Shown here: in pieces, positions 1 to 46,991 of the stretch
How the letters are laid out: the number at the start of each line of letters is the position of its first letter
Numbering within the stretch: the first letter of the stretch is position 1
From: a virus
Virus record (IMG/VR): IMGVR_UViG_3300031251_000979
Location: 1 to 46,991 of that record
Direction: 5' to 3' (one strand)
DNA: 46,991 nt
The notes under the pieces: generated by a model
What the model was told of the DNA's origin: nothing
The model's database searches: none
The model's input: only the letters and a program-made list of their open reading frames with translations
Made by a program: the position numbers and the translations under genes

Positions 1-1062
1 ATCATCGGGCTTCTCCCCATTCATCGCAATGTCAGCATCGTCCTTTGCATCGACGACCTGCGGATTGTAATTGTTAACCCGCTCGTTGAACTGAACCTTG
101 ATAATGTTCTTGGACTGGCTGTTCGGCTTTATCGTTATTACGACCGGGTCGCTGGTCTCCGCACTGGATATAGACGACGAGGACGCGCCTTGGTTTGGCA
201 GAATGTCGTCGTCACCGATGCTGTAGAGCGGCTGAGTTGGGGGGCTGTAGGTAACGCCGTTTCCCGTGATCGATTGATCGCCATACGGAACGACGGTGAG
301 CTTTGCACCATCCCACACCAACTCGCTGTTGGTGATCTCCATCATGTCCTGCATGTGCTGACTGGCGGTTTGCGCCGTCAGATAGGCAGGGCTGATGAAG
401 ATGCTGGCAGCTTTGCAATAGTTGAACCATTGCGTGAGCGATGTATCGAGGCGACTTTCGGGGAAGCCAAGCCCGTAATACGGATTCGTCAGGTAATCGA
501 GGAAGTGATCCTTCGGATGTGCGTCAATCCAACCAGACGCTGCGCCATGGATCGCAAAGGTGGTTTCGACTGTGATATTGGGAAACAGATTGGACGAACC
601 GAGTTGCATCGGTCCTGCCGCCATATAGCCGAGCCCCCGAAAGGTATCTGCGTCTGCCGGATGCTTGGAAGTGAGATAGCTCCACGCCGATTGCGAATAC
701 GACCCCGTAAAAGCCGTAAGGTTTTTGCTCGAAAGCTGAAACTGCGTGCCGTCCGTATCCCAGCAAGTCGGGCCAATTGCGCTGACCGGGCCTTCACAGA
801 CGCCGCCCGCGACGGCTGCGGAGTAAGTGTAAGTGGTCCCGCCACCTTTGCCGCCGCCTTTACCGCCTGTGAGCGGGCCGCCCTTGCCGCCCTGGGAGTG
901 CGCTTGCGATTTAAAATCACCTACCCAGATCAGATTCCACGGCAACCGACGCTGGCCAGCCCCAAAAGGCCTGACCAATCCATATACGGCCGTGTTGACG
1001 CGAAGCGCTGTCTCGGGCTTGGGTTGATTGACCCGAGACGCGCCGCCACCGAAAATGGACAT
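1..1062 (-). CDS. Phage tail-tip / host-specificity protein, N-terminal 354 residues (gene cut by the window edge)
   Basis: An open frame runs from an ATG at 1062 to the left edge without a stop, so the C-terminus is missing. The protein starts MSIFGGGASRVNQPKPE. Near residues 60-80 it has a Gly/Lys-rich stretch followed by TYTYSAAVAGGVCEGP, the pattern seen at the start of lambda gpJ-like and GTA gp15-like tail proteins. Further on are residues resembling the phage-tail_3 type (ERVNNYNPQVVDAKD). Such proteins sit at the tail tip, bind the receptor and can be over 1000 residues long. The start codon follows directly after the TAG stop of the NlpC/P60 gene, with GGTGG just upstream. It is the last tail gene visible, which fits the usual GTA/lambda order. 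Family assignment is by recognition of motifs, not by a search. Confidence 0.85.
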   Translation of the reverse strand, partial: MSIFGGGASRVNQPKPETALRVNTAVYGLVRPFGAGQRRLPWNLIWVGDFKSQAHSQGGKGGPLTGGKGGGKGGGTTYTYSAAVAGGVCEGPVSAIGPTCWDTDGTQFQLSSKNLTAFTGSYSQSAWSYLTSKHPADADTFRGLGYMAAGPMQLGSSNLFPNITVETTFAIHGAASGWIDAHPKDHFLDYLTNPYYGLGFPESRLDTSLTQWFNYCKAASIFISPAYLTAQTASQHMQDMMEITNSELVWDGAKLTVVPYGDQSITGNGVTYSPPTQPLYSIGDDDILPNQGASSSSISSAETSDPVVITIKPNSQSKNIIKVQFNERVNNYNPQVVDAKDDADIAMNGEKPDD

Positions 1063-1503
1063 CTACCACCTGGAAAAGAATATCGGCGTTCTGTTGGCGA
1101 GCCTTCCGCCATTCTCGTAGCCGAGGATCACCTCGCCGGCCTCGACATCGGCATGGATGATGTTGGGTCGATCCAACATGATGGCGACGTGGCTATAAGT
1201 GCGGCCAAACTTCCACAGTGCGAGATCGGCTGGTTTGGGATTACTGGTCTCACGCGCAAAGCGCCGCACGATTTCGAGCAGCTTGTCCTCATCGCGATGC
1301 AGAAACCAATCGCTTGGGTATTTCGGTGCTTCTCTATAGAGCGCGGCATCGATCAGCTTAACCTCGCGGTAGACACAGAACGCGAACTGGGCGCAATCCA
1401 CGCCACCGTTCTTGCCCTTCACGCGGCCACAATCGGCAAACGGCGTGCCCAGCCATTCGTAGGCCACGCGAATAACCTCTGCCCTGCCCTCTGCCTCGGT
1501 CAT
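1063..1503 (-). CDS. NlpC/P60 family cell-wall peptidase, tail-associated
   Basis: 146 residues. It has the papain-like NlpC/P60 triad in order: Cys37 in GVDCAQF, His105 in YSHVAIML, and His117 in NIIHAD. Members of this family in siphophage tails (lambda gpK, RcGTA gp14) are thought to cut peptidoglycan cross-bridges as the tail penetrates the cell. The start overlaps the stop of the DUF2163 gene by ATGA, and the stop abuts the start of the tail-tip gene, so it is translated as part of the tail operon. It has no signal peptide, as expected for a virion part. It could also be described as a tail assembly protein. Confidence 0.9.
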   Translation of the reverse strand: MTEAEGRAEVIRVAYEWLGTPFADCGRVKGKNGGVDCAQFAFCVYREVKLIDAALYREAPKYPSDWFLHRDEDKLLEIVRRFARETSNPKPADLALWKFGRTYSHVAIMLDRPNIIHADVEAGEVILGYENGGRLANRTPIFFSRW

Positions 1504-2450
1504 ATCGCGGTCTCCGGGGCTGGGATCGTGCGCTCGCCGCCGAAGTTCAGTCCGTTGCCGAATAAGTTGCAGGTCGCCTTAAGCTTGTCGCACCCGGCGT
1601 AGGCAATGAAGGTATCGCCTTCCTCTATGGGATAGAAGAACGGCGCGATCAGCTTGTAAGTGCCGGGGCTCCCAACGGTGGCACTGCGCACCGTGCGCCC
1701 ATACCCGGCGTTCTGTCCGCTCGTCATCACGATGCGCCCCAGCGCGAGCGTTCCACTGCCCGGCGGTGCCAACACACTCGACTTTATGATTCCTTGCGTA
1801 CTTCCGGCTTCGATCTCGCCAGTGACCGAGAAACTGTCCTTGTTCAAGGTGCAGGCCACGTCATAGAGCGTTTTGCGGCAGCCGGCCTGATAGACATTTC
1901 TCGGCATCTGCCGGTTGAACCTGTCCATCAGACTATTGACCGAGAACGCAATCGTGGTCTCGCCCAGATCGATCTCAGCCATCTCGCCCGCGAACATTGT
2001 CACGACGCCAGTGGGCGAAAGGTATTGCGGGTACTCCCCGCCGGTCGGCCACGCCGGAAACACGGCGGTATCGACCTGCACGTCACATCCGTTGAGCGCA
2101 CCACCGCGCAGCGCGAGCAGAATAGGTACGTCGCCGATCCTGAGTGGCCATTCCTGATCGGTGTAGGGATCGATACTTCTGACACCCATCAGGAACTGCC
2201 AGGTATCGACATCGGTGCCACATGACCAATGGCCTTGCGCGTCATCGTCATCGATCTGGATGAAGTCCGCGCCTTTCGCGTCCCACGTCGTAGCGGGCGA
2301 AGGAATCTTCACAGGCCACAGATTGTCCGCCCAGCGGATCACACCACCGACCTTGGGTGTGAGCGTGTAAAGATCGCACTCGACAAAATGATCGGTCAGC
2401 AATAGCTGAGCCGTCGCGCCGGGCGATGTCTCGTACCAAGGCGTTTTCAT
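1500..2450 (-). CDS. Distal tail hub protein, DUF2163 / BR0599 type
   Basis: 316 residues, starting at MKTPWYETS (position 2450), two bases after the stop of the upstream gene. The frame stays open to 2621, but that extension overlaps the neighbour and looks non-coding. Four cysteines lie in the C-terminal half: AGCRKTLYDVACTLN and AGCDKLKATCN. In RcGTA gp13 and lambda gpL, cysteines in this part hold an iron-sulfur cluster, so the same is likely here. The protein would form the hub between the distal tail ring and the tip protein. It lies between the DUF2460 gene and the NlpC/P60 gene as in gene transfer agents, except that a tail-fibre gene has been added upstream. Confidence 0.85.
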   Translation of the reverse strand: MKTPWYETSPGATAQLLLTDHFVECDLYTLTPKVGGVIRWADNLWPVKIPSPATTWDAKGADFIQIDDDDAQGHWSCGTDVDTWQFLMGVRSIDPYTDQEWPLRIGDVPILLALRGGALNGCDVQVDTAVFPAWPTGGEYPQYLSPTGVVTMFAGEMAEIDLGETTIAFSVNSLMDRFNRQMPRNVYQAGCRKTLYDVACTLNKDSFSVTGEIEAGSTQGIIKSSVLAPPGSGTLALGRIVMTSGQNAGYGRTVRSATVGSPGTYKLIAPFFYPIEEGDTFIAYAGCDKLKATCNLFGNGLNFGGERTIPAPETAI

Positions 2451-2452
2451 GA

Positions 2453-2989
2453 TCAAATGCGATAGCTGATGGTCAGGAATAACTGCGACGTATCCGTGAA
2501 ATCGGTGTCGGCTATAGCTGCGATGCCGCCAGCCGATAGATTGGTCAGATTGATCAGGCTCGTGGATGGTTCCAACCATCCTGCCGGACTGGAGATGCCG
2601 GAGCCCATCGCAAACACCCAAACATTCGCGATGGAAAAAGGTGGTCCATTTAGCGCGAAGGGCAACCCGGTGATTTTGGCCGATCCTGTCGAACTTCCCT
2701 TGCTGGTGAGATTGATGTTGATTTCGGCAAGAATCCGATTTCCGATTTTGGTGTAAGAAGCGCTCCTAGATGAATATGTGAGGCCAACAGCACTGCCGCT
2801 GAATTCCAAAGCGGGCGTGAACGTTCCCTCTTCATATCCATAAACAACGACATGACCGCCAGCGGTCGCTCCGTCACCGACAGCCAAACCCTTTCTAGCC
2901 GTGTCATAGATCAGTTCTCCCACGGCTGGCGTCATCGCCCCGATCTGGGAGGTCGTGCCGCGCCGAAGCTGCCTCTGTATCGTCGTCAT
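2453..2989 (-). CDS. Small tail-fibre-like protein with Mtd-type N-terminus
   Basis: 178 residues. The N-terminus (QLRRGTTSQIG, GELIYDT, GLAVGDG) matches the short repeat-like head found in major tropism determinant and many tail-fibre proteins, which docks the fibre on the tail. The middle (EEGTFTPALEFSGS, SYTKIGNRI) resembles the Gly/Thr-rich shaft or tip segments of phage fibres. The gene overlaps the DUF2460 stop by ATGA. It stands between DUF2460 and DUF2163, where GTA-like clusters normally have nothing, so it is probably an exchangeable adhesin acquired by the phage. The role in adsorption is inferred. Confidence 0.6.
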   Translation of the reverse strand: MTTIQRQLRRGTTSQIGAMTPAVGELIYDTARKGLAVGDGATAGGHVVVYGYEEGTFTPALEFSGSAVGLTYSSRSASYTKIGNRILAEININLTSKGSSTGSAKITGLPFALNGPPFSIANVWVFAMGSGISSPAGWLEPSTSLINLTNLSAGGIAAIADTDFTDTSQLFLTISYRI

Positions 2990-3705
2990 GCGTTTGGTCT
3001 CGCCGTGGTGAAGGTGAGCTGTTGGACTTCGTAGATATTGGGTAGGTCTCTATCGAACTCGGCGTCGTCTTCATCGAACTGACACAGCCAGCCGAACTTG
3101 CCATCCCAGGAAATCGTGGCGCCTTCCGATGGTGGTGACGCGAACTGCAATGAACCGGAAGCAAAGACCGTGACATCGACTTCAACGCCATCCACATAGA
3201 AATGCGTCAAGGAAATTCCGCCGTCGTCATCGATCAGATCGACGGGATCGGCGACACTGCCAGCATCGTCAACGACCGTGACACTGTCGGTCACAAGCCC
3301 GCAATCGACGATAGTCCCGGCATCATCGACGTTCGTCAGAACGGCCGTAACCGGTTCGAAAAACCCACCAACAGAACGCATGGCCTGCCAAATGTTTCGA
3401 ACACCATCTCCGATGCCGATGAGTTGGTTCGTAACCGTGCAATCGTCCTTATCGACGAAAACGAATAATTGGCCTGGCGTCGTCATCACCGTGTTCCAGA
3501 AACCCTGGAATGTCTGCCATTCCTGATAGGTGCTGTTGCCGCGCAGAAACGCGAGGTCTACCTCATACTGGTAGAGCGGATAGGGCCAGACCGGCTGCGC
3601 GAACCGTCTGCCGGTGCGCGACTGCAGCCTCGTCGTCTGAACCGACGACGTGCGCTTGGTCTGCACCAGGCCCGGAAGGCTTGGAAACATCGGGAAATCG
3701 GGCAT
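2986..3705 (-). CDS. Distal tail protein, DUF2460 (TIGR02217) family
   Basis: 239 residues. The start (MPDFPMFPSLPGLVQTKRTSS) and the segments PYPLYQYEVDLAFLRG and TPGQLFVFVDKDD are typical of DUF2460 proteins (RcGTA gp12, distal tail ring). Unusually, residues about 120-165 hold several Asp/Val-rich segments with a repeated VDDAG or NVDDAG motif (three copies: NVDDAGT, VVDDAGS and a degenerate DLIDDDGG). This looks like a small internal repeat extension. The gene follows the tape measure by nine bases and overlaps the fibre gene start. Function by family is assembly of the ring that joins tail tube to hub. Confidence 0.85.
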   Translation of the reverse strand: MPDFPMFPSLPGLVQTKRTSSVQTTRLQSRTGRRFAQPVWPYPLYQYEVDLAFLRGNSTYQEWQTFQGFWNTVMTTPGQLFVFVDKDDCTVTNQLIGIGDGVRNIWQAMRSVGGFFEPVTAVLTNVDDAGTIVDCGLVTDSVTVVDDAGSVADPVDLIDDDGGISLTHFYVDGVEVDVTVFASGSLQFASPPSEGATISWDGKFGWLCQFDEDDAEFDRDLPNIYEVQQLTFTTARPNA

Positions 3706-3714
3706 GGAGAAATC

Positions 3715-6700
3715 TCAATAAGCGCCGCGGGAGGACGGGTTCAGAGCCATATAGTTGCCGTAAGCCTTGGCCATTTGTTTCAGCGTGCGGCGGTTCTTGA
3801 GGACTTTCGCCACGCTCTTTCCGTCCAGTGCCCTGACCTGAGGTGCCCAGATCGGGGCTGGCATTTGCCCGGATTGTCCCGGACCGCCGCTTCCGCCCAG
3901 CGAAAGCTTTCCGGCCCGAATGTCATCGGAGAAGGTACGAGGCACGATGATTTCACCGGCATGGACATTGGCCTGCATGTCCTTCGGCACATATGAGGTG
4001 CCAACGTCGAATGATGTCAGCGTGTCGAACGCTGCAACGGCCGCGAACGCAGCGCCCGCAGCGACAGGCGCCAAAATCCACCCAACATAGGGAATTTGAG
4101 CAACCGACTGATACGTGCCAGCCGCAGCCTTGTACGCATCGTTCATGATCTGCGCGGAACCGGCTGCTACATCTTTGGCTGATCCAACACTCATCGCTGC
4201 ATCGTGTGCAGTACCGCGCGCGGCGTCCCCTGCAGCTGAAGCACTCGTCATTGCCAATTCCGTCATGATCCAGTTTTCCAAACGCTGGAGACCGTTCATG
4301 ATAAAATCAGTAAGCATCTGGGCGAGACCCTGCCGAACAGCCTGACCCAATGTCTCTTGGCCAGAAAGCATGCCACGAATCATCGTATTGAAACCGCTGG
4401 TAATCGGACGAAATTGCTTTTCGTACTCTTTGGTCAGGCGGTCGATTTCCTGACTCTGCTTATTGACTGAATTGTGCTGCAGTTTGTCTATCTCGTTGAA
4501 CAGCCATTGGTAGATGCTAAGAATTTTCTGCGCGTCTTCGTCATACACCTGCACGTTGTCAGCGTTCGCTTGCTGATGTGCTTTGAGCGCCGCTATTTCA
4601 AGATCGGCTTCGTGCCCGTAGCGATCGACCAGAACTTGCAATTCCTGATCGGCAGAAATCTGCCTATCTGCTACCTGTTGGTCGAGGTCTCTTTTTTTGT
4701 TTTCGAGAGCTGAGCGACCGCGCTGATTGTCAGCATCAACGCCGCGCTGAAGAATGCGTTCAACCTTTGTCGCGGTTTGCTCGATATCCTGCAGCCAAGC
4801 TCGGTCTGCATCTTTCTGAGCTTGCGCCGCTTTATCGGCAGCCTGCTTCGCCACCTCTGCGCGCTGGTCCCCAGCCGTTCTCAGTTCGGAATTTAGCTTT
4901 GCCTGCGCCTGTTTGTATTCGGACGATTCCGTCCCAAACAGTTCCTTGGCCTTCGCAACCTCTTCTTGCGCAATCTGAATTCTCTGCGCCGAACCCGACT
5001 TTAAAGCAGCGGACTTTTCTTGTTCGGTTTGCTGGAAACTGCGGTATGCCTCTTCATTGTCGGATTTTTGAAGTGCGGCTTGATCTTTTGAAAGGGCGGC
5101 ATTGATATCAGACTGTGCCGTCGGATTTCCTTTGTTGAGAGCAAGCCCCTTCTCAAGGTCCGATATTTCCTTTGTCAGCTTCTCGCGCTGCGTCAGGCGG
5201 TCATTCACCTTGTCGGCGAGATCTATCGCCTCAATCGCCGGCTTGTTATTGCCCTGCGTCTGTATCGACCGGAGACGGGTAAGTTGATCTTCGGCCTGCT
5301 TTAACTGGCCTTCAAGGAATGGGTCGCGGACCGTCGAGCCCATCGCGCCAGTGAGCTGCTCCTTAATCCTTTGGATCTTTTGTTCGGTATCATAAATCTG
5401 ATCGCCGACCGATTTTATGTAAACGCCGGACTGCGCGGAGAGTTGTTTCAAAATCTCTGTGACAGCTTGTGCTTCCTGGCCGGTCGCAATCAGGTTCTGA
5501 ATGTGGGCATATTGCTCAGGAGCGAGATTTAGCAACTCACTGTTCATTTTCTTAAAGCCGGATTCAGTCAAATCCGTAAGGCCAAGCGCCAGCTTTCCTA
5601 CCGCCTCACCTGCTTTGTCGCCCATATCGCGGAAAGCAGGAAGAAGTTGCCCTGTCTCATTCGCAAGCGCCGCGCTAATCTGCGCATGCGCAGCGACGAA
5701 CTGCATGAAGCCGTCCGCAGCAGCATGCGTAACATTGGGGAGATTCCGTAGCTCTTGCTGATTGGCGCGAATTGCTTCGCTAGAGTATTCGGCCCCCCGT
5801 CCTGTTGTTTTGAACGCCTCGGTCAAATTATCGAGATCTTTCTGAGCCTCCAATGTCTCGTAGAGGAGGTAGCCCAGACCGGCGGTCATAGCCGCGGCTG
5901 CGCCGACAGAAGCCATCATCGATAGAGACAGATGCCCGAACGCCTCACCAGCGACCATTAATTCGCCGGGAATGCGGGTGTACTGTCCCGTGACAAGCGC
6001 GTGGGAGAGGACTACGGCAGAGCGGGAGAGCCGCGATGTCGATATAGTAACGGTGTCGGCCGCAACGCCAAACCCTCGCAAGCCTTCGCCCAAGGCGCGA
6101 GCCGCCTGAGCTTCAGTAGTCATTGCAAGGCGAACGTCCTTGGCGAGGGCGGCTTGCGTCACCTGCGGAGCTAGAGCCGCTTCAAAAGCCGCAGCGCTCG
6201 AAGCAGCCGACGCGAATTCTGTCTTCACCCCGGCATAGGAGTTCGCGATGCTCTGTCCAAGAGTGGCATTTTTCGCTGACAACACTTCTGCCGCGGCCAA
6301 CTTCTCTATTTCGGCGGCAACAGCAGCCGTGTCACGCCGCGCCGCATCAAACCCAGCGCTAGACGAGAGGGCAGACGTAAATGCTTTAGCACTTTGAGAA
6401 GCTGACTTAAGATTTCGATCAAGATCTAGCGAAGCGTCTATGCCACCCTGGAGACTGTCGAATGTGACTGCCCCTAGAGCGGTCGCAGTCGAAGCTATTG
6501 ACTTCCCCATTTGTTCGGCAGCCGTACCGACACCAAGCATCTCAGGAGTAATTTTTGAAAGATCGCCCCCCACCTGCTTAAGCGCATTGCTCATCGCAGA
6601 CGCCGAGACGTTGGTCTGCGTAGCCATGCCATTGATCGCCGCTGAGGCTTCTGCCGTCGACGCCTTCAGGCTCGCGTCGAGCGATCCGGTGATCTTGATT

Positions 6701-6720
6701 TCGACCGTGCCGTCAGACAT
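3715..6720 (-). CDS. Tail tape measure protein
   Basis: 1001 residues, the longest gene in the window. It is Ala/Gln/Ser-rich, with long predicted coiled-coil runs at about residues 440-560 (QIYDTEQKIQRIKEQL and so on) and 580-760. It has two hydrophobic stretches, near 260-285 (MMASVGAAAAMTAGLGYLLY) and near 895-920 (PYVGWILAPVAAGAAF), which may insert into the host membrane during DNA ejection. At about 0.15 nm per residue it would set a tail near 150 nm, meaning a siphovirus. RBS AAGGAC lies six bases before the ATG. Immediately upstream the operon is interrupted by the opposite-strand lipoprotein gene. Confidence 0.93.
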   Translation of the reverse strand: MSDGTVEIKITGSLDASLKASTAEASAAINGMATQTNVSASAMSNALKQVGGDLSKITPEMLGVGTAAEQMGKSIASTATALGAVTFDSLQGGIDASLDLDRNLKSASQSAKAFTSALSSSAGFDAARRDTAAVAAEIEKLAAAEVLSAKNATLGQSIANSYAGVKTEFASAASSAAAFEAALAPQVTQAALAKDVRLAMTTEAQAARALGEGLRGFGVAADTVTISTSRLSRSAVVLSHALVTGQYTRIPGELMVAGEAFGHLSLSMMASVGAAAAMTAGLGYLLYETLEAQKDLDNLTEAFKTTGRGAEYSSEAIRANQQELRNLPNVTHAAADGFMQFVAAHAQISAALANETGQLLPAFRDMGDKAGEAVGKLALGLTDLTESGFKKMNSELLNLAPEQYAHIQNLIATGQEAQAVTEILKQLSAQSGVYIKSVGDQIYDTEQKIQRIKEQLTGAMGSTVRDPFLEGQLKQAEDQLTRLRSIQTQGNNKPAIEAIDLADKVNDRLTQREKLTKEISDLEKGLALNKGNPTAQSDINAALSKDQAALQKSDNEEAYRSFQQTEQEKSAALKSGSAQRIQIAQEEVAKAKELFGTESSEYKQAQAKLNSELRTAGDQRAEVAKQAADKAAQAQKDADRAWLQDIEQTATKVERILQRGVDADNQRGRSALENKKRDLDQQVADRQISADQELQVLVDRYGHEADLEIAALKAHQQANADNVQVYDEDAQKILSIYQWLFNEIDKLQHNSVNKQSQEIDRLTKEYEKQFRPITSGFNTMIRGMLSGQETLGQAVRQGLAQMLTDFIMNGLQRLENWIMTELAMTSASAAGDAARGTAHDAAMSVGSAKDVAAGSAQIMNDAYKAAAGTYQSVAQIPYVGWILAPVAAGAAFAAVAAFDTLTSFDVGTSYVPKDMQANVHAGEIIVPRTFSDDIRAGKLSLGGSGGPGQSGQMPAPIWAPQVRALDGKSVAKVLKNRRTLKQMAKAYGNYMALNPSSRGAY

Positions 6721-6766
6721 TTACCGGTCCTTACTCTTTGATTTTAAATAGATTTTTGACGATTGG

Positions 6767-6795
6767 TTGACATGCCGTGATTGCAACTCAACATT
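6767..6795 (+). promoter_or_regulatory. Possible promoter of the lone lipoprotein gene
   Basis: TTGACA at 6767-6772, and after 17 bases AACATT at 6790-6795. The -10 matches the consensus at only 3 of 6 positions. A second TTGACG lies at 6756-6761. It lies in the divergent gap between the tape measure start and the lipoprotein start, where the gene needs its own promoter. This is a guess from position and the good -35. Confidence 0.35.
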
Positions 6796-6822
6796 GGATT
6801 CAACCAACAGGGGAATCAGAGA

Positions 6823-7389
6823 ATGCTTAGACAAGCGGTTGCAGCGACCATTCTTGCCGCGTCATTGTTGTGCGGCTGCGCCACATCGAATGCGCCATCC
6901 GGTTTTCACAGAGGCGCGAGCGGCCAACTCGTCGAAAACATGCCCGCGGTGCAGACTGACAAATTCTCCCCGCAGATTACCGTGGTCGGGCTTTCGGATT
7001 TCGAAAACCCGTTCGGCGGCATCGCGAAGAAATGGTTTATTCGCAGCTTCATCGATAAGACAACGGGCGATGTTTCCAATCAACTCTATGTCTGGATCAC
7101 CTATGCGGGAGGCGGTTGGAATTTCTTTGACGCGGCCTCAGACGATACTGCTTCGCCACACGCAGTAGATGTTGTCGATAGGTCCGTCGATAATTGCGGC
7201 GAAATACTTTGCAGCTACACCGAAGATATCGTCATCGATCTGCCCAGCAGCCTGCTTGCGTCGCGCCCGAACGGGTTTGAAATGAAGGTGTCCGCCCGTA
7301 GCGGAGCATCGATCATTCTCAATGTCAGTAGAGAGATGGTTTTAAAACAACTCAAAGTGATCGCAGAGAATATTCCGCCAAAGGCTTAA
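6823..7389 (+). CDS. Phage-encoded lipoprotein (moron candidate) in reverse orientation inside the tail operon
   Basis: 188 residues. The start is chosen at ATG 6823 because it gives a clean lipoprotein signal: MLRQAVAATILAASLLCGC, with lipobox LLCGC and the modified Cys near residue 19. An upstream TTG (6781) would add 14 charged/polar residues ahead of it. The mature part has no family I recognise; it is moderately polar with two cysteines near DNCGEILCSY. It is the only plus-strand gene in the virion block and lies between the tail chaperone extension and the tape measure. Phage lipoproteins in such positions often act in superinfection exclusion or serum resistance during lysogeny; that role is inference. 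Its stop overlaps the stop of the converging chaperone frame (shared CTTAAG). Confidence 0.8.
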   Translation: MLRQAVAATILAASLLCGCATSNAPSGFHRGASGQLVENMPAVQTDKFSPQITVVGLSDFENPFGGIAKKWFIRSFIDKTTGDVSNQLYVWITYAGGGWNFFDAASDDTASPHAVDVVDRSVDNCGEILCSYTEDIVIDLPSSLLASRPNGFEMKVSARSGASIILNVSREMVLKQLKVIAENIPPKA

Positions 7390-8008
7390 GGCTCGAACTC
7401 CGGCGGCTCTTCGATCTTGGTCGGGAGGCCCTTTGGCGCAGGCCTATATTTGAAGTAGCCTGCAAGAAATTCTTCCGCTGGCGGGCGCTGCCGCAGTTCT
7501 TCATTTTGTGCCTTAAGCCGGTCGAAAGTCAGCGCGTCTTCCCAGTAGTCCGGCGTCCCGTTGAAGTAGCGGCAGGCGCGCGTGATGAGGCCGTCCCAGT
7601 CCGGTTCGGCCCTTTCGCTTCCCCCTTTGTGCCACCCTCCGGGGCGGCGTCGGAAGAAGCAATGGCGTTGAACAGTTGAGTTTGGGCGCGAACGACCAGA
7701 AACGCCATAAGCATTTCGATGGGGCCGACCTCCATGTCCAAAAACTCGTCGAACAAAAGATCTGGGTGCGCCTTACTGAGTCCGTGGTAAACAACCTCGC
7801 AAACCTGGTTGTATTGCTCGTTCGAGAGATTTACCGCCTTCTCACCGAAGTTCTCGCCCACCATCACGTTGAGCGCGTCTGTCAAAGACATGATCTGCCG
7901 GAAAATATGTCGCATCTGTCGTGGACCAAGAACTGGGATGGGCCAATTCTTCCCCGCGAGAATGACAAACGGCGTCTCTCTTGGATTAAACTTCGCAGGC
8001 TCTGTCAT
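7386..8008 (-). CDS. Tail assembly chaperone, long form made by -1 frameshift (gpGT-like)
   Basis: The frame 3' of the short chaperone continues without a stop to TAA at 7388-7386 if the ribosome slips back one base at A-AAG-GGG (7628-7622). The joined product would be 207 residues. The extension reads GSERAEPDWDGLITRACRYFNG, then PDYWEDALTFDRLKAQNEELRQ, ending EEPPEFEP. It looks like real coding: it has no stops, a balanced composition and an amphipathic helix. In lambda-like phages the analogous gpG/gpGT pair coats and folds the tape measure protein and is not part of the virion. The position, between the tail tube gene and the tape measure, is exactly as expected. The nucleotide span shown includes the one-base overlap of frames. 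Confidence 0.75.
7529..8008 (-). CDS. Tail assembly chaperone, short form (gpG-like)
   Basis: 159 residues from MTEPAKFNPRET at 8008; the frame is open further upstream to 8557, but that part overlaps two real genes. It stops at 7529 after a low-complexity Arg/Thr/Ala tail that is read only when no frameshift occurs. The core (ILAGKNWPIPVLGPRQMRHIFRQIMSL) resembles small tail-tube chaperones of siphophages. It is translated after a two-base gap from the preceding 130-residue gene. It is expected to be made in large excess over the frameshifted form. Confidence 0.75.
   Translation of the reverse strand: MTEPAKFNPRETPFVILAGKNWPIPVLGPRQMRHIFRQIMSLTDALNVMVGENFGEKAVNLSNEQYNQVCEVVYHGLSKAHPDLLFDEFLDMEVGPIEMLMAFLVVRAQTQLFNAIASSDAAPEGGTKGEAKGPNRTGTASSRAPAATSTGRRTTGKTR
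7622..7628 (-). promoter_or_regulatory. -1 ribosomal frameshift slippery site AAAGGGG
   Basis: Read on the minus strand in the chaperone frame the codons are ACA AAG GGG GAA, giving the X-XXY-YYZ heptamer A-AAG-GGG. A one-base slip places the ribosome in the frame that continues to 7386. Lambda uses GGGAAAG for the same purpose. I did not find an unmistakable downstream pseudoknot by eye. Confidence 0.7.
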
Positions 8009-8010
8009 GG

Positions 8011-8403
8011 CTACTTTCCGGCTGCCACCGGCATAGGCCGGTGATCGTGTCTGTCGAGATATTCGATACGGTCTTTCGCCTCGCCGCCATCGATGGGCAC
8101 CACGACTTCGTGGCTGAACTTGTGATCGGAGGTGAGGCTGACAGGTCCGATCCGTTTCAGGGTATGAAGCAACGGAGCGACCTGGCATCGCGCATCGGCA
8201 GGTGTCTCGACCTTGATGTACGGCATGCCGCGCTCGAACCGGTATCCCCAGATCTTGCGGGCCACGAAACGGAAGTGGTCGAGCACTTCCTTTTCGCTCA
8301 GGCCGAACGCCGCCATGACCTTCTCGACAACCACGCCATTGGCGAGGTTCTTGAAGATCAGGCGGCGTGTCTCGGCCAACCGTTGACGTTCGGCGTCGGT
8401 CAT
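8011..8403 (-). CDS. Conserved-position hypothetical protein of the tail module
   Basis: 130 residues, starting at the ATG that overlaps the tail tube stop (TAATG) and ending two bases before the chaperone start. Residues 20-45 (NGVVVEKVMAAFGLSEKEVLDHFRFV) look like a helix-turn-helix. The C-terminal part contains many His/Asp residues (DRHDHRPMP). I do not recognise the family. Its place between tail tube and chaperone suggests a role in tail assembly rather than in transcription, but a DNA- or RNA-binding role cannot be excluded. Confidence 0.65.
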   Translation of the reverse strand: MTDAERQRLAETRRLIFKNLANGVVVEKVMAAFGLSEKEVLDHFRFVARKIWGYRFERGMPYIKVETPADARCQVAPLLHTLKRIGPVSLTSDHKFSHEVVVPIDGGEAKDRIEYLDRHDHRPMPVAAGK

Positions 8404-9173
8404 TAGCTGACCTGGGCGAACGACAGCGTTCCCAACGTGCCGTTGTCATCGACGGCACAGCCATAATCCATGCTCGGCATCGTGTAGTCGTCGAGCTTGG
8501 TCGCGAGGCTGAACCCACCACCGATGGTGTTGTTGAACTGAAACAGGGATTTTTCATCGCCGTAGACCATGCCGACGGTCGCGGTGAAACCGCCGATCTT
8601 GCCCATCGGCTGGTTGGTCATGTCGATGGACTGCCCGACTGAATCATCCGTTTTGACATAGTCGGTTAGCACGGTGCCGCTGGCGTATGCGGCGGGGTAA
8701 GTATAGATGCCAGTGTCTTCATCGACCGAATATTGTCCGGCAGTCGGCCCCGTGGCGACACGTGTCAGCCGAAGATTGGCACCCGCGGTGGTCAAGACGA
8801 CGCCCAGGTCAGCGACGAAGTCGTCAGAGCCTTCGACCTCGACGGTGTATGCGGTCGATGCCGGAATGTCCCCGGCTTCGTTGCGGACGAAGACGGTCTC
8901 GCCCGCCGAGAGCGTGCCGCCCAGCAAGAGCGAGTTCACGGCGCGGCCGTTGAGCGAACCGGATTCGACTTTGCCTGACACGGTTAGTTTGCCCGCAGCC
9001 ACGTCCTGCGCAGCTTGGCCGTCCGAGCCGTAAAGGTATTTGATTTCGCGTTTGAAATCGACGGAGACCGACTGCACCGTGCCGAACCTGACAGGCGTCG
9101 GATTGGCAACGTTGGGACGGCCCCAGAAATAGCCGCCACCGAAGAGTTTCTGACCAGTAAGTGAATTTCCCAT
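8403..9173 (-). CDS. Major tail (tube) protein
   Basis: 256 residues. It is mostly beta-strand-like, with KLTVSGKVESGSLNGRAVNSLL, GETVFVRNEAG and YSVDEDTGIYTYPAAYASGT. These are patterns common in tail tube proteins of alphaproteobacterial siphophages. The position, directly before the chaperone region and after the tail terminator gene, fits. A good RBS (AGGAG) stands eight bases upstream of the ATG, in keeping with high expression. The assignment rests on composition, length and gene order. Confidence 0.8.
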   Translation of the reverse strand: MGNSLTGQKLFGGGYFWGRPNVANPTPVRFGTVQSVSVDFKREIKYLYGSDGQAAQDVAAGKLTVSGKVESGSLNGRAVNSLLLGGTLSAGETVFVRNEAGDIPASTAYTVEVEGSDDFVADLGVVLTTAGANLRLTRVATGPTAGQYSVDEDTGIYTYPAAYASGTVLTDYVKTDDSVGQSIDMTNQPMGKIGGFTATVGMVYGDEKSLFQFNNTIGGGFSLATKLDDYTMPSMDYGCAVDDNGTLGTLSFAQVS

Positions 9174-9182
9174 GATGTTCTC

Positions 9183-9641
9183 CTATGGGGCTGAAGGAAG
9201 TCCGATTTCGACCGGGAGGTAATAGATGCCCTGCCGGTAGTCAGGGCTGGTGCTGTTGTCGCCGCTATCTTTGGCGGCTCGACCTTTGACGCGGACGTAT
9301 TTGACGAGGCCGCCAAGCGTTTGATCATCATCGCCGGATGGTGGGACCAGCGCAGCGATCACGGCATCGATCAGCGGATTGAGCACCGTCGATCCCGCAG
9401 TGCCCTTTTTCGAAGTTGCCGCAATGTGAAAGTAGACGGTCCACACATCTTTCGGCAGATTGCCCGTCCATTCGCGGTCTTCGTAGGCCTCGTCCTGCAT
9501 GAGGACTGGCTGCTGTAACGGTGGAACGCGCTGGCATTCGATGATTTCGCGCGTCACCGTGGCGAACGGGCCGTTCCTGCTTTTTGAGAGCGGCGCGACC
9601 AGTGCAAAGAGAGCCTGATAAATCTGTTCCCGCGTGCTCAT
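9183..9641 (-). CDS. Tail terminator / minor tail protein U-like
   Basis: 152 residues. It begins MSTREQIYQALFALVAPL, has a central strand-rich part with EDREWTGNLPKDVWTVYFHIAA, and ends IYYLPVEIGLPSAP. This is the layout of small siphophage tail terminators (lambda gpU-like, DUF3168-like), which stop tube growth and join it to the head. The start overlaps the upstream gp10-like gene by ATGA. The tail tube gene follows after nine bases. Confidence 0.7.
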   Translation of the reverse strand: MSTREQIYQALFALVAPLSKSRNGPFATVTREIIECQRVPPLQQPVLMQDEAYEDREWTGNLPKDVWTVYFHIAATSKKGTAGSTVLNPLIDAVIAALVPPSGDDDQTLGGLVKYVRVKGRAAKDSGDNSTSPDYRQGIYYLPVEIGLPSAP

Positions 9642-10153
9642 TCCGCTGCCATCGCGTAGCCGTCAGACACCGCTGCGGAAACCATGGCGCGGATACCGTC
9701 CTGAAAGTTTGAGCGCTCCTGCACCAGAGCGAGCCGGGCATAACTGCGTTCCGGGATCGTGATGGGGTGCGGCTTTGTCTTGTGGGTGAACACCAATGGG
9801 CCGCGCCCGCCAGACGGAACGAATTCGCCGCGCCCGGCCATGAAGACTTGCAGCTTGTCCGATCCGGGGTGATGGATCGTGACGCCGTATTCCTGTGCCG
9901 CCGCGTAATCGACGCCTTCGGTGTAGACCCGGCCCGTCACATCGGTGCCGCTATCAGTCACCTCGGATTTGACGCTGTTGTACAGCCTGCCCGTCGATTT
10001 GAACCGTTCAGCAATGTTCTGTTTGACCCGTTGGCGCAACGATTCCGTGGCCTTGACCATAAACGGCTTAAGCGCGCCGCGGACGGTGTTCGGCATTGCG
10101 GTCAGACGCGCCGTAAGCTGCGACAGCCCACGCATCTCAAATTCGATGGGCAT
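9638..10153 (-). CDS. Head-tail joining / tail completion protein, HK97 gp10 type
   Basis: 171 residues. The layout FEMRGLSQLTARLTAMPNTVR, a long basic helix (RQRVKQNIAERF), GRLYNSVKSEV and YAAAQEYGVTIHHPG is that of HK97 gp10-like proteins. They sit at the head-tail interface and feature a YAxxxEYG motif. It overlaps the next gene by ATGA, so both are likely made together. Role by family; no search was run. Confidence 0.8.
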   Translation of the reverse strand: MPIEFEMRGLSQLTARLTAMPNTVRGALKPFMVKATESLRQRVKQNIAERFKSTGRLYNSVKSEVTDSGTDVTGRVYTEGVDYAAAQEYGVTIHHPGSDKLQVFMAGRGEFVPSGGRGPLVFTHKTKPHPITIPERSYARLALVQERSNFQDGIRAMVSAAVSDGYAMAAE

Positions 10154-10160
10154 GTCTCAC

Positions 10161-10850
10161 CTACTGCAAATAGCCGCTTGGCAGGCCTGCCACGAACACC
10201 AGCGCGGATTTCTCGCTGGCCTGTGCCTCGTATTCTTTCGCGCGAGCACTGAACGCTGAGGACTTCTGGTTAAGGCCGGTGCTCATTTTGCCGTCGCTGG
10301 TGCTGGCCTCGCGCGCAAACCGGGCGGCCAGTTGTCTGCAAATCAATGCGGCAGCGCCGTACCGTGAACCGCGCTCGGCAAGTGCAAACGCAATCTCGGG
10401 ATCAAACACGAGAGGATCGGTAGAAGACGTGTCGCCTACCAGATACCTGATCGCATCTTTGTCACTGCTTGCCGGGTCTCCCGAGTAAGACCATGCCGGT
10501 TGCGGCCCGACCTTGCCTGTGGCCTGTGCAACGGTGACGATGTTGCCGTCAACATCAACCACATCCAATTGGCAGTAGAGAAAGCCCGATAGACCCGTGG
10601 TGTCCGATGCGACGAAATTGACGTAGCAAATTCCGTCCGTGCCATCGCCGTTCGGACCGAAATCGATTCCGCCATCAACCGATTTCTTCTTGGTGAAGAG
10701 AACGCCTGAACTCGGATCAAGCCGCGCCGTGAATATGATGTCCTGAACGCCGGACAGATCATACGCCACCGTGCCATCGGTGGTGATGGCGAACCGAATC
10801 GCTGCGGTGTTACCCGCGAACAGCTCGAAGCTCTGGTCCTCGACGGCCAT
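10161..10850 (-). CDS. Head-tail connector with an extra BppU-like N-terminal domain
   Basis: 229 residues in two parts. Residues 1-115 (FELFAGNTAAIRFAITTDG, VAYDLSGVQDIIFTARL) look like the beta-sandwich domain at the N-terminus of baseplate upper proteins (BppU). Residues 120-229 (SSDKDAIRYLVGDTSSTDP, DPEIAFALAERGSRYGAAALICRQLAARFARE) match the small all-helical head-tail connectors that normally stand alone in this position. The fusion could decorate the neck. The gene is in the expected slot just before the gp10-like gene. The N-terminal assignment is the weaker part. Confidence 0.65.
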   Translation of the reverse strand: MAVEDQSFELFAGNTAAIRFAITTDGTVAYDLSGVQDIIFTARLDPSSGVLFTKKKSVDGGIDFGPNGDGTDGICYVNFVASDTTGLSGFLYCQLDVVDVDGNIVTVAQATGKVGPQPAWSYSGDPASSDKDAIRYLVGDTSSTDPLVFDPEIAFALAERGSRYGAAALICRQLAARFAREASTSDGKMSTGLNQKSSAFSARAKEYEAQASEKSALVFVAGLPSGYLQ

Positions 10851-10856
10851 GGCCTA

Positions 10857-11411
10857 TCAGGCCGTTGCGGCGGTGAGCGTGACCGTCACGTTCAGCGTGT
10901 CGTCGGCCAGAACGGAGCGTGCCGTCCCGAAGTCGGCCACGCCGTAAAGCGTACCCGATGTGCCGCTTGCCGCGGTGCAGAGGAACGCGCCGTAGATTGT
11001 CGTGGTCCCGCTGATCGCAAAGGCCGCCTTGCTGGCCGAATTATCGACCGACTGGCCCGAGACCGAACCCAGGGTCAGCGCCTTACGGTTGCCCGAATAA
11101 TTGGCGTCTTCGGTCCAGCCGGAATGCGAGGCCAGCGTATCGCCAGCAGCAGCGGTTCCGGTGTCTTTCAGCCCGACATAGAACGCCCCGGTGTAGGAGC
11201 TGCCCTTGAAATACTTGTCGAGCAGATCGTTGAGGCCAGCGTTGGTGACGAGGTTATCGACTTCCTCGACCCACTTGAGATTGCCGTCCGCGTCGAAACA
11301 CTCGACCTTGTAGTGCGACTTCATCTTGAGCGTGCCGAAATTGGCAATAGCACCCGCGTCGAGGTTCGATGCCGCAGCCATTTCGGCCGCAACGTTGTTG
11401 ATGGATTGCAT
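10857..11411 (-). CDS. Virion-associated protein of unknown role
   Basis: 184 residues, MQSINNVAAEMAAASN at the start. Segments HYKVECFDADGNLKW, NLVTNAGLNDLLDKYF and AFYVGLKDTGTAAAGDTLASH recur, from memory, in many phages as a small structural or tail-fibre-like protein in the head-tail region. Composition (Ala, Gly, Thr, Ser) suggests a beta-rich virion protein. It sits between the long repeat protein and the connector. No enzyme motif is visible. Confidence 0.65.
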   Translation of the reverse strand: MQSINNVAAEMAAASNLDAGAIANFGTLKMKSHYKVECFDADGNLKWVEEVDNLVTNAGLNDLLDKYFKGSSYTGAFYVGLKDTGTAAAGDTLASHSGWTEDANYSGNRKALTLGSVSGQSVDNSASKAAFAISGTTTIYGAFLCTAASGTSGTLYGVADFGTARSVLADDTLNVTVTLTAATA

Positions 11412-11422
11412 GGAAAGCCCTT

Positions 11423-13195
11423 TCAGTTGATCTGGCCCTTGAGGTCGATGGTCAGGCGAACCGTGCCGGCAAGGGTCACGCCGCTTTCGGTCTGGCCTTT
11501 GAGTTCGATGATGCGTGGCGGCAGAGCGCCAGATGACGAATAGAATTGCGCGGTCAGCCGTGTCGCCAGCGTGACGGCTTCTTCATAGGTGAGGATGGAA
11601 CTTGCCGCTTGATTGAACTGCGCGGCGAATGTGACCTGGGCGCCCAGCACACCGGCCACGGAATGGGTAGCCGCCACCTCCACCGGAAGCGTGATTGCAC
11701 CCTCAACCGTCAGCAGTCCGGACGAACTCTCGTCCACGCTGACCGAAAGAGAAATCGCTTTGTCGATGGTGACTGCGGCAGATACGGTCTGGCTCAACGC
11801 AAGGGCGAACGCGACCGCCGCGTTGGCGTTTAGCTGGGACGCAAGACTTGTCGAAACCGACGCGCCGAACGAAACCGCTTCATCCACTTGTTTCTGCACA
11901 GCCGATGAAACCAGGGCAGACACGGCAAGCGTGATCGCCTCGTCATAGGTCGTGCCGCCAGATCCTGTGACCCCGTCCATCGCGGCCGAGACGGCTACGG
12001 CAAAGCTCGCGGGGGCCTGTACATCGATCAGACCTGATGCTCCGAACCCTGCAGCGACAGAAAGCGCGACGGCTTCGTCGATGGTCAGCACCCCGGCGAT
12101 GGCCGCCGAGACGGAAAACCCGAAACTAACCGCAGCGCTTATGTCGCTCTGGGCTAGTGGCGAAAGGCCTGCCTGTAGGGCCAAACTCATCGCAGAATTC
12201 AGCACCGCGTTGGTCGCCTTGGTCAGACCAACCACGGTCCCCAGCGATATCGCGGCTTCGAGATTGGTCACCGGAACGGCGCTTAGTGCCAAACTGGCGG
12301 AGAAAGTTGCGGAAGCCACGGCCGATAAAGCAGGAGATGAACTCAACGACAGAGACGCGCCCAAGCTTATGGATTCGTCGTATGTCGAGCCTGTCGCGAC
12401 AGGCGTATTGGAGGCGACGCTGATCCCAACAGGGCTGAGCAACGCCCAGGGATTTTTCGCGACAAACCAATGCTGGGCCGAACTGAGTGGCTGGAAGAAA
12501 AAGAACGTCCAGGCGTTCTGTCCGTCGAAATAGTTGGGGCTATAGCCGCCCGGGCGTATGCCAAGCTGGATCGTCGCGGTCGTGCCGGCCGATATGCTTG
12601 TGCTGCCGCCCCAGCCTGAGCTGTTGGCAGTCAGAACGCCGTTTTCGAACAGATTGATATTGCTGAGTGCCGACACCCCGACCGTCGTAAAGCCGGAAGG
12701 CGTGTTCGAACTGGCGACAACGGCCTCGCCGTTGCCGGTCAACATCGATACGGCGAATTTGCCGTTGGAGCCTGCCCCGAGGGTGACCTGCCGAGTGTTG
12801 CCGCTCGTACCCAGATAGACAGCCCAGGCATTGCCGGCAGGGTTTGAACCGACCTTCAACCGCGCGACAATCGAGCACTGGGAGATGTCGCCCGGCAAGA
12901 ACAGCGGCGCTGATGTCAACACCGCCCGTTGTTGCGATGCCGCGACCGTCTTGAAAGCGAGGCCTTCTTCGCTCGTGATGACCGAAGGATTGTTGCTGCC
13001 CCCCGGGAGTGCCAGCCTCGCACCCGCTGGGCCTCCCATTCCGATGATGGTTGCAGCAGGACTGCCATCCTGAAACAGGATCGCGCCCACGCAGCCCATG
13101 TTCCGCGCGACAGTGGAGAGTTTTAGCGCGTTGCCCCGAAACGGCGGCTTGACGATCTGCCCATCGGCCCAGGGACGGAGAATGTGAACGCTCAT
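11423..13195 (-). CDS. Large Ala/Ser-rich repeat virion protein (fibre or head decoration)
   Basis: 590 residues. Residues 1-255 look like a LamG/concanavalin-type beta-sandwich (SIVARLKVGSNPAGNAWAVY, NINLFENGV, GRTGG-like turns, WTFFFFQPLSSAQHW) similar to that in phage cargo and fibre proteins. Residues about 265-560 are some 14 degenerate copies of a roughly 20-27 residue unit with the core (D/E)xAxxLxxxxS, for example ISLGASLSL, VALSVAAGF, VSFGASVST, ISLSVSVDE. The C-terminus (PPRIIELKGQTESGVTLAG) is a short separate end. The unit resembles the repeats of rod-like fibres. The gene overlaps the cupin gene by ATGA. Function is inferred from its surroundings only. Confidence 0.7.
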   Translation of the reverse strand: MSVHILRPWADGQIVKPPFRGNALKLSTVARNMGCVGAILFQDGSPAATIIGMGGPAGARLALPGGSNNPSVITSEEGLAFKTVAASQQRAVLTSAPLFLPGDISQCSIVARLKVGSNPAGNAWAVYLGTSGNTRQVTLGAGSNGKFAVSMLTGNGEAVVASSNTPSGFTTVGVSALSNINLFENGVLTANSSGWGGSTSISAGTTATIQLGIRPGGYSPNYFDGQNAWTFFFFQPLSSAQHWFVAKNPWALLSPVGISVASNTPVATGSTYDESISLGASLSLSSSPALSAVASATFSASLALSAVPVTNLEAAISLGTVVGLTKATNAVLNSAMSLALQAGLSPLAQSDISAAVSFGFSVSAAIAGVLTIDEAVALSVAAGFGASGLIDVQAPASFAVAVSAAMDGVTGSGGTTYDEAITLAVSALVSSAVQKQVDEAVSFGASVSTSLASQLNANAAVAFALALSQTVSAAVTIDKAISLSVSVDESSSGLLTVEGAITLPVEVAATHSVAGVLGAQVTFAAQFNQAASSILTYEEAVTLATRLTAQFYSSSGALPPRIIELKGQTESGVTLAGTVRLTIDLKGQIN

Positions 13196-13539
13196 TCGTC
13201 ACCTGCGAATCTGACATCCTCCACGTTGTTTGTCGGCCGGCGATTGCCATCGAGAGCAGCGAACGTGCAATCCACGATGGCGGGTACAATGATGGGCTCG
13301 ACGCTATGGGGCACACCGGGCCGGATTTCGAGTTTGCTTGCGTCTTCCGCATATAGTTCGGCATCGACCAGAAGCTTTTCCCAGTCCGACGGATCGAACA
13401 ACCGGACGCGAACAGCACCTTTCCGGGGGGCCATCATGTGCGGCTCCTCGTGCGCGTGCGTCTCAATCACCTCGTCGTCGCGGTCAAAGTGAATGGTGTT
13501 GACGGTGAAGTGACCGAAGTGGCCGCGTGACTTAAGCAT
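13192..13539 (-). CDS. Small cupin-fold protein
   Basis: 115 residues. Cupin motif 1 is recognisable as ETHAHEEPHMMAPRKG (His28, His30 and His34, then Gly41) and motif 2 as RPGVPHSV (His78). These histidines would bind a metal. Single-domain cupins of this size can be sugar isomerases, oxygenases or simple structural folds. Here the gene is inside the virion block with overlaps on both sides (8 bases upstream, ATGA downstream), so a structural or virion-modifying role is plausible. The substrate cannot be predicted. Confidence 0.65.
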   Translation of the reverse strand: MLKSRGHFGHFTVNTIHFDRDDEVIETHAHEEPHMMAPRKGAVRVRLFDPSDWEKLLVDAELYAEDASKLEIRPGVPHSVEPIIVPAIVDCTFAALDGNRRPTNNVEDVRFAGDE

Positions 13540-13957
13540 TGTTGTCGAACCCGTAACGGCGCGTCTTCACCGTGTTGCCACTCGACGCAAACGTGGTGCC
13601 GGTCTGGTTGACAACGGCGATTTCGAAATCGCCCGGCGGAATTGGAATGCCGACGACTTCGAATTTCTTGGCGCTCGATCCCGTTGAAACCTGAACGCTT
13701 GCGACCAATGTTCCTACCCCACGGTCGGCGTAGCTCGATCCGTCATCCAGCAGCGGCAGCAAGTGGATTTCCAGATAAGGCGTGCCGCTCGGATTGAACG
13801 CCCCCAATATCCCGGAGATGTCCATCAACGGGCATTTGTCGGAGCTGTTACCGATGTTCGAGCTGGTCGCCGCCGATCCGCTCGCCAGCGAGTTCAACCC
13901 GCTGCCGAGCGCCGCATCATACGTCAGCGGCGTGTCGTATTTCAGTTTGTTCGCCAT
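13532..13957 (-). CDS. Hypothetical virion protein
   Basis: 141 residues, starting MANKLKYDTPLTYDAAL. It contains SGTPYLEIHLLPLLDDGSSYADRG and PPGDFEIAVVNQTG, which suggests a compact beta-rich fold. Proteins with this pattern occur in head-gene clusters of alphaproteobacterial phages as unnamed structural components. It is co-translated with the cupin gene through an 8-base overlap. No catalytic motif is seen. Confidence 0.6.
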   Translation of the reverse strand: MANKLKYDTPLTYDAALGSGLNSLASGSAATSSNIGNSSDKCPLMDISGILGAFNPSGTPYLEIHLLPLLDDGSSYADRGVGTLVASVQVSTGSSAKKFEVVGIPIPPGDFEIAVVNQTGTTFASSGNTVKTRRYGFDNNA

Positions 13958-13969
13958 CCACCGCCCCTA

Positions 13970-14236
13970 TCAGAGCGCAGCGAGTTGAGCATCGAGCGCC
14001 GCGTCGCGCGCGTTGCAAATGTCGATCAGGGCCTGAAGAACGGCTGTGGACTCCTCCACCGTCATCAGCAGGCTATCGAGATCGATCTGCAACCCACTGG
14101 AGTTCACGTTCGCCATCCGCATGAAAACGAAGGTGGACGACGCTTGCTGGGCATTTTGAATGCGCCCCAGAACATCGGAAACCGCCGACTTCTTTGCGAT
14201 AATGTCGGAGGCCTGCTGGGCTTTGTCCTGATCCAT
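13970..14236 (-). CDS. Small helical hypothetical protein downstream of the capsid gene
   Basis: 88 residues, MDQDKAQQASDIIAKKS to the end DAALDAQLAAL. It is nearly all predicted helix and rich in Ala, Asp and Gln, with no cysteine. It is the first gene after the capsid gene and is separated from it by a strong hairpin, so it is probably made at a lower level than capsid. It could be a head accessory or connector piece. The family is unknown to me. Confidence 0.6.
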   Translation of the reverse strand: MDQDKAQQASDIIAKKSAVSDVLGRIQNAQQASSTFVFMRMANVNSSGLQIDLDSLLMTVEESTAVLQALIDICNARDAALDAQLAAL

Positions 14237-14254
14237 GATTTTTGCTTTCGAGTG

Positions 14255-14290
14255 ACGGCGTGGGCCAGTTCAGCATCCAGCCCACGCCGT
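14255..14290 (-). terminator. Strong hairpin after the capsid gene
   Basis: ACGGCGTGGGC (14255-14265) and GCCCACGCCGT (14280-14290) form a perfect 11-bp stem with a 14-base loop. It starts eight bases past the capsid stop codon on the transcribed minus strand. No run of U follows, so it may be a weak or Rho-helped terminator, or a 3' end stabiliser that raises capsid mRNA over the genes behind it. Confidence 0.55.
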
Positions 14291-14297
14291 GCATCGG

Positions 14298-15272
14298 TTA
14301 CGCAGGCACGTCGGTGATTTCGTCGAGATAGGCCGCGGCCTTGGGCAAGCGCCATTCGGTGCCGCCGGTACGCGCGATGATGCCGGTCTCGAAACCCATG
14401 ATCGACTTCTGGCGTGCGGCCAGAACCCGGCGCGGCATCGGAAGATGGAAGCGAACGACTTCCGGGTCTTTCCGATAGACCACCATGCGACCACCGCCAT
14501 CGTTGGAAGCCGTGGCCAGCGCACGCACCGGCATGATGTTGAGCGGCTGGCCCGTTTCCGCCGTGTAGATGTTGTTCTTGCGAACGTAATCCAACACGTT
14601 CAACGTGCCGTCGCCATCGGCCAAACGCTTGGTCGCGATCAGACGAAAAGCATTCGGAGGGAGAGCGACCGAGTCGGCATACTCGACTTCGTTGGTTTCG
14701 GTGCGAACCGACGAAAGTCCATCGTTGATGTCACGAACGATTAAATCGACGTCCTTGTCGTCCCAGAACGTCGATGTGCCAGTGCCGTCGTTGGCAACAT
14801 CCGCTCGCGGAACATCGGTGTTGTTGGCGAAACCTTTCCAGTTCTTCTCGGTCGAGCCTGTCATTGCGATGTTATAGAGGAGAAGCTCGATGCTGTTGGA
14901 CGCCTGCATCGCCTTCGTGGCGCTGAGGTTGATGCCATAGAGAGAGGCCTGATTGACCTCCTCCATGTTCCATTCCCAGCCCGCGCCTATCATAGAGAAG
15001 TCGTGACTTGCCTGATCGTGCGTGGCTCCGTTGAACGGCATATCGGTGGCCGAGCCCGAGATGAACTTGGCCTCGCCGCTGGAATCCACGGTGAAGAAGG
15101 TCGTTCCGATGGCCCATTCGTTACCTTCCGTCACCACAGGGATGATCGAAGCGTAATTGTATGTCGGATACCGCTTCTGGTAGATCGTCGTTTCGAGATT
15201 GCGTCCCTGGGCAAGGACGAAGGGAAATGCGGATTGCGCGTCGGCAAAGGCCCGCGGGGTGTGAATGTTCAT
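14298..15272 (-). CDS. Major capsid protein, DUF2184 (HK97-fold) type
   Basis: 324 residues. Typical segments are FAFVLAQGRNLETTIYQ-like at the N-terminus (ADAQSAFPFVLAQGRNLET), YPTYNYASIIPV, GAGWEWNMEEVNQAS and the C-terminal VVRFHLPMPRRVLAARQKS with TGGTEWRLPKAAAYLDEI. These are hallmarks of DUF2184 capsid proteins, which have the HK97 fold without a long delta domain. RBS GGAAAGGA stands before the ATG. The gene lies after the decoration gene and before a strong hairpin, as expected for the most abundant virion protein. Confidence 0.88.
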   Translation of the reverse strand: MNIHTPRAFADAQSAFPFVLAQGRNLETTIYQKRYPTYNYASIIPVVTEGNEWAIGTTFFTVDSSGEAKFISGSATDMPFNGATHDQASHDFSMIGAGWEWNMEEVNQASLYGINLSATKAMQASNSIELLLYNIAMTGSTEKNWKGFANNTDVPRADVANDGTGTSTFWDDKDVDLIVRDINDGLSSVRTETNEVEYADSVALPPNAFRLIATKRLADGDGTLNVLDYVRKNNIYTAETGQPLNIMPVRALATASNDGGGRMVVYRKDPEVVRFHLPMPRRVLAARQKSIMGFETGIIARTGGTEWRLPKAAAYLDEITDVPA

Positions 15273-15298
15273 GTCAGTTTCCTTTCCGTGGGTCTGCG

Positions 15299-16045
15299 TT
15301 AGCGCAGCTTGAGAGCGACGATGACGATATCGCCGTCAGCGCCGGTGGTGTCGAACACCGCATCGGGGATGCGAATGTGTGTCGTGGTCGAGGTGTAACG
15401 GCCCGTCGCCGGATTCCAATAGACATCACCGCCATCCGCTACCGAGGCGCCAGCCGTGACATACATCGTGCCCATCGTCAGGAAGGCGCCGGTGAAGTAC
15501 TGCGGATAGACGTCAGGCGTGGAAGCGTTGGCCGGGACGGCTGGGTTAAGAACGGCCAGACCGATGAAATCGGTGTTCGCCGTATAGCTGACATCGATGT
15601 ACCAGGTATCGCCAGCCGTGGCAGTGCCAGCACCGGTCACGGTTGCGGTGATGCCGTCTGACGTGGTGAACGCAGACCCGACATTGCCGTTGCCGACGAT
15701 GATACCATCAGGATCTTCGATCTGAAGTTCACCGGTGGCCGAGGTGGTCAACTGGGTAACGACATAGCGACCCTGCTTGGCCCCCGCCGCAACAGCCGGA
15801 GATGCCGAGATCGTCGAAGTGCCGACGTTGCCGCTCGCCGCCGCCGAACCGACACCGGTTGCCGCGAACGTTCCGCCAACCACGACACCGTGGTCACCAG
15901 CCCCGCGAAACGCGGGTTGGCCGAACGCGATGCCCGCGGCAGATTCCACGGTGCGGCTGATCTTGTTGCACTTTTCTTCGTTCGCGACCTGACCCGGCAA
16001 GCCGATGGCAGGTGCTTCGGAATAAGTCGTCTGATAGGTAGCCAT
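15299..16045 (-). CDS. Capsid decoration / cement-like protein
   Basis: 248 residues. The start MATYQTTYSEAPAIGLPGQVANEEKCNKISRTVES resembles proteins found just before DUF2184 capsid genes, which share the motif AxxGLPGQxAN. The rest is Gly/Ala/Thr-rich and strand-forming (VSYTANTDFIGLAVLNPAVP, YTSTTTHIRIPDAVF). It probably binds the capsid outside and stabilises it. RBS AGGAAAGGA precedes the start, which speaks for strong expression like the capsid gene. Confidence 0.7.
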   Translation of the reverse strand: MATYQTTYSEAPAIGLPGQVANEEKCNKISRTVESAAGIAFGQPAFRGAGDHGVVVGGTFAATGVGSAAASGNVGTSTISASPAVAAGAKQGRYVVTQLTTSATGELQIEDPDGIIVGNGNVGSAFTTSDGITATVTGAGTATAGDTWYIDVSYTANTDFIGLAVLNPAVPANASTPDVYPQYFTGAFLTMGTMYVTAGASVADGGDVYWNPATGRYTSTTTHIRIPDAVFDTTGADGDIVIVALKLR

Positions 16046-16069
16046 TGAAATGTTCCTTTCCTGGCTGAG

Positions 16070-17233
16070 TTAGGCCGCAGCCTTGGACTGGCCGGACTGC
16101 ATGTCCTTCACCATCTGTGCGTAGGCATCGTTGGCCGATTTTTCGGCATCGCTCAGGTCTTTGGACTTGAGGCCGTCGCGAACGATGTCCCGTGTCGCTT
16201 CTGCTTCGAGGTCTTCGTCCTTGAGTGCCGCGGCAAGCGTGTCGAACGAAGTCGCGATTTGCGCGTCGTTCCAGCTTTTCGCTTTGTCGCCCAGCTTGGC
16301 CGTGACCACAGCCTTGCGGATCGAAAGCTCGTCCATGTCGTCGCCGATGGTGGTGTCGGGCGACAGTGCCTTGGCCTGCTTCACCGTCTTGGCGTAGGCG
16401 CGCGCCGCGTCACGCATCTGCGCCGGCGTCACCTTGGCGTCGTCGAGCTGCTTTTTCAGCGTGGCGATCTCGGCGTCCTTGGTCGCGACCTTCGTCACTT
16501 CCTCGGCAAGCTTGGTGTCCACGAGGGACTTGGCCGCAGCGGCGTCGGTCAACTGCTTCTGCAGTTTCTCGATGGCCTGTGCGCCCTGATCGGTGGTGTT
16601 GATGGAAATACCGTCGACCAAGACGGCCTTGAGTGCGGGAGTGTCCGCCATTGGTTTAGGTCCTTTGGATGCTTTGGATTTGCAATCGCCGCATTCGCAT
16701 CCGTCAGAGATGCGGCATTGCTCTCCGCACCGACCCATCGCAACAATGGCGAGGTGGTTGGCACGAATGTCTTTCATCTGGCCGTCGTACGTTTCGCCTT
16801 CTGGCGTTTGGCCGGGTGTCATCTGGAGCGTGGCGCTGTAGCCCACACTCAATTCCTGTTTGCCACCTTCAACCTTCGAGATGGCGCCCGCGTCCGAGAC
16901 CACGACCTTGCCGGCCAAGCCCTCGTCCTTGCGCATAACCGATGGCCCCGTCATGCCAACGGCAAGTTCTTTGAAGTTGTCCGCCGTTACGTCTTTGCCG
17001 GGATGATCGTCTGTGACCGGAAGATGGGCATAGGTGGCGATGGATTGGTCGGAAAACACTTCGGCGGGCGCGCGGTAAATGCGAAGCACCTTGCCGCCAT
17101 CGGACAAGGGCAGCCCCAGTTCGGCTGCTGTGTATTCTTGAATGCCGGTGCGCGCGAATACCGCATCGGCCACGAGAAAACCTCTCGCGTCTTTGATGCG
17201 CCCGTTTATCGGGATGCGGTCGTGCAACATCAT
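16070..17233 (-). CDS. Prohead protease-scaffold protein, DUF2213 type
   Basis: 387 residues from ATG 17233, chosen because it overlaps the upstream stop as ATGA; the frame is open to 17269. The N-terminal part (HLPVTDDHPGKDV, GKQELSVGYSATL) fits the DUF2213 phage proteins thought to include the head maturation protease. A Cys cluster follows (GRCGEQCRISDGCECGDCKSK, five or more Cys). The C-terminal half is a long charged coiled coil (EKLQKQLTDAAAAKSLVDTKL, DAEIATLKKQLDDAK), the pattern of a scaffold. An internal ATG at 16651 (MADTPALKAVLVDG) has AAAGGA nine bases before it and could make a separate 193-residue scaffold. Confidence 0.8.
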   Translation of the reverse strand: MMLHDRIPINGRIKDARGFLVADAVFARTGIQEYTAAELGLPLSDGGKVLRIYRAPAEVFSDQSIATYAHLPVTDDHPGKDVTADNFKELAVGMTGPSVMRKDEGLAGKVVVSDAGAISKVEGGKQELSVGYSATLQMTPGQTPEGETYDGQMKDIRANHLAIVAMGRCGEQCRISDGCECGDCKSKASKGPKPMADTPALKAVLVDGISINTTDQGAQAIEKLQKQLTDAAAAKSLVDTKLAEEVTKVATKDAEIATLKKQLDDAKVTPAQMRDAARAYAKTVKQAKALSPDTTIGDDMDELSIRKAVVTAKLGDKAKSWNDAQIATSFDTLAAALKDEDLEAEATRDIVRDGLKSKDLSDAEKSANDAYAQMVKDMQSGQSKAAA

Positions 17234-18165
17234 TGCTTTGCCAGTCCTACGATCGATTGAGCGCGGCACTTGCAGTGCGGCAGACTACCCGGCGGTCCGT
17301 CATACGGCGGCTTTGCCCAAGAATAGACCTTGCCGTTGCGCGCCTTGTGCCAGATGCGCGGATGCTCTTCGCTTGTGTGGTGCCACATGTATTCGCCAAG
17401 CCCGGCCTGTGCGGCCCTGAACTTGTCGAGATCGGCGCCAATCTTTACCGTTTGGTCGATGCCGATGTTCAAGGCCCGGCGATTGACGATTTGCAGCGCG
17501 GCGTTGAACTGCTGAACCACCTGTTGTTCCGTCAGCCCTGCCCGGACACCCGACCATGCGATGTTGGTCACACGATTTGCGATGTCATCGGCTACCGAGC
17601 GAAACAAGGCTTCGTTTCGACTAGTCGCCGCTTCAATCACCGAGGTCACATCGAACGTCGATGTAAGCGGGCTGATGTCGATATCGACGCCCGCCTTCAC
17701 CACCCGCGCGAAATAGCCGATGTGCCAGGCCGAAAACTTGGCCAGCCATAAGGCAAGTCCCGCGCTACCCGCCGCCGTCATGGCCTTGCGAATACCGCTG
17801 TCCTTGGCCGTGTCGAGTTGCGTTTCGAGAAGTGTCGGTTGAACGTCGTAATCGGAATAGGCGGGCAGCACGTCCTCACGGATCGATTGCGACCAGCTTT
17901 TTACCGGTGCGAGATAGAGGAGGCCCAAATCCTTTGCTTGCGCCTGCGTCGTGGTGACGGGCCGAAGAACAATCGTGGCACTCTTCCCATGCCGTGCCGC
18001 CATCGCACTAAGGTCATACTGAGTGGCATGTAGTTGCCAGATCGATATTTTTTTCGAACGCCCAAGCAAAGCTGCGGCTGCGAGAAGTGCGGCTTCGACT
18101 TTACGGTTACGGCTTCGCTGTTCTTTGGCGAGCCTAGCCTCAAGCTCCGATTGGCCTTCTTCCAT
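17230..18165 (-). CDS. Minor head protein, SPP1 gp7 / Mu F family
   Basis: 311 residues. The C-terminal signature of the family is clear: WHHTSEEHPRIWHKARNGK, YSW, PPYDGPPGSLPHCKCRAQS. The first 120 residues are charged and helical. Proteins of this family lie inside or at the portal vertex and take part in head assembly or DNA ejection. The start overlaps the portal stop as TAATG, and the end overlaps the protease start by four bases. Confidence 0.9.
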   Translation of the reverse strand: MEEGQSELEARLAKEQRSRNRKVEAALLAAAALLGRSKKISIWQLHATQYDLSAMAARHGKSATIVLRPVTTTQAQAKDLGLLYLAPVKSWSQSIREDVLPAYSDYDVQPTLLETQLDTAKDSGIRKAMTAAGSAGLALWLAKFSAWHIGYFARVVKAGVDIDISPLTSTFDVTSVIEAATSRNEALFRSVADDIANRVTNIAWSGVRAGLTEQQVVQQFNAALQIVNRRALNIGIDQTVKIGADLDKFRAAQAGLGEYMWHHTSEEHPRIWHKARNGKVYSWAKPPYDGPPGSLPHCKCRAQSIVGLAKQ

Positions 18166-19547
18166 TACGCAGACGGCTTGTCAGGTTTATTGCCCGGATC
18201 AGCCGGTTGATTGGGATCGGCATTCGGATCGACCGCTGGGTCAGGCACCGGATCGACCAGCAGTCCAGCCTCGTAATCCTCAACCGCTTTCTCAAGCCCC
18301 GGGTATGTGCCTTCGTCGATCAAGCCGTTCATCACGCCTTGCGCAAGGACGGCACCGGGGACAAGTCCGGTCGTGGCGTAAATCTGCGATGCTTGAGCCT
18401 TCGCAAGTTCAACCGCCGATTTGTCTTTCTCGCTCATCTGCCAAAGTGGCGCGAATTCCCACCACAAATCTTTTGGCGTCGAGCCCAGCGCAGACGGCAC
18501 AAGAAACTGGTCGAGCCTATCGAGGCGTGGCCTCAGGTATGTGTTTTGCTTGCCCGCGATGCTGTCGTAGTAATTCTGCAGGTCCATATCGCCGGTGGCG
18601 TTCAAGCCTTTCGGGCTTTGACCCAGCAAGCGTGTAACCGGCATATCTGCAGCACCAGCCGCCACCTGCAGGAAGGTGTTCACCAAGTCCGGCAGTTGCG
18701 CGAAACTAAGGGTCTTCTGTTCCCATTCCTCTTCCTTGTCGAGGATGAGGACGTTGTGTGCTGACTTTGCAGCATTCGCGAGGGCAAAACGCTTGAGCAA
18801 ACTTGCCTGCCCTGCGGAATCGCCAACCGCATCACTCAAATTCGGTATCGACACCACGTCGATCTTCGCCTCATGGATTAGGGAGGCAACGCCTTGCTGT
18901 GCCAAAGCCGCGTTATGAACCGCGTCATACACAGATTGCAGGAGTGAATCGCCCCAGCAATTCAGGGCTGCGGTCTCACCTTCCGGCCTTGGCCGTGAGA
19001 CAAAGCGGATAACCCGCGACGGGTGGATTTCGACCCCGGCAGCAGACCCGCCAGCACTGTAACTCTTCGGTTCCCCGAAATAGGGCGAGAACGGGTCTGT
19101 TTCGATCCCGCTCGCGTTTAGTTGCCAGCGAGCCAGCACATTGATGAACTTGAGGCCGCCCTGCTTGATTTGGCCCGGCGTAAGTTCGGTGCGTGGGTCG
19201 CCGGGACCGCCCAACAGGATTGCAGAGCCGCCGAACAGTGCATCGAGAATAAGAGCGCGATTGATCTTGTGCGATACATCGAGACGCTTTTCTTCGTTCT
19301 CAAGTGCTGTGATGTCGGTGGATTCGGCTTGCCATTCTCTCCATTCCCGCGTCATGTCGAGTGCGGGGATGTCGATAATCTTTCGCGCCACCCAATCGCC
19401 GCGATAAGCGTTAGTCAGCTCAACCGGCGAAATCTCGCGACAGGCGAAGGTGTCGCCAGCAGATTTGTCCCGGCCATAAATGCCGAGGCCTGTGATAAAG
19501 TTCGCCAGCCCGTCGAACATGCTGACCACATTGCTTTTCGCCATCAC
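18165..19547 (-). CDS. Portal protein, DUF1073 (phage_portal_3) family
   Basis: 460 residues. Segments YRGDWVARKIIDIPALDMTREWREW, DALFGGSAILLG, HPSRVIRFVSRP and GAADMPVTRLLGQSPKGLNATGDMDLQNYYD are typical of this portal group. The last 40 residues are Asp/Pro-rich (VPDPAVDPNADPNQPADPG), a disordered tail. It would form the dodecameric ring through which DNA enters and leaves. It overlaps the terminase stop by four bases and the minor head gene by one base. Two Met codons begin the frame; either could serve. Confidence 0.9.
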   Translation of the reverse strand: MMAKSNVVSMFDGLANFITGLGIYGRDKSAGDTFACREISPVELTNAYRGDWVARKIIDIPALDMTREWREWQAESTDITALENEEKRLDVSHKINRALILDALFGGSAILLGGPGDPRTELTPGQIKQGGLKFINVLARWQLNASGIETDPFSPYFGEPKSYSAGGSAAGVEIHPSRVIRFVSRPRPEGETAALNCWGDSLLQSVYDAVHNAALAQQGVASLIHEAKIDVVSIPNLSDAVGDSAGQASLLKRFALANAAKSAHNVLILDKEEEWEQKTLSFAQLPDLVNTFLQVAAGAADMPVTRLLGQSPKGLNATGDMDLQNYYDSIAGKQNTYLRPRLDRLDQFLVPSALGSTPKDLWWEFAPLWQMSEKDKSAVELAKAQASQIYATTGLVPGAVLAQGVMNGLIDEGTYPGLEKAVEDYEAGLLVDPVPDPAVDPNADPNQPADPGNKPDKPSA

Positions 19548-20755
19548 GCGGTCTCGCTCACCAGTTGGGACAGGCTATAGTTGGACCGTCGCGTGCCCTC
19601 TAATGCGTAGCGCAGCGCATCGATGACGTGATTGTCCTTATCGGCCAGGACCGGCAAAATCTCTTGCGTCTTCGGATCGACCTTCCAACTGTAATAGGTC
19701 AGTTCGTCGATGGTGTGTTTGCATCTGGGATGAACGATGATGTCGTAGCTCTTGAGGAACTCGATACCGTCATCGACCGAATCCTTGCCCTTTACCGCGG
19801 GCTTGATGCGGGGGTAACCATTTCTCCGCATGAAGCTGATGGTTTCAGGTCGCGCGCTATCGGCGGTGATCGGCCATTTATTGGAGAACGGCACGCTCGC
19901 GAATAGCTGAGGCGTGGCGTCGATCTCGCAACCGACTCTGTAGGCCTCGAAATCCACATACAGCTTGTTGCCGATTAAGAAACAGCGGATCAAAACCGTG
20001 GGATCGACTGCGAAACCCCAGTCGGCTCCGAAATAGAACCTGGCATCGGGCGGCGTTTCGAATTCTTCGGCTTTCCAATTGCGGAATACCCTCGCCTCGC
20101 TGTTGCGTTCGTAGCCACCAGCCCAAACATGATCATACTTGTCATGGTCGCGCTTCCGGTCGCGCTCCATGTCCTTGCGAAGATCGTCGGGAAACCACGG
20201 GTTGTCCCAGTAGTTGACCTCGACGCACACAAAGTCGGGATCGTCAGCGTTCTCTCGAAATAGCTTGTCTACAGGATCGGTCGGGAATCGACGGTTCCAT
20301 GAGAAATACATCTCTGTGCCAGGCGACCGGAACGTCGGCGTGGCTATGTCAATGGAGTGCTGGCTTAGCGTTTGGGCTTCTTCGAACCAACCGCGATTGA
20401 AGCCTTCAAGCGACTTGATGGACGATGCTGTATGGTTTTGGAGCCCCCGGAACACCATCAGGCTTTCGTGAGGTCCAACAATTTCCGTATCGGTGATCTT
20501 GAAAAGACTTGCCGCACCGTAAGCGCTGATCTTGTCTTCGATCAGCCGCTTGACCGAGTCCTTTATCGACAATTGTATCTCACGCAGGCAGGCAGCCCGA
20601 ACGTGCCGCCTCAGGCAGTCAGCGACCAACAGCCCTGCGAAGAAATGTGATTTGGCTCCGCCACGACCGCCACGAGCACCCTTATAGCGAGCCGGTTTCA
20701 GAAGCGGGAGAAACGCTCTCGGTGCCTCCAGCCGAAGTGCTTGCGGTCGGGTCAA
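19544..20755 (-). CDS. terL: Terminase large subunit
   Basis: 403 residues. ATPase: Walker A GARGGRGGAKSH (residues 27-37) and Walker B-like RGWFEEAQ (121-128). RNase H-like nuclease: FGADWGFAVDPT (Asp245), ITADSARPE (Asp299) and KDNHVIDALRYAL (Asp374, Asp380). This is the PBSX/terminase_3 type. It drives packaging of DNA into the prohead together with the small subunit, whose gene overlaps it by 74 bases. The N-terminal residues LRLEAPRAFLPLLKPARYK before Walker A match the usual beginning of this group, which supports the start at 20755. Confidence 0.93.
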   Translation of the reverse strand: MTRPQALRLEAPRAFLPLLKPARYKGARGGRGGAKSHFFAGLLVADCLRRHVRAACLREIQLSIKDSVKRLIEDKISAYGAASLFKITDTEIVGPHESLMVFRGLQNHTASSIKSLEGFNRGWFEEAQTLSQHSIDIATPTFRSPGTEMYFSWNRRFPTDPVDKLFRENADDPDFVCVEVNYWDNPWFPDDLRKDMERDRKRDHDKYDHVWAGGYERNSEARVFRNWKAEEFETPPDARFYFGADWGFAVDPTVLIRCFLIGNKLYVDFEAYRVGCEIDATPQLFASVPFSNKWPITADSARPETISFMRRNGYPRIKPAVKGKDSVDDGIEFLKSYDIIVHPRCKHTIDELTYYSWKVDPKTQEILPVLADKDNHVIDALRYALEGTRRSNYSLSQLVSETA

Positions 20756-21071
20756 CGATCACCCATTCAATCTGTTCGATTTGCAGCGGCCCTCCATCGG
20801 GACCGGAAGCCTGAATGTTCGAAAGCTTTGGATGGACGAAGGGGGCCGCATCTTTGCCGACCATGTGCGCCTGCATCGCCTTGCCCATGTTGACGATCTT
20901 GCCCGTCTCATCGACAGCTTGGGCCCACAGGGCGCGCATTACCGCCAGCGACAGGTCAAGCGGTGTAATACCTTCAGCCGCGGCCTTCTCAGCCACTGCA
21001 CGCCTACGAGCCGTTGCTTCGCTTACCGTGCCTGCCTTACGACCTGCGCCGGAGCGTTTACCGCCGCGCAT
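20682..21071 (-). CDS. terS: Terminase small subunit
   Basis: 129 residues. The N-terminus MRGGKRSGAGRKAGTVSEATARRR is a basic arm resembling AT-hook-like heads of small terminases and is followed by a helical middle. The tail is acidic and Ser/Thr-rich and overlaps the first 74 bases of terL in another frame. It would bind the packaging site and hand DNA to TerL. No site for packaging could be fixed by eye. Confidence 0.75.
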   Translation of the reverse strand: MRGGKRSGAGRKAGTVSEATARRRAVAEKAAAEGITPLDLSLAVMRALWAQAVDETGKIVNMGKAMQAHMVGKDAAPFVHPKLSNIQASGPDGGPLQIEQIEWVIVDPTASTSAGGTESVSPASETGSL

Positions 21072-21106
21072 GGCTGTTTGATTTCTTTGATTGCGAATTC
21101 ATTTAA

Positions 21107-21730
21107 TCAAACCTGCTGCCTGCATGTTCCGCAGGCCCCGGTGATGCTTGCTGAGGCAACAGACGGCCGTTGCTGCGCCGCTTGAACCAGCTCCATGGTC
21201 TTTCCAGCCCCGTGGCCATAACCATAACGTTTGACGATACCTACAAACTCTTCGACGTCGTGGCCGCGAATAGCATAGATCGGCAAGCCGGTGCGTTGGT
21301 TGAACTTGGGCTCTCCAAAAGCGTTTACGTCTTGGCCGCAATGGTAAAGCTCGTGCTCGACCAAGGCGCAGAACGAGGTGTCGTCACAGACTGATGCGTA
21401 GCTGGCATCGAACGTGAGGATGAAATCCGGCAGCGACCCGAACCATTCCTCGAATTGCTGTTCCTGTCTTGCCTTCGACCATTTGCCGCCTTGGAATTGG
21501 GCTCGTTCGGCTTGGCCGACTATAGAGACCATATGGCGGCTGTTAGGCTTGGAGCACCACAACATGCCGAGATGGGCATCTCTTAGGTGCTGGTGATCTG
21601 GGTTTTCGAGTGCGCTGCCGTCATTGATGAATGTGGCCTTGGCCCATTCGCAGAGATCGTGGGCGGGGATAAAGGCTGGCGCGTTGCCGTCAAATAGGCG
21701 CTGGGGCGGGCGGGGCCGTTCCGCTGCCAT
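21107..21730 (-). CDS. Putative phage zinc metallopeptidase
   Basis: 207 residues. The motif ALVEHELYHC (HExxH, residues about 127-131) lies in a setting (DASYASVCDDTSFCALVEHELYHCGQDVNAFGEPKF) that fits the predicted phage metallopeptidase domain known from DNA-packaging clusters. The C-terminus has GACGTCRQQ. It lies 35 bases upstream of terS in the direction of transcription. Substrate unknown; roles in head maturation or host interference are possible. No signal peptide. Confidence 0.75.
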   Translation of the reverse strand: MAAERPRPPQRLFDGNAPAFIPAHDLCEWAKATFINDGSALENPDHQHLRDAHLGMLWCSKPNSRHMVSIVGQAERAQFQGGKWSKARQEQQFEEWFGSLPDFILTFDASYASVCDDTSFCALVEHELYHCGQDVNAFGEPKFNQRTGLPIYAIRGHDVEEFVGIVKRYGYGHGAGKTMELVQAAQQRPSVASASITGACGTCRQQV

Positions 21731-21817
21731 GTGACCATCTCAATGTTTGGGATGTTCGCCTCGGCGCAGACGCACGAAGCAATCTTGCGCCTTTTATGGG
21801 CTGCGTCTTTCCGCACG

Positions 21818-22324
21818 TCAACTGGAAAATCCATATGTTCGAGAAATTGCGTTGAGACCCACAAGCAACAGCGCCATCGTGAACTGATGGTGGGCGCGGA
21901 CGATGGCAGATGCTTTGCCCACGCTGACGTTCTCGATCACGACCAGCTCGACAATGCGCCGGCACATCTCAGGTACCGCAGCCATGGCATCACCTTTGCG
22001 CCTCATCGCTTGGATCTTGTGATCGCCGGGGAGAGTGGCACCGCCACCGGATGCGCCGTTGCCGACCAGTATCGAACTGGCTTGAGGCAGGATTTCCGCG
22101 GTTTCCCAATCCCTTTGCAGCGCGCACGCCGCTTCGTACTGGGCGTGAGTGATTGAGCCTTTGTGGAACAGGAAGCGGATTCGATTGACGTTAACGTTTT
22201 CCTCGGTGAGTTCGTCAGCCTTCTCCCATTTCGCAGCGCCTTTCGGAGCGACCAAGACTGGAACAAACCCGTCGTGCCCAGGCTCGGCCGGTTTAAACTT
22301 CTCTGTCTTGAATGCCTTACCCAT
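21818..22324 (-). CDS. Hypothetical protein with a DUF6456-like C-terminal helical domain
   Basis: 168 residues. The N-terminal 60 residues are charged. At about 55-75 it reads HKGSITHAQYEAACALQRDWE. A Gly-rich break follows, then a helical region MCRRIVELVVIENVSVGKASAI and HHQFTMALLLVGLNAISRTYGF, which resembles DUF6456, a helix-turn-helix-like domain of alphaproteobacteria and their phages. It may regulate late genes, as it stands between replication and packaging genes, but this is inference. An 87-bp gap without a gene follows it, the first real gap in this part of the operon. Confidence 0.6.
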   Translation of the reverse strand: MGKAFKTEKFKPAEPGHDGFVPVLVAPKGAAKWEKADELTEENVNVNRIRFLFHKGSITHAQYEAACALQRDWETAEILPQASSILVGNGASGGGATLPGDHKIQAMRRKGDAMAAVPEMCRRIVELVVIENVSVGKASAIVRAHHQFTMALLLVGLNAISRTYGFSS

Positions 22325-22328
22325 ATAC

Positions 22329-22550
22329 TCAGCCCCTTACGGTGTCGGTGTTTGTCAACGAATAGAGTTGTTGGGCCAATCGATCTCGCTCGTTGCGAAG
22401 TTCGATGAGCTTTCCCGGCCGTGCTGCGCGCCAATCGCGGTTATATTTCGCGCGACAGGTGTTGCAGTAGTAGTGTTTTGTTTCACGCACTCCGCCGCAC
22501 ATCGAACAAGAACTGTCACGCGAAAGTTTCCCGTGAAGCAATTCGCTCAT
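22329..22550 (-). CDS. Small zinc-ribbon-like protein
   Basis: 73 residues from ATG 22550, which overlaps the stop of the gene before (ATGA). CSMCGG and YCNTCRAKYNRDWRA form a CxxC-CxxC pair typical of small zinc fingers related to HNH remnants or recombination endonuclease VII-like fingers. The C-terminal half is a charged helix ending in LTNTDTVRG. It probably binds nucleic acid. The longer frame to 22559 adds only three residues. Confidence 0.65.
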   Translation of the reverse strand: MSELLHGKLSRDSSCSMCGGVRETKHYYCNTCRAKYNRDWRAARPGKLIELRNERDRLAQQLYSLTNTDTVRG

Positions 22551-22741
22551 GACCGCCACCTCTTCTTCCGGGCCTTAAGGCGCATGAGACGGTGGTATTC
22601 GGTGCGGATTGTTTCTAACGCGGCTCTATGCATGAAAAATATCGTGCAGAACCCTCTCGACGCGGTGAACCGCAGAATCCAATCAAGCCCTCGCCTGTTC
22701 CTGCAGGCTACCGCGAGCACATCCATGTTGGTCTGGGTCAT
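22547..22741 (-). CDS. Small basic hypothetical protein
   Basis: 64 residues from ATG 22741, overlapping the initiator stop as ATGA, and overlapping the next start the same way. It begins MTQTNMDVLAVACRNRRGLDWI and ends with a strongly basic helix RLMRLKARKKRWRS. The basic end suggests binding of nucleic acid. I do not recognise a family. Confidence 0.55.
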   Translation of the reverse strand: MTQTNMDVLAVACRNRRGLDWILRFTASRGFCTIFFMHRAALETIRTEYHRLMRLKARKKRWRS

Positions 22742-23844
22742 GCTGCGACCTCGTCGAGCAAATTGAACTCGCGAAGGATCTCCGCCGGAACAAGGCAACC
22801 AGACTCGCGCGGCCGCGGCCCATTCTTTGGATGCCACAAGCTTTGCTCAACGAAGACGCGAACGCGGTCTCGCCAGCCCTGAAGGTTTGTGGGCTCGAAT
22901 TTCACGATGCTGGCACCATGGGACTTTCCTTGTTCCGCTTTGACTGGGAACAGCCCGCGCCAACTGTTCATCGTGGATTGTTCGAGCACGGTGCGTGGGT
23001 CGTGACCTTCGCTTCGAAGCTTGGAGAGGACACCAATCGCCAATAGTTCGGCCCGCGGTGTTAACGATGCACGGATGCGCCGTCGCATTTCGATGAACTC
23101 GGACCACGCTTCGAGCGGCAACCAATCCGGCAAGGCGCTTGCGCCGTTTTTGTTTTCTTGGCTATTGGAAAGTGGCTTATGGGGCTTAAGGGGTGATTTT
23201 TCGCCCCCCTTAAGGGTTCGGAAAATTTCCTTTATTTTTCCTACGTCTACCGAATTCAGGAAAAACCACTCCCCAGACTTCTTCGCAGAAAACATTTCGT
23301 GCAACTCAGCCTCGGAACGCCCCATGTCTGTCACTGGGGCCGCCTCGATTACTTGCAGGTCTTGTCCGCGATATTGCGCCTTAATCTTTGTGAGGCGTTT
23401 AGCGGGGTCGTTGCTGATGCCGATTTTGTAGGCACCATCTGCTCTAACACCGACGAGATATATGAATCCCGGTTTGTTGTACCCAGTTGTGAGCTTTGGG
23501 TTGCCACCCTCCTTTCCAAACTTACGGGCTTCAGCAGAAAGCCTGGCCTCTTTCAACATCCGCCTGGAATAGATTGTGCCTTTGCGGTCGCGGGAAAACA
23601 CGCCGTTTCGGTCTAGCTCGCCTAACAGGGCGTGGACCTCGGATTCCGTTCCACCGGTCATACGAGCGATGTCGGTTTCTTCAAGGCCCCGGCCTGCTAC
23701 CGCGACGTAGCCAATCGGGTCATGTGATGCAGCGATGCAAAGCATATCCATCCAAAGTCCGCGCGCAGAGTAAGAGCACAGGCGTAGCGCGGGCTCCGCC
23801 TGCCAATCAGACCAGAAGAACTTTGACCAAACGGTTCCGGCCAC
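22738..23844 (-). CDS. Replication initiator-like protein with an embedded GIY-YIG (T5orf172/MUG113-like) domain
   Basis: 368 residues, GTG start overlapping the DnaB stop (TAGTG). Residues 1-105 form a winged-helix-like domain (VWSKFFWSDWQAEPALRLCSY, ARGLWMDMLCIA, SEVHALLGELDRNGVFSRD) of the kind that begins phage replication proteins. Residues 125-210 are a separate domain: GFIYLVGVRADGAYKIGIS, then RLTKIKAQYRG, Glu179 in SEAELHEMF and GEWFFL. This is a GIY-YIG-like nuclease/DNA-binding fold of the T5orf172 or MUG113 kind. Residues 240-368 return to a helical DnaT/loader-like part (WLPLEAWSEFIEMRRRIRA, STMNSWRGLFP). With dnaB immediately upstream it probably loads the helicase at the phage origin. 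Confidence 0.7.
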   Translation of the reverse strand: MAGTVWSKFFWSDWQAEPALRLCSYSARGLWMDMLCIAASHDPIGYVAVAGRGLEETDIARMTGGTESEVHALLGELDRNGVFSRDRKGTIYSRRMLKEARLSAEARKFGKEGGNPKLTTGYNKPGFIYLVGVRADGAYKIGISNDPAKRLTKIKAQYRGQDLQVIEAAPVTDMGRSEAELHEMFSAKKSGEWFFLNSVDVGKIKEIFRTLKGGEKSPLKPHKPLSNSQENKNGASALPDWLPLEAWSEFIEMRRRIRASLTPRAELLAIGVLSKLRSEGHDPRTVLEQSTMNSWRGLFPVKAEQGKSHGASIVKFEPTNLQGWRDRVRVFVEQSLWHPKNGPRPRESGCLVPAEILREFNLLDEVAA

Positions 23845-25310
23845 TACCGGGCACCTCCCGGCGCGTCATCTCGAATTGCACTGGCCCGCATGTCGCAGAA
23901 CACCTGCAGCGACGTTTCCGCGCCGTGCCGGTTCTTCAGCACGCCCAATTCAAGCTTGTTGCGAACCGGCTCATATTCGGCCAACCATTCGTTCCAACGA
24001 GGGTCATGGCTGCCAGCAGCGGGCCGTTTCTTGTCGATGTAGTAGGCCTCGCGGTAGAGCGACACCACGCAATCGGCGTCTTCCTCAATCGAACCGGATT
24101 CCCGAAGATCGGAAAGCGTGGGGTGTTTGTCCTCGCGGGTTTCGACGCCGCGGTTGAGTTGGGCCAGGGCAACAACGGGCCATCCTAACGACTTGGCGAG
24201 GTTCTTGATGCCCTTGCTGATCTCGGTGACCTCTTGGACCTTAGTGCCCCTATAACGGTCCCCTGCGGCGACCATGTGGATGTGGTCGATAACGACAAGG
24301 CCCATCACCTTCGCCTGCTTGGCGTGCTGCATGGCGATGGCGGCCATGTCTGCGATGGTCATCCCGCCGCGGTCATAGATGGAAAGATTGGTAGTGATCG
24401 CGTCCCTGGTGCGGGCGATGCGTTCGACGTGGTGAAGTTTCACCCTGCCATTGCGAAGCCATGAATAGCTGATCGGGTCGCGCCAGTTGCGGTCGTAATC
24501 GATTTCGCAAGCCGCGCGCTCCAGCAATTCCCCCTGCTGCATCTCAAGGCTGAAAAATACGACGGGGCGTCCTTCAGGGGCCTGTTGGCACGGAAGGCTG
24601 GCCCTGAGCGCGGTGCGCATCCCCAGCGCGGATTTTCCCATGCCGGGACGGCCGGCGTAGACAATATAGTTTCCAGCGTGCAGGCCGCCCAACGCTTCGT
24701 CCAGCCGGTCTAAACCGGTGGTGACGAACGGAACGGTCTTGCCGTTGGCCGCATCCTCGGCACGCCTCACCATCTCGTCAAAGGCATCCGGTGCCGTGGT
24801 GAACCGTGATTTCTGGCGGAGGGCCAAAGCCTGATCGCCTACCTCTGCGACACCGCGAAGCGCCTTTTCTACCGGCGTGGACAGAACGCGGATGGAATCC
24901 CGCGCCAGGTCAAGTTCCTGATCGGCGATGCGCCGCAGCGCGAGGTCGTGGACTATCTTGGCGAGCGCGACGGTCTGTCTGCAAAGGTCGCGGCTGTTGG
25001 CATAGGCGCGAGCGCCCAAAATCAGATCCGCAATGAAGCCAAGGGCACCTTCTTCGCCGAACTCCGCTTTGTCGCTCAACTTGCCCCTGATCGTGAAGGG
25101 ATTGATTGCGGCCTGCGCATTGTCGAGGTCGAGAATGGCTGTGAATATCTCAGCATGCGACGACCAAACGAAATCAGGCGAGCTGGCGTGCCCGGCCGCG
25201 GCCGATATCGCTCCTTCCTCGCAGCCAGCAATCATCAAGCCAAGCAGCGCCTGCTCAGTCTCGCTATCGGCAAGTTGGGCGTCCACGAAAGGTTGGGCCA
25301 TCGCGTTCAT
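23844..25310 (-). CDS. dnaB: Replicative DNA helicase
   Basis: 488 residues. Residues 10-110 are the N-terminal DnaB domain (SETEQALLGLMI). Walker A is GRPGMGKSA (220-228), Walker B is LVVIDHIHMV, and DSEI-like and Arg-finger regions follow (DLRESGSIEEDADCVVSLYR). This is a hexameric 5'-3' helicase for theta replication. The start at 25310 overlaps the previous stop by ATGA. The shorter start at residue 4 is possible. The phage brings its own helicase next to an initiator/loader, so it likely depends less on the host loader. Confidence 0.95.
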   Translation of the reverse strand: MNAMAQPFVDAQLADSETEQALLGLMIAGCEEGAISAAAGHASSPDFVWSSHAEIFTAILDLDNAQAAINPFTIRGKLSDKAEFGEEGALGFIADLILGARAYANSRDLCRQTVALAKIVHDLALRRIADQELDLARDSIRVLSTPVEKALRGVAEVGDQALALRQKSRFTTAPDAFDEMVRRAEDAANGKTVPFVTTGLDRLDEALGGLHAGNYIVYAGRPGMGKSALGMRTALRASLPCQQAPEGRPVVFFSLEMQQGELLERAACEIDYDRNWRDPISYSWLRNGRVKLHHVERIARTRDAITTNLSIYDRGGMTIADMAAIAMQHAKQAKVMGLVVIDHIHMVAAGDRYRGTKVQEVTEISKGIKNLAKSLGWPVVALAQLNRGVETREDKHPTLSDLRESGSIEEDADCVVSLYREAYYIDKKRPAAGSHDPRWNEWLAEYEPVRNKLELGVLKNRHGAETSLQVFCDMRASAIRDDAPGGAR

Positions 25311-25495
25311 GCCGCCCTCCCAAGCCGTTCATATTCTGCACCGGCATTCCACGCCCTTGCCATTTCCTGGGCTTCGGCAAACACTCGCTCTGCCGCACGA
25401 AGGTCACGTTCGGCGATGCGCCGATATTCCTCCATCTTCTGCGCGAAGGGCGGATAAACGTCTGCCAGTCTTTCAATCCGATTGGTGGTGAGCAT
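25307..25495 (-). CDS. Small helical hypothetical protein before dnaB
   Basis: 62 residues (MLTTNRIERLADVYPPFAQ to EYERLGRAA). It is nearly all charged helix with many Ala, Glu and Arg. It overlaps the upstream stop by one base and dnaB by ATGA. It may be a helicase partner, but no family is recognised. Confidence 0.6.
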   Translation of the reverse strand: MLTTNRIERLADVYPPFAQKMEEYRRIAERDLRAAERVFAEAQEMARAWNAGAEYERLGRAA

Positions 25496-25803
25496 CAGAC
25501 GTGCCCCCCGTTGAAATAGCTGAGCGCAACGCCCACGGGCCCTGCTGGCGCTCCATCTGCCAACTTCGGCAATGCATCACGGATGACTGGAAGCGGTGTT
25601 CCGAACTGCAGGGCAATCGAAAGGATCACCGCTGTTTCGCGAGCCACCGTGTTCGCCGTGCTGCCTTCTTTCCCGGCATTCAAAAAAAGCTCTGACAACT
25701 CGCCTTTCCGATTCCATCCGAAATGCGCGGTGTAGCTCACCCCTTCATGGGAGAAGGATACGAGTTCTGCGTTTCTACGTTGGGGGAGACGGTTGCGGGT
25801 CAT
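25495..25803 (-). CDS. TSCPD-domain protein
   Basis: 102 residues from ATG 25803, which overlaps the methyltransferase stop as ATGA; the longer frame to 26028 lies within that gene. The pattern FSHEGVSYTAHFGWNRKGEL, ELFLNAGKEGSTANTVARE, ALQFGTPLPVIRDAL and GPVGVAL is that of stand-alone TSCPD proteins, related to a C-terminal part of B12-dependent ribonucleotide reductases. Such small proteins are common in alphaproteobacterial phages. A link with nucleotide supply is possible, since it is next to the replication genes, but the function of the free domain is not known to me. Confidence 0.7.
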   Translation of the reverse strand: MTRNRLPQRRNAELVSFSHEGVSYTAHFGWNRKGELSELFLNAGKEGSTANTVARETAVILSIALQFGTPLPVIRDALPKLADGAPAGPVGVALSYFNGGHV

Positions 25804-26696
25804 GCAACCTCTGCAGCAAACATATCGTGTTGCGCGTCCACGGCGTCGAGATTTCCGCAAGCTTGGCGCCAATAACTTTCCTTGAGTTCGACGCCCACGA
25901 AGCGCCGGCGCAGCTTCAGCGCGCCATAGCCTTCGCTGCCAATGCCCATGAATGGCGAAAAAATGGTATCGCCTGGGTTCGACCACATGATGACGGCCCG
26001 CTCGATCACGTCGAGTTGAAGCGGGCATAGATGGCGTTCGTCTTTTGCTTCGCGCGCCAGCTTCACGTTCAAAACATTGGATTGCTCAACGCTCATCCAA
26101 ACCGGAGACGCCCACTCCTGCCACTGATCAAGCGGAAAACCGGATGGCGTGTGCGCGATCGGTTCGTCGTTGAGGCCCGGCTTCATGAAGGTCAGAAGAT
26201 AGTCCGGCATGCCGCCGCGCGACTTTGAGCTATCCTTCTGCAGCTGCTTGTAGAGAAGCCCGACGTGCTTTGTGCGGGTCATTTCCACAACCGGGCATTT
26301 CCAGATTGTGCGCCGGGAATGCAAAATCCATCCGGCGTCTTCATGAATGCGGATAATTTCACCACTGAAATCCTTGATCCCGATTGCGCCGTCTTTCCAT
26401 TTGGTCAGCGGAAGATCGGAACAGTGAACAGCGGTCAGCCTGCCCGGCTTCGTGATGCGAAACTTCTCGCGAACCTCATAGGCATAGTGTTCCGAGAATT
26501 CCCCATCGCTGGACGAATTGCCCATGTCCGCGATGCTGTCCGAGTAAACGAACAATGAGCCAAACGGGGGACTGTAGACGCTCAACCCAACGCAGGCGTC
26601 GGGAAGTTGGCGCATCACCTCCACGCAATCGCCCTGGTAGGCAATATATTTCCGACCGATCTTGGAATTCAGACAGTTCACGATGCCATCAGCCAC
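25800..26696 (-). CDS. Site-specific DNA methyltransferase (amino-methyltransferase, N4C or N6A)
   Basis: 298 residues. Catalytic motif IV is YSPPFGS (residues 41-47). The SAM-binding motif I, with FSPFMGIGSEGYGALKLRRRFVGVEL, lies near residues 243-268, that is, after motif IV, the beta-class order. SPPF is a variant of the (S/D/N)PP(Y/F/W) motif and leans to N4-cytosine. It probably shields phage DNA from host restriction. The 5' end overlaps the helicase gene by 19 bases, so the two may work together. No restriction enzyme gene is adjacent. Confidence 0.85.
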   Translation of the reverse strand: MADGIVNCLNSKIGRKYIAYQGDCVEVMRQLPDACVGLSVYSPPFGSLFVYSDSIADMGNSSSDGEFSEHYAYEVREKFRITKPGRLTAVHCSDLPLTKWKDGAIGIKDFSGEIIRIHEDAGWILHSRRTIWKCPVVEMTRTKHVGLLYKQLQKDSSKSRGGMPDYLLTFMKPGLNDEPIAHTPSGFPLDQWQEWASPVWMSVEQSNVLNVKLAREAKDERHLCPLQLDVIERAVIMWSNPGDTIFSPFMGIGSEGYGALKLRRRFVGVELKESYWRQACGNLDAVDAQHDMFAAEVA

Positions 26697-28048
26697 GGCG
26701 GTACCTCTGCATAGTGCGTTGGGTTGTAGGAAACCTTGGTCAGTACTTCGCGGCCAAGCGCGCGGCGCATCGCAGCGCTCATCATGCGTTTCATGCGGAT
26801 ATGGTCCGCAGATTTGCGCTCGATCACGCGGCCGATCTGATCTTCACCCTCGGCTATGGCTAGATGAACATGAACGGCCTTGGTCTGGCCGAAGCGCCAG
26901 CAGCGGCGGACTGCTTGGTACCATGTCTCATAAGAGAAGCTCCGGCCAATGAACGCCATGCGCGCGGCATGTTGCCAATTAAGACCATGGCCCGCGATAG
27001 ACGGCTTTGTGATGATGATGCGAGCCTGCCCTTCCGAGAATGCCTCGATCTTTTCTTCCTTTTCCTCAATCGACATTGAGCCGCGAACCTCGACGGCATC
27101 GGGGATGCGGGCAAACAAAGCGTCGGATTCATAGTTCGTGTCACACCAGATAACCCATGGCTGATTTTCGTCATGGGCTAGGCGTGCGATTTCGTCGGCG
27201 CGCGCATCGCTTGTGGCGCGCTTGATTTCGTGGATATTGGTCGCGTTGGCGTCAGCCGCGAACAATCCGTCCTTGGGCAAATCGGAGCGGGCGCCGGTTT
27301 GGTGCTTGATGACTTCCAGTGGGGGCAGAAAATATTCGCTTGCGTCGTGGCCGAAGTCGGCGGGCGTTTCCGCCATGCAAGCCCATGACGCCATCCAGTC
27401 CCAGAATGCCTGCTCGGCATGGCCCTTGAGCCGCCATTGTTGCGAGGCCGTCGAGGTATCGTTGATGAAAAACTTCGACAACATCTCAACGGAATTCATG
27501 ATTCCAAGGAATTCGCCGTGCTGGCCCAGTTCCATGTGATCGTTCGGCGCTGGCGTGGCCGACGCGGTGAGGCGGAACCGATGGCTTTTGAAAGCGTCCC
27601 GCAGGCCGCGCGAGGTCGCGCCGCTGAAATCTTTGAGGATTGAGCTTTCGTCCAGCGTCACCGCGCCGAATGCCGATGGTTCCAGCCTTTCGAACCGGTC
27701 ATAATTGCAGATGTTGATACCTGGCCGCGCCTCGGATTGGTCACGGATCACGCGGGCGTCATATCCGAACTTGCGCGCCTCGCGTTCGATCTGCTTGGCG
27801 ACGGCGAGCGGCGTTCCGATAAGCGCCATCCCGTTCGATGCTTCTGCCGCCTGTCGGCTGAACTCCAATTCACAGACGGTTTTGCCCATCCCAGTATCGA
27901 GGAAGTTGCCAGCCCTGCCCGTGCGAAGCGTGAAAGCCGTCGCGTCAACCTGATGCGGTTTCATAAACGAAGGCATGGCGGCGGGCTCAATGCCACGCTT
28001 GGGAACGGCAACAATCTTTTTGGAGAGAAAGTCTGCGTAGTCGCTCAT
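26678..28048 (-). CDS. SNF2-like superfamily II helicase / DNA translocase
   Basis: 456 residues from ATG 28048 (ATGA overlap with the VRR-NUC stop). Walker A DTGMGKT (51-57), motif II DESS (133-136) in place of DEAH, motif III LTASATPAPND (160-170), and motif VI in QAVRRCWRFGQTKAVHVH. This is the organisation of phage SNF2-type translocases. It lies between a VRR-NUC nuclease and a methyltransferase, and the three overlap. Possible roles are recombination-linked replication, removal of proteins from DNA, or a restriction-like defence; I cannot choose by sequence. Confidence 0.85.
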   Translation of the reverse strand: MSDYADFLSKKIVAVPKRGIEPAAMPSFMKPHQVDATAFTLRTGRAGNFLDTGMGKTVCELEFSRQAAEASNGMALIGTPLAVAKQIEREARKFGYDARVIRDQSEARPGINICNYDRFERLEPSAFGAVTLDESSILKDFSGATSRGLRDAFKSHRFRLTASATPAPNDHMELGQHGEFLGIMNSVEMLSKFFINDTSTASQQWRLKGHAEQAFWDWMASWACMAETPADFGHDASEYFLPPLEVIKHQTGARSDLPKDGLFAADANATNIHEIKRATSDARADEIARLAHDENQPWVIWCDTNYESDALFARIPDAVEVRGSMSIEEKEEKIEAFSEGQARIIITKPSIAGHGLNWQHAARMAFIGRSFSYETWYQAVRRCWRFGQTKAVHVHLAIAEGEDQIGRVIERKSADHIRMKRMMSAAMRRALGREVLTKVSYNPTHYAEVPPWLMAS

Positions 28049-28446
28049 GCCGCGCACCTCCGCTCGAATTCTTTTGTGCGAAGCGGAATGCCAAACTCGC
28101 GAAGCGATTCCAGCGCCTCGTCTATGGTCCGAACGGTTTCAACACGCGCGCCCGATTCCGCGATGCGGGCATGGCAATCGCGTTGAACCGGCGATAGCTT
28201 TCCGACAGGGCTCTTGAGTTCGAGGAAGTAGGCGTTGCCGTGATGGATGAACGCTAGGTCAGGAACACCACTGACGACGCCCTGCCCGATTAGGATTGCC
28301 GCCTCAGCGCGCTTCCTGTAGCCGCCATTAGGCACGGCATAGAAAAACACCGACTTCGGAAGGACTGCGTGCAGCACTTTGACAAGTGCGCGCTGGAAAT
28401 CCTGTTCCGGTCGGCTGATACGTTTTTTCTTTGGAACTTGGTACAC
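28045..28446 (-). CDS. VRR-NUC domain nuclease
   Basis: 133 residues. The motif set AVPNGGYRKRAEAAIL, GVVSGVPDLAF, and YFLELKSPVGKLSPVQ is the standard VRR-NUC core, with catalytic Asp in GVPDL and Glu/Lys in ELK. These are PD-(D/E)XK nucleases; the stand-alone phage forms cut branched DNA such as Holliday junctions. It probably resolves replication or recombination intermediates before packaging. It forms a tight cluster with the SNF2-like helicase. Confidence 0.88.
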   Translation of the reverse strand: MYQVPKKKRISRPEQDFQRALVKVLHAVLPKSVFFYAVPNGGYRKRAEAAILIGQGVVSGVPDLAFIHHGNAYFLELKSPVGKLSPVQRDCHARIAESGARVETVRTIDEALESLREFGIPLRTKEFERRCAA

Positions 28447-28511
28447 TTTGAAACTTCCGACAGCTTGTAACGACCCTGTTCTTGTTCTCTCGCGTCAGCC
28501 CGACGCGGTGC

Positions 28512-28757
28512 TTAGGTACTTCGTCGCTTTGCCGTTTTCACGACACGCGCACGATTGACGGCGGCCAAAATCTGTTGAGCTTCTATGCCGTACAGATTGC
28601 GATAAATGCGGTCCCCGTTGCTTTCGCGAATTGAAATTGAGAGCGAAATATTGCCTTCACCGTCCGGTCTCGGAACGATGGTGATTTCGCGAGGCAACAC
28701 AGACAGCACCGCGGCGTTAGGGTTATTATTGTCCGAAATTGCAGCGGCTATGCTCAT
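28512..28757 (-). CDS. Small hypothetical protein
   Basis: 81 residues from ATG 28757, overlapping the upstream stop as ATGA; the frame opens at 28769. Contains VLPREITIVPRPDGEGNISLS and SNGDRIYRNLYGIEAQQILAA, so a beta hairpin followed by a helix, and ends in a basic tail VVKTAKRRST. No family recognised. A 65-base gap without a gene separates it from the VRR-NUC gene. Confidence 0.5.
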   Translation of the reverse strand: MSIAAAISDNNNPNAAVLSVLPREITIVPRPDGEGNISLSISIRESNGDRIYRNLYGIEAQQILAAVNRARVVKTAKRRST

Positions 28758-28960
28758 GCGAACGCCCACCCCAAAATCATCCAGAACAAAGCACCCAATC
28801 CAAATGCAGCTATGAGCATTCTTCCGCTACCGCTTGGATCGGATGTGAAATCGTTTGCAGGTTCGGGCATGTCGAGTTCGGCGCGGAGCTTGCGGTGAAC
28901 CCTTGTATGACGCAGAGCGTATTCGCGGGCTGGAAGGCGTTCGTATGTGCGGAAGGTCAT
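28754..28960 (-). CDS. Small tail-anchored membrane protein
   Basis: 68 residues. Residues 1-45 are charged (TFRTYERLPAREYALRHTR). The last 22 residues (MLIAAFGLGALFWMILGWAFA) form one clear membrane span at the very C-terminus. The basic N-terminus would face the cytoplasm. The gene overlaps both neighbours by four bases. Function unknown. Confidence 0.6.
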   Translation of the reverse strand: MTFRTYERLPAREYALRHTRVHRKLRAELDMPEPANDFTSDPSGSGRMLIAAFGLGALFWMILGWAFA

Positions 28961-29718
28961 GCGCCCTCGCCCGAAGCATCTGTCGGCTGCACGGCAATGC
29001 TTCCGCAGGAGCTATGATAGAGACCTTGCTCGCCCCGCATGAACCTAAGGGGCGCACTATCCCACGAGCTTGAACAAGGGCTTTCGCCATAAGCAAACCG
29101 GCCGCCGCATTTGCAGCACCGCGTAAATAAGTGGCGCCGAAGGTTCTGCCAAGGATGGATTTGGAAATTCCAGTGCCAGAAGTGCCAGCGAGGGTGCTTC
29201 CATGCGGGCCGCGTCCACCGCAGCACGCAGCCGTAGATTATCGACGCCGCGCGGTCGATACGATCTTGCCGACGCTCAATCCCGTACTTTCCGGTGATAG
29301 AAGAGTGCATACTATCGACCGGGTTTTCGGCAAAGTGTAGAATGTGGGCAAGGTGCTTCTGAATGAACCGATCCGCCGCTCCACGTCCATCGAAATGCTT
29401 GAATGCCGCGATGCGAAACATATCCAGCACGATTGCCATGGTCGAAAATAGCGGGTTGCCTTCCTTGTCAAACCATCCGCCGTAATCGGGATCCCAGTTG
29501 AACGCGAAGTCAGCCTTGATCTTTTCTAAGACAGACTGATCGCCGTGACGGCAGCGCATGAACCACCCACATGAATCGTCTGATCCATCCCTTTGCGGGT
29601 CGCGGTGCCAAATTGTTATGAAGGAGGCGCGGTAGTCTTTTTCCCAAGGCGTCTTGGCATTCGGATAAGCGCGCCACGGATAGCGAACTTCAAAGGCAAC
29701 TGTGTTTGGGTCGTGCAT
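28957..29718 (-). CDS. Conserved phage protein of unknown function, Cys/Trp/His-rich
   Basis: 253 residues from ATG 29718 (MHDPNTVAFEVRYPWRAYP), which overlaps the previous stop as TAATG. Segments ITIWHRDPQRDGSDDSCGWF, HPRWHFWHWNFQIHPWQNLRRHLFTRCCKCGGRF and SCSS near the C-terminus give a putative zinc ribbon (CCKCG, later Cys). I recall closely similar proteins in many phages of rhizobia, but no function is known to me. It belongs to the early minus-strand operon between regulators and nucleases. Confidence 0.65.
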   Translation of the reverse strand: MHDPNTVAFEVRYPWRAYPNAKTPWEKDYRASFITIWHRDPQRDGSDDSCGWFMRCRHGDQSVLEKIKADFAFNWDPDYGGWFDKEGNPLFSTMAIVLDMFRIAAFKHFDGRGAADRFIQKHLAHILHFAENPVDSMHSSITGKYGIERRQDRIDRAASIIYGCVLRWTRPAWKHPRWHFWHWNFQIHPWQNLRRHLFTRCCKCGGRFAYGESPCSSSWDSAPLRFMRGEQGLYHSSCGSIAVQPTDASGEGA

Positions 29719-29867
29719 TATGCCGCCTCTCTCATATCTGCCAGCCACCACGGAAAGGTTGGCTCGTTGAATTTGAGAAACGCCTTCAACGATTCACATA
29801 TCGTCTCAACAGCTAGGATGAACTGTGTCTCGCGGCGTTTGCGTTGGTGGTAGCGGGAGAAGGTCAT
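29718..29867 (-). CDS. Small hypothetical protein
   Basis: 49 residues from ATG 29867, overlapping the RNA ligase stop by ATGA. MTFSRYHQRKRRETQFILA begins with a basic patch, and it ends FPWWLADMREAA. The same MTFR/MTFS beginning is seen in the gene two places downstream (28754-28960), so the two may share an origin. No function is apparent. Confidence 0.55.
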   Translation of the reverse strand: MTFSRYHQRKRRETQFILAVETICESLKAFLKFNEPTFPWWLADMREAA

Positions 29868-30574
29868 GCGGCCTTCGCATAGTCGGGCCGCCAATTCCAA
29901 ACAGGATCGGCGTTGGATATTTCAGGAAGCAGCGAGCCGTCAATTTTGTCAGGCCTTACCCATTTCACCATGAAATCATATTCGCCGCGGCGTTCGACGC
30001 GCCACACGCATCCCTCGGCGGCATCAAGCAACCCGTGGTCGCCGACGCCATGCCCCTTCATCGCCTCTGCTACCGAAATTGGAGCCCCGACGCTGATCAG
30101 CTTTGGCATCGGGATTGAAAACTTCTGGCAGCGGTCTCGGAGTTCTGCGAAGGCTAAACGCTGCGGTCCAATCATCAGATCGAATGCTGCAAAGGGGCCA
30201 TTTGGAAGCGCATAACGCGAGCCGTGGGCTTGGGCCATCCATTCTCCGACTAAGCGTTCGCCCGGCCTCAGAGCTTCTCGCCAAAATCCTTCACGCCTGC
30301 GAACCCAATCTGCGAACAACTGGTGTTGCTCGTATTTCGACGTTTGGGCGAGATACCCGGCGCGACCCAAGGCATAAATGTCATCGCCCACGCGGCAGAC
30401 GCCTACATTCGACCCATCCAGTTTTTCCGTTACGATGATTGTGTCATGTCGGTCACGCGCCTTTTGAGTGGCGATGCGCTCTTGCCCTTCATGGCAGGCA
30501 TGATCCGCCGGCCCCATTCTGCTTGTCGGCAGATGCGGGATTGATCCATAATTTTTCTGGCCGAGCGGCTTCAT
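29864..30574 (-). CDS. RNA ligase family protein
   Basis: 236 residues. Nucleotidyltransferase motifs are complete: motif I KLDGSN with Lys51 as the AMP-linking residue, motif III/IIIa region LVGEWM and FAAFDLM, motif IV AEGCVWRVE (186-194), and motif V DFMVKWVR (200-206). The N-terminus (GSIPHLPTSRMGPADHACHEGQERI) is a conserved head seen in related phage proteins. It would seal nicked RNA, possibly tRNA cut by a host anticodon nuclease. No kinase/phosphatase partner gene is visible nearby. It is part of the early minus-strand operon. Confidence 0.85.
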   Translation of the reverse strand: MKPLGQKNYGSIPHLPTSRMGPADHACHEGQERIATQKARDRHDTIIVTEKLDGSNVGVCRVGDDIYALGRAGYLAQTSKYEQHQLFADWVRRREGFWREALRPGERLVGEWMAQAHGSRYALPNGPFAAFDLMIGPQRLAFAELRDRCQKFSIPMPKLISVGAPISVAEAMKGHGVGDHGLLDAAEGCVWRVERRGEYDFMVKWVRPDKIDGSLLPEISNADPVWNWRPDYAKAA

Positions 30575-31050
30575 GTTGCTTGCCTCCGCGCATGAGCATT
30601 GACCAAGCGTGTTACTGCTTCCGTCATTTCAGCTTCGCCGGGACGGATAAGGCCGACATATTCGGCAAAGTCGGCCGCGAATTGCGGGTCGTTCCGGCAA
30701 TACTCAACCAGATTGTCGAAACTGATTTTGGATTTGCGCTGGCGGATATTGTGAACCGCTCGTTCCGTCATGCCGGTTTTATCAACGATCTCGGCAACAG
30801 GTTCGCGCGCGACTCTTGCGGCTAGCCAATCCTGATTTTCCTGCTTCGCGTCACGTATAGAACTGTTCGGTGACCGGCGTGCGCTAACTCTTCGGTTAAA
30901 TGATCCGTTGGAACTTGGCATCTGCCCCTCGCATATTGGTTCGCGTGGGGCGGGCGTTCTTTCATCCCATTTATAGCTGACGAAATAATCCGATGACGGC
31001 GTTGGCGCGCTGTCATCAAATTTGTACGCAAGTGAAGATGTCGAGAGCAT
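30571..31050 (-). CDS. Helix-turn-helix early regulator (CII-position protein)
   Basis: 159 residues. Residues 1-65 are disordered (Ser/Pro/Arg-rich). Residues 70-130 contain a helix-turn-helix-like part, with EPVAEIVDKTGMTERAVHNIRQRKSKISFDN, followed by a helical end. Its place soon after cro matches where lambda-type phages carry cII, so a role in the lysis-lysogeny decision is possible, but there is no sequence match to CII that I can see. The stop overlaps the RNA ligase start. An internal Met (residue 44) is an alternative start. Confidence 0.6.
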   Translation of the reverse strand: MLSTSSLAYKFDDSAPTPSSDYFVSYKWDERTPAPREPICEGQMPSSNGSFNRRVSARRSPNSSIRDAKQENQDWLAARVAREPVAEIVDKTGMTERAVHNIRQRKSKISFDNLVEYCRNDPQFAADFAEYVGLIRPGEAEMTEAVTRLVNAHARRQAT

Positions 31051-31052
31051 TG

Positions 31053-31400
31053 TTAAGCGGCTCCCTCTGAGATTTCGCCCCTGGCAGGGGCAGAGGGGTT
31101 GCGGATACTGCCAGGGGTTTCGCCGCGCGATGTGGCCCGCGCAGGTTCAAATTCGTGATTGCAGTTCGGGCAGGAAATGGTGCGCGAATGGTTGAGCAGT
31201 TCTATCGCGCGGCGCTTACTTTTTATTCTGCGGATGTGACCGCGCACTTCGAGTTGCTTCAAAACGCGAGCGGCGACCCCTACGTTTGGAAGGTCGAGCG
31301 CCATTTTTATTTCACTGCACGATGGCGCATAGCCGGCGGTGGCGACGCTCTCTTCGATCAAGCGCAGGCAGGCCACAGCTCTTGCGGTGAGACGTCTCAT
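31053..31400 (-). CDS. LexA-like winged-helix protein with a zinc knuckle
   Basis: 115 residues from ATG 31400, chosen for its very strong RBS (GGGGAGGGG, five bases away); the frame is open to 31538. Residues 1-70 (LTARAVACLRLIEESVATAGYAPSCSEI, VGVAARVLKQLEVRGHIRRI) look like the LexA DNA-binding domain. There is no peptidase domain. It is followed by SCPNCNHEF, half of a zinc ribbon, and a Ser/Arg/Gly-rich tail. It may compete with or replace a LexA-type regulator. First gene of a co-oriented group with the 159-residue HTH gene. Confidence 0.7.
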   Translation of the reverse strand: MRRLTARAVACLRLIEESVATAGYAPSCSEIKMALDLPNVGVAARVLKQLEVRGHIRRIKSKRRAIELLNHSRTISCPNCNHEFEPARATSRGETPGSIRNPSAPARGEISEGAA

Positions 31401-31570
31401 GACAACCCCTCCCCTGCAGTAACAGCAGCAATAGAAAGCTTGCCGAAACAGCTTAGAGACGCAGTGCTTCGATTGAAGAACGTGCGGATTGTTGAGCCTT
31501 GAGATGACGCATTTGGCGAATTTGCTGGCGTCCGGCATAGTGCCCCGCTGTCCGCAGGGGGGATTTGCCG

Positions 31571-31846
31571 ATGGAGCACCACGCGCCGGTCAATATGTTC
31601 GTGAAGTTGGCAAAATGGTTTGCCGACTTTGCAGCGATGCCGGGAAGAATTGCGCGGCTGGCCGAACTCAAGGAGGCGGATGCCGATGGGCGCCTTCGCT
31701 GCACCTCGTGCGGAACCGGGCGCGTTGGCGAATTTGTCAAAATCCGCACCGATTTTGGTTCTACCACCAAAGGCGTCTGCAATGCGTGCAAAGCCAAATG
31801 GGTTGTTTCCGGCAGTGGCGACAGATTGGTTTTTTTGGACAGTTGA
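31571..31846 (+). CDS. Lone plus-strand zinc-ribbon protein
   Basis: 91 residues from ATG 31571 with AGGGGGG about eight bases upstream. Residues 40-80 (RLRCTSCGTGRVGEFVKIR and GVCNACKAKWVV) form a four-Cys zinc ribbon. It is transcribed against its neighbours on both sides, with only 11 bases to the stop of the converging gene at 31858. The ribbon suggests binding to nucleic acid or RNA polymerase. Because it has its own direction within the immunity region it may be expressed in the lysogen. No family name can be given. Confidence 0.65.
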   Translation: MEHHAPVNMFVKLAKWFADFAAMPGRIARLAELKEADADGRLRCTSCGTGRVGEFVKIRTDFGSTTKGVCNACKAKWVVSGSGDRLVFLDS

Positions 31847-31857
31847 TCGGCGCTCGC

Positions 31858-32100
31858 TCATGTCGGCGCGCCTTTGTGCAACTGTTCCATATATCGGCAA
31901 AGGACGATGCGGATTGGCGCCGCTATGTCAGAAGTGTCCGAATTTTCCTGCAAAACGGCGAGTTTGCCGCAGAGATAACCGAGAGACATCAGTGCTCGTT
32001 GCGCAAGTTCGATCTCGGTAAAATCTTTCAGGAAATTTGGCACCGCAGCTGGCCTGCCCGCCGCGATTTCTTCTGTGGTTTGAGAGCCCCCGGTGTGCAT
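31858..32100 (-). CDS. Hypothetical protein directly after cro
   Basis: 80 residues. ATG follows the cro stop with no gap (TAGATG). MHTGGSQTTEEIAAGRPAAV begins it, and the rest is helical (FTEIELAQRALMSLGYLCGKLAVLQ, SDIAAPIRIVLCRYMEQL). Translation with cro suggests an early regulatory role. No domain recognised. Confidence 0.55.
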   Translation of the reverse strand: MHTGGSQTTEEIAAGRPAAVPNFLKDFTEIELAQRALMSLGYLCGKLAVLQENSDTSDIAAPIRIVLCRYMEQLHKGAPT

Positions 32101-32316
32101 CTAGGCGGCACTCCGGGTGGGCTCTTCCGGCAAATCAAAAAAATCGTTGGCAGTGATTTCACCAGCGGTGCCGTCGATGATCTTTTGGAGAACTTCAGGC
32201 TCTGGCACGCGTCCGCGCTCATATCGACCGAAAGCAACCGCCGACACTTCGAACAGCCTTCCGGCCTGCTCTTGGCTCAATTTGCGGTCTTCCCGCCATT
32301 TTTTGAGTTTGCTCAT
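32101..32316 (-). CDS. cro: Cro-like helix-turn-helix repressor
   Basis: 71 residues. HTH of the XRE/Cro type: LKKWREDRKLSQEQAGRLFEVSAVAFGRYERG (residues 4-36), then a short helix and an acidic end. It is transcribed away from the cI-like gene with 83 bases between their start codons, where three operators lie. By analogy it would shut off the repressor promoter during lytic growth and start the minus-strand lytic operon. The HTH helices resemble those of the CI protein (both have GRYE), which fits shared operators. Confidence 0.85.
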   Translation of the reverse strand: MSKLKKWREDRKLSQEQAGRLFEVSAVAFGRYERGRVPEPEVLQKIIDGTAGEITANDFFDLPEEPTRSAA

Positions 32317-32324
32317 CGGAAAAC

Positions 32325-32353
32325 ACGATGAACCGAAGCGGTATTAAAGTCAA
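32325..32353 (-). promoter_or_regulatory. Probable promoter of the cro-side lytic operon
   Basis: On the minus strand TTGACT lies at 32353-32348 and CATCGT at 32330-32325, with a 17-base spacer. The -35 starts within operator O2 (CGGTTGACT), and operator O1 fills the spacer. The -10 is weak (3 of 6). The same composite CGGTTGAC[A/T] plus an operator in the spacer occurs at the early promoter at 34613. Confidence 0.6.
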
Positions 32354-32390
32354 CCGTTCCGGTAGTGGTATCTACCTAACCGCTGCGGTT
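32331..32390. promoter_or_regulatory. Three repressor operators between cro and cI
   Basis: O1 AACCG-AAG-CGGTA (32331-32343), O2 AACCG-TTC-CGGTA (32352-32364), O3 AACCG-CTG-CGGTT (32378-32390, perfect palindrome). Centres are 21 and 26 bases apart. O1 and O2 cover the cro promoter; O3 ends 9 bases before the cI start and could give self-control. An additional inverted repeat GGTAG/CTACC spans 32361-32376. Confidence 0.8.
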
Positions 32391-32399
32391 CACTGGGGC

Positions 32400-33011
32400 A
32401 TGAATAGAATCGCAAAACTTCGAGAGGACCGCGGTTGGTCTCAGCAGGATTTGGCCGACCGGCTGGAAACGACCGCTGTTTCGGTAGGTCGGTATGAAAA
32501 GGAAGACCAGCGGCTGACCCTCCCTTTGCTACGCAAGATTGCTGAGGTTTTTGGCGTTTCGGTAGCTGACGTGATCGGCGAAGCAGGCTCGCAGCCGGGA
32601 ACAATCCCGATTCCGGCCTACGACATCCGGGCGGCCGGAGGACCTGGGGCCTTCAGCGACGAGCAAGAAGAGCCGCCGCACTACCTCTATTTCCGAGAGC
32701 AGTGGATTCGGAAGCTTGGTCGCCCGAACTTTCTCGTTGTGTTGGAGGTGTCAGGCGACTCGATGTGGGAAACCCTGCACGACGGCGACAACGCCCTTGT
32801 CGATCGATCTCAAGTAAACCCGCGCCGAGAGGGCCTTTACGTTATCCGGATCGATGATGTGCTGCAGGTCAAGCGGATCAGCATGCACCCTGTCACCAGG
32901 CTACTCACGATCAAGAGTGATAATCCTGCCTATCCCACCTATGCGGATGTGAACCCGGATGACATTGCTGTTGTTGGTCGGGTGGTTTGGATCGGGCGCT
33001 CGCTTGGATGA
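32400..33011 (+). CDS. cI: CI/LexA-type phage repressor with S24 self-cleavage domain
   Basis: 203 residues from ATG 32400. HTH at residues 5-36 (LREDRGWSQQDLADRLETTAVSVGRYEKE). S24 peptidase with Ser121 in VSGDSMWETL and Lys158 in VLQVKRI; the probable cleavage site is Ala79-Gly80 in DIRAAGG. RecA-stimulated autocleavage after DNA damage would induce the prophage. The frame extends 24 codons upstream through the operators, which is not likely to be translated. The Shine-Dalgarno signal is poor (TGGGG two bases before ATG), so the mRNA may be leaderless or weakly translated. It is the only sizeable regulator on the plus strand here. Confidence 0.92.
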   Translation: MNRIAKLREDRGWSQQDLADRLETTAVSVGRYEKEDQRLTLPLLRKIAEVFGVSVADVIGEAGSQPGTIPIPAYDIRAAGGPGAFSDEQEEPPHYLYFREQWIRKLGRPNFLVVLEVSGDSMWETLHDGDNALVDRSQVNPRREGLYVIRIDDVLQVKRISMHPVTRLLTIKSDNPAYPTYADVNPDDIAVVGRVVWIGRSLG

Positions 33012-33023
33012 TTGGCCTGGCTT

Positions 33024-33590
33024 ATGAAAATTGACGTTCGGCGAGTGGGGACGATCACGTTTAACGAAGCTGCTGAGCTAGTTGCGAATATTTGGATAGG
33101 CGGCGCCCCTGGGATACCTCGCAAAGAGGTAACTATCACTTGCACAATCGGCGCTGCTGCTAGCGCCATTTTCGAAGGTCAAAAGACGAACCCAGAAGAC
33201 CTTCCGGAACTCGAAACGGCGCTCTGGGCCTACCGTGGCAGTGTCTACAATATTTCCGGCGATGTTTCTCCGCTTCTCTCCGCAGCACAAGTGTCGCTAT
33301 TGGTTCGCAATGCCGCTTTGAAAGATGACCAAGAATGGGACCGCCTTGAGCGCGCGGTAACAACCGCAGAACAGCTCGTCGAGCTTTCCTCATATAAGCG
33401 TGAGCCTATATCGGAAGCCGTTCGAATGTTCGTGTGGCGACGCGATCAGGGGCGTTGCACCAAATGCGGCAGCAGCGAAAAGCTAGAGTTTGACCACATA
33501 ATTCCGCACTCGAAAGGCGGCGGCAATTCGGAACGAAATATCCAATTGTTATGCGAGCCCTGCAATCGGTCGAAGTCCGCGAAAATCTGA
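33024..33590 (+). CDS. HNH endonuclease downstream of the repressor gene
   Basis: 188 residues from ATG 33024; a TTG at 33012 right after the cI stop is an alternative. The C-terminal 55 residues are an HNH nuclease: WRRDQGRCTKCGSS, EFDHIIPHSKGGGN (His158), NIQLLCEPCNRSKS (Asn172, Asn181), with four zinc cysteines at 145, 148, 177 and 180. Residues 1-125 are an unrecognised N-terminal domain. It lies 12 bases after cI in the same direction, so it is probably expressed in the lysogen together with the repressor. That fits an immunity or defence role (for example against other phages), but this is inference. Confidence 0.8.
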   Translation: MKIDVRRVGTITFNEAAELVANIWIGGAPGIPRKEVTITCTIGAAASAIFEGQKTNPEDLPELETALWAYRGSVYNISGDVSPLLSAAQVSLLVRNAALKDDQEWDRLERAVTTAEQLVELSSYKREPISEAVRMFVWRRDQGRCTKCGSSEKLEFDHIIPHSKGGGNSERNIQLLCEPCNRSKSAKI

Positions 33591-33600
33591 TGCTTGCATT

Positions 33601-33627
33601 CCCATCCCAGTGTTCTTTGGGGTTGGG
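33601..33627. terminator. Possible hairpin between converging HNH and hicB genes
   Basis: CCCATCCCA (33601-33609) and TGGGGTTGGG (33618-33627) can pair imperfectly around an 8-base loop. Genes converge here, so a two-way terminator is expected. There is no U run, and the stem has mismatches. Confidence 0.35.
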
Positions 33628-33631
33628 CTAA

Positions 33632-34060
33632 CTACTGGACGGAATGCTCCAAGCGGACAGCGTTGGCGAAAATCGCCACAGAAGTAACTTGGCGCATGGC
33701 AGGCTCGGTGAGTGATTCCGTGGCAACCGCCAGAAGCGCGTTATACTGCTCCTGAAGCTGCTGGACCTCACGGTTCATCGCCTCAAGTGCGGTTCGCTGC
33801 TGGTTGAGGCTCTGAATGAGGCTCTTTCGTTCGGCTATCACGGCTTGCAAGGCCGACCCAGGTTCCGGGATGGCCATGCCTTGGGCCTTTGCCTCGTCGA
33901 GCCATTCACCAATGGCGCCCCGAGCGTCGGCGAGTGCGTCTTCCTGAGTCTCGCCGTGACCCATGCAGCCGGGAAGATCAGCGACAAATGCAGCAAAACC
34001 GCCACCATTTTCGGCGGTCTCGGGTACGACGGCGATTGTGTACACTTTGTCCATTTTCAA
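33632..34060 (-). CDS. hicB: HicB-like antitoxin with a long coiled-coil tail
   Basis: 142 residues from ATG 34060, overlapping the hicA stop as ATGA. Residues 1-65 are the HicB partial RNase H-like fold: YTIAVVPETAENGGGFAAFV, DLPGCMGHGETQEDALADARGAI, EWLDEAKAQG. In most HicB proteins a DNA-binding domain (ribbon-helix-helix or HTH) follows. Here residues 70-142 look instead like a coiled coil (ERKSLIQSLNQQRTALEAM, REVQQLQEQYNALL), with no DNA-binding motif I can see. It should neutralise HicA. How it would control the operon is unclear. Confidence 0.82.
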   Translation of the reverse strand: MKMDKVYTIAVVPETAENGGGFAAFVADLPGCMGHGETQEDALADARGAIGEWLDEAKAQGMAIPEPGSALQAVIAERKSLIQSLNQQRTALEAMNREVQQLQEQYNALLAVATESLTEPAMRQVTSVAIFANAVRLEHSVQ

Positions 34061-34359
34061 GCTCCTGGCCGATTTCGGAAGGCATCGGCTAAGGCCACTA
34101 GGTTACGTATATAGCATGACTTAACTGGTTTGCGCGCGGGAACCGTTAAAATGCCGCGAATACCTGGGGCCACGATCTTGTAATGGCTTCCCCGGGTAGG
34201 CGGTTTCATCGTCATGCCAGTTTGGCGGCACAAGGTTTCAACGTCCTTTACGGTCCAATCTCCAGCAGGGTTTTTCCGCATCTTTTCCAACAGCTCGCAG
34301 GGCGTGGCCACTGGCGGCGTTGGGCTTTGGGGCTGGGGTTGCACTGGCAATTTCGACAT
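34057..34359 (-). CDS. hicA: HicA-like mRNA interferase toxin with an N-terminal extension
   Basis: 100 residues. The dsRBD-like HicA fold is at residues 33-95: GDWTVKDVETLCRQTGMTM, GSHYKIVAPG with the expected active His59, and LTVPARKPVKSCYIRNLVAL. HicA is usually about 60 residues; here about 25 extra residues, Pro/Gln-rich (LPVQPQPQSPTPPVATP), stand in front. As toxin gene first and antitoxin second it has the usual hicAB order. Placed between the repressor module and the early promoter it may maintain the prophage or block other phages. Confidence 0.82.
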   Translation of the reverse strand: MSKLPVQPQPQSPTPPVATPCELLEKMRKNPAGDWTVKDVETLCRQTGMTMKPPTRGSHYKIVAPGIRGILTVPARKPVKSCYIRNLVALADAFRNRPGA

Positions 34360-34388
34360 CTGCTAGGCCATCTGTCCTACACGCTCCT

Positions 34389-34433
34389 ACTAGTTCCAAA
34401 CGGTAGAGTCCATCGTAGGTTGAACAACTAGTT
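34389..34433. promoter_or_regulatory. Paired ACTAGTT elements upstream of hicAB
   Basis: ACTAGTT occurs at 34389-34395 and again at 34427-34433, 38 bases apart; the core ACTAGT is a palindrome in each. They lie 30-74 bases before the hicA start on the minus strand, where a promoter and its operator should be. The distance is near 3.6 turns of DNA, so whether both face the same side is open. The binding factor is unknown, as HicB here lacks a visible DNA-binding domain. Confidence 0.4.
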
Positions 34434-34600
34434 ACCGCCCCACCCCAACTCAGGAGGCAGGCGCTGTCCTCGGCGATTGATCGGGTTGCCTGCCGGTCGA
34501 ACCGGACCCCACCCATAGCCGTGAGGTATTGGGCTGGCGGGCGGCAAACAGGCCCAGCCTCCAAGTACTTACGATTTTCTGCCATCCCGGTTCATAAATG
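34434..34600. other. Intergenic stretch with two inverted repeats, no convincing gene
   Basis: Between the hicAB control elements and the early promoter. GGCAGGC near 34452 pairs with GCCTGCC near 34488, and GGCTGG near 34530 pairs with CCAGCC near 34554. CCGGT-CGA-ACCGG lies between them. A minus-strand frame covers the area (34450-34686) but it runs through the early promoter and its composition is poor. The stretch could hold a structured RNA or an excision/partition site; nothing decisive is visible. Confidence 0.35.
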
Positions 34601-34601
34601 T

Positions 34602-34641
34602 AACCGTTTCGGTTGACAACTAACCGGACCGGTACTACCTT
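34602..34641 (+). promoter_or_regulatory. Early promoter of the plus-strand operon with two repressor operators
   Basis: TTGACA at 34613-34618 and TACCTT at 34636-34641 with 17 bases between. Operator OA AACCG-TTT-CGGTT (34602-34614, perfect) runs into the -35 box, and OB AACCG-GAC-CGGTA (34622-34634) fills the spacer. These match the operators beside cI. Bound repressor would block this promoter in the lysogen. The first gene starts 70 bases downstream, at 34711. Confidence 0.75.
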
Positions 34642-34710
34642 CCCCCTCAGACGATTACTGATGGGTGAGAGAGCGTTCCTCCCCATCGAACAACCCGGTG
34701 GAGCAGGCGA

Positions 34711-34899
34711 ATGGGCAGCGACGCAAAATCTAACACCACTCAGGAAATCAGGACCTCTCTCAACAAGCTTCTGACTCGGATCGTTGGCGCGGCTCTCTCG
34801 CAGCCCGAGCGTGTCGCCCTAAGCGATCTGATCGTTGACTGTTATACAAATCACCACATCAGCCGCGCCGAATACCATTCAGTGATGGCGTCACTCTGA
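34711..34899 (+). CDS. First gene of the early operon, hypothetical
   Basis: 62 residues with RBS GTGGAG eight bases before ATG. MGSDAKSNTTQEIRTSLNKL begins it; helical, containing VGAALSQPERVALSDLIVDCY and NHHISRAEYHSVMASL. First-position genes of phage early operons often code for takeover or anti-defence proteins; nothing more can be read. TGATG links it to the next gene. Confidence 0.65.
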   Translation: MGSDAKSNTTQEIRTSLNKLLTRIVGAALSQPERVALSDLIVDCYTNHHISRAEYHSVMASL

Positions 34900-35165
34900 T
34901 GGTTGCGCCAATCGCAGAACGCCTATTGGCGGCATGTAACGGTTATCCGTCAGCGCCCATCAAATGGCCGCATAGACTACTGCACGAAGCCGTTGAAGCT
35001 CTCAACGCGAGTAAGGCTGCACTTAATTTGGTCAAGGACGCAATACCAACAAACCCACTACACGCCCTTACAACATATGAAATACCGCACGCCACTTTTA
35101 TAGCGTGCGGGACTGCGCGCTTAATTCTGGAAGGCGTCCCCGCCAAAGCAGAGGGCGCACAATGA
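34899..35165 (+). CDS. Hypothetical early protein
   Basis: 88 residues. ATG overlaps the previous stop (TGATG). It has a helical middle (LLHEAVEALNASKAALNLVKDAI) and ends ILEGVPAKAEGAQ. The end KAEGAQ and the following ATGAACGC recur at the next two gene borders. No family recognised. Confidence 0.6.
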   Translation: MVAPIAERLLAACNGYPSAPIKWPHRLLHEAVEALNASKAALNLVKDAIPTNPLHALTTYEIPHATFIACGTARLILEGVPAKAEGAQ

Positions 35166-35335
35166 ACGCCCCCGCTCTGGAAATAACTGGAAAGGCGACG
35201 CAGCAACAAATCGCGCTGGTGAAGTTCGCTGATGATGCCGAAGCAACGGGCGTCAAGACGAGCCTCTACTATCGCCTATACCCGCAAATTATCGCCGCGC
35301 GCGCCGCCGCCGCAAAAGCCGAAGGTGCGCAATGA
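35162..35335 (+). CDS. Small hypothetical early protein
   Basis: 57 residues from ATG 35162, overlapping the previous stop by ATGA. MNAPALEITGKATQQQIALV at the start, TGVKTSLYYRLYPQIIAARAA later, ending AKAEGAQ. Helical and Ala-rich. Its first five residues and last six are almost the same as those at the neighbouring borders. Confidence 0.55.
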   Translation: MNAPALEITGKATQQQIALVKFADDAEATGVKTSLYYRLYPQIIAARAAAAKAEGAQ

Positions 35336-35496
35336 ACGCGCCAGCACAATCCGGCGAACTAACTTCCGACCTGCTGGCCGCACTGCGTTCAATAGCGCAC
35401 CTGCTTTATGAACAAGCAGCCCGAGATGGTGGCGAAGTACGCGAGGCATTTCAAGTTGCCCGCGCTGCAATTTCCAAAGCGGAGTCCGCCCAATGA
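35332..35496 (+). CDS. Small hypothetical early protein (54 aa)
   Basis: 54 residues, MNAPAQSGELTSDLLAAL to KAESAQ, with ATGA overlaps at both ends. It is all helix with a pattern ALRSIAHLLYEQAARDGGEVREAF. It is too short for standard gene finding but has the same coupling and border peptide as its neighbours, which is why it is included. Function unknown. Confidence 0.55.
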   Translation: MNAPAQSGELTSDLLAALRSIAHLLYEQAARDGGEVREAFQVARAAISKAESAQ

Positions 35497-35753
35497 ACAC
35501 CGCTCTTACACGCTGCTACTGCGAAGATTGTAAGTTCTGCGCTGCGCCGGAAGGCATGAAGTTTGCCAAATGCCATGCACCGCAGAACGTGTTGTCGTCG
35601 TCCGGCGACGATCTGGTATCGCGCTCGCTCGAAAAGAAAACGCAATGGCGCATCGAATACTGCTCAAGCCATCGCGGTAATATCGGCACACAAATCTGCG
35701 GACCAGACGCCGCTTGGTTTGAGCCAAAAGATGTCGAGCAGGTAGCGGCATGA
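35493..35753 (+). CDS. Cysteine-rich hypothetical protein, probably zinc-binding
   Basis: 86 residues with eight cysteines: RCYCEDCKFC near residues 8-16, KCHAP, YCSSH and QICGP. The spacing suggests one or two zinc sites. It starts in ATGA overlap with the gene before and ends in ATGA overlap with the 33-residue membrane gene. Similar Cys-rich small proteins occur in phages of this group; function unknown. Confidence 0.6.
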   Translation: MNTALTRCYCEDCKFCAAPEGMKFAKCHAPQNVLSSSGDDLVSRSLEKKTQWRIEYCSSHRGNIGTQICGPDAAWFEPKDVEQVAA

Positions 35754-35851
35754 GCAATCGCATCCTCACCCTCGCAGCCATTATCGGAGCCCTGATCTTC
35801 GTCGCAGGTCTCGTTCACCTCATCAACCATTACCACAGGGGGATGATGTGA
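35750..35851 (+). CDS. 33-residue single-span membrane peptide
   Basis: MSNRILTLAAIIGALIFVAG continues with LVHLINHYHRGMM. One membrane span covers residues 4-24, followed by a His-rich end. ATGA links it to the gene before and a GTG-A type overlap to the next. Supported by its tight coupling and clear hydrophobic pattern. Small phage membrane peptides may act on host membrane or division, but nothing specific is seen. Confidence 0.5.
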   Translation: MSNRILTLAAIIGALIFVAGLVHLINHYHRGMM

Positions 35852-36033
35852 TCCGGTGCTGCGACCTCTGCGAAGACGAACTCTATTCCGACGATGCTGG
35901 AATAGATGTCGGTCAATCCTGCATCTGCCAATCATGTTTCGATGTGGGCATGAGTTATTCCATGGATGAAATGTCTATGTGGCTGAACCATGTGTTTGAC
36001 AGCGAACAATTTCAAGTCGCGAAAGCGGCGTAA
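35848..36033 (+). CDS. Small zinc-finger protein
   Basis: 61 residues with a GTG start overlapping the previous stop. Two pairs CCDLC and CICQSC form a zinc finger (residues 4-7 and 25-30). The end (MSYSMDEMSMWLNHVFDSEQF) is helical and acidic. Such a protein could bind a host transcription factor or nucleic acid; unknown. Confidence 0.55.
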   Translation: MIRCCDLCEDELYSDDAGIDVGQSCICQSCFDVGMSYSMDEMSMWLNHVFDSEQFQVAKAA

Positions 36034-36050
36034 CGGGTTTGGAGACGAAG

Positions 36051-36623
36051 ATGGCAAAGGAATTAACGTTAGAGCAGCTTGGGCTTTCGCAGGATGATTT
36101 GGCTGCCAAACTGGTTGACCGGATCGCTGAGAACCTTCTTACCAGCCTCGATTACGACGAGGAAGGCGGCGAGTGGCGCTCAAAAAGCCCATTCGCCAAA
36201 AAACTCGACAAGATGATCAAAGATCGCCTCGACGTGATCATAAACGACATGGCGGGAAAGCATGTTCTACCCGTGGTCAATGAACTAGTTGAAAATATCA
36301 CGCTTCAGGAAACAAACAAATGGGGCGAGAAGCGCGGCACTCCTGTGTCGTTCAAAGAATACCTCGTGCAGCGCGCGGAAGCTTGGATGACCGAGCAGGT
36401 AAACTTCGAAGGCAAGCCAAAGGGCACCGATAGCTACAGTTGGTCACCTCACGGTACCCGCGTTTCACACATGATCCACAAGCATCTGGAATACGAAATT
36501 GGCACTGCCATGAAGGGCGCGATGCAAAACGCCACGACATCAATCGCCAAAGGCCTCCATGACGCGGTCAAGATTCAAATCAATGAAGTGGCATCAAGGC
36601 TTCGCGTGGATGTGAAGCTATGA
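36051..36623 (+). CDS. Conserved phage hypothetical protein
   Basis: 190 residues from ATG 36051 (MAKELTLEQLGLSQDDLAAK) with GGAG six to seven bases ahead; a TTG four codons earlier is less likely. The protein is highly charged and helical, with FAKKLDKMIKDRLDVIINDMA, EYLVQRAEAWMTEQVNFEG and a C-terminal ATTSIAKGLHDAVKIQINEVA. I recall similar proteins in early regions of phages with single-strand annealing genes. No known domain. An ATGA overlap follows. Confidence 0.6.
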   Translation: MAKELTLEQLGLSQDDLAAKLVDRIAENLLTSLDYDEEGGEWRSKSPFAKKLDKMIKDRLDVIINDMAGKHVLPVVNELVENITLQETNKWGEKRGTPVSFKEYLVQRAEAWMTEQVNFEGKPKGTDSYSWSPHGTRVSHMIHKHLEYEIGTAMKGAMQNATTSIAKGLHDAVKIQINEVASRLRVDVKL

Positions 36624-36817
36624 CCCCCACCAATCTCCCAATGAACTTCCCAGCGCAAGTTCTAAAGCTCTGGACTGTTCGCTCCAACCCTCTCGACAGC
36701 ATGTCGGCAGATGAAATCAAGAGGCGCATGAAACTTGGCGCAGACACACGGTCTCATTTCGAAGCTCTGACACGTGCGAACAGGGCGAAGCAGCTTAACA
36801 AATTGTTGGAGAACTGA
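36620..36817 (+). CDS. Small hypothetical protein
   Basis: 65 residues. MTPTNLPMNFPAQVLKLWTV, then a basic helix (DEIKRRMKLGADTRSHFEAL, RANRAKQLNKLLEN). Overlaps the previous gene by ATGA. No family recognised. Confidence 0.5.
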   Translation: MTPTNLPMNFPAQVLKLWTVRSNPLDSMSADEIKRRMKLGADTRSHFEALTRANRAKQLNKLLEN

Positions 36818-36818
36818 A

Positions 36819-37529
36819 ATGAATACCTGGCTCACAGATGCAGATGGCAATCGCTGCTCAGTGGAATATTTCGGAACACGCGAAGCCGCTCAAGCCGCGC
36901 TCGACAGCCTGAAAAATTGCAAGAACTGTACAAACTGCTCGCGCTGCTCGGACTGCTCGCACTGCTCGTACTGCTCGGACTGCTCGGGCTGCTCGCACTG
37001 CTCGCACTGCTCGGGCTGCTCGCACTGCTCGGGCTGCTCGGGCTGCTCGCACTGCTCGCGCTGCTCGGACTGCTCGCACTGCTCGTACTGCTCGGACTGC
37101 TCGGGCTGCTCGCACTGCTCGCACTGCTCGGGCTGCTCGCACTGCTCGGGCTGCTCGGGCTGCTCGCACTGCTCGGGCAAGAAAAATGTTGTTTCGGGTG
37201 TTGAAAAAGCCGACTCAGGCCCTCCGCCAATTCCGGTTATCCCCGACATTCACAAAGCCGTGTATGCAGCGGCATCCGCGCCCGGCTCGCTCGACATGCG
37301 CGATGTTCATACCTGCGAGAAAACACATTGCCGTGGCGGCTGGGTGGTGACGCTTGCCGGGAAAGCCGGGCACGACCTCGAAGAATTCTACAACTGGGAA
37401 CTGGCCGCGATGCTGATCTACGACGCCAGTGATCCGGGATTCAAAATTAACCCCGCTCGTTTCTATGACGAGAACGATGTCGCATTGGCCGACATGAAGA
37501 AATTGGCCGAGGGCGCCCATGCCCAATAA
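36819..37529 (+). CDS. Cys-Ser-X repeat protein with a conserved C-terminal domain
   Basis: 236 residues from ATG 36819, with GGAG nine bases upstream. Residues 1-32 form a short head (MNTWLTDADGNRCSVEYFG, EAAQAALDSL). Residues 33-119 are an unbroken Cys-every-third-residue array (NCKNCTNC, then 27 CSX units with X mostly H, G, D, Y or R): 29 cysteines in all. The C-terminal 100 residues are a globular domain (PVIPDIHKAVYAAASAPGSLD, THCRGGWVVTLAGKAG, LAAMLIYDASDPGFKINPARFY) that I recall as a stand-alone protein in phages and bacteria. No signal peptide. Possible metal binding, redox or a three-sided solenoid; unknown. Confidence 0.8.
   Translation: MNTWLTDADGNRCSVEYFGTREAAQAALDSLKNCKNCTNCSRCSDCSHCSYCSDCSGCSHCSHCSGCSHCSGCSGCSHCSRCSDCSHCSYCSDCSGCSHCSHCSGCSHCSGCSGCSHCSGKKNVVSGVEKADSGPPPIPVIPDIHKAVYAAASAPGSLDMRDVHTCEKTHCRGGWVVTLAGKAGHDLEEFYNWELAAMLIYDASDPGFKINPARFYDENDVALADMKKLAEGAHAQ
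36936..37169 (+). repeat. Two exact 117-bp tandem copies within the CSX array
   Basis: 36936-37052 and 37053-37169 code for the same 39 residues, starting CSRCSDCSHCSYCSDC and ending CSGCSGCSH. The base unit is the 9-mer TGCTCGNNC. The copies appear identical in DNA as well as in protein, so this is a recent duplication by slippage or unequal recombination. Confidence 0.85.
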
Positions 37530-37716
37530 CCCCACCCTCTATCTCATCTGTCTGGCCTGCGCTGCTTGTTTGGTGATGCTTACCGGTTGTCACGATCCGT
37601 TGTCGAACGATCAAATCATCGAGGCGGTGAGGAAATGCAATAAGGCCGGGCTGCAAACTCAAACGCTGATCGACATTAATTACAATGTCGTGCGCATTCA
37701 ATGTGTGCCCAAATGA
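37519..37716 (+). CDS. Small lipoprotein
   Basis: 65 residues. Signal peptide MPNNPTLYLICLACAACLVM and lipobox LTGC, with Cys24 as lipid site. The mature part is 42 residues with two further cysteines (RKCNKAG, IQCVPK). It overlaps the CSX gene by 11 bases. Early expression in lytic growth differs from the other lipoprotein at 6823; it may alter the cell envelope or exclude a second phage. Function not proven. Confidence 0.65.
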   Translation: MPNNPTLYLICLACAACLVMLTGCHDPLSNDQIIEAVRKCNKAGLQTQTLIDINYNVVRIQCVPK

Positions 37717-37886
37717 TCGGCTCCCACGCAGACATTCGCCCGCATCATTATCGCATGGCAAGGCAACAATCCTATTCCATGCGGGAAGCTCATCTCGTTT
37801 CTCTCAAGCCTCTTAGAGCTTGGTGGCCTGATTTAGCAGCAGGGGTTTGTCTGTTCGTGGTCTTCGCAATCGTGGCGGTGATGTGA
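37713..37886 (+). CDS. Small protein with a C-terminal membrane span
   Basis: 57 residues from ATG 37713 (ATGA overlap). MIGSHADIRPHHYRMARQQS is His/Arg-rich, and the end WPDLAAGVCLFVVFAIVAVM is a membrane span finishing at the last residue. A tail-anchored type. TGATG links it to the next gene. Confidence 0.55.
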   Translation: MIGSHADIRPHHYRMARQQSYSMREAHLVSLKPLRAWWPDLAAGVCLFVVFAIVAVM

Positions 37887-38122
37887 TGGCGCTTCCGCTT
37901 CGCTCGTTTGTCATCGAACAAGATGTGCCGAGAATCCTGCCGCGCTGCCTGTTCGCTGCCGGGCGCAAATCATTCGAAGTCACGGTCTACTTCGATCTCT
38001 CGTCGGATGAAATCATGGATGAGGTGTTCGAGACACTTCCTTTGGCCGAACATGGCTGGTCGCGCAATCGCTGTACCGCACGTCACCGTGACAAGAACAT
38101 CTGGATCATAGCGAGGAGCTGA
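37886..38122 (+). CDS. Small hypothetical protein
   Basis: 78 residues from ATG 37886. MALPLRSFVIEQDVPRILPR, then FEVTVYFDLSSDEIMDEVFE, ending RHRDKNIWIIARS. A small alpha/beta fold is likely. It lies one base before the next gene, whose RBS (AGGAG) is within its end. No family recognised. Confidence 0.5.
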   Translation: MALPLRSFVIEQDVPRILPRCLFAAGRKSFEVTVYFDLSSDEIMDEVFETLPLAEHGWSRNRCTARHRDKNIWIIARS

Positions 38123-38123
38123 C

Positions 38124-39539
38124 ATGACCGCGAGCTATGAATATTGGTCGAACGCATTGGGTGGCATCTTCGGGCCGGTTCACGACAGCGACCCGCAAAG
38201 TGGCTTTTTCCGCAAGCGAGCCTACAAGGCTGGCCCGTTCCTGCCGGTCGCCATCTTCGAGCATGACGGCAAAATCGTGGCCCTTGTCGATAGCAAGCCA
38301 GCAGATGCAGCGGAAATCTGGACCTATGTCTGCCAGCACCCAATCGCGGAGCAATGGTATCGCGACAAGATCGACGGCAAGCCGTGGCCAGATGAAGACG
38401 CATCGGTAACGGAATCCATCGCGCTAGCGGATAACGCATTTCGCCCCTTCCTTGATACGGGATATTCCGTATCGATGGATGGAAAAGTTAAGGGTCCGAA
38501 GGGAAACTTGCTGTCACCGCGTTCGAATGGACAAGATTATCAGCGCGTTCAACTGGGTTCGTATGGCGACGAATACATTCATCGCATGGTTGCCATTGTA
38601 TTCCACGGCGAGCCTCCTACCCCAGAGCACCAAGTCGATCACATAAATTCTAATCGCGCCGACAATCGAGCTGCTAATCTGCGATGGGTAAGTAAGGATG
38701 AGAACCTTGCGGACCGCGATATCGCTAAGGGCGAAGATCATCACAACGCGAAAGTAACTGAGGCGCAGGTCCGTCTCATTCGAGAGGGCGTTCATTATTC
38801 CGGCCGAGATAACGACCTTGCCTCGGCGTTCGGTGTGTCGCGCGAAACGGTCCGCGACATCCGTCTCGGCAAAGGCTGGTCTCATGTTAAGCCGAGTGGC
38901 GGCATCGGTGACAACAATCCGCCCACCGATGAAGCCGAGACCATGCGCGAGCAAATCGAGGCGGCGGCAAAAGGCGTGGCCGACTACGCGCAGATTGCCG
39001 ATGACGAAACGGCGGCAAAAGCCCAATCGCTGCGTTCGCGGCTGCTTGAACTGAGCGGTGACGCGGACAAGAAACGTGAGGCCGAAAAGAAGCCGCACCT
39101 CGAAGCTGGGCGCGCCGTCGATACGAAGTGGCAACCACTGGTGAAGGCGGCAAAGGCGGCGGCAGATACGATCCGCAACGCACTGAGCGCGCACGAGACC
39201 CGCAAGGCTAATGCTGCTGAGGCGGCCCGTAAGGCTGAAGATGATCGCCAAAAGGCTCTGGCTGAAGCGTTGGCAAAGAATCCGCAAGCGCCCGTGGCCA
39301 TGCCGCAGCCGACTCCTGCGCCCATCGCGCCAACCACGACGATCCGTGGTGCCTACGGGCGCGGCGCTGCGGTCAAAGTCGTGAAAATCGCCACGGTCGA
39401 GGACTACGACGAGGCGACAACCTATTTCCGCAATGACGCCGAATATCGCTCCGTCATCGATAAACTGGCGCAGCGCGCCGTTGATGCTGGCTACACCGTG
39501 CCGGGCGTTTCCGTCTCCTCAGAAAGGAAAGTCGCGTGA
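38124..39539 (+). CDS. Early phage protein carrying an embedded HNH homing-endonuclease-like domain
   Basis: 471 residues. Residues 1-104 (YEYWSNALGGIFGPVHDSDPQ, RKRAYKAGPFLPVAIFEHDGK) and 260-471 (GDNNPPTDEAETMREQIEAAA, a long helical KAAKAAADTIRNAL part, Pro-rich linker, DYDEATTYFRNDAEY end) belong to one family that I recall as contiguous in other phages. Residues about 105-257 are a different unit: NUMOD-like start (YSVSMDGKVKGPKGNLLSP), HNH core with YIHRMVAIVFHG, QVDHINSNRADNRAANLRWVS (His173, Asn181), then an HTH (DLASAFGVSRETVRDIRLGKG). It is an in-frame insertion with no intein splice residues. The host protein stands directly before the annealing protein gene. Confidence 0.75.
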   Translation: MTASYEYWSNALGGIFGPVHDSDPQSGFFRKRAYKAGPFLPVAIFEHDGKIVALVDSKPADAAEIWTYVCQHPIAEQWYRDKIDGKPWPDEDASVTESIALADNAFRPFLDTGYSVSMDGKVKGPKGNLLSPRSNGQDYQRVQLGSYGDEYIHRMVAIVFHGEPPTPEHQVDHINSNRADNRAANLRWVSKDENLADRDIAKGEDHHNAKVTEAQVRLIREGVHYSGRDNDLASAFGVSRETVRDIRLGKGWSHVKPSGGIGDNNPPTDEAETMREQIEAAAKGVADYAQIADDETAAKAQSLRSRLLELSGDADKKREAEKKPHLEAGRAVDTKWQPLVKAAKAAADTIRNALSAHETRKANAAEAARKAEDDRQKALAEALAKNPQAPVAMPQPTPAPIAPTTTIRGAYGRGAAVKVVKIATVEDYDEATTYFRNDAEYRSVIDKLAQRAVDAGYTVPGVSVSSERKVA

Positions 39540-40294
39540 GCAACGAAATCACAACTCAATCCCAGAGCAAGGCAGTCTCGCTCGAACAGGTTCTGATCGG
39601 CGGCGACCTCGCAAAGCTGACGCCGGAGCAGCGCGTTGATTATTACAACCGCGTCTGTGAAAGCGTGGGGCTCAACCCACTGACACAGCCGTTCGCCTAC
39701 ATCACGCTGAACGGCAAGCTGACGCTATACGCGCTCCGGGCCTGCACCGATCAGTTGCGTTCCGTCCATGGAGTTTCCGTCGAGGAAATGAGCGAAGGCG
39801 AGCGCGACGGCGTTTTCATCGTGACAGCCAAGGTGCGCGACAAAGACGGCCGCACCGACATTGCCAAGGGTGCCGTCAACATCAGCGGGCTCAAAGCCGA
39901 GAACCTGGCCAATGCTCTGATGAAGGCGGAAACCAAGGCGAAGCGCCGGGCTACTCTGTCGATTTGCGGCCTTGGCATGCTGGATGAAACCGAGGTCAGC
40001 GATATTCCTGCCGTTCGCGCCCAACAGCCTCCGCCATCACCAGCGCCAGCGCCTGCATTGACACCGCCGCCCGCACCGATGGGCTCTACCCCCAAGCCGA
40101 ATGCGGCAATGAGTTGGGTCGCGGAGCAGATGGAAGTTATTGCGGCGATCAACAGTCCGAAAGTGATGTCTGAATGGGAGCAAAAGAACGAGAAAGCGAT
40201 TCTAAAATTGGCCTCCGTCGATAAAGAGGCCCACGAAGAACTGCTCGCCTATGTGATGAAGCAGTATAAGTGGCTGGGCTCCGCAGCAGCATGA
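39536..40294 (+). CDS. Putative single-strand annealing protein, RecT/Red-beta-like
   Basis: 252 residues with GTG start (GTGA overlap) and RBS AGAAAGGAAA. Core: DYYNRVCESVGLNPLTQPFAY, TLNGKLTLYALRACTDQLRSV, then DGVFIVTAKVRDKDGRTDIA and NALMKAETKAKRRATLSICGLGMLDETE. The NPLTxPFxYI segment resembles Red-beta/RecT. After that comes a Pro-rich linker and a 60-residue helical end. Together with NinB next to it, it would handle recombination of replicating DNA. No 5'-3' exonuclease gene is visible beside it. Family by recall. Confidence 0.6.
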   Translation: MSNEITTQSQSKAVSLEQVLIGGDLAKLTPEQRVDYYNRVCESVGLNPLTQPFAYITLNGKLTLYALRACTDQLRSVHGVSVEEMSEGERDGVFIVTAKVRDKDGRTDIAKGAVNISGLKAENLANALMKAETKAKRRATLSICGLGMLDETEVSDIPAVRAQQPPPSPAPAPALTPPPAPMGSTPKPNAAMSWVAEQMEVIAAINSPKVMSEWEQKNEKAILKLASVDKEAHEELLAYVMKQYKWLGSAAA

Positions 40295-40701
40295 GCCGCG
40301 CCCTTCTCATTCTGCGTTCCGACGCAATCCGAGCCAAGGCAATCCATTGGATTTCCCGCCTGCCGGAAGGAACGCGCGTGGAATTCAAGGAGCCGCAACG
40401 GTCCTTGGATCAGAACGCAAAAATGTGGGCAGGTTTAACTGACATTGCGGCTCAAGCAACACACGCCGGGCGGAAGTGGTCCACAGACCAATGGAAATGT
40501 TTGTTTTTATGCGCCCTTGGAAGAGAGACTCAATTCATCCCGTCGCTGGATGGTCAGGGCTTTATCCCATACGGCCAATCGTCATCCGATCTTTCCAAGA
40601 AGGAAATGACCGATTTGATTGAGCTAATGCAAAGCTGGGGCGCAGAGCACGGGGTCACGTTCCATGAGCCATCCGAATTGCAGAAGGCGAAAGCTGCGTG
40701 A
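40291..40701 (+). CDS. ninB: NinB recombination protein
   Basis: 136 residues from ATG 40291 (ATGA overlap). Key parts: RAKAIHWISRLPEGTRVEFKEPQRSLDQNAKMWAGL, KWSTDQWKCLFLCALG and the C-terminal SSDLSKKEMTDLIELMQSWG, which match NinB (lambda Orf). Orf aids Red recombination by binding SSB and single-stranded DNA, in place of host RecFOR. It directly follows the annealing protein gene, as one would expect for a working pair. Confidence 0.9.
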   Translation: MSRALLILRSDAIRAKAIHWISRLPEGTRVEFKEPQRSLDQNAKMWAGLTDIAAQATHAGRKWSTDQWKCLFLCALGRETQFIPSLDGQGFIPYGQSSSDLSKKEMTDLIELMQSWGAEHGVTFHEPSELQKAKAA

Positions 40702-41057
40702 GGCAGGCAATCACTCCGGCGATGAAGGTTCTTTGCCTCCTGCACCGGGCCGAGGTCACTTGTGCAATCTGCGGCGAGCCGGTCTTGCCGGAAGACGATA
40801 TCGAATGGGATCATATCTGGGCTTTGACGCATGGCGGGCCGCATACCTATTCAAACCTGCGACCGCTTCACTTCGCCTGCCACAAGGTCAAGACGAAGGC
40901 CGACATCCAGGCCCGCGCCAAGGTGCGCCGCATCACGGGCGAAACCAAAGGTCGCGTCTCTAAGCCACTTCGTTCTCGCGGGTTCGACAAAACGAAGTCA
41001 CGCAAATTCAACGGCACAGTAGTCCCACGTCCCACAGCTACAGGGGGAGAGAGATGA
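40698..41057 (+). CDS. HNH endonuclease
   Basis: 119 residues with GTG start in GTGA overlap. CAICGEPVLPEDDIEWDHIWALTHGG (Cys22, Cys25, His39), YSNLRPLHFACHKVKT (Asn53, Cys61, His62) make a complete HNH with a zinc-binding fold. The C-terminal part is basic. It sits between ninB and the C5 methyltransferase, a position in which lambda-like phages carry nin-region nucleases. It could resolve DNA junctions or nick at packaging; exact role open. Confidence 0.85.
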   Translation: MRQAITPAMKVLCLLHRAEVTCAICGEPVLPEDDIEWDHIWALTHGGPHTYSNLRPLHFACHKVKTKADIQARAKVRRITGETKGRVSKPLRSRGFDKTKSRKFNGTVVPRPTATGGER

Positions 41058-41689
41058 GCGAACGATTGCGGGCGCTTGATCTTTTCTGCAAGGCGGGAGG
41101 TGCATCGATGGGCCTGCATCGTGCGGGCTTTGATGTGGTCGGCGTCGATATTGAGCCTCAGCCGAACTATCCTTTTCAATTCGTGCTGGCAAACGCCTTG
41201 AGCTTCGATCTGGCGGGCTTCGATTTTATCTGGGCCTCGCCACCATGCCAAGCACATACCAACGCCCAACGCATCCGCAAGAACACCCATCCTGATTTGA
41301 TTGACCCTATCAGGATGCGGCTGAAGGCTGCTGGTCGGCCGTACTGCATCGAGAATGTCGTAGGTGCGCCGCTTCGCGAGCCTATCGAATTATGTGGCAC
41401 GATGTTTGCCCTGAAGACCTATCGTCACCGGCAGTTCGAATGTTCATTTCCGATTATGCAACCAGCGCATCCGCCGCACATGGTCAGGCAAACGAAAATG
41501 GGCCGCAAGCCTGTACCTGGCGAATTCATCCAGGTTGTCGGCAATTTCTCTGGAGCCCCTTTCGCTCGTGAAGCCATGGGTATGCCGTGGGCTACGCGTG
41601 ACGAGTTAAGAGAAGCCATCCCGCCAGCCTACGCAGAATACATCGGACGCAATGCAATCCAACATATCGATATAAGGAAGGCAGCATGA
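41054..41689 (+). CDS. Short DNA (cytosine-5)-methyltransferase
   Basis: 211 residues. SAM-binding FCKAGGASMGLHRAGF (motif I), FDFIWASPPCQAHT with catalytic Cys65 (motif IV), and RPYCIENVVGAP (motif VI, ENV). The C-terminal part (VVGNFSGAPFAREAMGMPWA, REAIPPAYAEYIG) replaces the usual motif IX-X end. It is about half the length of common C5 methyltransferases and lacks a sizeable target recognition domain, so specificity may be low or given by a partner. It is the second methyltransferase of this phage and the only one in the early operon. Protection from restriction is likely. Confidence 0.85.
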   Translation: MSERLRALDLFCKAGGASMGLHRAGFDVVGVDIEPQPNYPFQFVLANALSFDLAGFDFIWASPPCQAHTNAQRIRKNTHPDLIDPIRMRLKAAGRPYCIENVVGAPLREPIELCGTMFALKTYRHRQFECSFPIMQPAHPPHMVRQTKMGRKPVPGEFIQVVGNFSGAPFAREAMGMPWATRDELREAIPPAYAEYIGRNAIQHIDIRKAA

Positions 41690-41970
41690 ACACGGAAACC
41701 CAATTACATTCGCAGGTTCTCGCGGCAATCAATACAGTCTTGAGTGGTCACGCATTTGATGGGGGACAGCTAGCCGACGCCGCCATCGAGGCTCACCGTG
41801 CTTTCCAATATCGGAGGTTGGATATTCTTGAAGCCGCCTTGAAAGCAATCGCCGAACGGAAAACATTAGGAGAATTAAGTGACGCTGGTGAGGATAACGA
41901 GGACGACTTTGAGGGCGATTATGATGCGATAATTCACGCGGCAAGATCGGCCGTGGATACGCTGCCATGA
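41686..41970 (+). CDS. Acidic hypothetical protein
   Basis: 94 residues (MNTETQLHSQVLAAINTVLS to IHAARSAVDTLP). Helical with a very acidic stretch EDNEDDFEGDYDA. Acidic small early proteins often mimic DNA or bind host proteins; here that is speculation. ATGA overlaps on both sides. Confidence 0.55.
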   Translation: MNTETQLHSQVLAAINTVLSGHAFDGGQLADAAIEAHRAFQYRRLDILEAALKAIAERKTLGELSDAGEDNEDDFEGDYDAIIHAARSAVDTLP

Positions 41971-42287
41971 CAAGAACGCAATGCCCTTCATGCGGAAAAC
42001 ACAATTTATGTCTCGTCGGCGACGGATACGCCGAAACGTATCTTTGCATGGTCTGCCACTTCAACGCCGGAAGATATTTGCAGAATACTCCAGAGCGGTC
42101 TGGTACGGCTCGCGAGGCTCCCAGCACCAATAGGAACGGTACGACCGTAGGGCCTCAGGCCGCCGCTCATCCTTTCCCTGACCTCAGCAAGTCTGATTCC
42201 GATATTTATTTAGAATTACAGCGGCAACGAGCAGAAATTGAAGAGTTGCGGCGCCGCGTCCAATTGATCGAGGAGCCACTATCATGA
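41967..42287 (+). CDS. Zinc-finger protein with coiled coil
   Basis: 106 residues. The N-terminal zinc finger CPSCGKHNLCLVGDG with CMVCHF is followed by a disordered link, and the C-terminus ends in a coiled coil (LELQRQRAEIEELRRRVQLIE). It resembles small proteins that bridge nucleic acid and a partner. Function unknown. ATGA overlaps on both sides. Confidence 0.6.
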   Translation: MTRTQCPSCGKHNLCLVGDGYAETYLCMVCHFNAGRYLQNTPERSGTAREAPSTNRNGTTVGPQAAAHPFPDLSKSDSDIYLELQRQRAEIEELRRRVQLIEEPLS

Positions 42288-42496
42288 CCCTCACCCCACA
42301 AACAGCACAAGCGTTACTGGAAGCGGCGAAGGAATGTGTACCGAACAATTGGCTCGATTCACTGCTCACCGGAAAAGACGTTCCTCCGCTTCCATGGAAC
42401 TGCCCGGAGATCGAGCGGCTATTGAATGGGGTTCGTGCACGCATTGCCGCCATCGCATCCGCCGAGCACCAACTACAGGAGGGGAAGAATGGCTGA
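42284..42496 (+). CDS. Small hypothetical protein
   Basis: 70 residues (MTLTPQTAQALLEAAKECVP and PWNCPEIERLLNGVRARIAAIA). All helical. It overlaps the next gene by 8 bases. Family not recognised. Confidence 0.5.
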   Translation: MTLTPQTAQALLEAAKECVPNNWLDSLLTGKDVPPLPWNCPEIERLLNGVRARIAAIASAEHQLQEGKNG

Positions 42497-42998
42497 TACC
42501 ACCAGCACATCCAGTAAGGCAGGGAACGACCGCGATAGACCGTCCGCCCACGGCAAACTGGCTGGGAAGGCTATCGCGCTCCTCGAAAGCGCCGGGCGCA
42601 GAGAAATGCCGGGCCTGCCCGAAGGCTGCGCCACCTGCGCGTTCCGCGAGGGCTGCATGACGAACATGATGGCCGGGACAACGCTGGTCGCACTGAAATG
42701 TGCGCTCGGGCAAGACGCCGACCGATTTGCCTGCCATCACGGCATGAAGGACGGCCAACCGAAAAAGCTATGCGCCGGGTACGTCGCCGCAATTCTGGCG
42801 TCTCACACTCTCAAAGAGCAAGTCGTGCTCGCGATGGTGGAAGACTTGGCCTGCCTGCCGGAACACGACCAGGTCCGCGCGGACTTCGATGCGTGGATCG
42901 CCGAGGTAGACCCCGCCGGCACGATGGATGATTACGAGCGCGCACGCTGGTACGAGCGTCACCGCCTTTCCACCCCCACAGGAGATGCGCAGCCATGA
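42489..42998 (+). CDS. Cysteine-rich early protein
   Basis: 169 residues from ATG 42489 with a strong RBS (AGGAGGGG, five bases ahead). Residues 45-100 hold seven cysteines: GCATCAFREGCMTNMM, LKCALG, FACHHGM and LCAGY. These suggest an iron-sulfur or zinc site, much like small metal-binding domains of unknown function in phages. The C-terminal half is acidic and helical. The strong RBS points to high expression. Confidence 0.6.
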   Translation: MADTTSTSSKAGNDRDRPSAHGKLAGKAIALLESAGRREMPGLPEGCATCAFREGCMTNMMAGTTLVALKCALGQDADRFACHHGMKDGQPKKLCAGYVAAILASHTLKEQVVLAMVEDLACLPEHDQVRADFDAWIAEVDPAGTMDDYERARWYERHRLSTPTGDAQP

Positions 42999-43231
42999 GC
43001 AGAAGTCAGGAAGATTCCATGGACCGAGATAACGCCAAGGCATTAGCTCCGCCGCTGGGGCTCATTGTAAAGCTCGGCTCTATTGCCGTTCATGCAAAGG
43101 AAATGACTTCGCCGGACGGCCATGAATTCGATGCCATCGCACTGAAGGCACTCTTGAACGATCCCGATGTTCGCAATTGGCTGACTGCCATGGACCGGAT
43201 GGCGATGATACCAAAGATGCGTAAACCATGA
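42995..43231 (+). CDS. Small hypothetical protein upstream of the TnpB-like gene
   Basis: 78 residues (MSRSQEDSMDRDNAKALAPP, KLGSIAVHAKEMTSPDGHEFD, KALLNDPDVRNWL). Alpha/beta and conserved-looking, similar to small phage proteins I recall. Its stop overlaps the start of the TnpB-like gene by ATGA, so the two are translated together. Confidence 0.55.
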   Translation: MSRSQEDSMDRDNAKALAPPLGLIVKLGSIAVHAKEMTSPDGHEFDAIALKALLNDPDVRNWLTAMDRMAMIPKMRKP

Positions 43232-44373
43232 CCGTCCCCTCACCTCCCACAGATGAAGCGCGGGAGGTCATCAAGACCTACAGCTTCCGGGTGAAGAACC
43301 TTGAAGGAGAACTGAACCGTCATGCCCGTGCCGTAAACCTGACCTGGAATTTCTGCAACGGAGCCCAGAAGCATGCGCTTCGGTGGGGCAAGCGTTGGCC
43401 GACTGCCTTTGACCTGATGTATCTGGTCGCCGGTGCGTGCAAGGAGCTTAATACGCCCGCCAACACGCTCTGCCTGGTCTGCAAGAACTATGACAAGTCA
43501 CGCCGACAGGCCCGCAAGCGCGCTCTCCGGTACCGTGGTCGACGTTCGCTCGGGTGGGTGCCGTTCCGGGCGCAAAGCCTCAAGGTCATGGAAGATGGCT
43601 TCAGGTTCGCCGGAAAGCATTATCGGGTCTTCAACCCTCGCGAACTACCCGAGGGGGCGAAGCTGGTTGATGGATCATTTGCGCAAGACTCAGAGGGGAA
43701 ATGGTTTCTCAACGTCTGCTTCAAGGTCGCTATAACGCCGCGAACGCGCGTGGCCAAGGCAGTAGGCATCGACCTTGGCCTGAAAACTCTGGCGACATTG
43801 AGCAATGGGGCGGAGATCGATCACCCGCGCTTTTACAGAAAGATGGAAGCCCGTTTGGCGACAGCTTCGCGCGCCAACAAGCGCGGCCAAGTCCGTCGTC
43901 TACAAGCTCGGTGTGCTAACGCCCGCAAAGATTACATCCACAAGGCGACCACGGCCTTGGCGGAGGAATATTCGTACGTGGCAATCGGTGACGTGCCTGC
44001 TTCCAAACTAGGCCGCACCAAGATGGCAAAATCCATCTATGACGCAGGTTGGACGATGTTCAAAAGACAGTTGCGCTACAAGGCGATTGCGCTGGGCGGA
44101 ACGTTTATGGAGATCGATGAAAGTTTCACGACTCGAACTTGTTCTGAATGCGGTGCATTCAGCGGCCCGGAAGGCCGACAGGGTTTGAGTGTAAGACAAT
44201 GGCAATGTTCCGCATGTGGGGCCGATCACCATCGCGACGTGAATAGCGCACGGAACATCCTTGTCCGTTCCAGGCACGGAACGCTGATAGCAGGAGCCGC
44301 AACGAGCGGAAGTGCCGACATCACCGCCATAGACGCCGCCATCAACCCTTCTAAACCAGTGGAGGGTAGATGA
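43228..44373 (+). CDS. TnpB-like RNA-guided nuclease family protein (IS200/IS605 OrfB) with a changed RuvC site
   Basis: 381 residues. RuvC-I Asp182 in VGIDLGLKTLATLSNG, the zinc finger with Cys305, 308, 327 and 330 (CSECG, CSACG), and the last catalytic Asp337 in HHRDVNSARNIL are all present. At RuvC-II the usual IxxED is VAIGDV: the glutamate is Gly254. A Glu lies 41-44 residues on (FMEIDESFTTRTCS: Glu295, Glu298). The N-terminal WED/REC-like half (NLTWNFCNGAQKHAL, KRALRYRGRRS) is complete. There is no tnpA gene and no clear element ends. It is coupled to both neighbours by ATGA, so it behaves as a resident phage gene. It may be an active nuclease with a shifted site or a binder only. Confidence 0.85.
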   Translation: MTVPSPPTDEAREVIKTYSFRVKNLEGELNRHARAVNLTWNFCNGAQKHALRWGKRWPTAFDLMYLVAGACKELNTPANTLCLVCKNYDKSRRQARKRALRYRGRRSLGWVPFRAQSLKVMEDGFRFAGKHYRVFNPRELPEGAKLVDGSFAQDSEGKWFLNVCFKVAITPRTRVAKAVGIDLGLKTLATLSNGAEIDHPRFYRKMEARLATASRANKRGQVRRLQARCANARKDYIHKATTALAEEYSYVAIGDVPASKLGRTKMAKSIYDAGWTMFKRQLRYKAIALGGTFMEIDESFTTRTCSECGAFSGPEGRQGLSVRQWQCSACGADHHRDVNSARNILVRSRHGTLIAGAATSGSADITAIDAAINPSKPVEGR

Positions 44374-44477
44374 CCCCGCACTATCGTTATCGCTGCCACA
44401 TCACTGGCGAAATCTACATCATCGCTTGGAATGAAGAGCCAACATTCCCGCAAGACATATATCTAGGAAGAGTCTGA
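44370..44477 (+). CDS. 35-residue protein after the TnpB-like gene
   Basis: MTPHYRYRCHITGEIYIIAW, then EEPTFPQDIYLGRV. ATGA overlap with the TnpB-like stop and TGATG overlap with the next start. It looks like a tiny beta-rich peptide. The coupling is the main support. A guide RNA of the TnpB-like gene, if any, would have to overlap this gene. Confidence 0.5.
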   Translation: MTPHYRYRCHITGEIYIIAWNEEPTFPQDIYLGRV

Positions 44478-44641
44478 TGAAGAGCGTTATTGAGATTATT
44501 TTTGTTGTCGTCGGCTTGCGCATGTTGGTCGACGGACATTCGTTCTGGAACGGAAGCATCACCGCCCGTAACACAGGTTATATCATCATGTCTGCTGGGA
44601 TGTTGTTTGTTGCTGGCGCGGTTGTTCTTGCAGGGAAATGA
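44477..44641 (+). CDS. 54-residue protein with two membrane spans
   Basis: MKSVIEIIFVVVGLRMLVDG begins it; residues 3-17 and 34-52 (TGYIIMSAGMLFVAGAVVLA) are hydrophobic, joined by a polar loop (HSFWNGSITARN). It begins in TGATG overlap. It is holin-like in size and layout, but it lies in the early operon, far from any endolysin, so a holin role is not claimed. Confidence 0.55.
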   Translation: MKSVIEIIFVVVGLRMLVDGHSFWNGSITARNTGYIIMSAGMLFVAGAVVLAGK

Positions 44642-44645
44642 CGCC

Positions 44646-44870
44646 ATGACCGAACGCCTCTACACCCAATCCGAATTGGACAGTGAGCTTCTTGCGCTTC
44701 GTGAGAGATGTGCGAAGGTGTGCTTAGACCTATCGGATGAATTTCTTTCACCTGAGTATGCTACCGGTCAACCTCACTCAAGTTTCGCCGAACGCTTCGC
44801 CTGCGGCCAATGCTCAACCGCCATCATGTGCATCCCCCTCACCCCGCATACGGAGGCGGGGACGCGATGA
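44646..44870 (+). CDS. Small hypothetical protein with Cys pairs
   Basis: 74 residues from ATG 44646. TERLYTQSELDSELLALRER is helical, followed by CAKVCLDLSDEF and FACGQCSTAIMC. Five cysteines may hold zinc. It ends in ATGA overlap with the next gene. Confidence 0.5.
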   Translation: MTERLYTQSELDSELLALRERCAKVCLDLSDEFLSPEYATGQPHSSFAERFACGQCSTAIMCIPLTPHTEAGTR

Positions 44871-44974
44871 AACCTTCCCAATGGCTCCTGCCATCTATCG
44901 GCTATTTGATCGGCCTCGGGTTTGTCCTGTGGGTTTGCTGGATTGCATATGAAACAGCGAAGGCGATGCCATGA
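44867..44974 (+). CDS. 35-residue single-span membrane peptide
   Basis: MKPSQWLLPSIGYLIGLGFV, then LWVCWIAYETAKAMP. One membrane span covers residues 8-27. ATGA overlaps on both sides. Function unknown. Confidence 0.5.
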   Translation: MKPSQWLLPSIGYLIGLGFVLWVCWIAYETAKAMP

Positions 44975-45315
44975 CCAAAACTATTATAGTTCCTGTAGAG
45001 CCGACGGAGAAGATGTTGCGCGCCGCTGATGGCGCAACCGATCTTATCATGCCGTCTGCAGTTGACCCTTCGACTGAAGGCAGACTGAAAGAGTTCAAGC
45101 TGGCATGGCGCACGATGCTCGACGCCGCCCCAAAGCCCACCGTCACAGATGATGATAGGGAGGCGGTGGCGAGGGTGATCTATGTCGCGCGCGTAAAGCA
45201 CATCGGCCTTGATCTGACATGGGATGGCGCGTGCATGCAAGATAAGCGTGGCGCTCTGTCGTGTGCCGCCGCCGCCATATCCACCCTTACATCACGCGGA
45301 TGGGGGAAGAGATGA
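44971..45315 (+). CDS. Conserved hypothetical phage protein
   Basis: 114 residues. It begins MTKTIIVPVEPTEKMLRAAD, followed by FKLAWRTMLDAAPKP, then DREAVARVIYVARVKH and a C-terminal helix. This two-part build (an EPTxxM head and a variable end with Ala/Pro linker) is common in small phage proteins of alphaproteobacteria. No biochemical role is known to me. Confidence 0.6.
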   Translation: MTKTIIVPVEPTEKMLRAADGATDLIMPSAVDPSTEGRLKEFKLAWRTMLDAAPKPTVTDDDREAVARVIYVARVKHIGLDLTWDGACMQDKRGALSCAAAAISTLTSRGWGKR

Positions 45316-45503
45316 GCACACCATCAAACGACTTCGACGCCATATTCCATCGGCTCAAGCGCGAAAAGATTCAGACGCCAGGTCCAGGCCAATATGTTGA
45401 TCGGTGTCACTTCAGTAAAACCGGCTGGGCAATTTGGAATGCAGATGGCGCTTGCACATGCAAGCCCGCGAAAGCCCCCACCAATGAGGGTGAGACGCGA
45501 TGA
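45312..45503 (+). CDS. Small hypothetical protein
   Basis: 63 residues from ATG 45312 (ATGA). STPSNDFDAIFHRLKREKIQ at the start, then GPGQYVDRCHFSKTGWAIWN and CTCKP. Three cysteines may bind metal. ATGA overlap with the next gene. Confidence 0.5.
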   Translation: MSTPSNDFDAIFHRLKREKIQTPGPGQYVDRCHFSKTGWAIWNADGACTCKPAKAPTNEGETR

Positions 45504-45715
45504 GCGCTGATACCCGCCGCGAAGTTTTCAAGATCGAACTTTGTGAAATTCCGAAGGCGTTCGGAACCAATGACAGATGGCAAGCCGATTGTGGAGATTG
45601 TCACGCGAGAGGCTCATCACCAGAAGAGGCCATATCTCGGCTCGTAGTTTACACACGAGCATACCGCGAATGGCAGCTTGGGCGCTCAACCCACCCCGGA
45701 GGGCAGAAGGGATGA
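45500..45715 (+). CDS. Small hypothetical protein, HicB-fold-like segment
   Basis: 71 residues. FKIELCEIPKAFGTNDRWQA, ADCGDCHARGSSPEEAISRL recalls the strand-strand-helix pattern with GxSPEEAI that is found in HicB-like antitoxin folds. The similarity is short and may be chance. CGDC could bind metal. ATGA overlap at both ends. Confidence 0.5.
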   Translation: MSADTRREVFKIELCEIPKAFGTNDRWQADCGDCHARGSSPEEAISRLVVYTRAYREWQLGRSTHPGGQKG

Positions 45716-45903
45716 ACGCGCGGGCGCCTCGTCGCATCGCTCGCTGCACGCAGGCGGAAATCCGGCGCGCCATGCGTGTGGCGGAGCTTGCCGAAAAGCC
45801 TATGGCGGTCGAGATATTGCCGGATGGGACAATCCGGATCGTCCCCGCCAGCCAGAGCCAGCAATCGACGCCCCCTGTTTCGGAGCGAAAGATTGTGTTG
45901 TGA
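45712..45903 (+). CDS. Small protein in the excisionase position
   Basis: 63 residues from ATG 45712 (ATGA). MNARAPRRIARCTQAEIRRA is basic and helical, followed by AVEILPDGTIRIVPA, a beta hairpin. I recall small proteins with this TQAEIxRA...DGxIxI pattern directly before integrase genes in phages of rhizobia. It could be a recombination directionality factor, but no sequence match to known excisionases is seen. Confidence 0.55.
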   Translation: MNARAPRRIARCTQAEIRRAMRVAELAEKPMAVEILPDGTIRIVPASQSQQSTPPVSERKIVL

Positions 45904-45911
45904 TTGAGGGC

Positions 45912-46991
45912 ATGTCCCTCCGCCAATGGCCTTATCTCCTCCGCGAAAAGACCCGCCACAAGAAATCAGTGTGGTATGTCCGCCGTGGCGAGGGGCCCCG
46001 CACGCGCATCCGTGCCGAATACGATACCCCTGAGTTCAAGGTTGAATATGACGCCGCGGTAGCTGGCACACTGACTCAGGCGAAGCCGCTGGCACGCTCG
46101 GGCAGCCTTCAATGGCTCTACGACCGCTACCGCGAAACGACCGCGTGGGCCGATCTCTCGGCGGCTACGAGGCGGCAGCGGGAGAACATCTTTGAAGGGG
46201 TGATGAAGACCGCGGGTGCGGAGCAATTCATCGCGATCACAAGGGCGACGATTGAGGCCGGGAAAGACCGGCGGCGAGAGACCCCGGCGCAGGCTCGCAA
46301 CTTTCTGGATGCGATGCGCGGCCTGTTTCGGTGGGCGCTGGCGGCAGGAATGGTCAATTCAGATCCCACGGGTGGCGTGAAGAACCCAGCGCGCCAGACC
46401 GGTTCTGGCTTCCCGGCATGGACCGAAGAAGATGTGACGGCCTACGAGGCGAAGTGGCCTGCCGGGACGCGGCAGCGCGTCTGGCTGCATGTCCTGCTGT
46501 ACACGGGGCTCCGCCGCGGCGATGCGGTCACGTTCGGACGGCAGCATGTTCGAGATGGCGTGGGCACGCTCAAGACTGAAAAGAGCGGCTTCAAGATGGA
46601 AGTGACGCTGCCGATCCTGCCGGTGCTGGCCGAAACGCTCGCACTCGGGCCTTGCGGCGATCTCGCCTTCATCTGTGGCGAGCGTGGTCAGCCTCTCACC
46701 AAAGAATCGTTTGGCAATTTTTTCTCGGATGCATGCCGCGCGGCGGGGGTGAATAAGTCGGCGCATGGCGTGCGGAAGATCGCGGCGACGTGCGCGGCGG
46801 AGAACGGCGCGACCGTGGCCGAACTCGAAGCCATCTTTGGATGGCAAGGCGGCGCGATGGCATCTCTCTACACGCGCGCGGCGGATCGTAGACGGCTTGC
46901 GAAGGGTGCGATGGACAAGCTTTCGAGAACGCCGGAGCAACGCCTCAGCCCCGCACCTGATGGGCAGTTGCCCCGCACCTCGGAAAAATGA
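45912..46991 (+). CDS. int: Tyrosine-type site-specific integrase
   Basis: 359 residues from ATG 45912; a GTG at 45900 overlapping the previous stop is an alternative start. N-terminal arm and core-binding domains (residues 60-155: SLQWLYDRYRET, FLDAMRGLFRWALAAGMV). Catalytic residues: Arg201 in YTGLRRGD, His285 and Arg288 in HGVRK, Trp311 in FGWQGG, Tyr320 in SLYTRAA. It integrates and, with a helper, removes the phage at attB/attP. The gene ends on the last base of the window, and attP is expected just beyond. It lies at the end of the early operon and so would be made on induction. Confidence 0.93.
   Translation: MSLRQWPYLLREKTRHKKSVWYVRRGEGPRTRIRAEYDTPEFKVEYDAAVAGTLTQAKPLARSGSLQWLYDRYRETTAWADLSAATRRQRENIFEGVMKTAGAEQFIAITRATIEAGKDRRRETPAQARNFLDAMRGLFRWALAAGMVNSDPTGGVKNPARQTGSGFPAWTEEDVTAYEAKWPAGTRQRVWLHVLLYTGLRRGDAVTFGRQHVRDGVGTLKTEKSGFKMEVTLPILPVLAETLALGPCGDLAFICGERGQPLTKESFGNFFSDACRAAGVNKSAHGVRKIAATCAAENGATVAELEAIFGWQGGAMASLYTRAADRRRLAKGAMDKLSRTPEQRLSPAPDGQLPRTSEK

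Follow-up and report, generated by a model that had tools for sequence, protein, structure and literature searches.

Rhizobium phage 16-3 is a temperate phage of the Alphaproteobacteria whose C repressor binds operators. Other points of comparison for the locus described here lie among the lambdoid phages. Lambda itself has three plus three operators, in clusters about 2.3 kb apart (PMC5880393), whereas the Stx2 lambdoid phage 933W has five (three OR sites and two OL sites, OL3 being absent; PMC3317979), so that the presence of three OL sites does not define the wider lambdoid group. In BAA2326 the distance between OL and OR is about 3.2 kb, and a BsuBI restriction-modification system is located beside cI on the OL side (PMC5977221).

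The present locus was found in a 46,991-base stretch of viral DNA, which was analysed over its full length and is referred to as the window. It has the sequence features expected of a lambdoid switch, that is, a CI protein with helix-turn-helix (HTH) and S24 domains, a divergent cro, multiple operators between cI and cro, and the same operators again beyond cI, overlapping the predicted early promoters. The region is very probably the lambda-like immunity region of a temperate phage, in which CI operators control both early promoters.

Gene content of the immunity region

The CI-type repressor (32400-33011, plus strand) has an HTH_3 domain (PF01381, 9e-13) and a Peptidase_S24 domain (PF00717, 2e-17) of the LexA/CI type, with an A-G cleavage site and Ser and Lys residues that are conserved in relatives. 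Divergent from cI is the gene for a 71-aa Cro-like HTH protein (32101-32316, minus strand; HTH_31/HTH_3), which is 44% identical to CI over the first 34 residues and has the helix 3 motif SAVAFGRYE, compared with TAVSVGRYE in CI. The helix 3 residues shared by the two proteins make common operators plausible, and it is from this motif that Cro is predicted to bind the operators as well.

Directly behind cI, a gene for an HNH-domain protein (33012-33590, plus strand) is the first in a cargo slot between cI and the OL-like operators. The slot also holds genes on the minus strand for a HicB-like antitoxin (33632-34060) and a HicA-like toxin (34057-34359), the latter a weak assignment (PF07927, E = 0.0025, which misses the curated cut-off). 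With that reservation for HicA, domain matches agree with the initial annotation, which had placed cI, an HNH gene and hicAB between the two operator clusters. The minus arm of the phage encodes a DnaB-like helicase, terminase and portal, and the plus arm NinB and an integrase, a division into two arms that matches lambdoid phages; the phage is temperate, and its host is probably an alphaproteobacterium.

Further genes of the window were noted in passing. A LexA DNA-binding-domain (winged-helix) protein with a C-terminal Cys pair is encoded at 31053-31400 (minus strand), and a similar gene adjoins cI in two relatives, L016 and L017, both without cro. The plus arm carries a TnpB-like OrfB (43228-44373; Cas12f1-like TNB and OrfB_IS605 domains), and a 251-aa frame at 36774-37529, in which Cys-Ser-x repeats (CSDCSHCSYCSDCSGC...) follow one another over a long stretch, has no Pfam match. 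Two phage DNA methyltransferases, at 25800-26696 (minus strand) and 41054-41689, are of N4/N6 type and weak C5 type.

A rare operator at two predicted early promoters

An exact count over the 46,991 bases of the window gives five copies of AACCG-N3-CGGT(T/A), with no further AACCG-N3-CGGTW and no further copy of the shorter core ACCG-N3-CGGT. The initial annotation, which had listed the same five copies, two of them as perfect palindromes, and by eye had seen no others, is confirmed by the direct count, and the palindromes are those at 32378 and 34602; it had also proposed a scan of phage and host with the 13-mer, of which the phage part, covering the whole record, a lone viral contig, returned only these five sites. 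Dinucleotide shuffles of the sequence contain a mean of 0.11 copies of the 13-mer (maximum 1) against the five observed, and a mean of 0.79 copies of the ACCG-N3-CGGT core (maximum 4). The five operators score 16.5-20.4 bits with a weight matrix and the next-best window position 12.1 bits, a gap that is partly circular because the matrix was trained on the window's five sites together with those of the related phage L046, whereas the exact counts are not circular. One-mismatch sites at 12128 and 21220 of the window, both within long reading frames, and at 2628 of L046 are isolated and were taken as chance occurrences.

Three of the sites lie between cro and cI. The OR1-like operator (32331-32343, AACCGAAGCGGTA) is within the spacer of the predicted cro promoter, a half-site of the OR2-like operator (32352-32364, AACCGTTCCGGTA) joins the -35 of that promoter, and the OR3-like operator (32378-32390, AACCGCTGCGGTT), a perfect palindrome, is followed 9 bp further on by the cI start codon. 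The remaining two are OL-like: the first (34602-34614, AACCGTTTCGGTT) is again a perfect palindrome, with a half-site that joins the -35 of the predicted early promoter, and the second (34622-34634, AACCGGACCGGTA) is within the spacer of that promoter. The operator centres, at 32337, 32358 and 32384 and at 34608 and 34628, are spaced by 21, 26 and 20 bp, and the two clusters are 2.22-2.29 kb apart. For the early promoter, the best candidate for a third operator (34580, TGCCATCCCGGTT) scored 2.4 bits, had no counterpart in L046 and was rejected.

Direct reading of the sequence predicts a PR-like promoter for cro (32325-32353, minus strand; TTGACT-17-CATCGT) and a PL-like early promoter (34613-34641, plus strand; TTGACA-17-TACCTT), both of which have one operator directly against the -35 and a second in the 17-bp spacer. 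On the minus strand the operator runs into the -35 of the cro promoter as ACCGGAACGGTTGACT, the fuller reading before cro being TACCGGAACGGTTGACT-N17-CATCGT, and the plus strand before the early genes reads AACCGTTTCGGTTGACA-N17-TACCTT. This is the design described in the initial annotation, including centres 20-21 bases apart at each promoter (21 at the cro side, 20 at the early side). The -10 hexamers, CATCGT and TACCTT respectively, are poor, and a consensus promoter scan flagged neither promoter; the junction of -35 and operator at the cro promoter is kept in L046, L016 and L017. Judged from the position of the -10, the 5' end of the cro mRNA would fall no more than about two bases from the cro ATG, making the transcript near-leaderless.

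The sole -10 candidate for cI is TATCTA (32369-32374), which is coupled with a poor -35 and has the OR2-like operator in its spacer, so that positive autoregulation of the kind seen at lambda PRM is not evident; no persuasive promoter for cI that places OR2 at the -35 was seen in the sequence. A further promoter-like sequence on the minus strand (34591-34619; TTGTCA-17-TATGAA) faces the opposite direction to the early promoter and overlaps it, with the operator at 34602-34614 in its spacer. This candidate could drive hicAB under CI control; it is not conserved in L046, where no minus-strand cargo gene lies there.

Conservation and exchange of operators among relatives

L046 is an independent phage on a 65-kb viral contig, with a CI 73% identical to that of the window. 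Its operators, at 7932, 7953 and 7979 and at 9252 and 9272, correspond in order to the five window sites and have the same spacings of 21, 26 and 20 bp; they run into the -35 (GGTTGACA) at both promoters, and the plus promoter (TTGACA-16-TATAAC) is in the same place as the early promoter of the window. The two clusters are 1.27 kb apart in L046, and the slot between them is occupied by one unrelated 211-aa gene, with no hicAB. Operator arms are identical between the window and L046 at 46 of 49 positions (94%), compared with 79 of 151 (52%) for all other bases (p = 2e-8), a figure made up of 6/15 at the three central operator positions and 73/136 elsewhere in the alignment. The retention of five sites at the same spacings indicates that the feature is real and, with the conserved -35 junction, supports the earlier proposal of a single operator family at two early promoters flanking cI.

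Two alphaproteobacterial genome contigs, L016 and L017, encode CI proteins 65% and 61% identical to that of the window and have weaker, degenerate cI-side sites at the same positions (OR2-like at 1946 and 1165, OR3-like at 1967 and 1191, respectively), with TTGACA abutting the middle site. Neither has cro beside cI or a second operator cluster within 6 kb, and both may be decayed or domesticated elements. The helix 3 residues TTAVS-GRYE are invariant among the CI homologues compared.

Among 2.9 million viral contigs, L046 was the only other phage found to combine this operator family with a homologous CI. The exact double-operator pattern with CGGTT cores had no match in the viral contigs, and a relaxed form recovered L046 again (as L058) together with L056, L057 and L059, which carry other repressors and are treated as side evidence only. 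A search of the viral contigs with Cro gave one weak match only, and 385 alphaproteobacterial genomes contained no CI relative at E <= 1e-40 beyond L016's own genome. Genome-wide counts of the motif with one mismatch in G001-G003 fell below the reversed-pattern control and are therefore uninformative.

The two-promoter layout also occurs with a swapped operator sequence, which lends the proposal further support. In L005, where CI is 43% identical and has a different HTH, the operator is TTGCGA-N3-TCGCAA, with sites at 5851, 5884 and 5909 before cI and at 7825, 7917 and 7941 after it, and TTGACG between the last two. In L018, where CI is 49% identical and has an N-terminal domain not recognised by Pfam, the operator is TAGCG-N5-CGCTA, with two plus two sites (3499, 3532 and 4691, 4722) and TTTGACA between the last two. 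L059, which has an unrelated repressor, has two plus two sites 0.8 kb apart, and the separation of the clusters among phages with the same layout ranges from 0.8 to 2.2 kb. In L057, pairs of AACC-N5-GGTT-like sites (13407-13440 and 14150-14183) occur on both flanks of a repressor gene of another type, one pair surrounding TTGACA, in an arrangement that is tandem and not divergent.

A strict automated scan, which required exact palindrome families flanking cI, picked up the window, L046 and L005; it missed L018, where the sites have one mismatch, and detected no such families at other CI relatives, so the layout is not shown to be universal among them. Where the layout is kept, the operator sequence changes with the N-terminal domain of CI, which makes CI the likely binder. 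Binding by CI is a strong inference, and this co-variation, over a handful of loci, is the best evidence for it here.

A model for the switch

Taken with the gene context, the sites suggest a switch in which a CI dimer would recognise the 13-bp operator AACCR-N3-YGGTT, three copies of which separate cro from cI and two of which precede the early operon on the far side of cI, at a distance of 2.2 kb. Because one operator at each early promoter abuts the -35 and another, about two helical turns away, sits in the spacer, a pair of CI dimers could sit side by side, perhaps cooperatively, and would block RNA polymerase at both promoters. In the lysogen, the minus arm, with replication and structural genes, would then be silenced, as would the plus arm, with those for recombination and integration. 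Binding of Cro or of excess CI to the OR3-like operator would turn cI off, and upon SOS induction the S24 domain would be expected to cleave itself, opening both promoters. The HNH gene and hicAB, in the interval from cI to the OL-like sites, would be lysogen cargo, like rexAB in lambda. Counting against this reading are the poor -10 hexamers, the silence of the consensus scan at both promoters, the lack of a clear cI promoter and the single further phage found with this operator family and a homologous CI.

In addition, CI might join the two clusters in a DNA loop, as happens in lambda through a CI octamer, an extension of the model above and not an alternative to it; the initial annotation had put such a loop forward with a 'perhaps'. 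The separation in the window is close to that of lambda (PMC5880393) and both ends have side-by-side operator pairs, but the separation varies from 0.8 to 2.2 kb in phages with the same layout, the sequence gave no sign of higher-order CI assembly, and in 933W, with the same three plus two arrangement, binding of the repressor to neighbouring sites is not cooperative (PMC3317979). On balance the loop has somewhat less than an even chance; the distance is compatible with it, and the repression model does not need it.

It is very improbable that the sites are bound mainly by Cro, by the LexA-like winged-helix protein or by HicB, with CI binding elsewhere. Cro has the helix 3 motif of CI, and autoregulation is common among HicB proteins. 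However, the cI-side sites are kept in L016 and L017 without cro, and all five are kept in L046 without hicAB, which argues against either protein as the essential binder, and the operator sequence shifts when the CI N-terminal domain shifts. The LexA-like gene, since it persists in L016 and L017, is the least excluded of the three. That the sites are chance inverted repeats, for which only the shortness of the motif speaks, can be regarded as already refuted by their conservation in L046, and five copies confined to two intergenic clusters, against 0.11 expected, leave it a negligible probability.

Tentatively, the two clusters can be viewed as a portable immunity cassette of alphaproteobacterial phages, with a fixed operator/-35/operator geometry, an operator and CI N-terminal domain that are swapped together, an exchangeable cargo slot and CI control acting over 0.8 to 2.2 kb. 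The slot contains the HNH gene and hicAB in the window, the 211-aa gene in L046 and other genes in L005 and L018. The finding leaves the understanding of such switches unchanged; what it provides is a testable operator sequence and a complete switch anatomy for a temperate phage lineage outside the enteric models, coupled with a few relatives whose operators have changed along with the DNA-binding domain of CI. These should help to predict superinfection immunity and to find lysogen cargo in the interval from cI to the second cluster.

Comparison with known switches

The region resembles lambda in that cro and cI diverge from a stretch with three operators, that further operators lie at the other early promoter, beyond cI and its cargo (rexAB in lambda), and that the repressor combines HTH and S24-type domains. 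It differs from lambda in having two operators and not three at the second promoter, the match at 34580 being very weak, in its 13-bp operator and its HNH and hicAB cargo, and in that a site contacting the -35 of PRM is not evident. The three OR plus two OL sites, with the third OL site absent, are as in 933W, although the 933W operator is 15 bp long and unrelated in sequence, and the host group is different. With BAA2326 the region shares three operators between cI and cro and a cargo position next to cI, towards OL, whereas the BAA2326 operators are weakly symmetric and the cargo is different. As with Rhizobium phage 16-3, the phage is temperate and its host is an alphaproteobacterium, here a probable one, and its repressor is predicted to bind operators. 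The region fits the known range of lambda, 933W and BAA2326 layouts, and its control layout is one that is already known.
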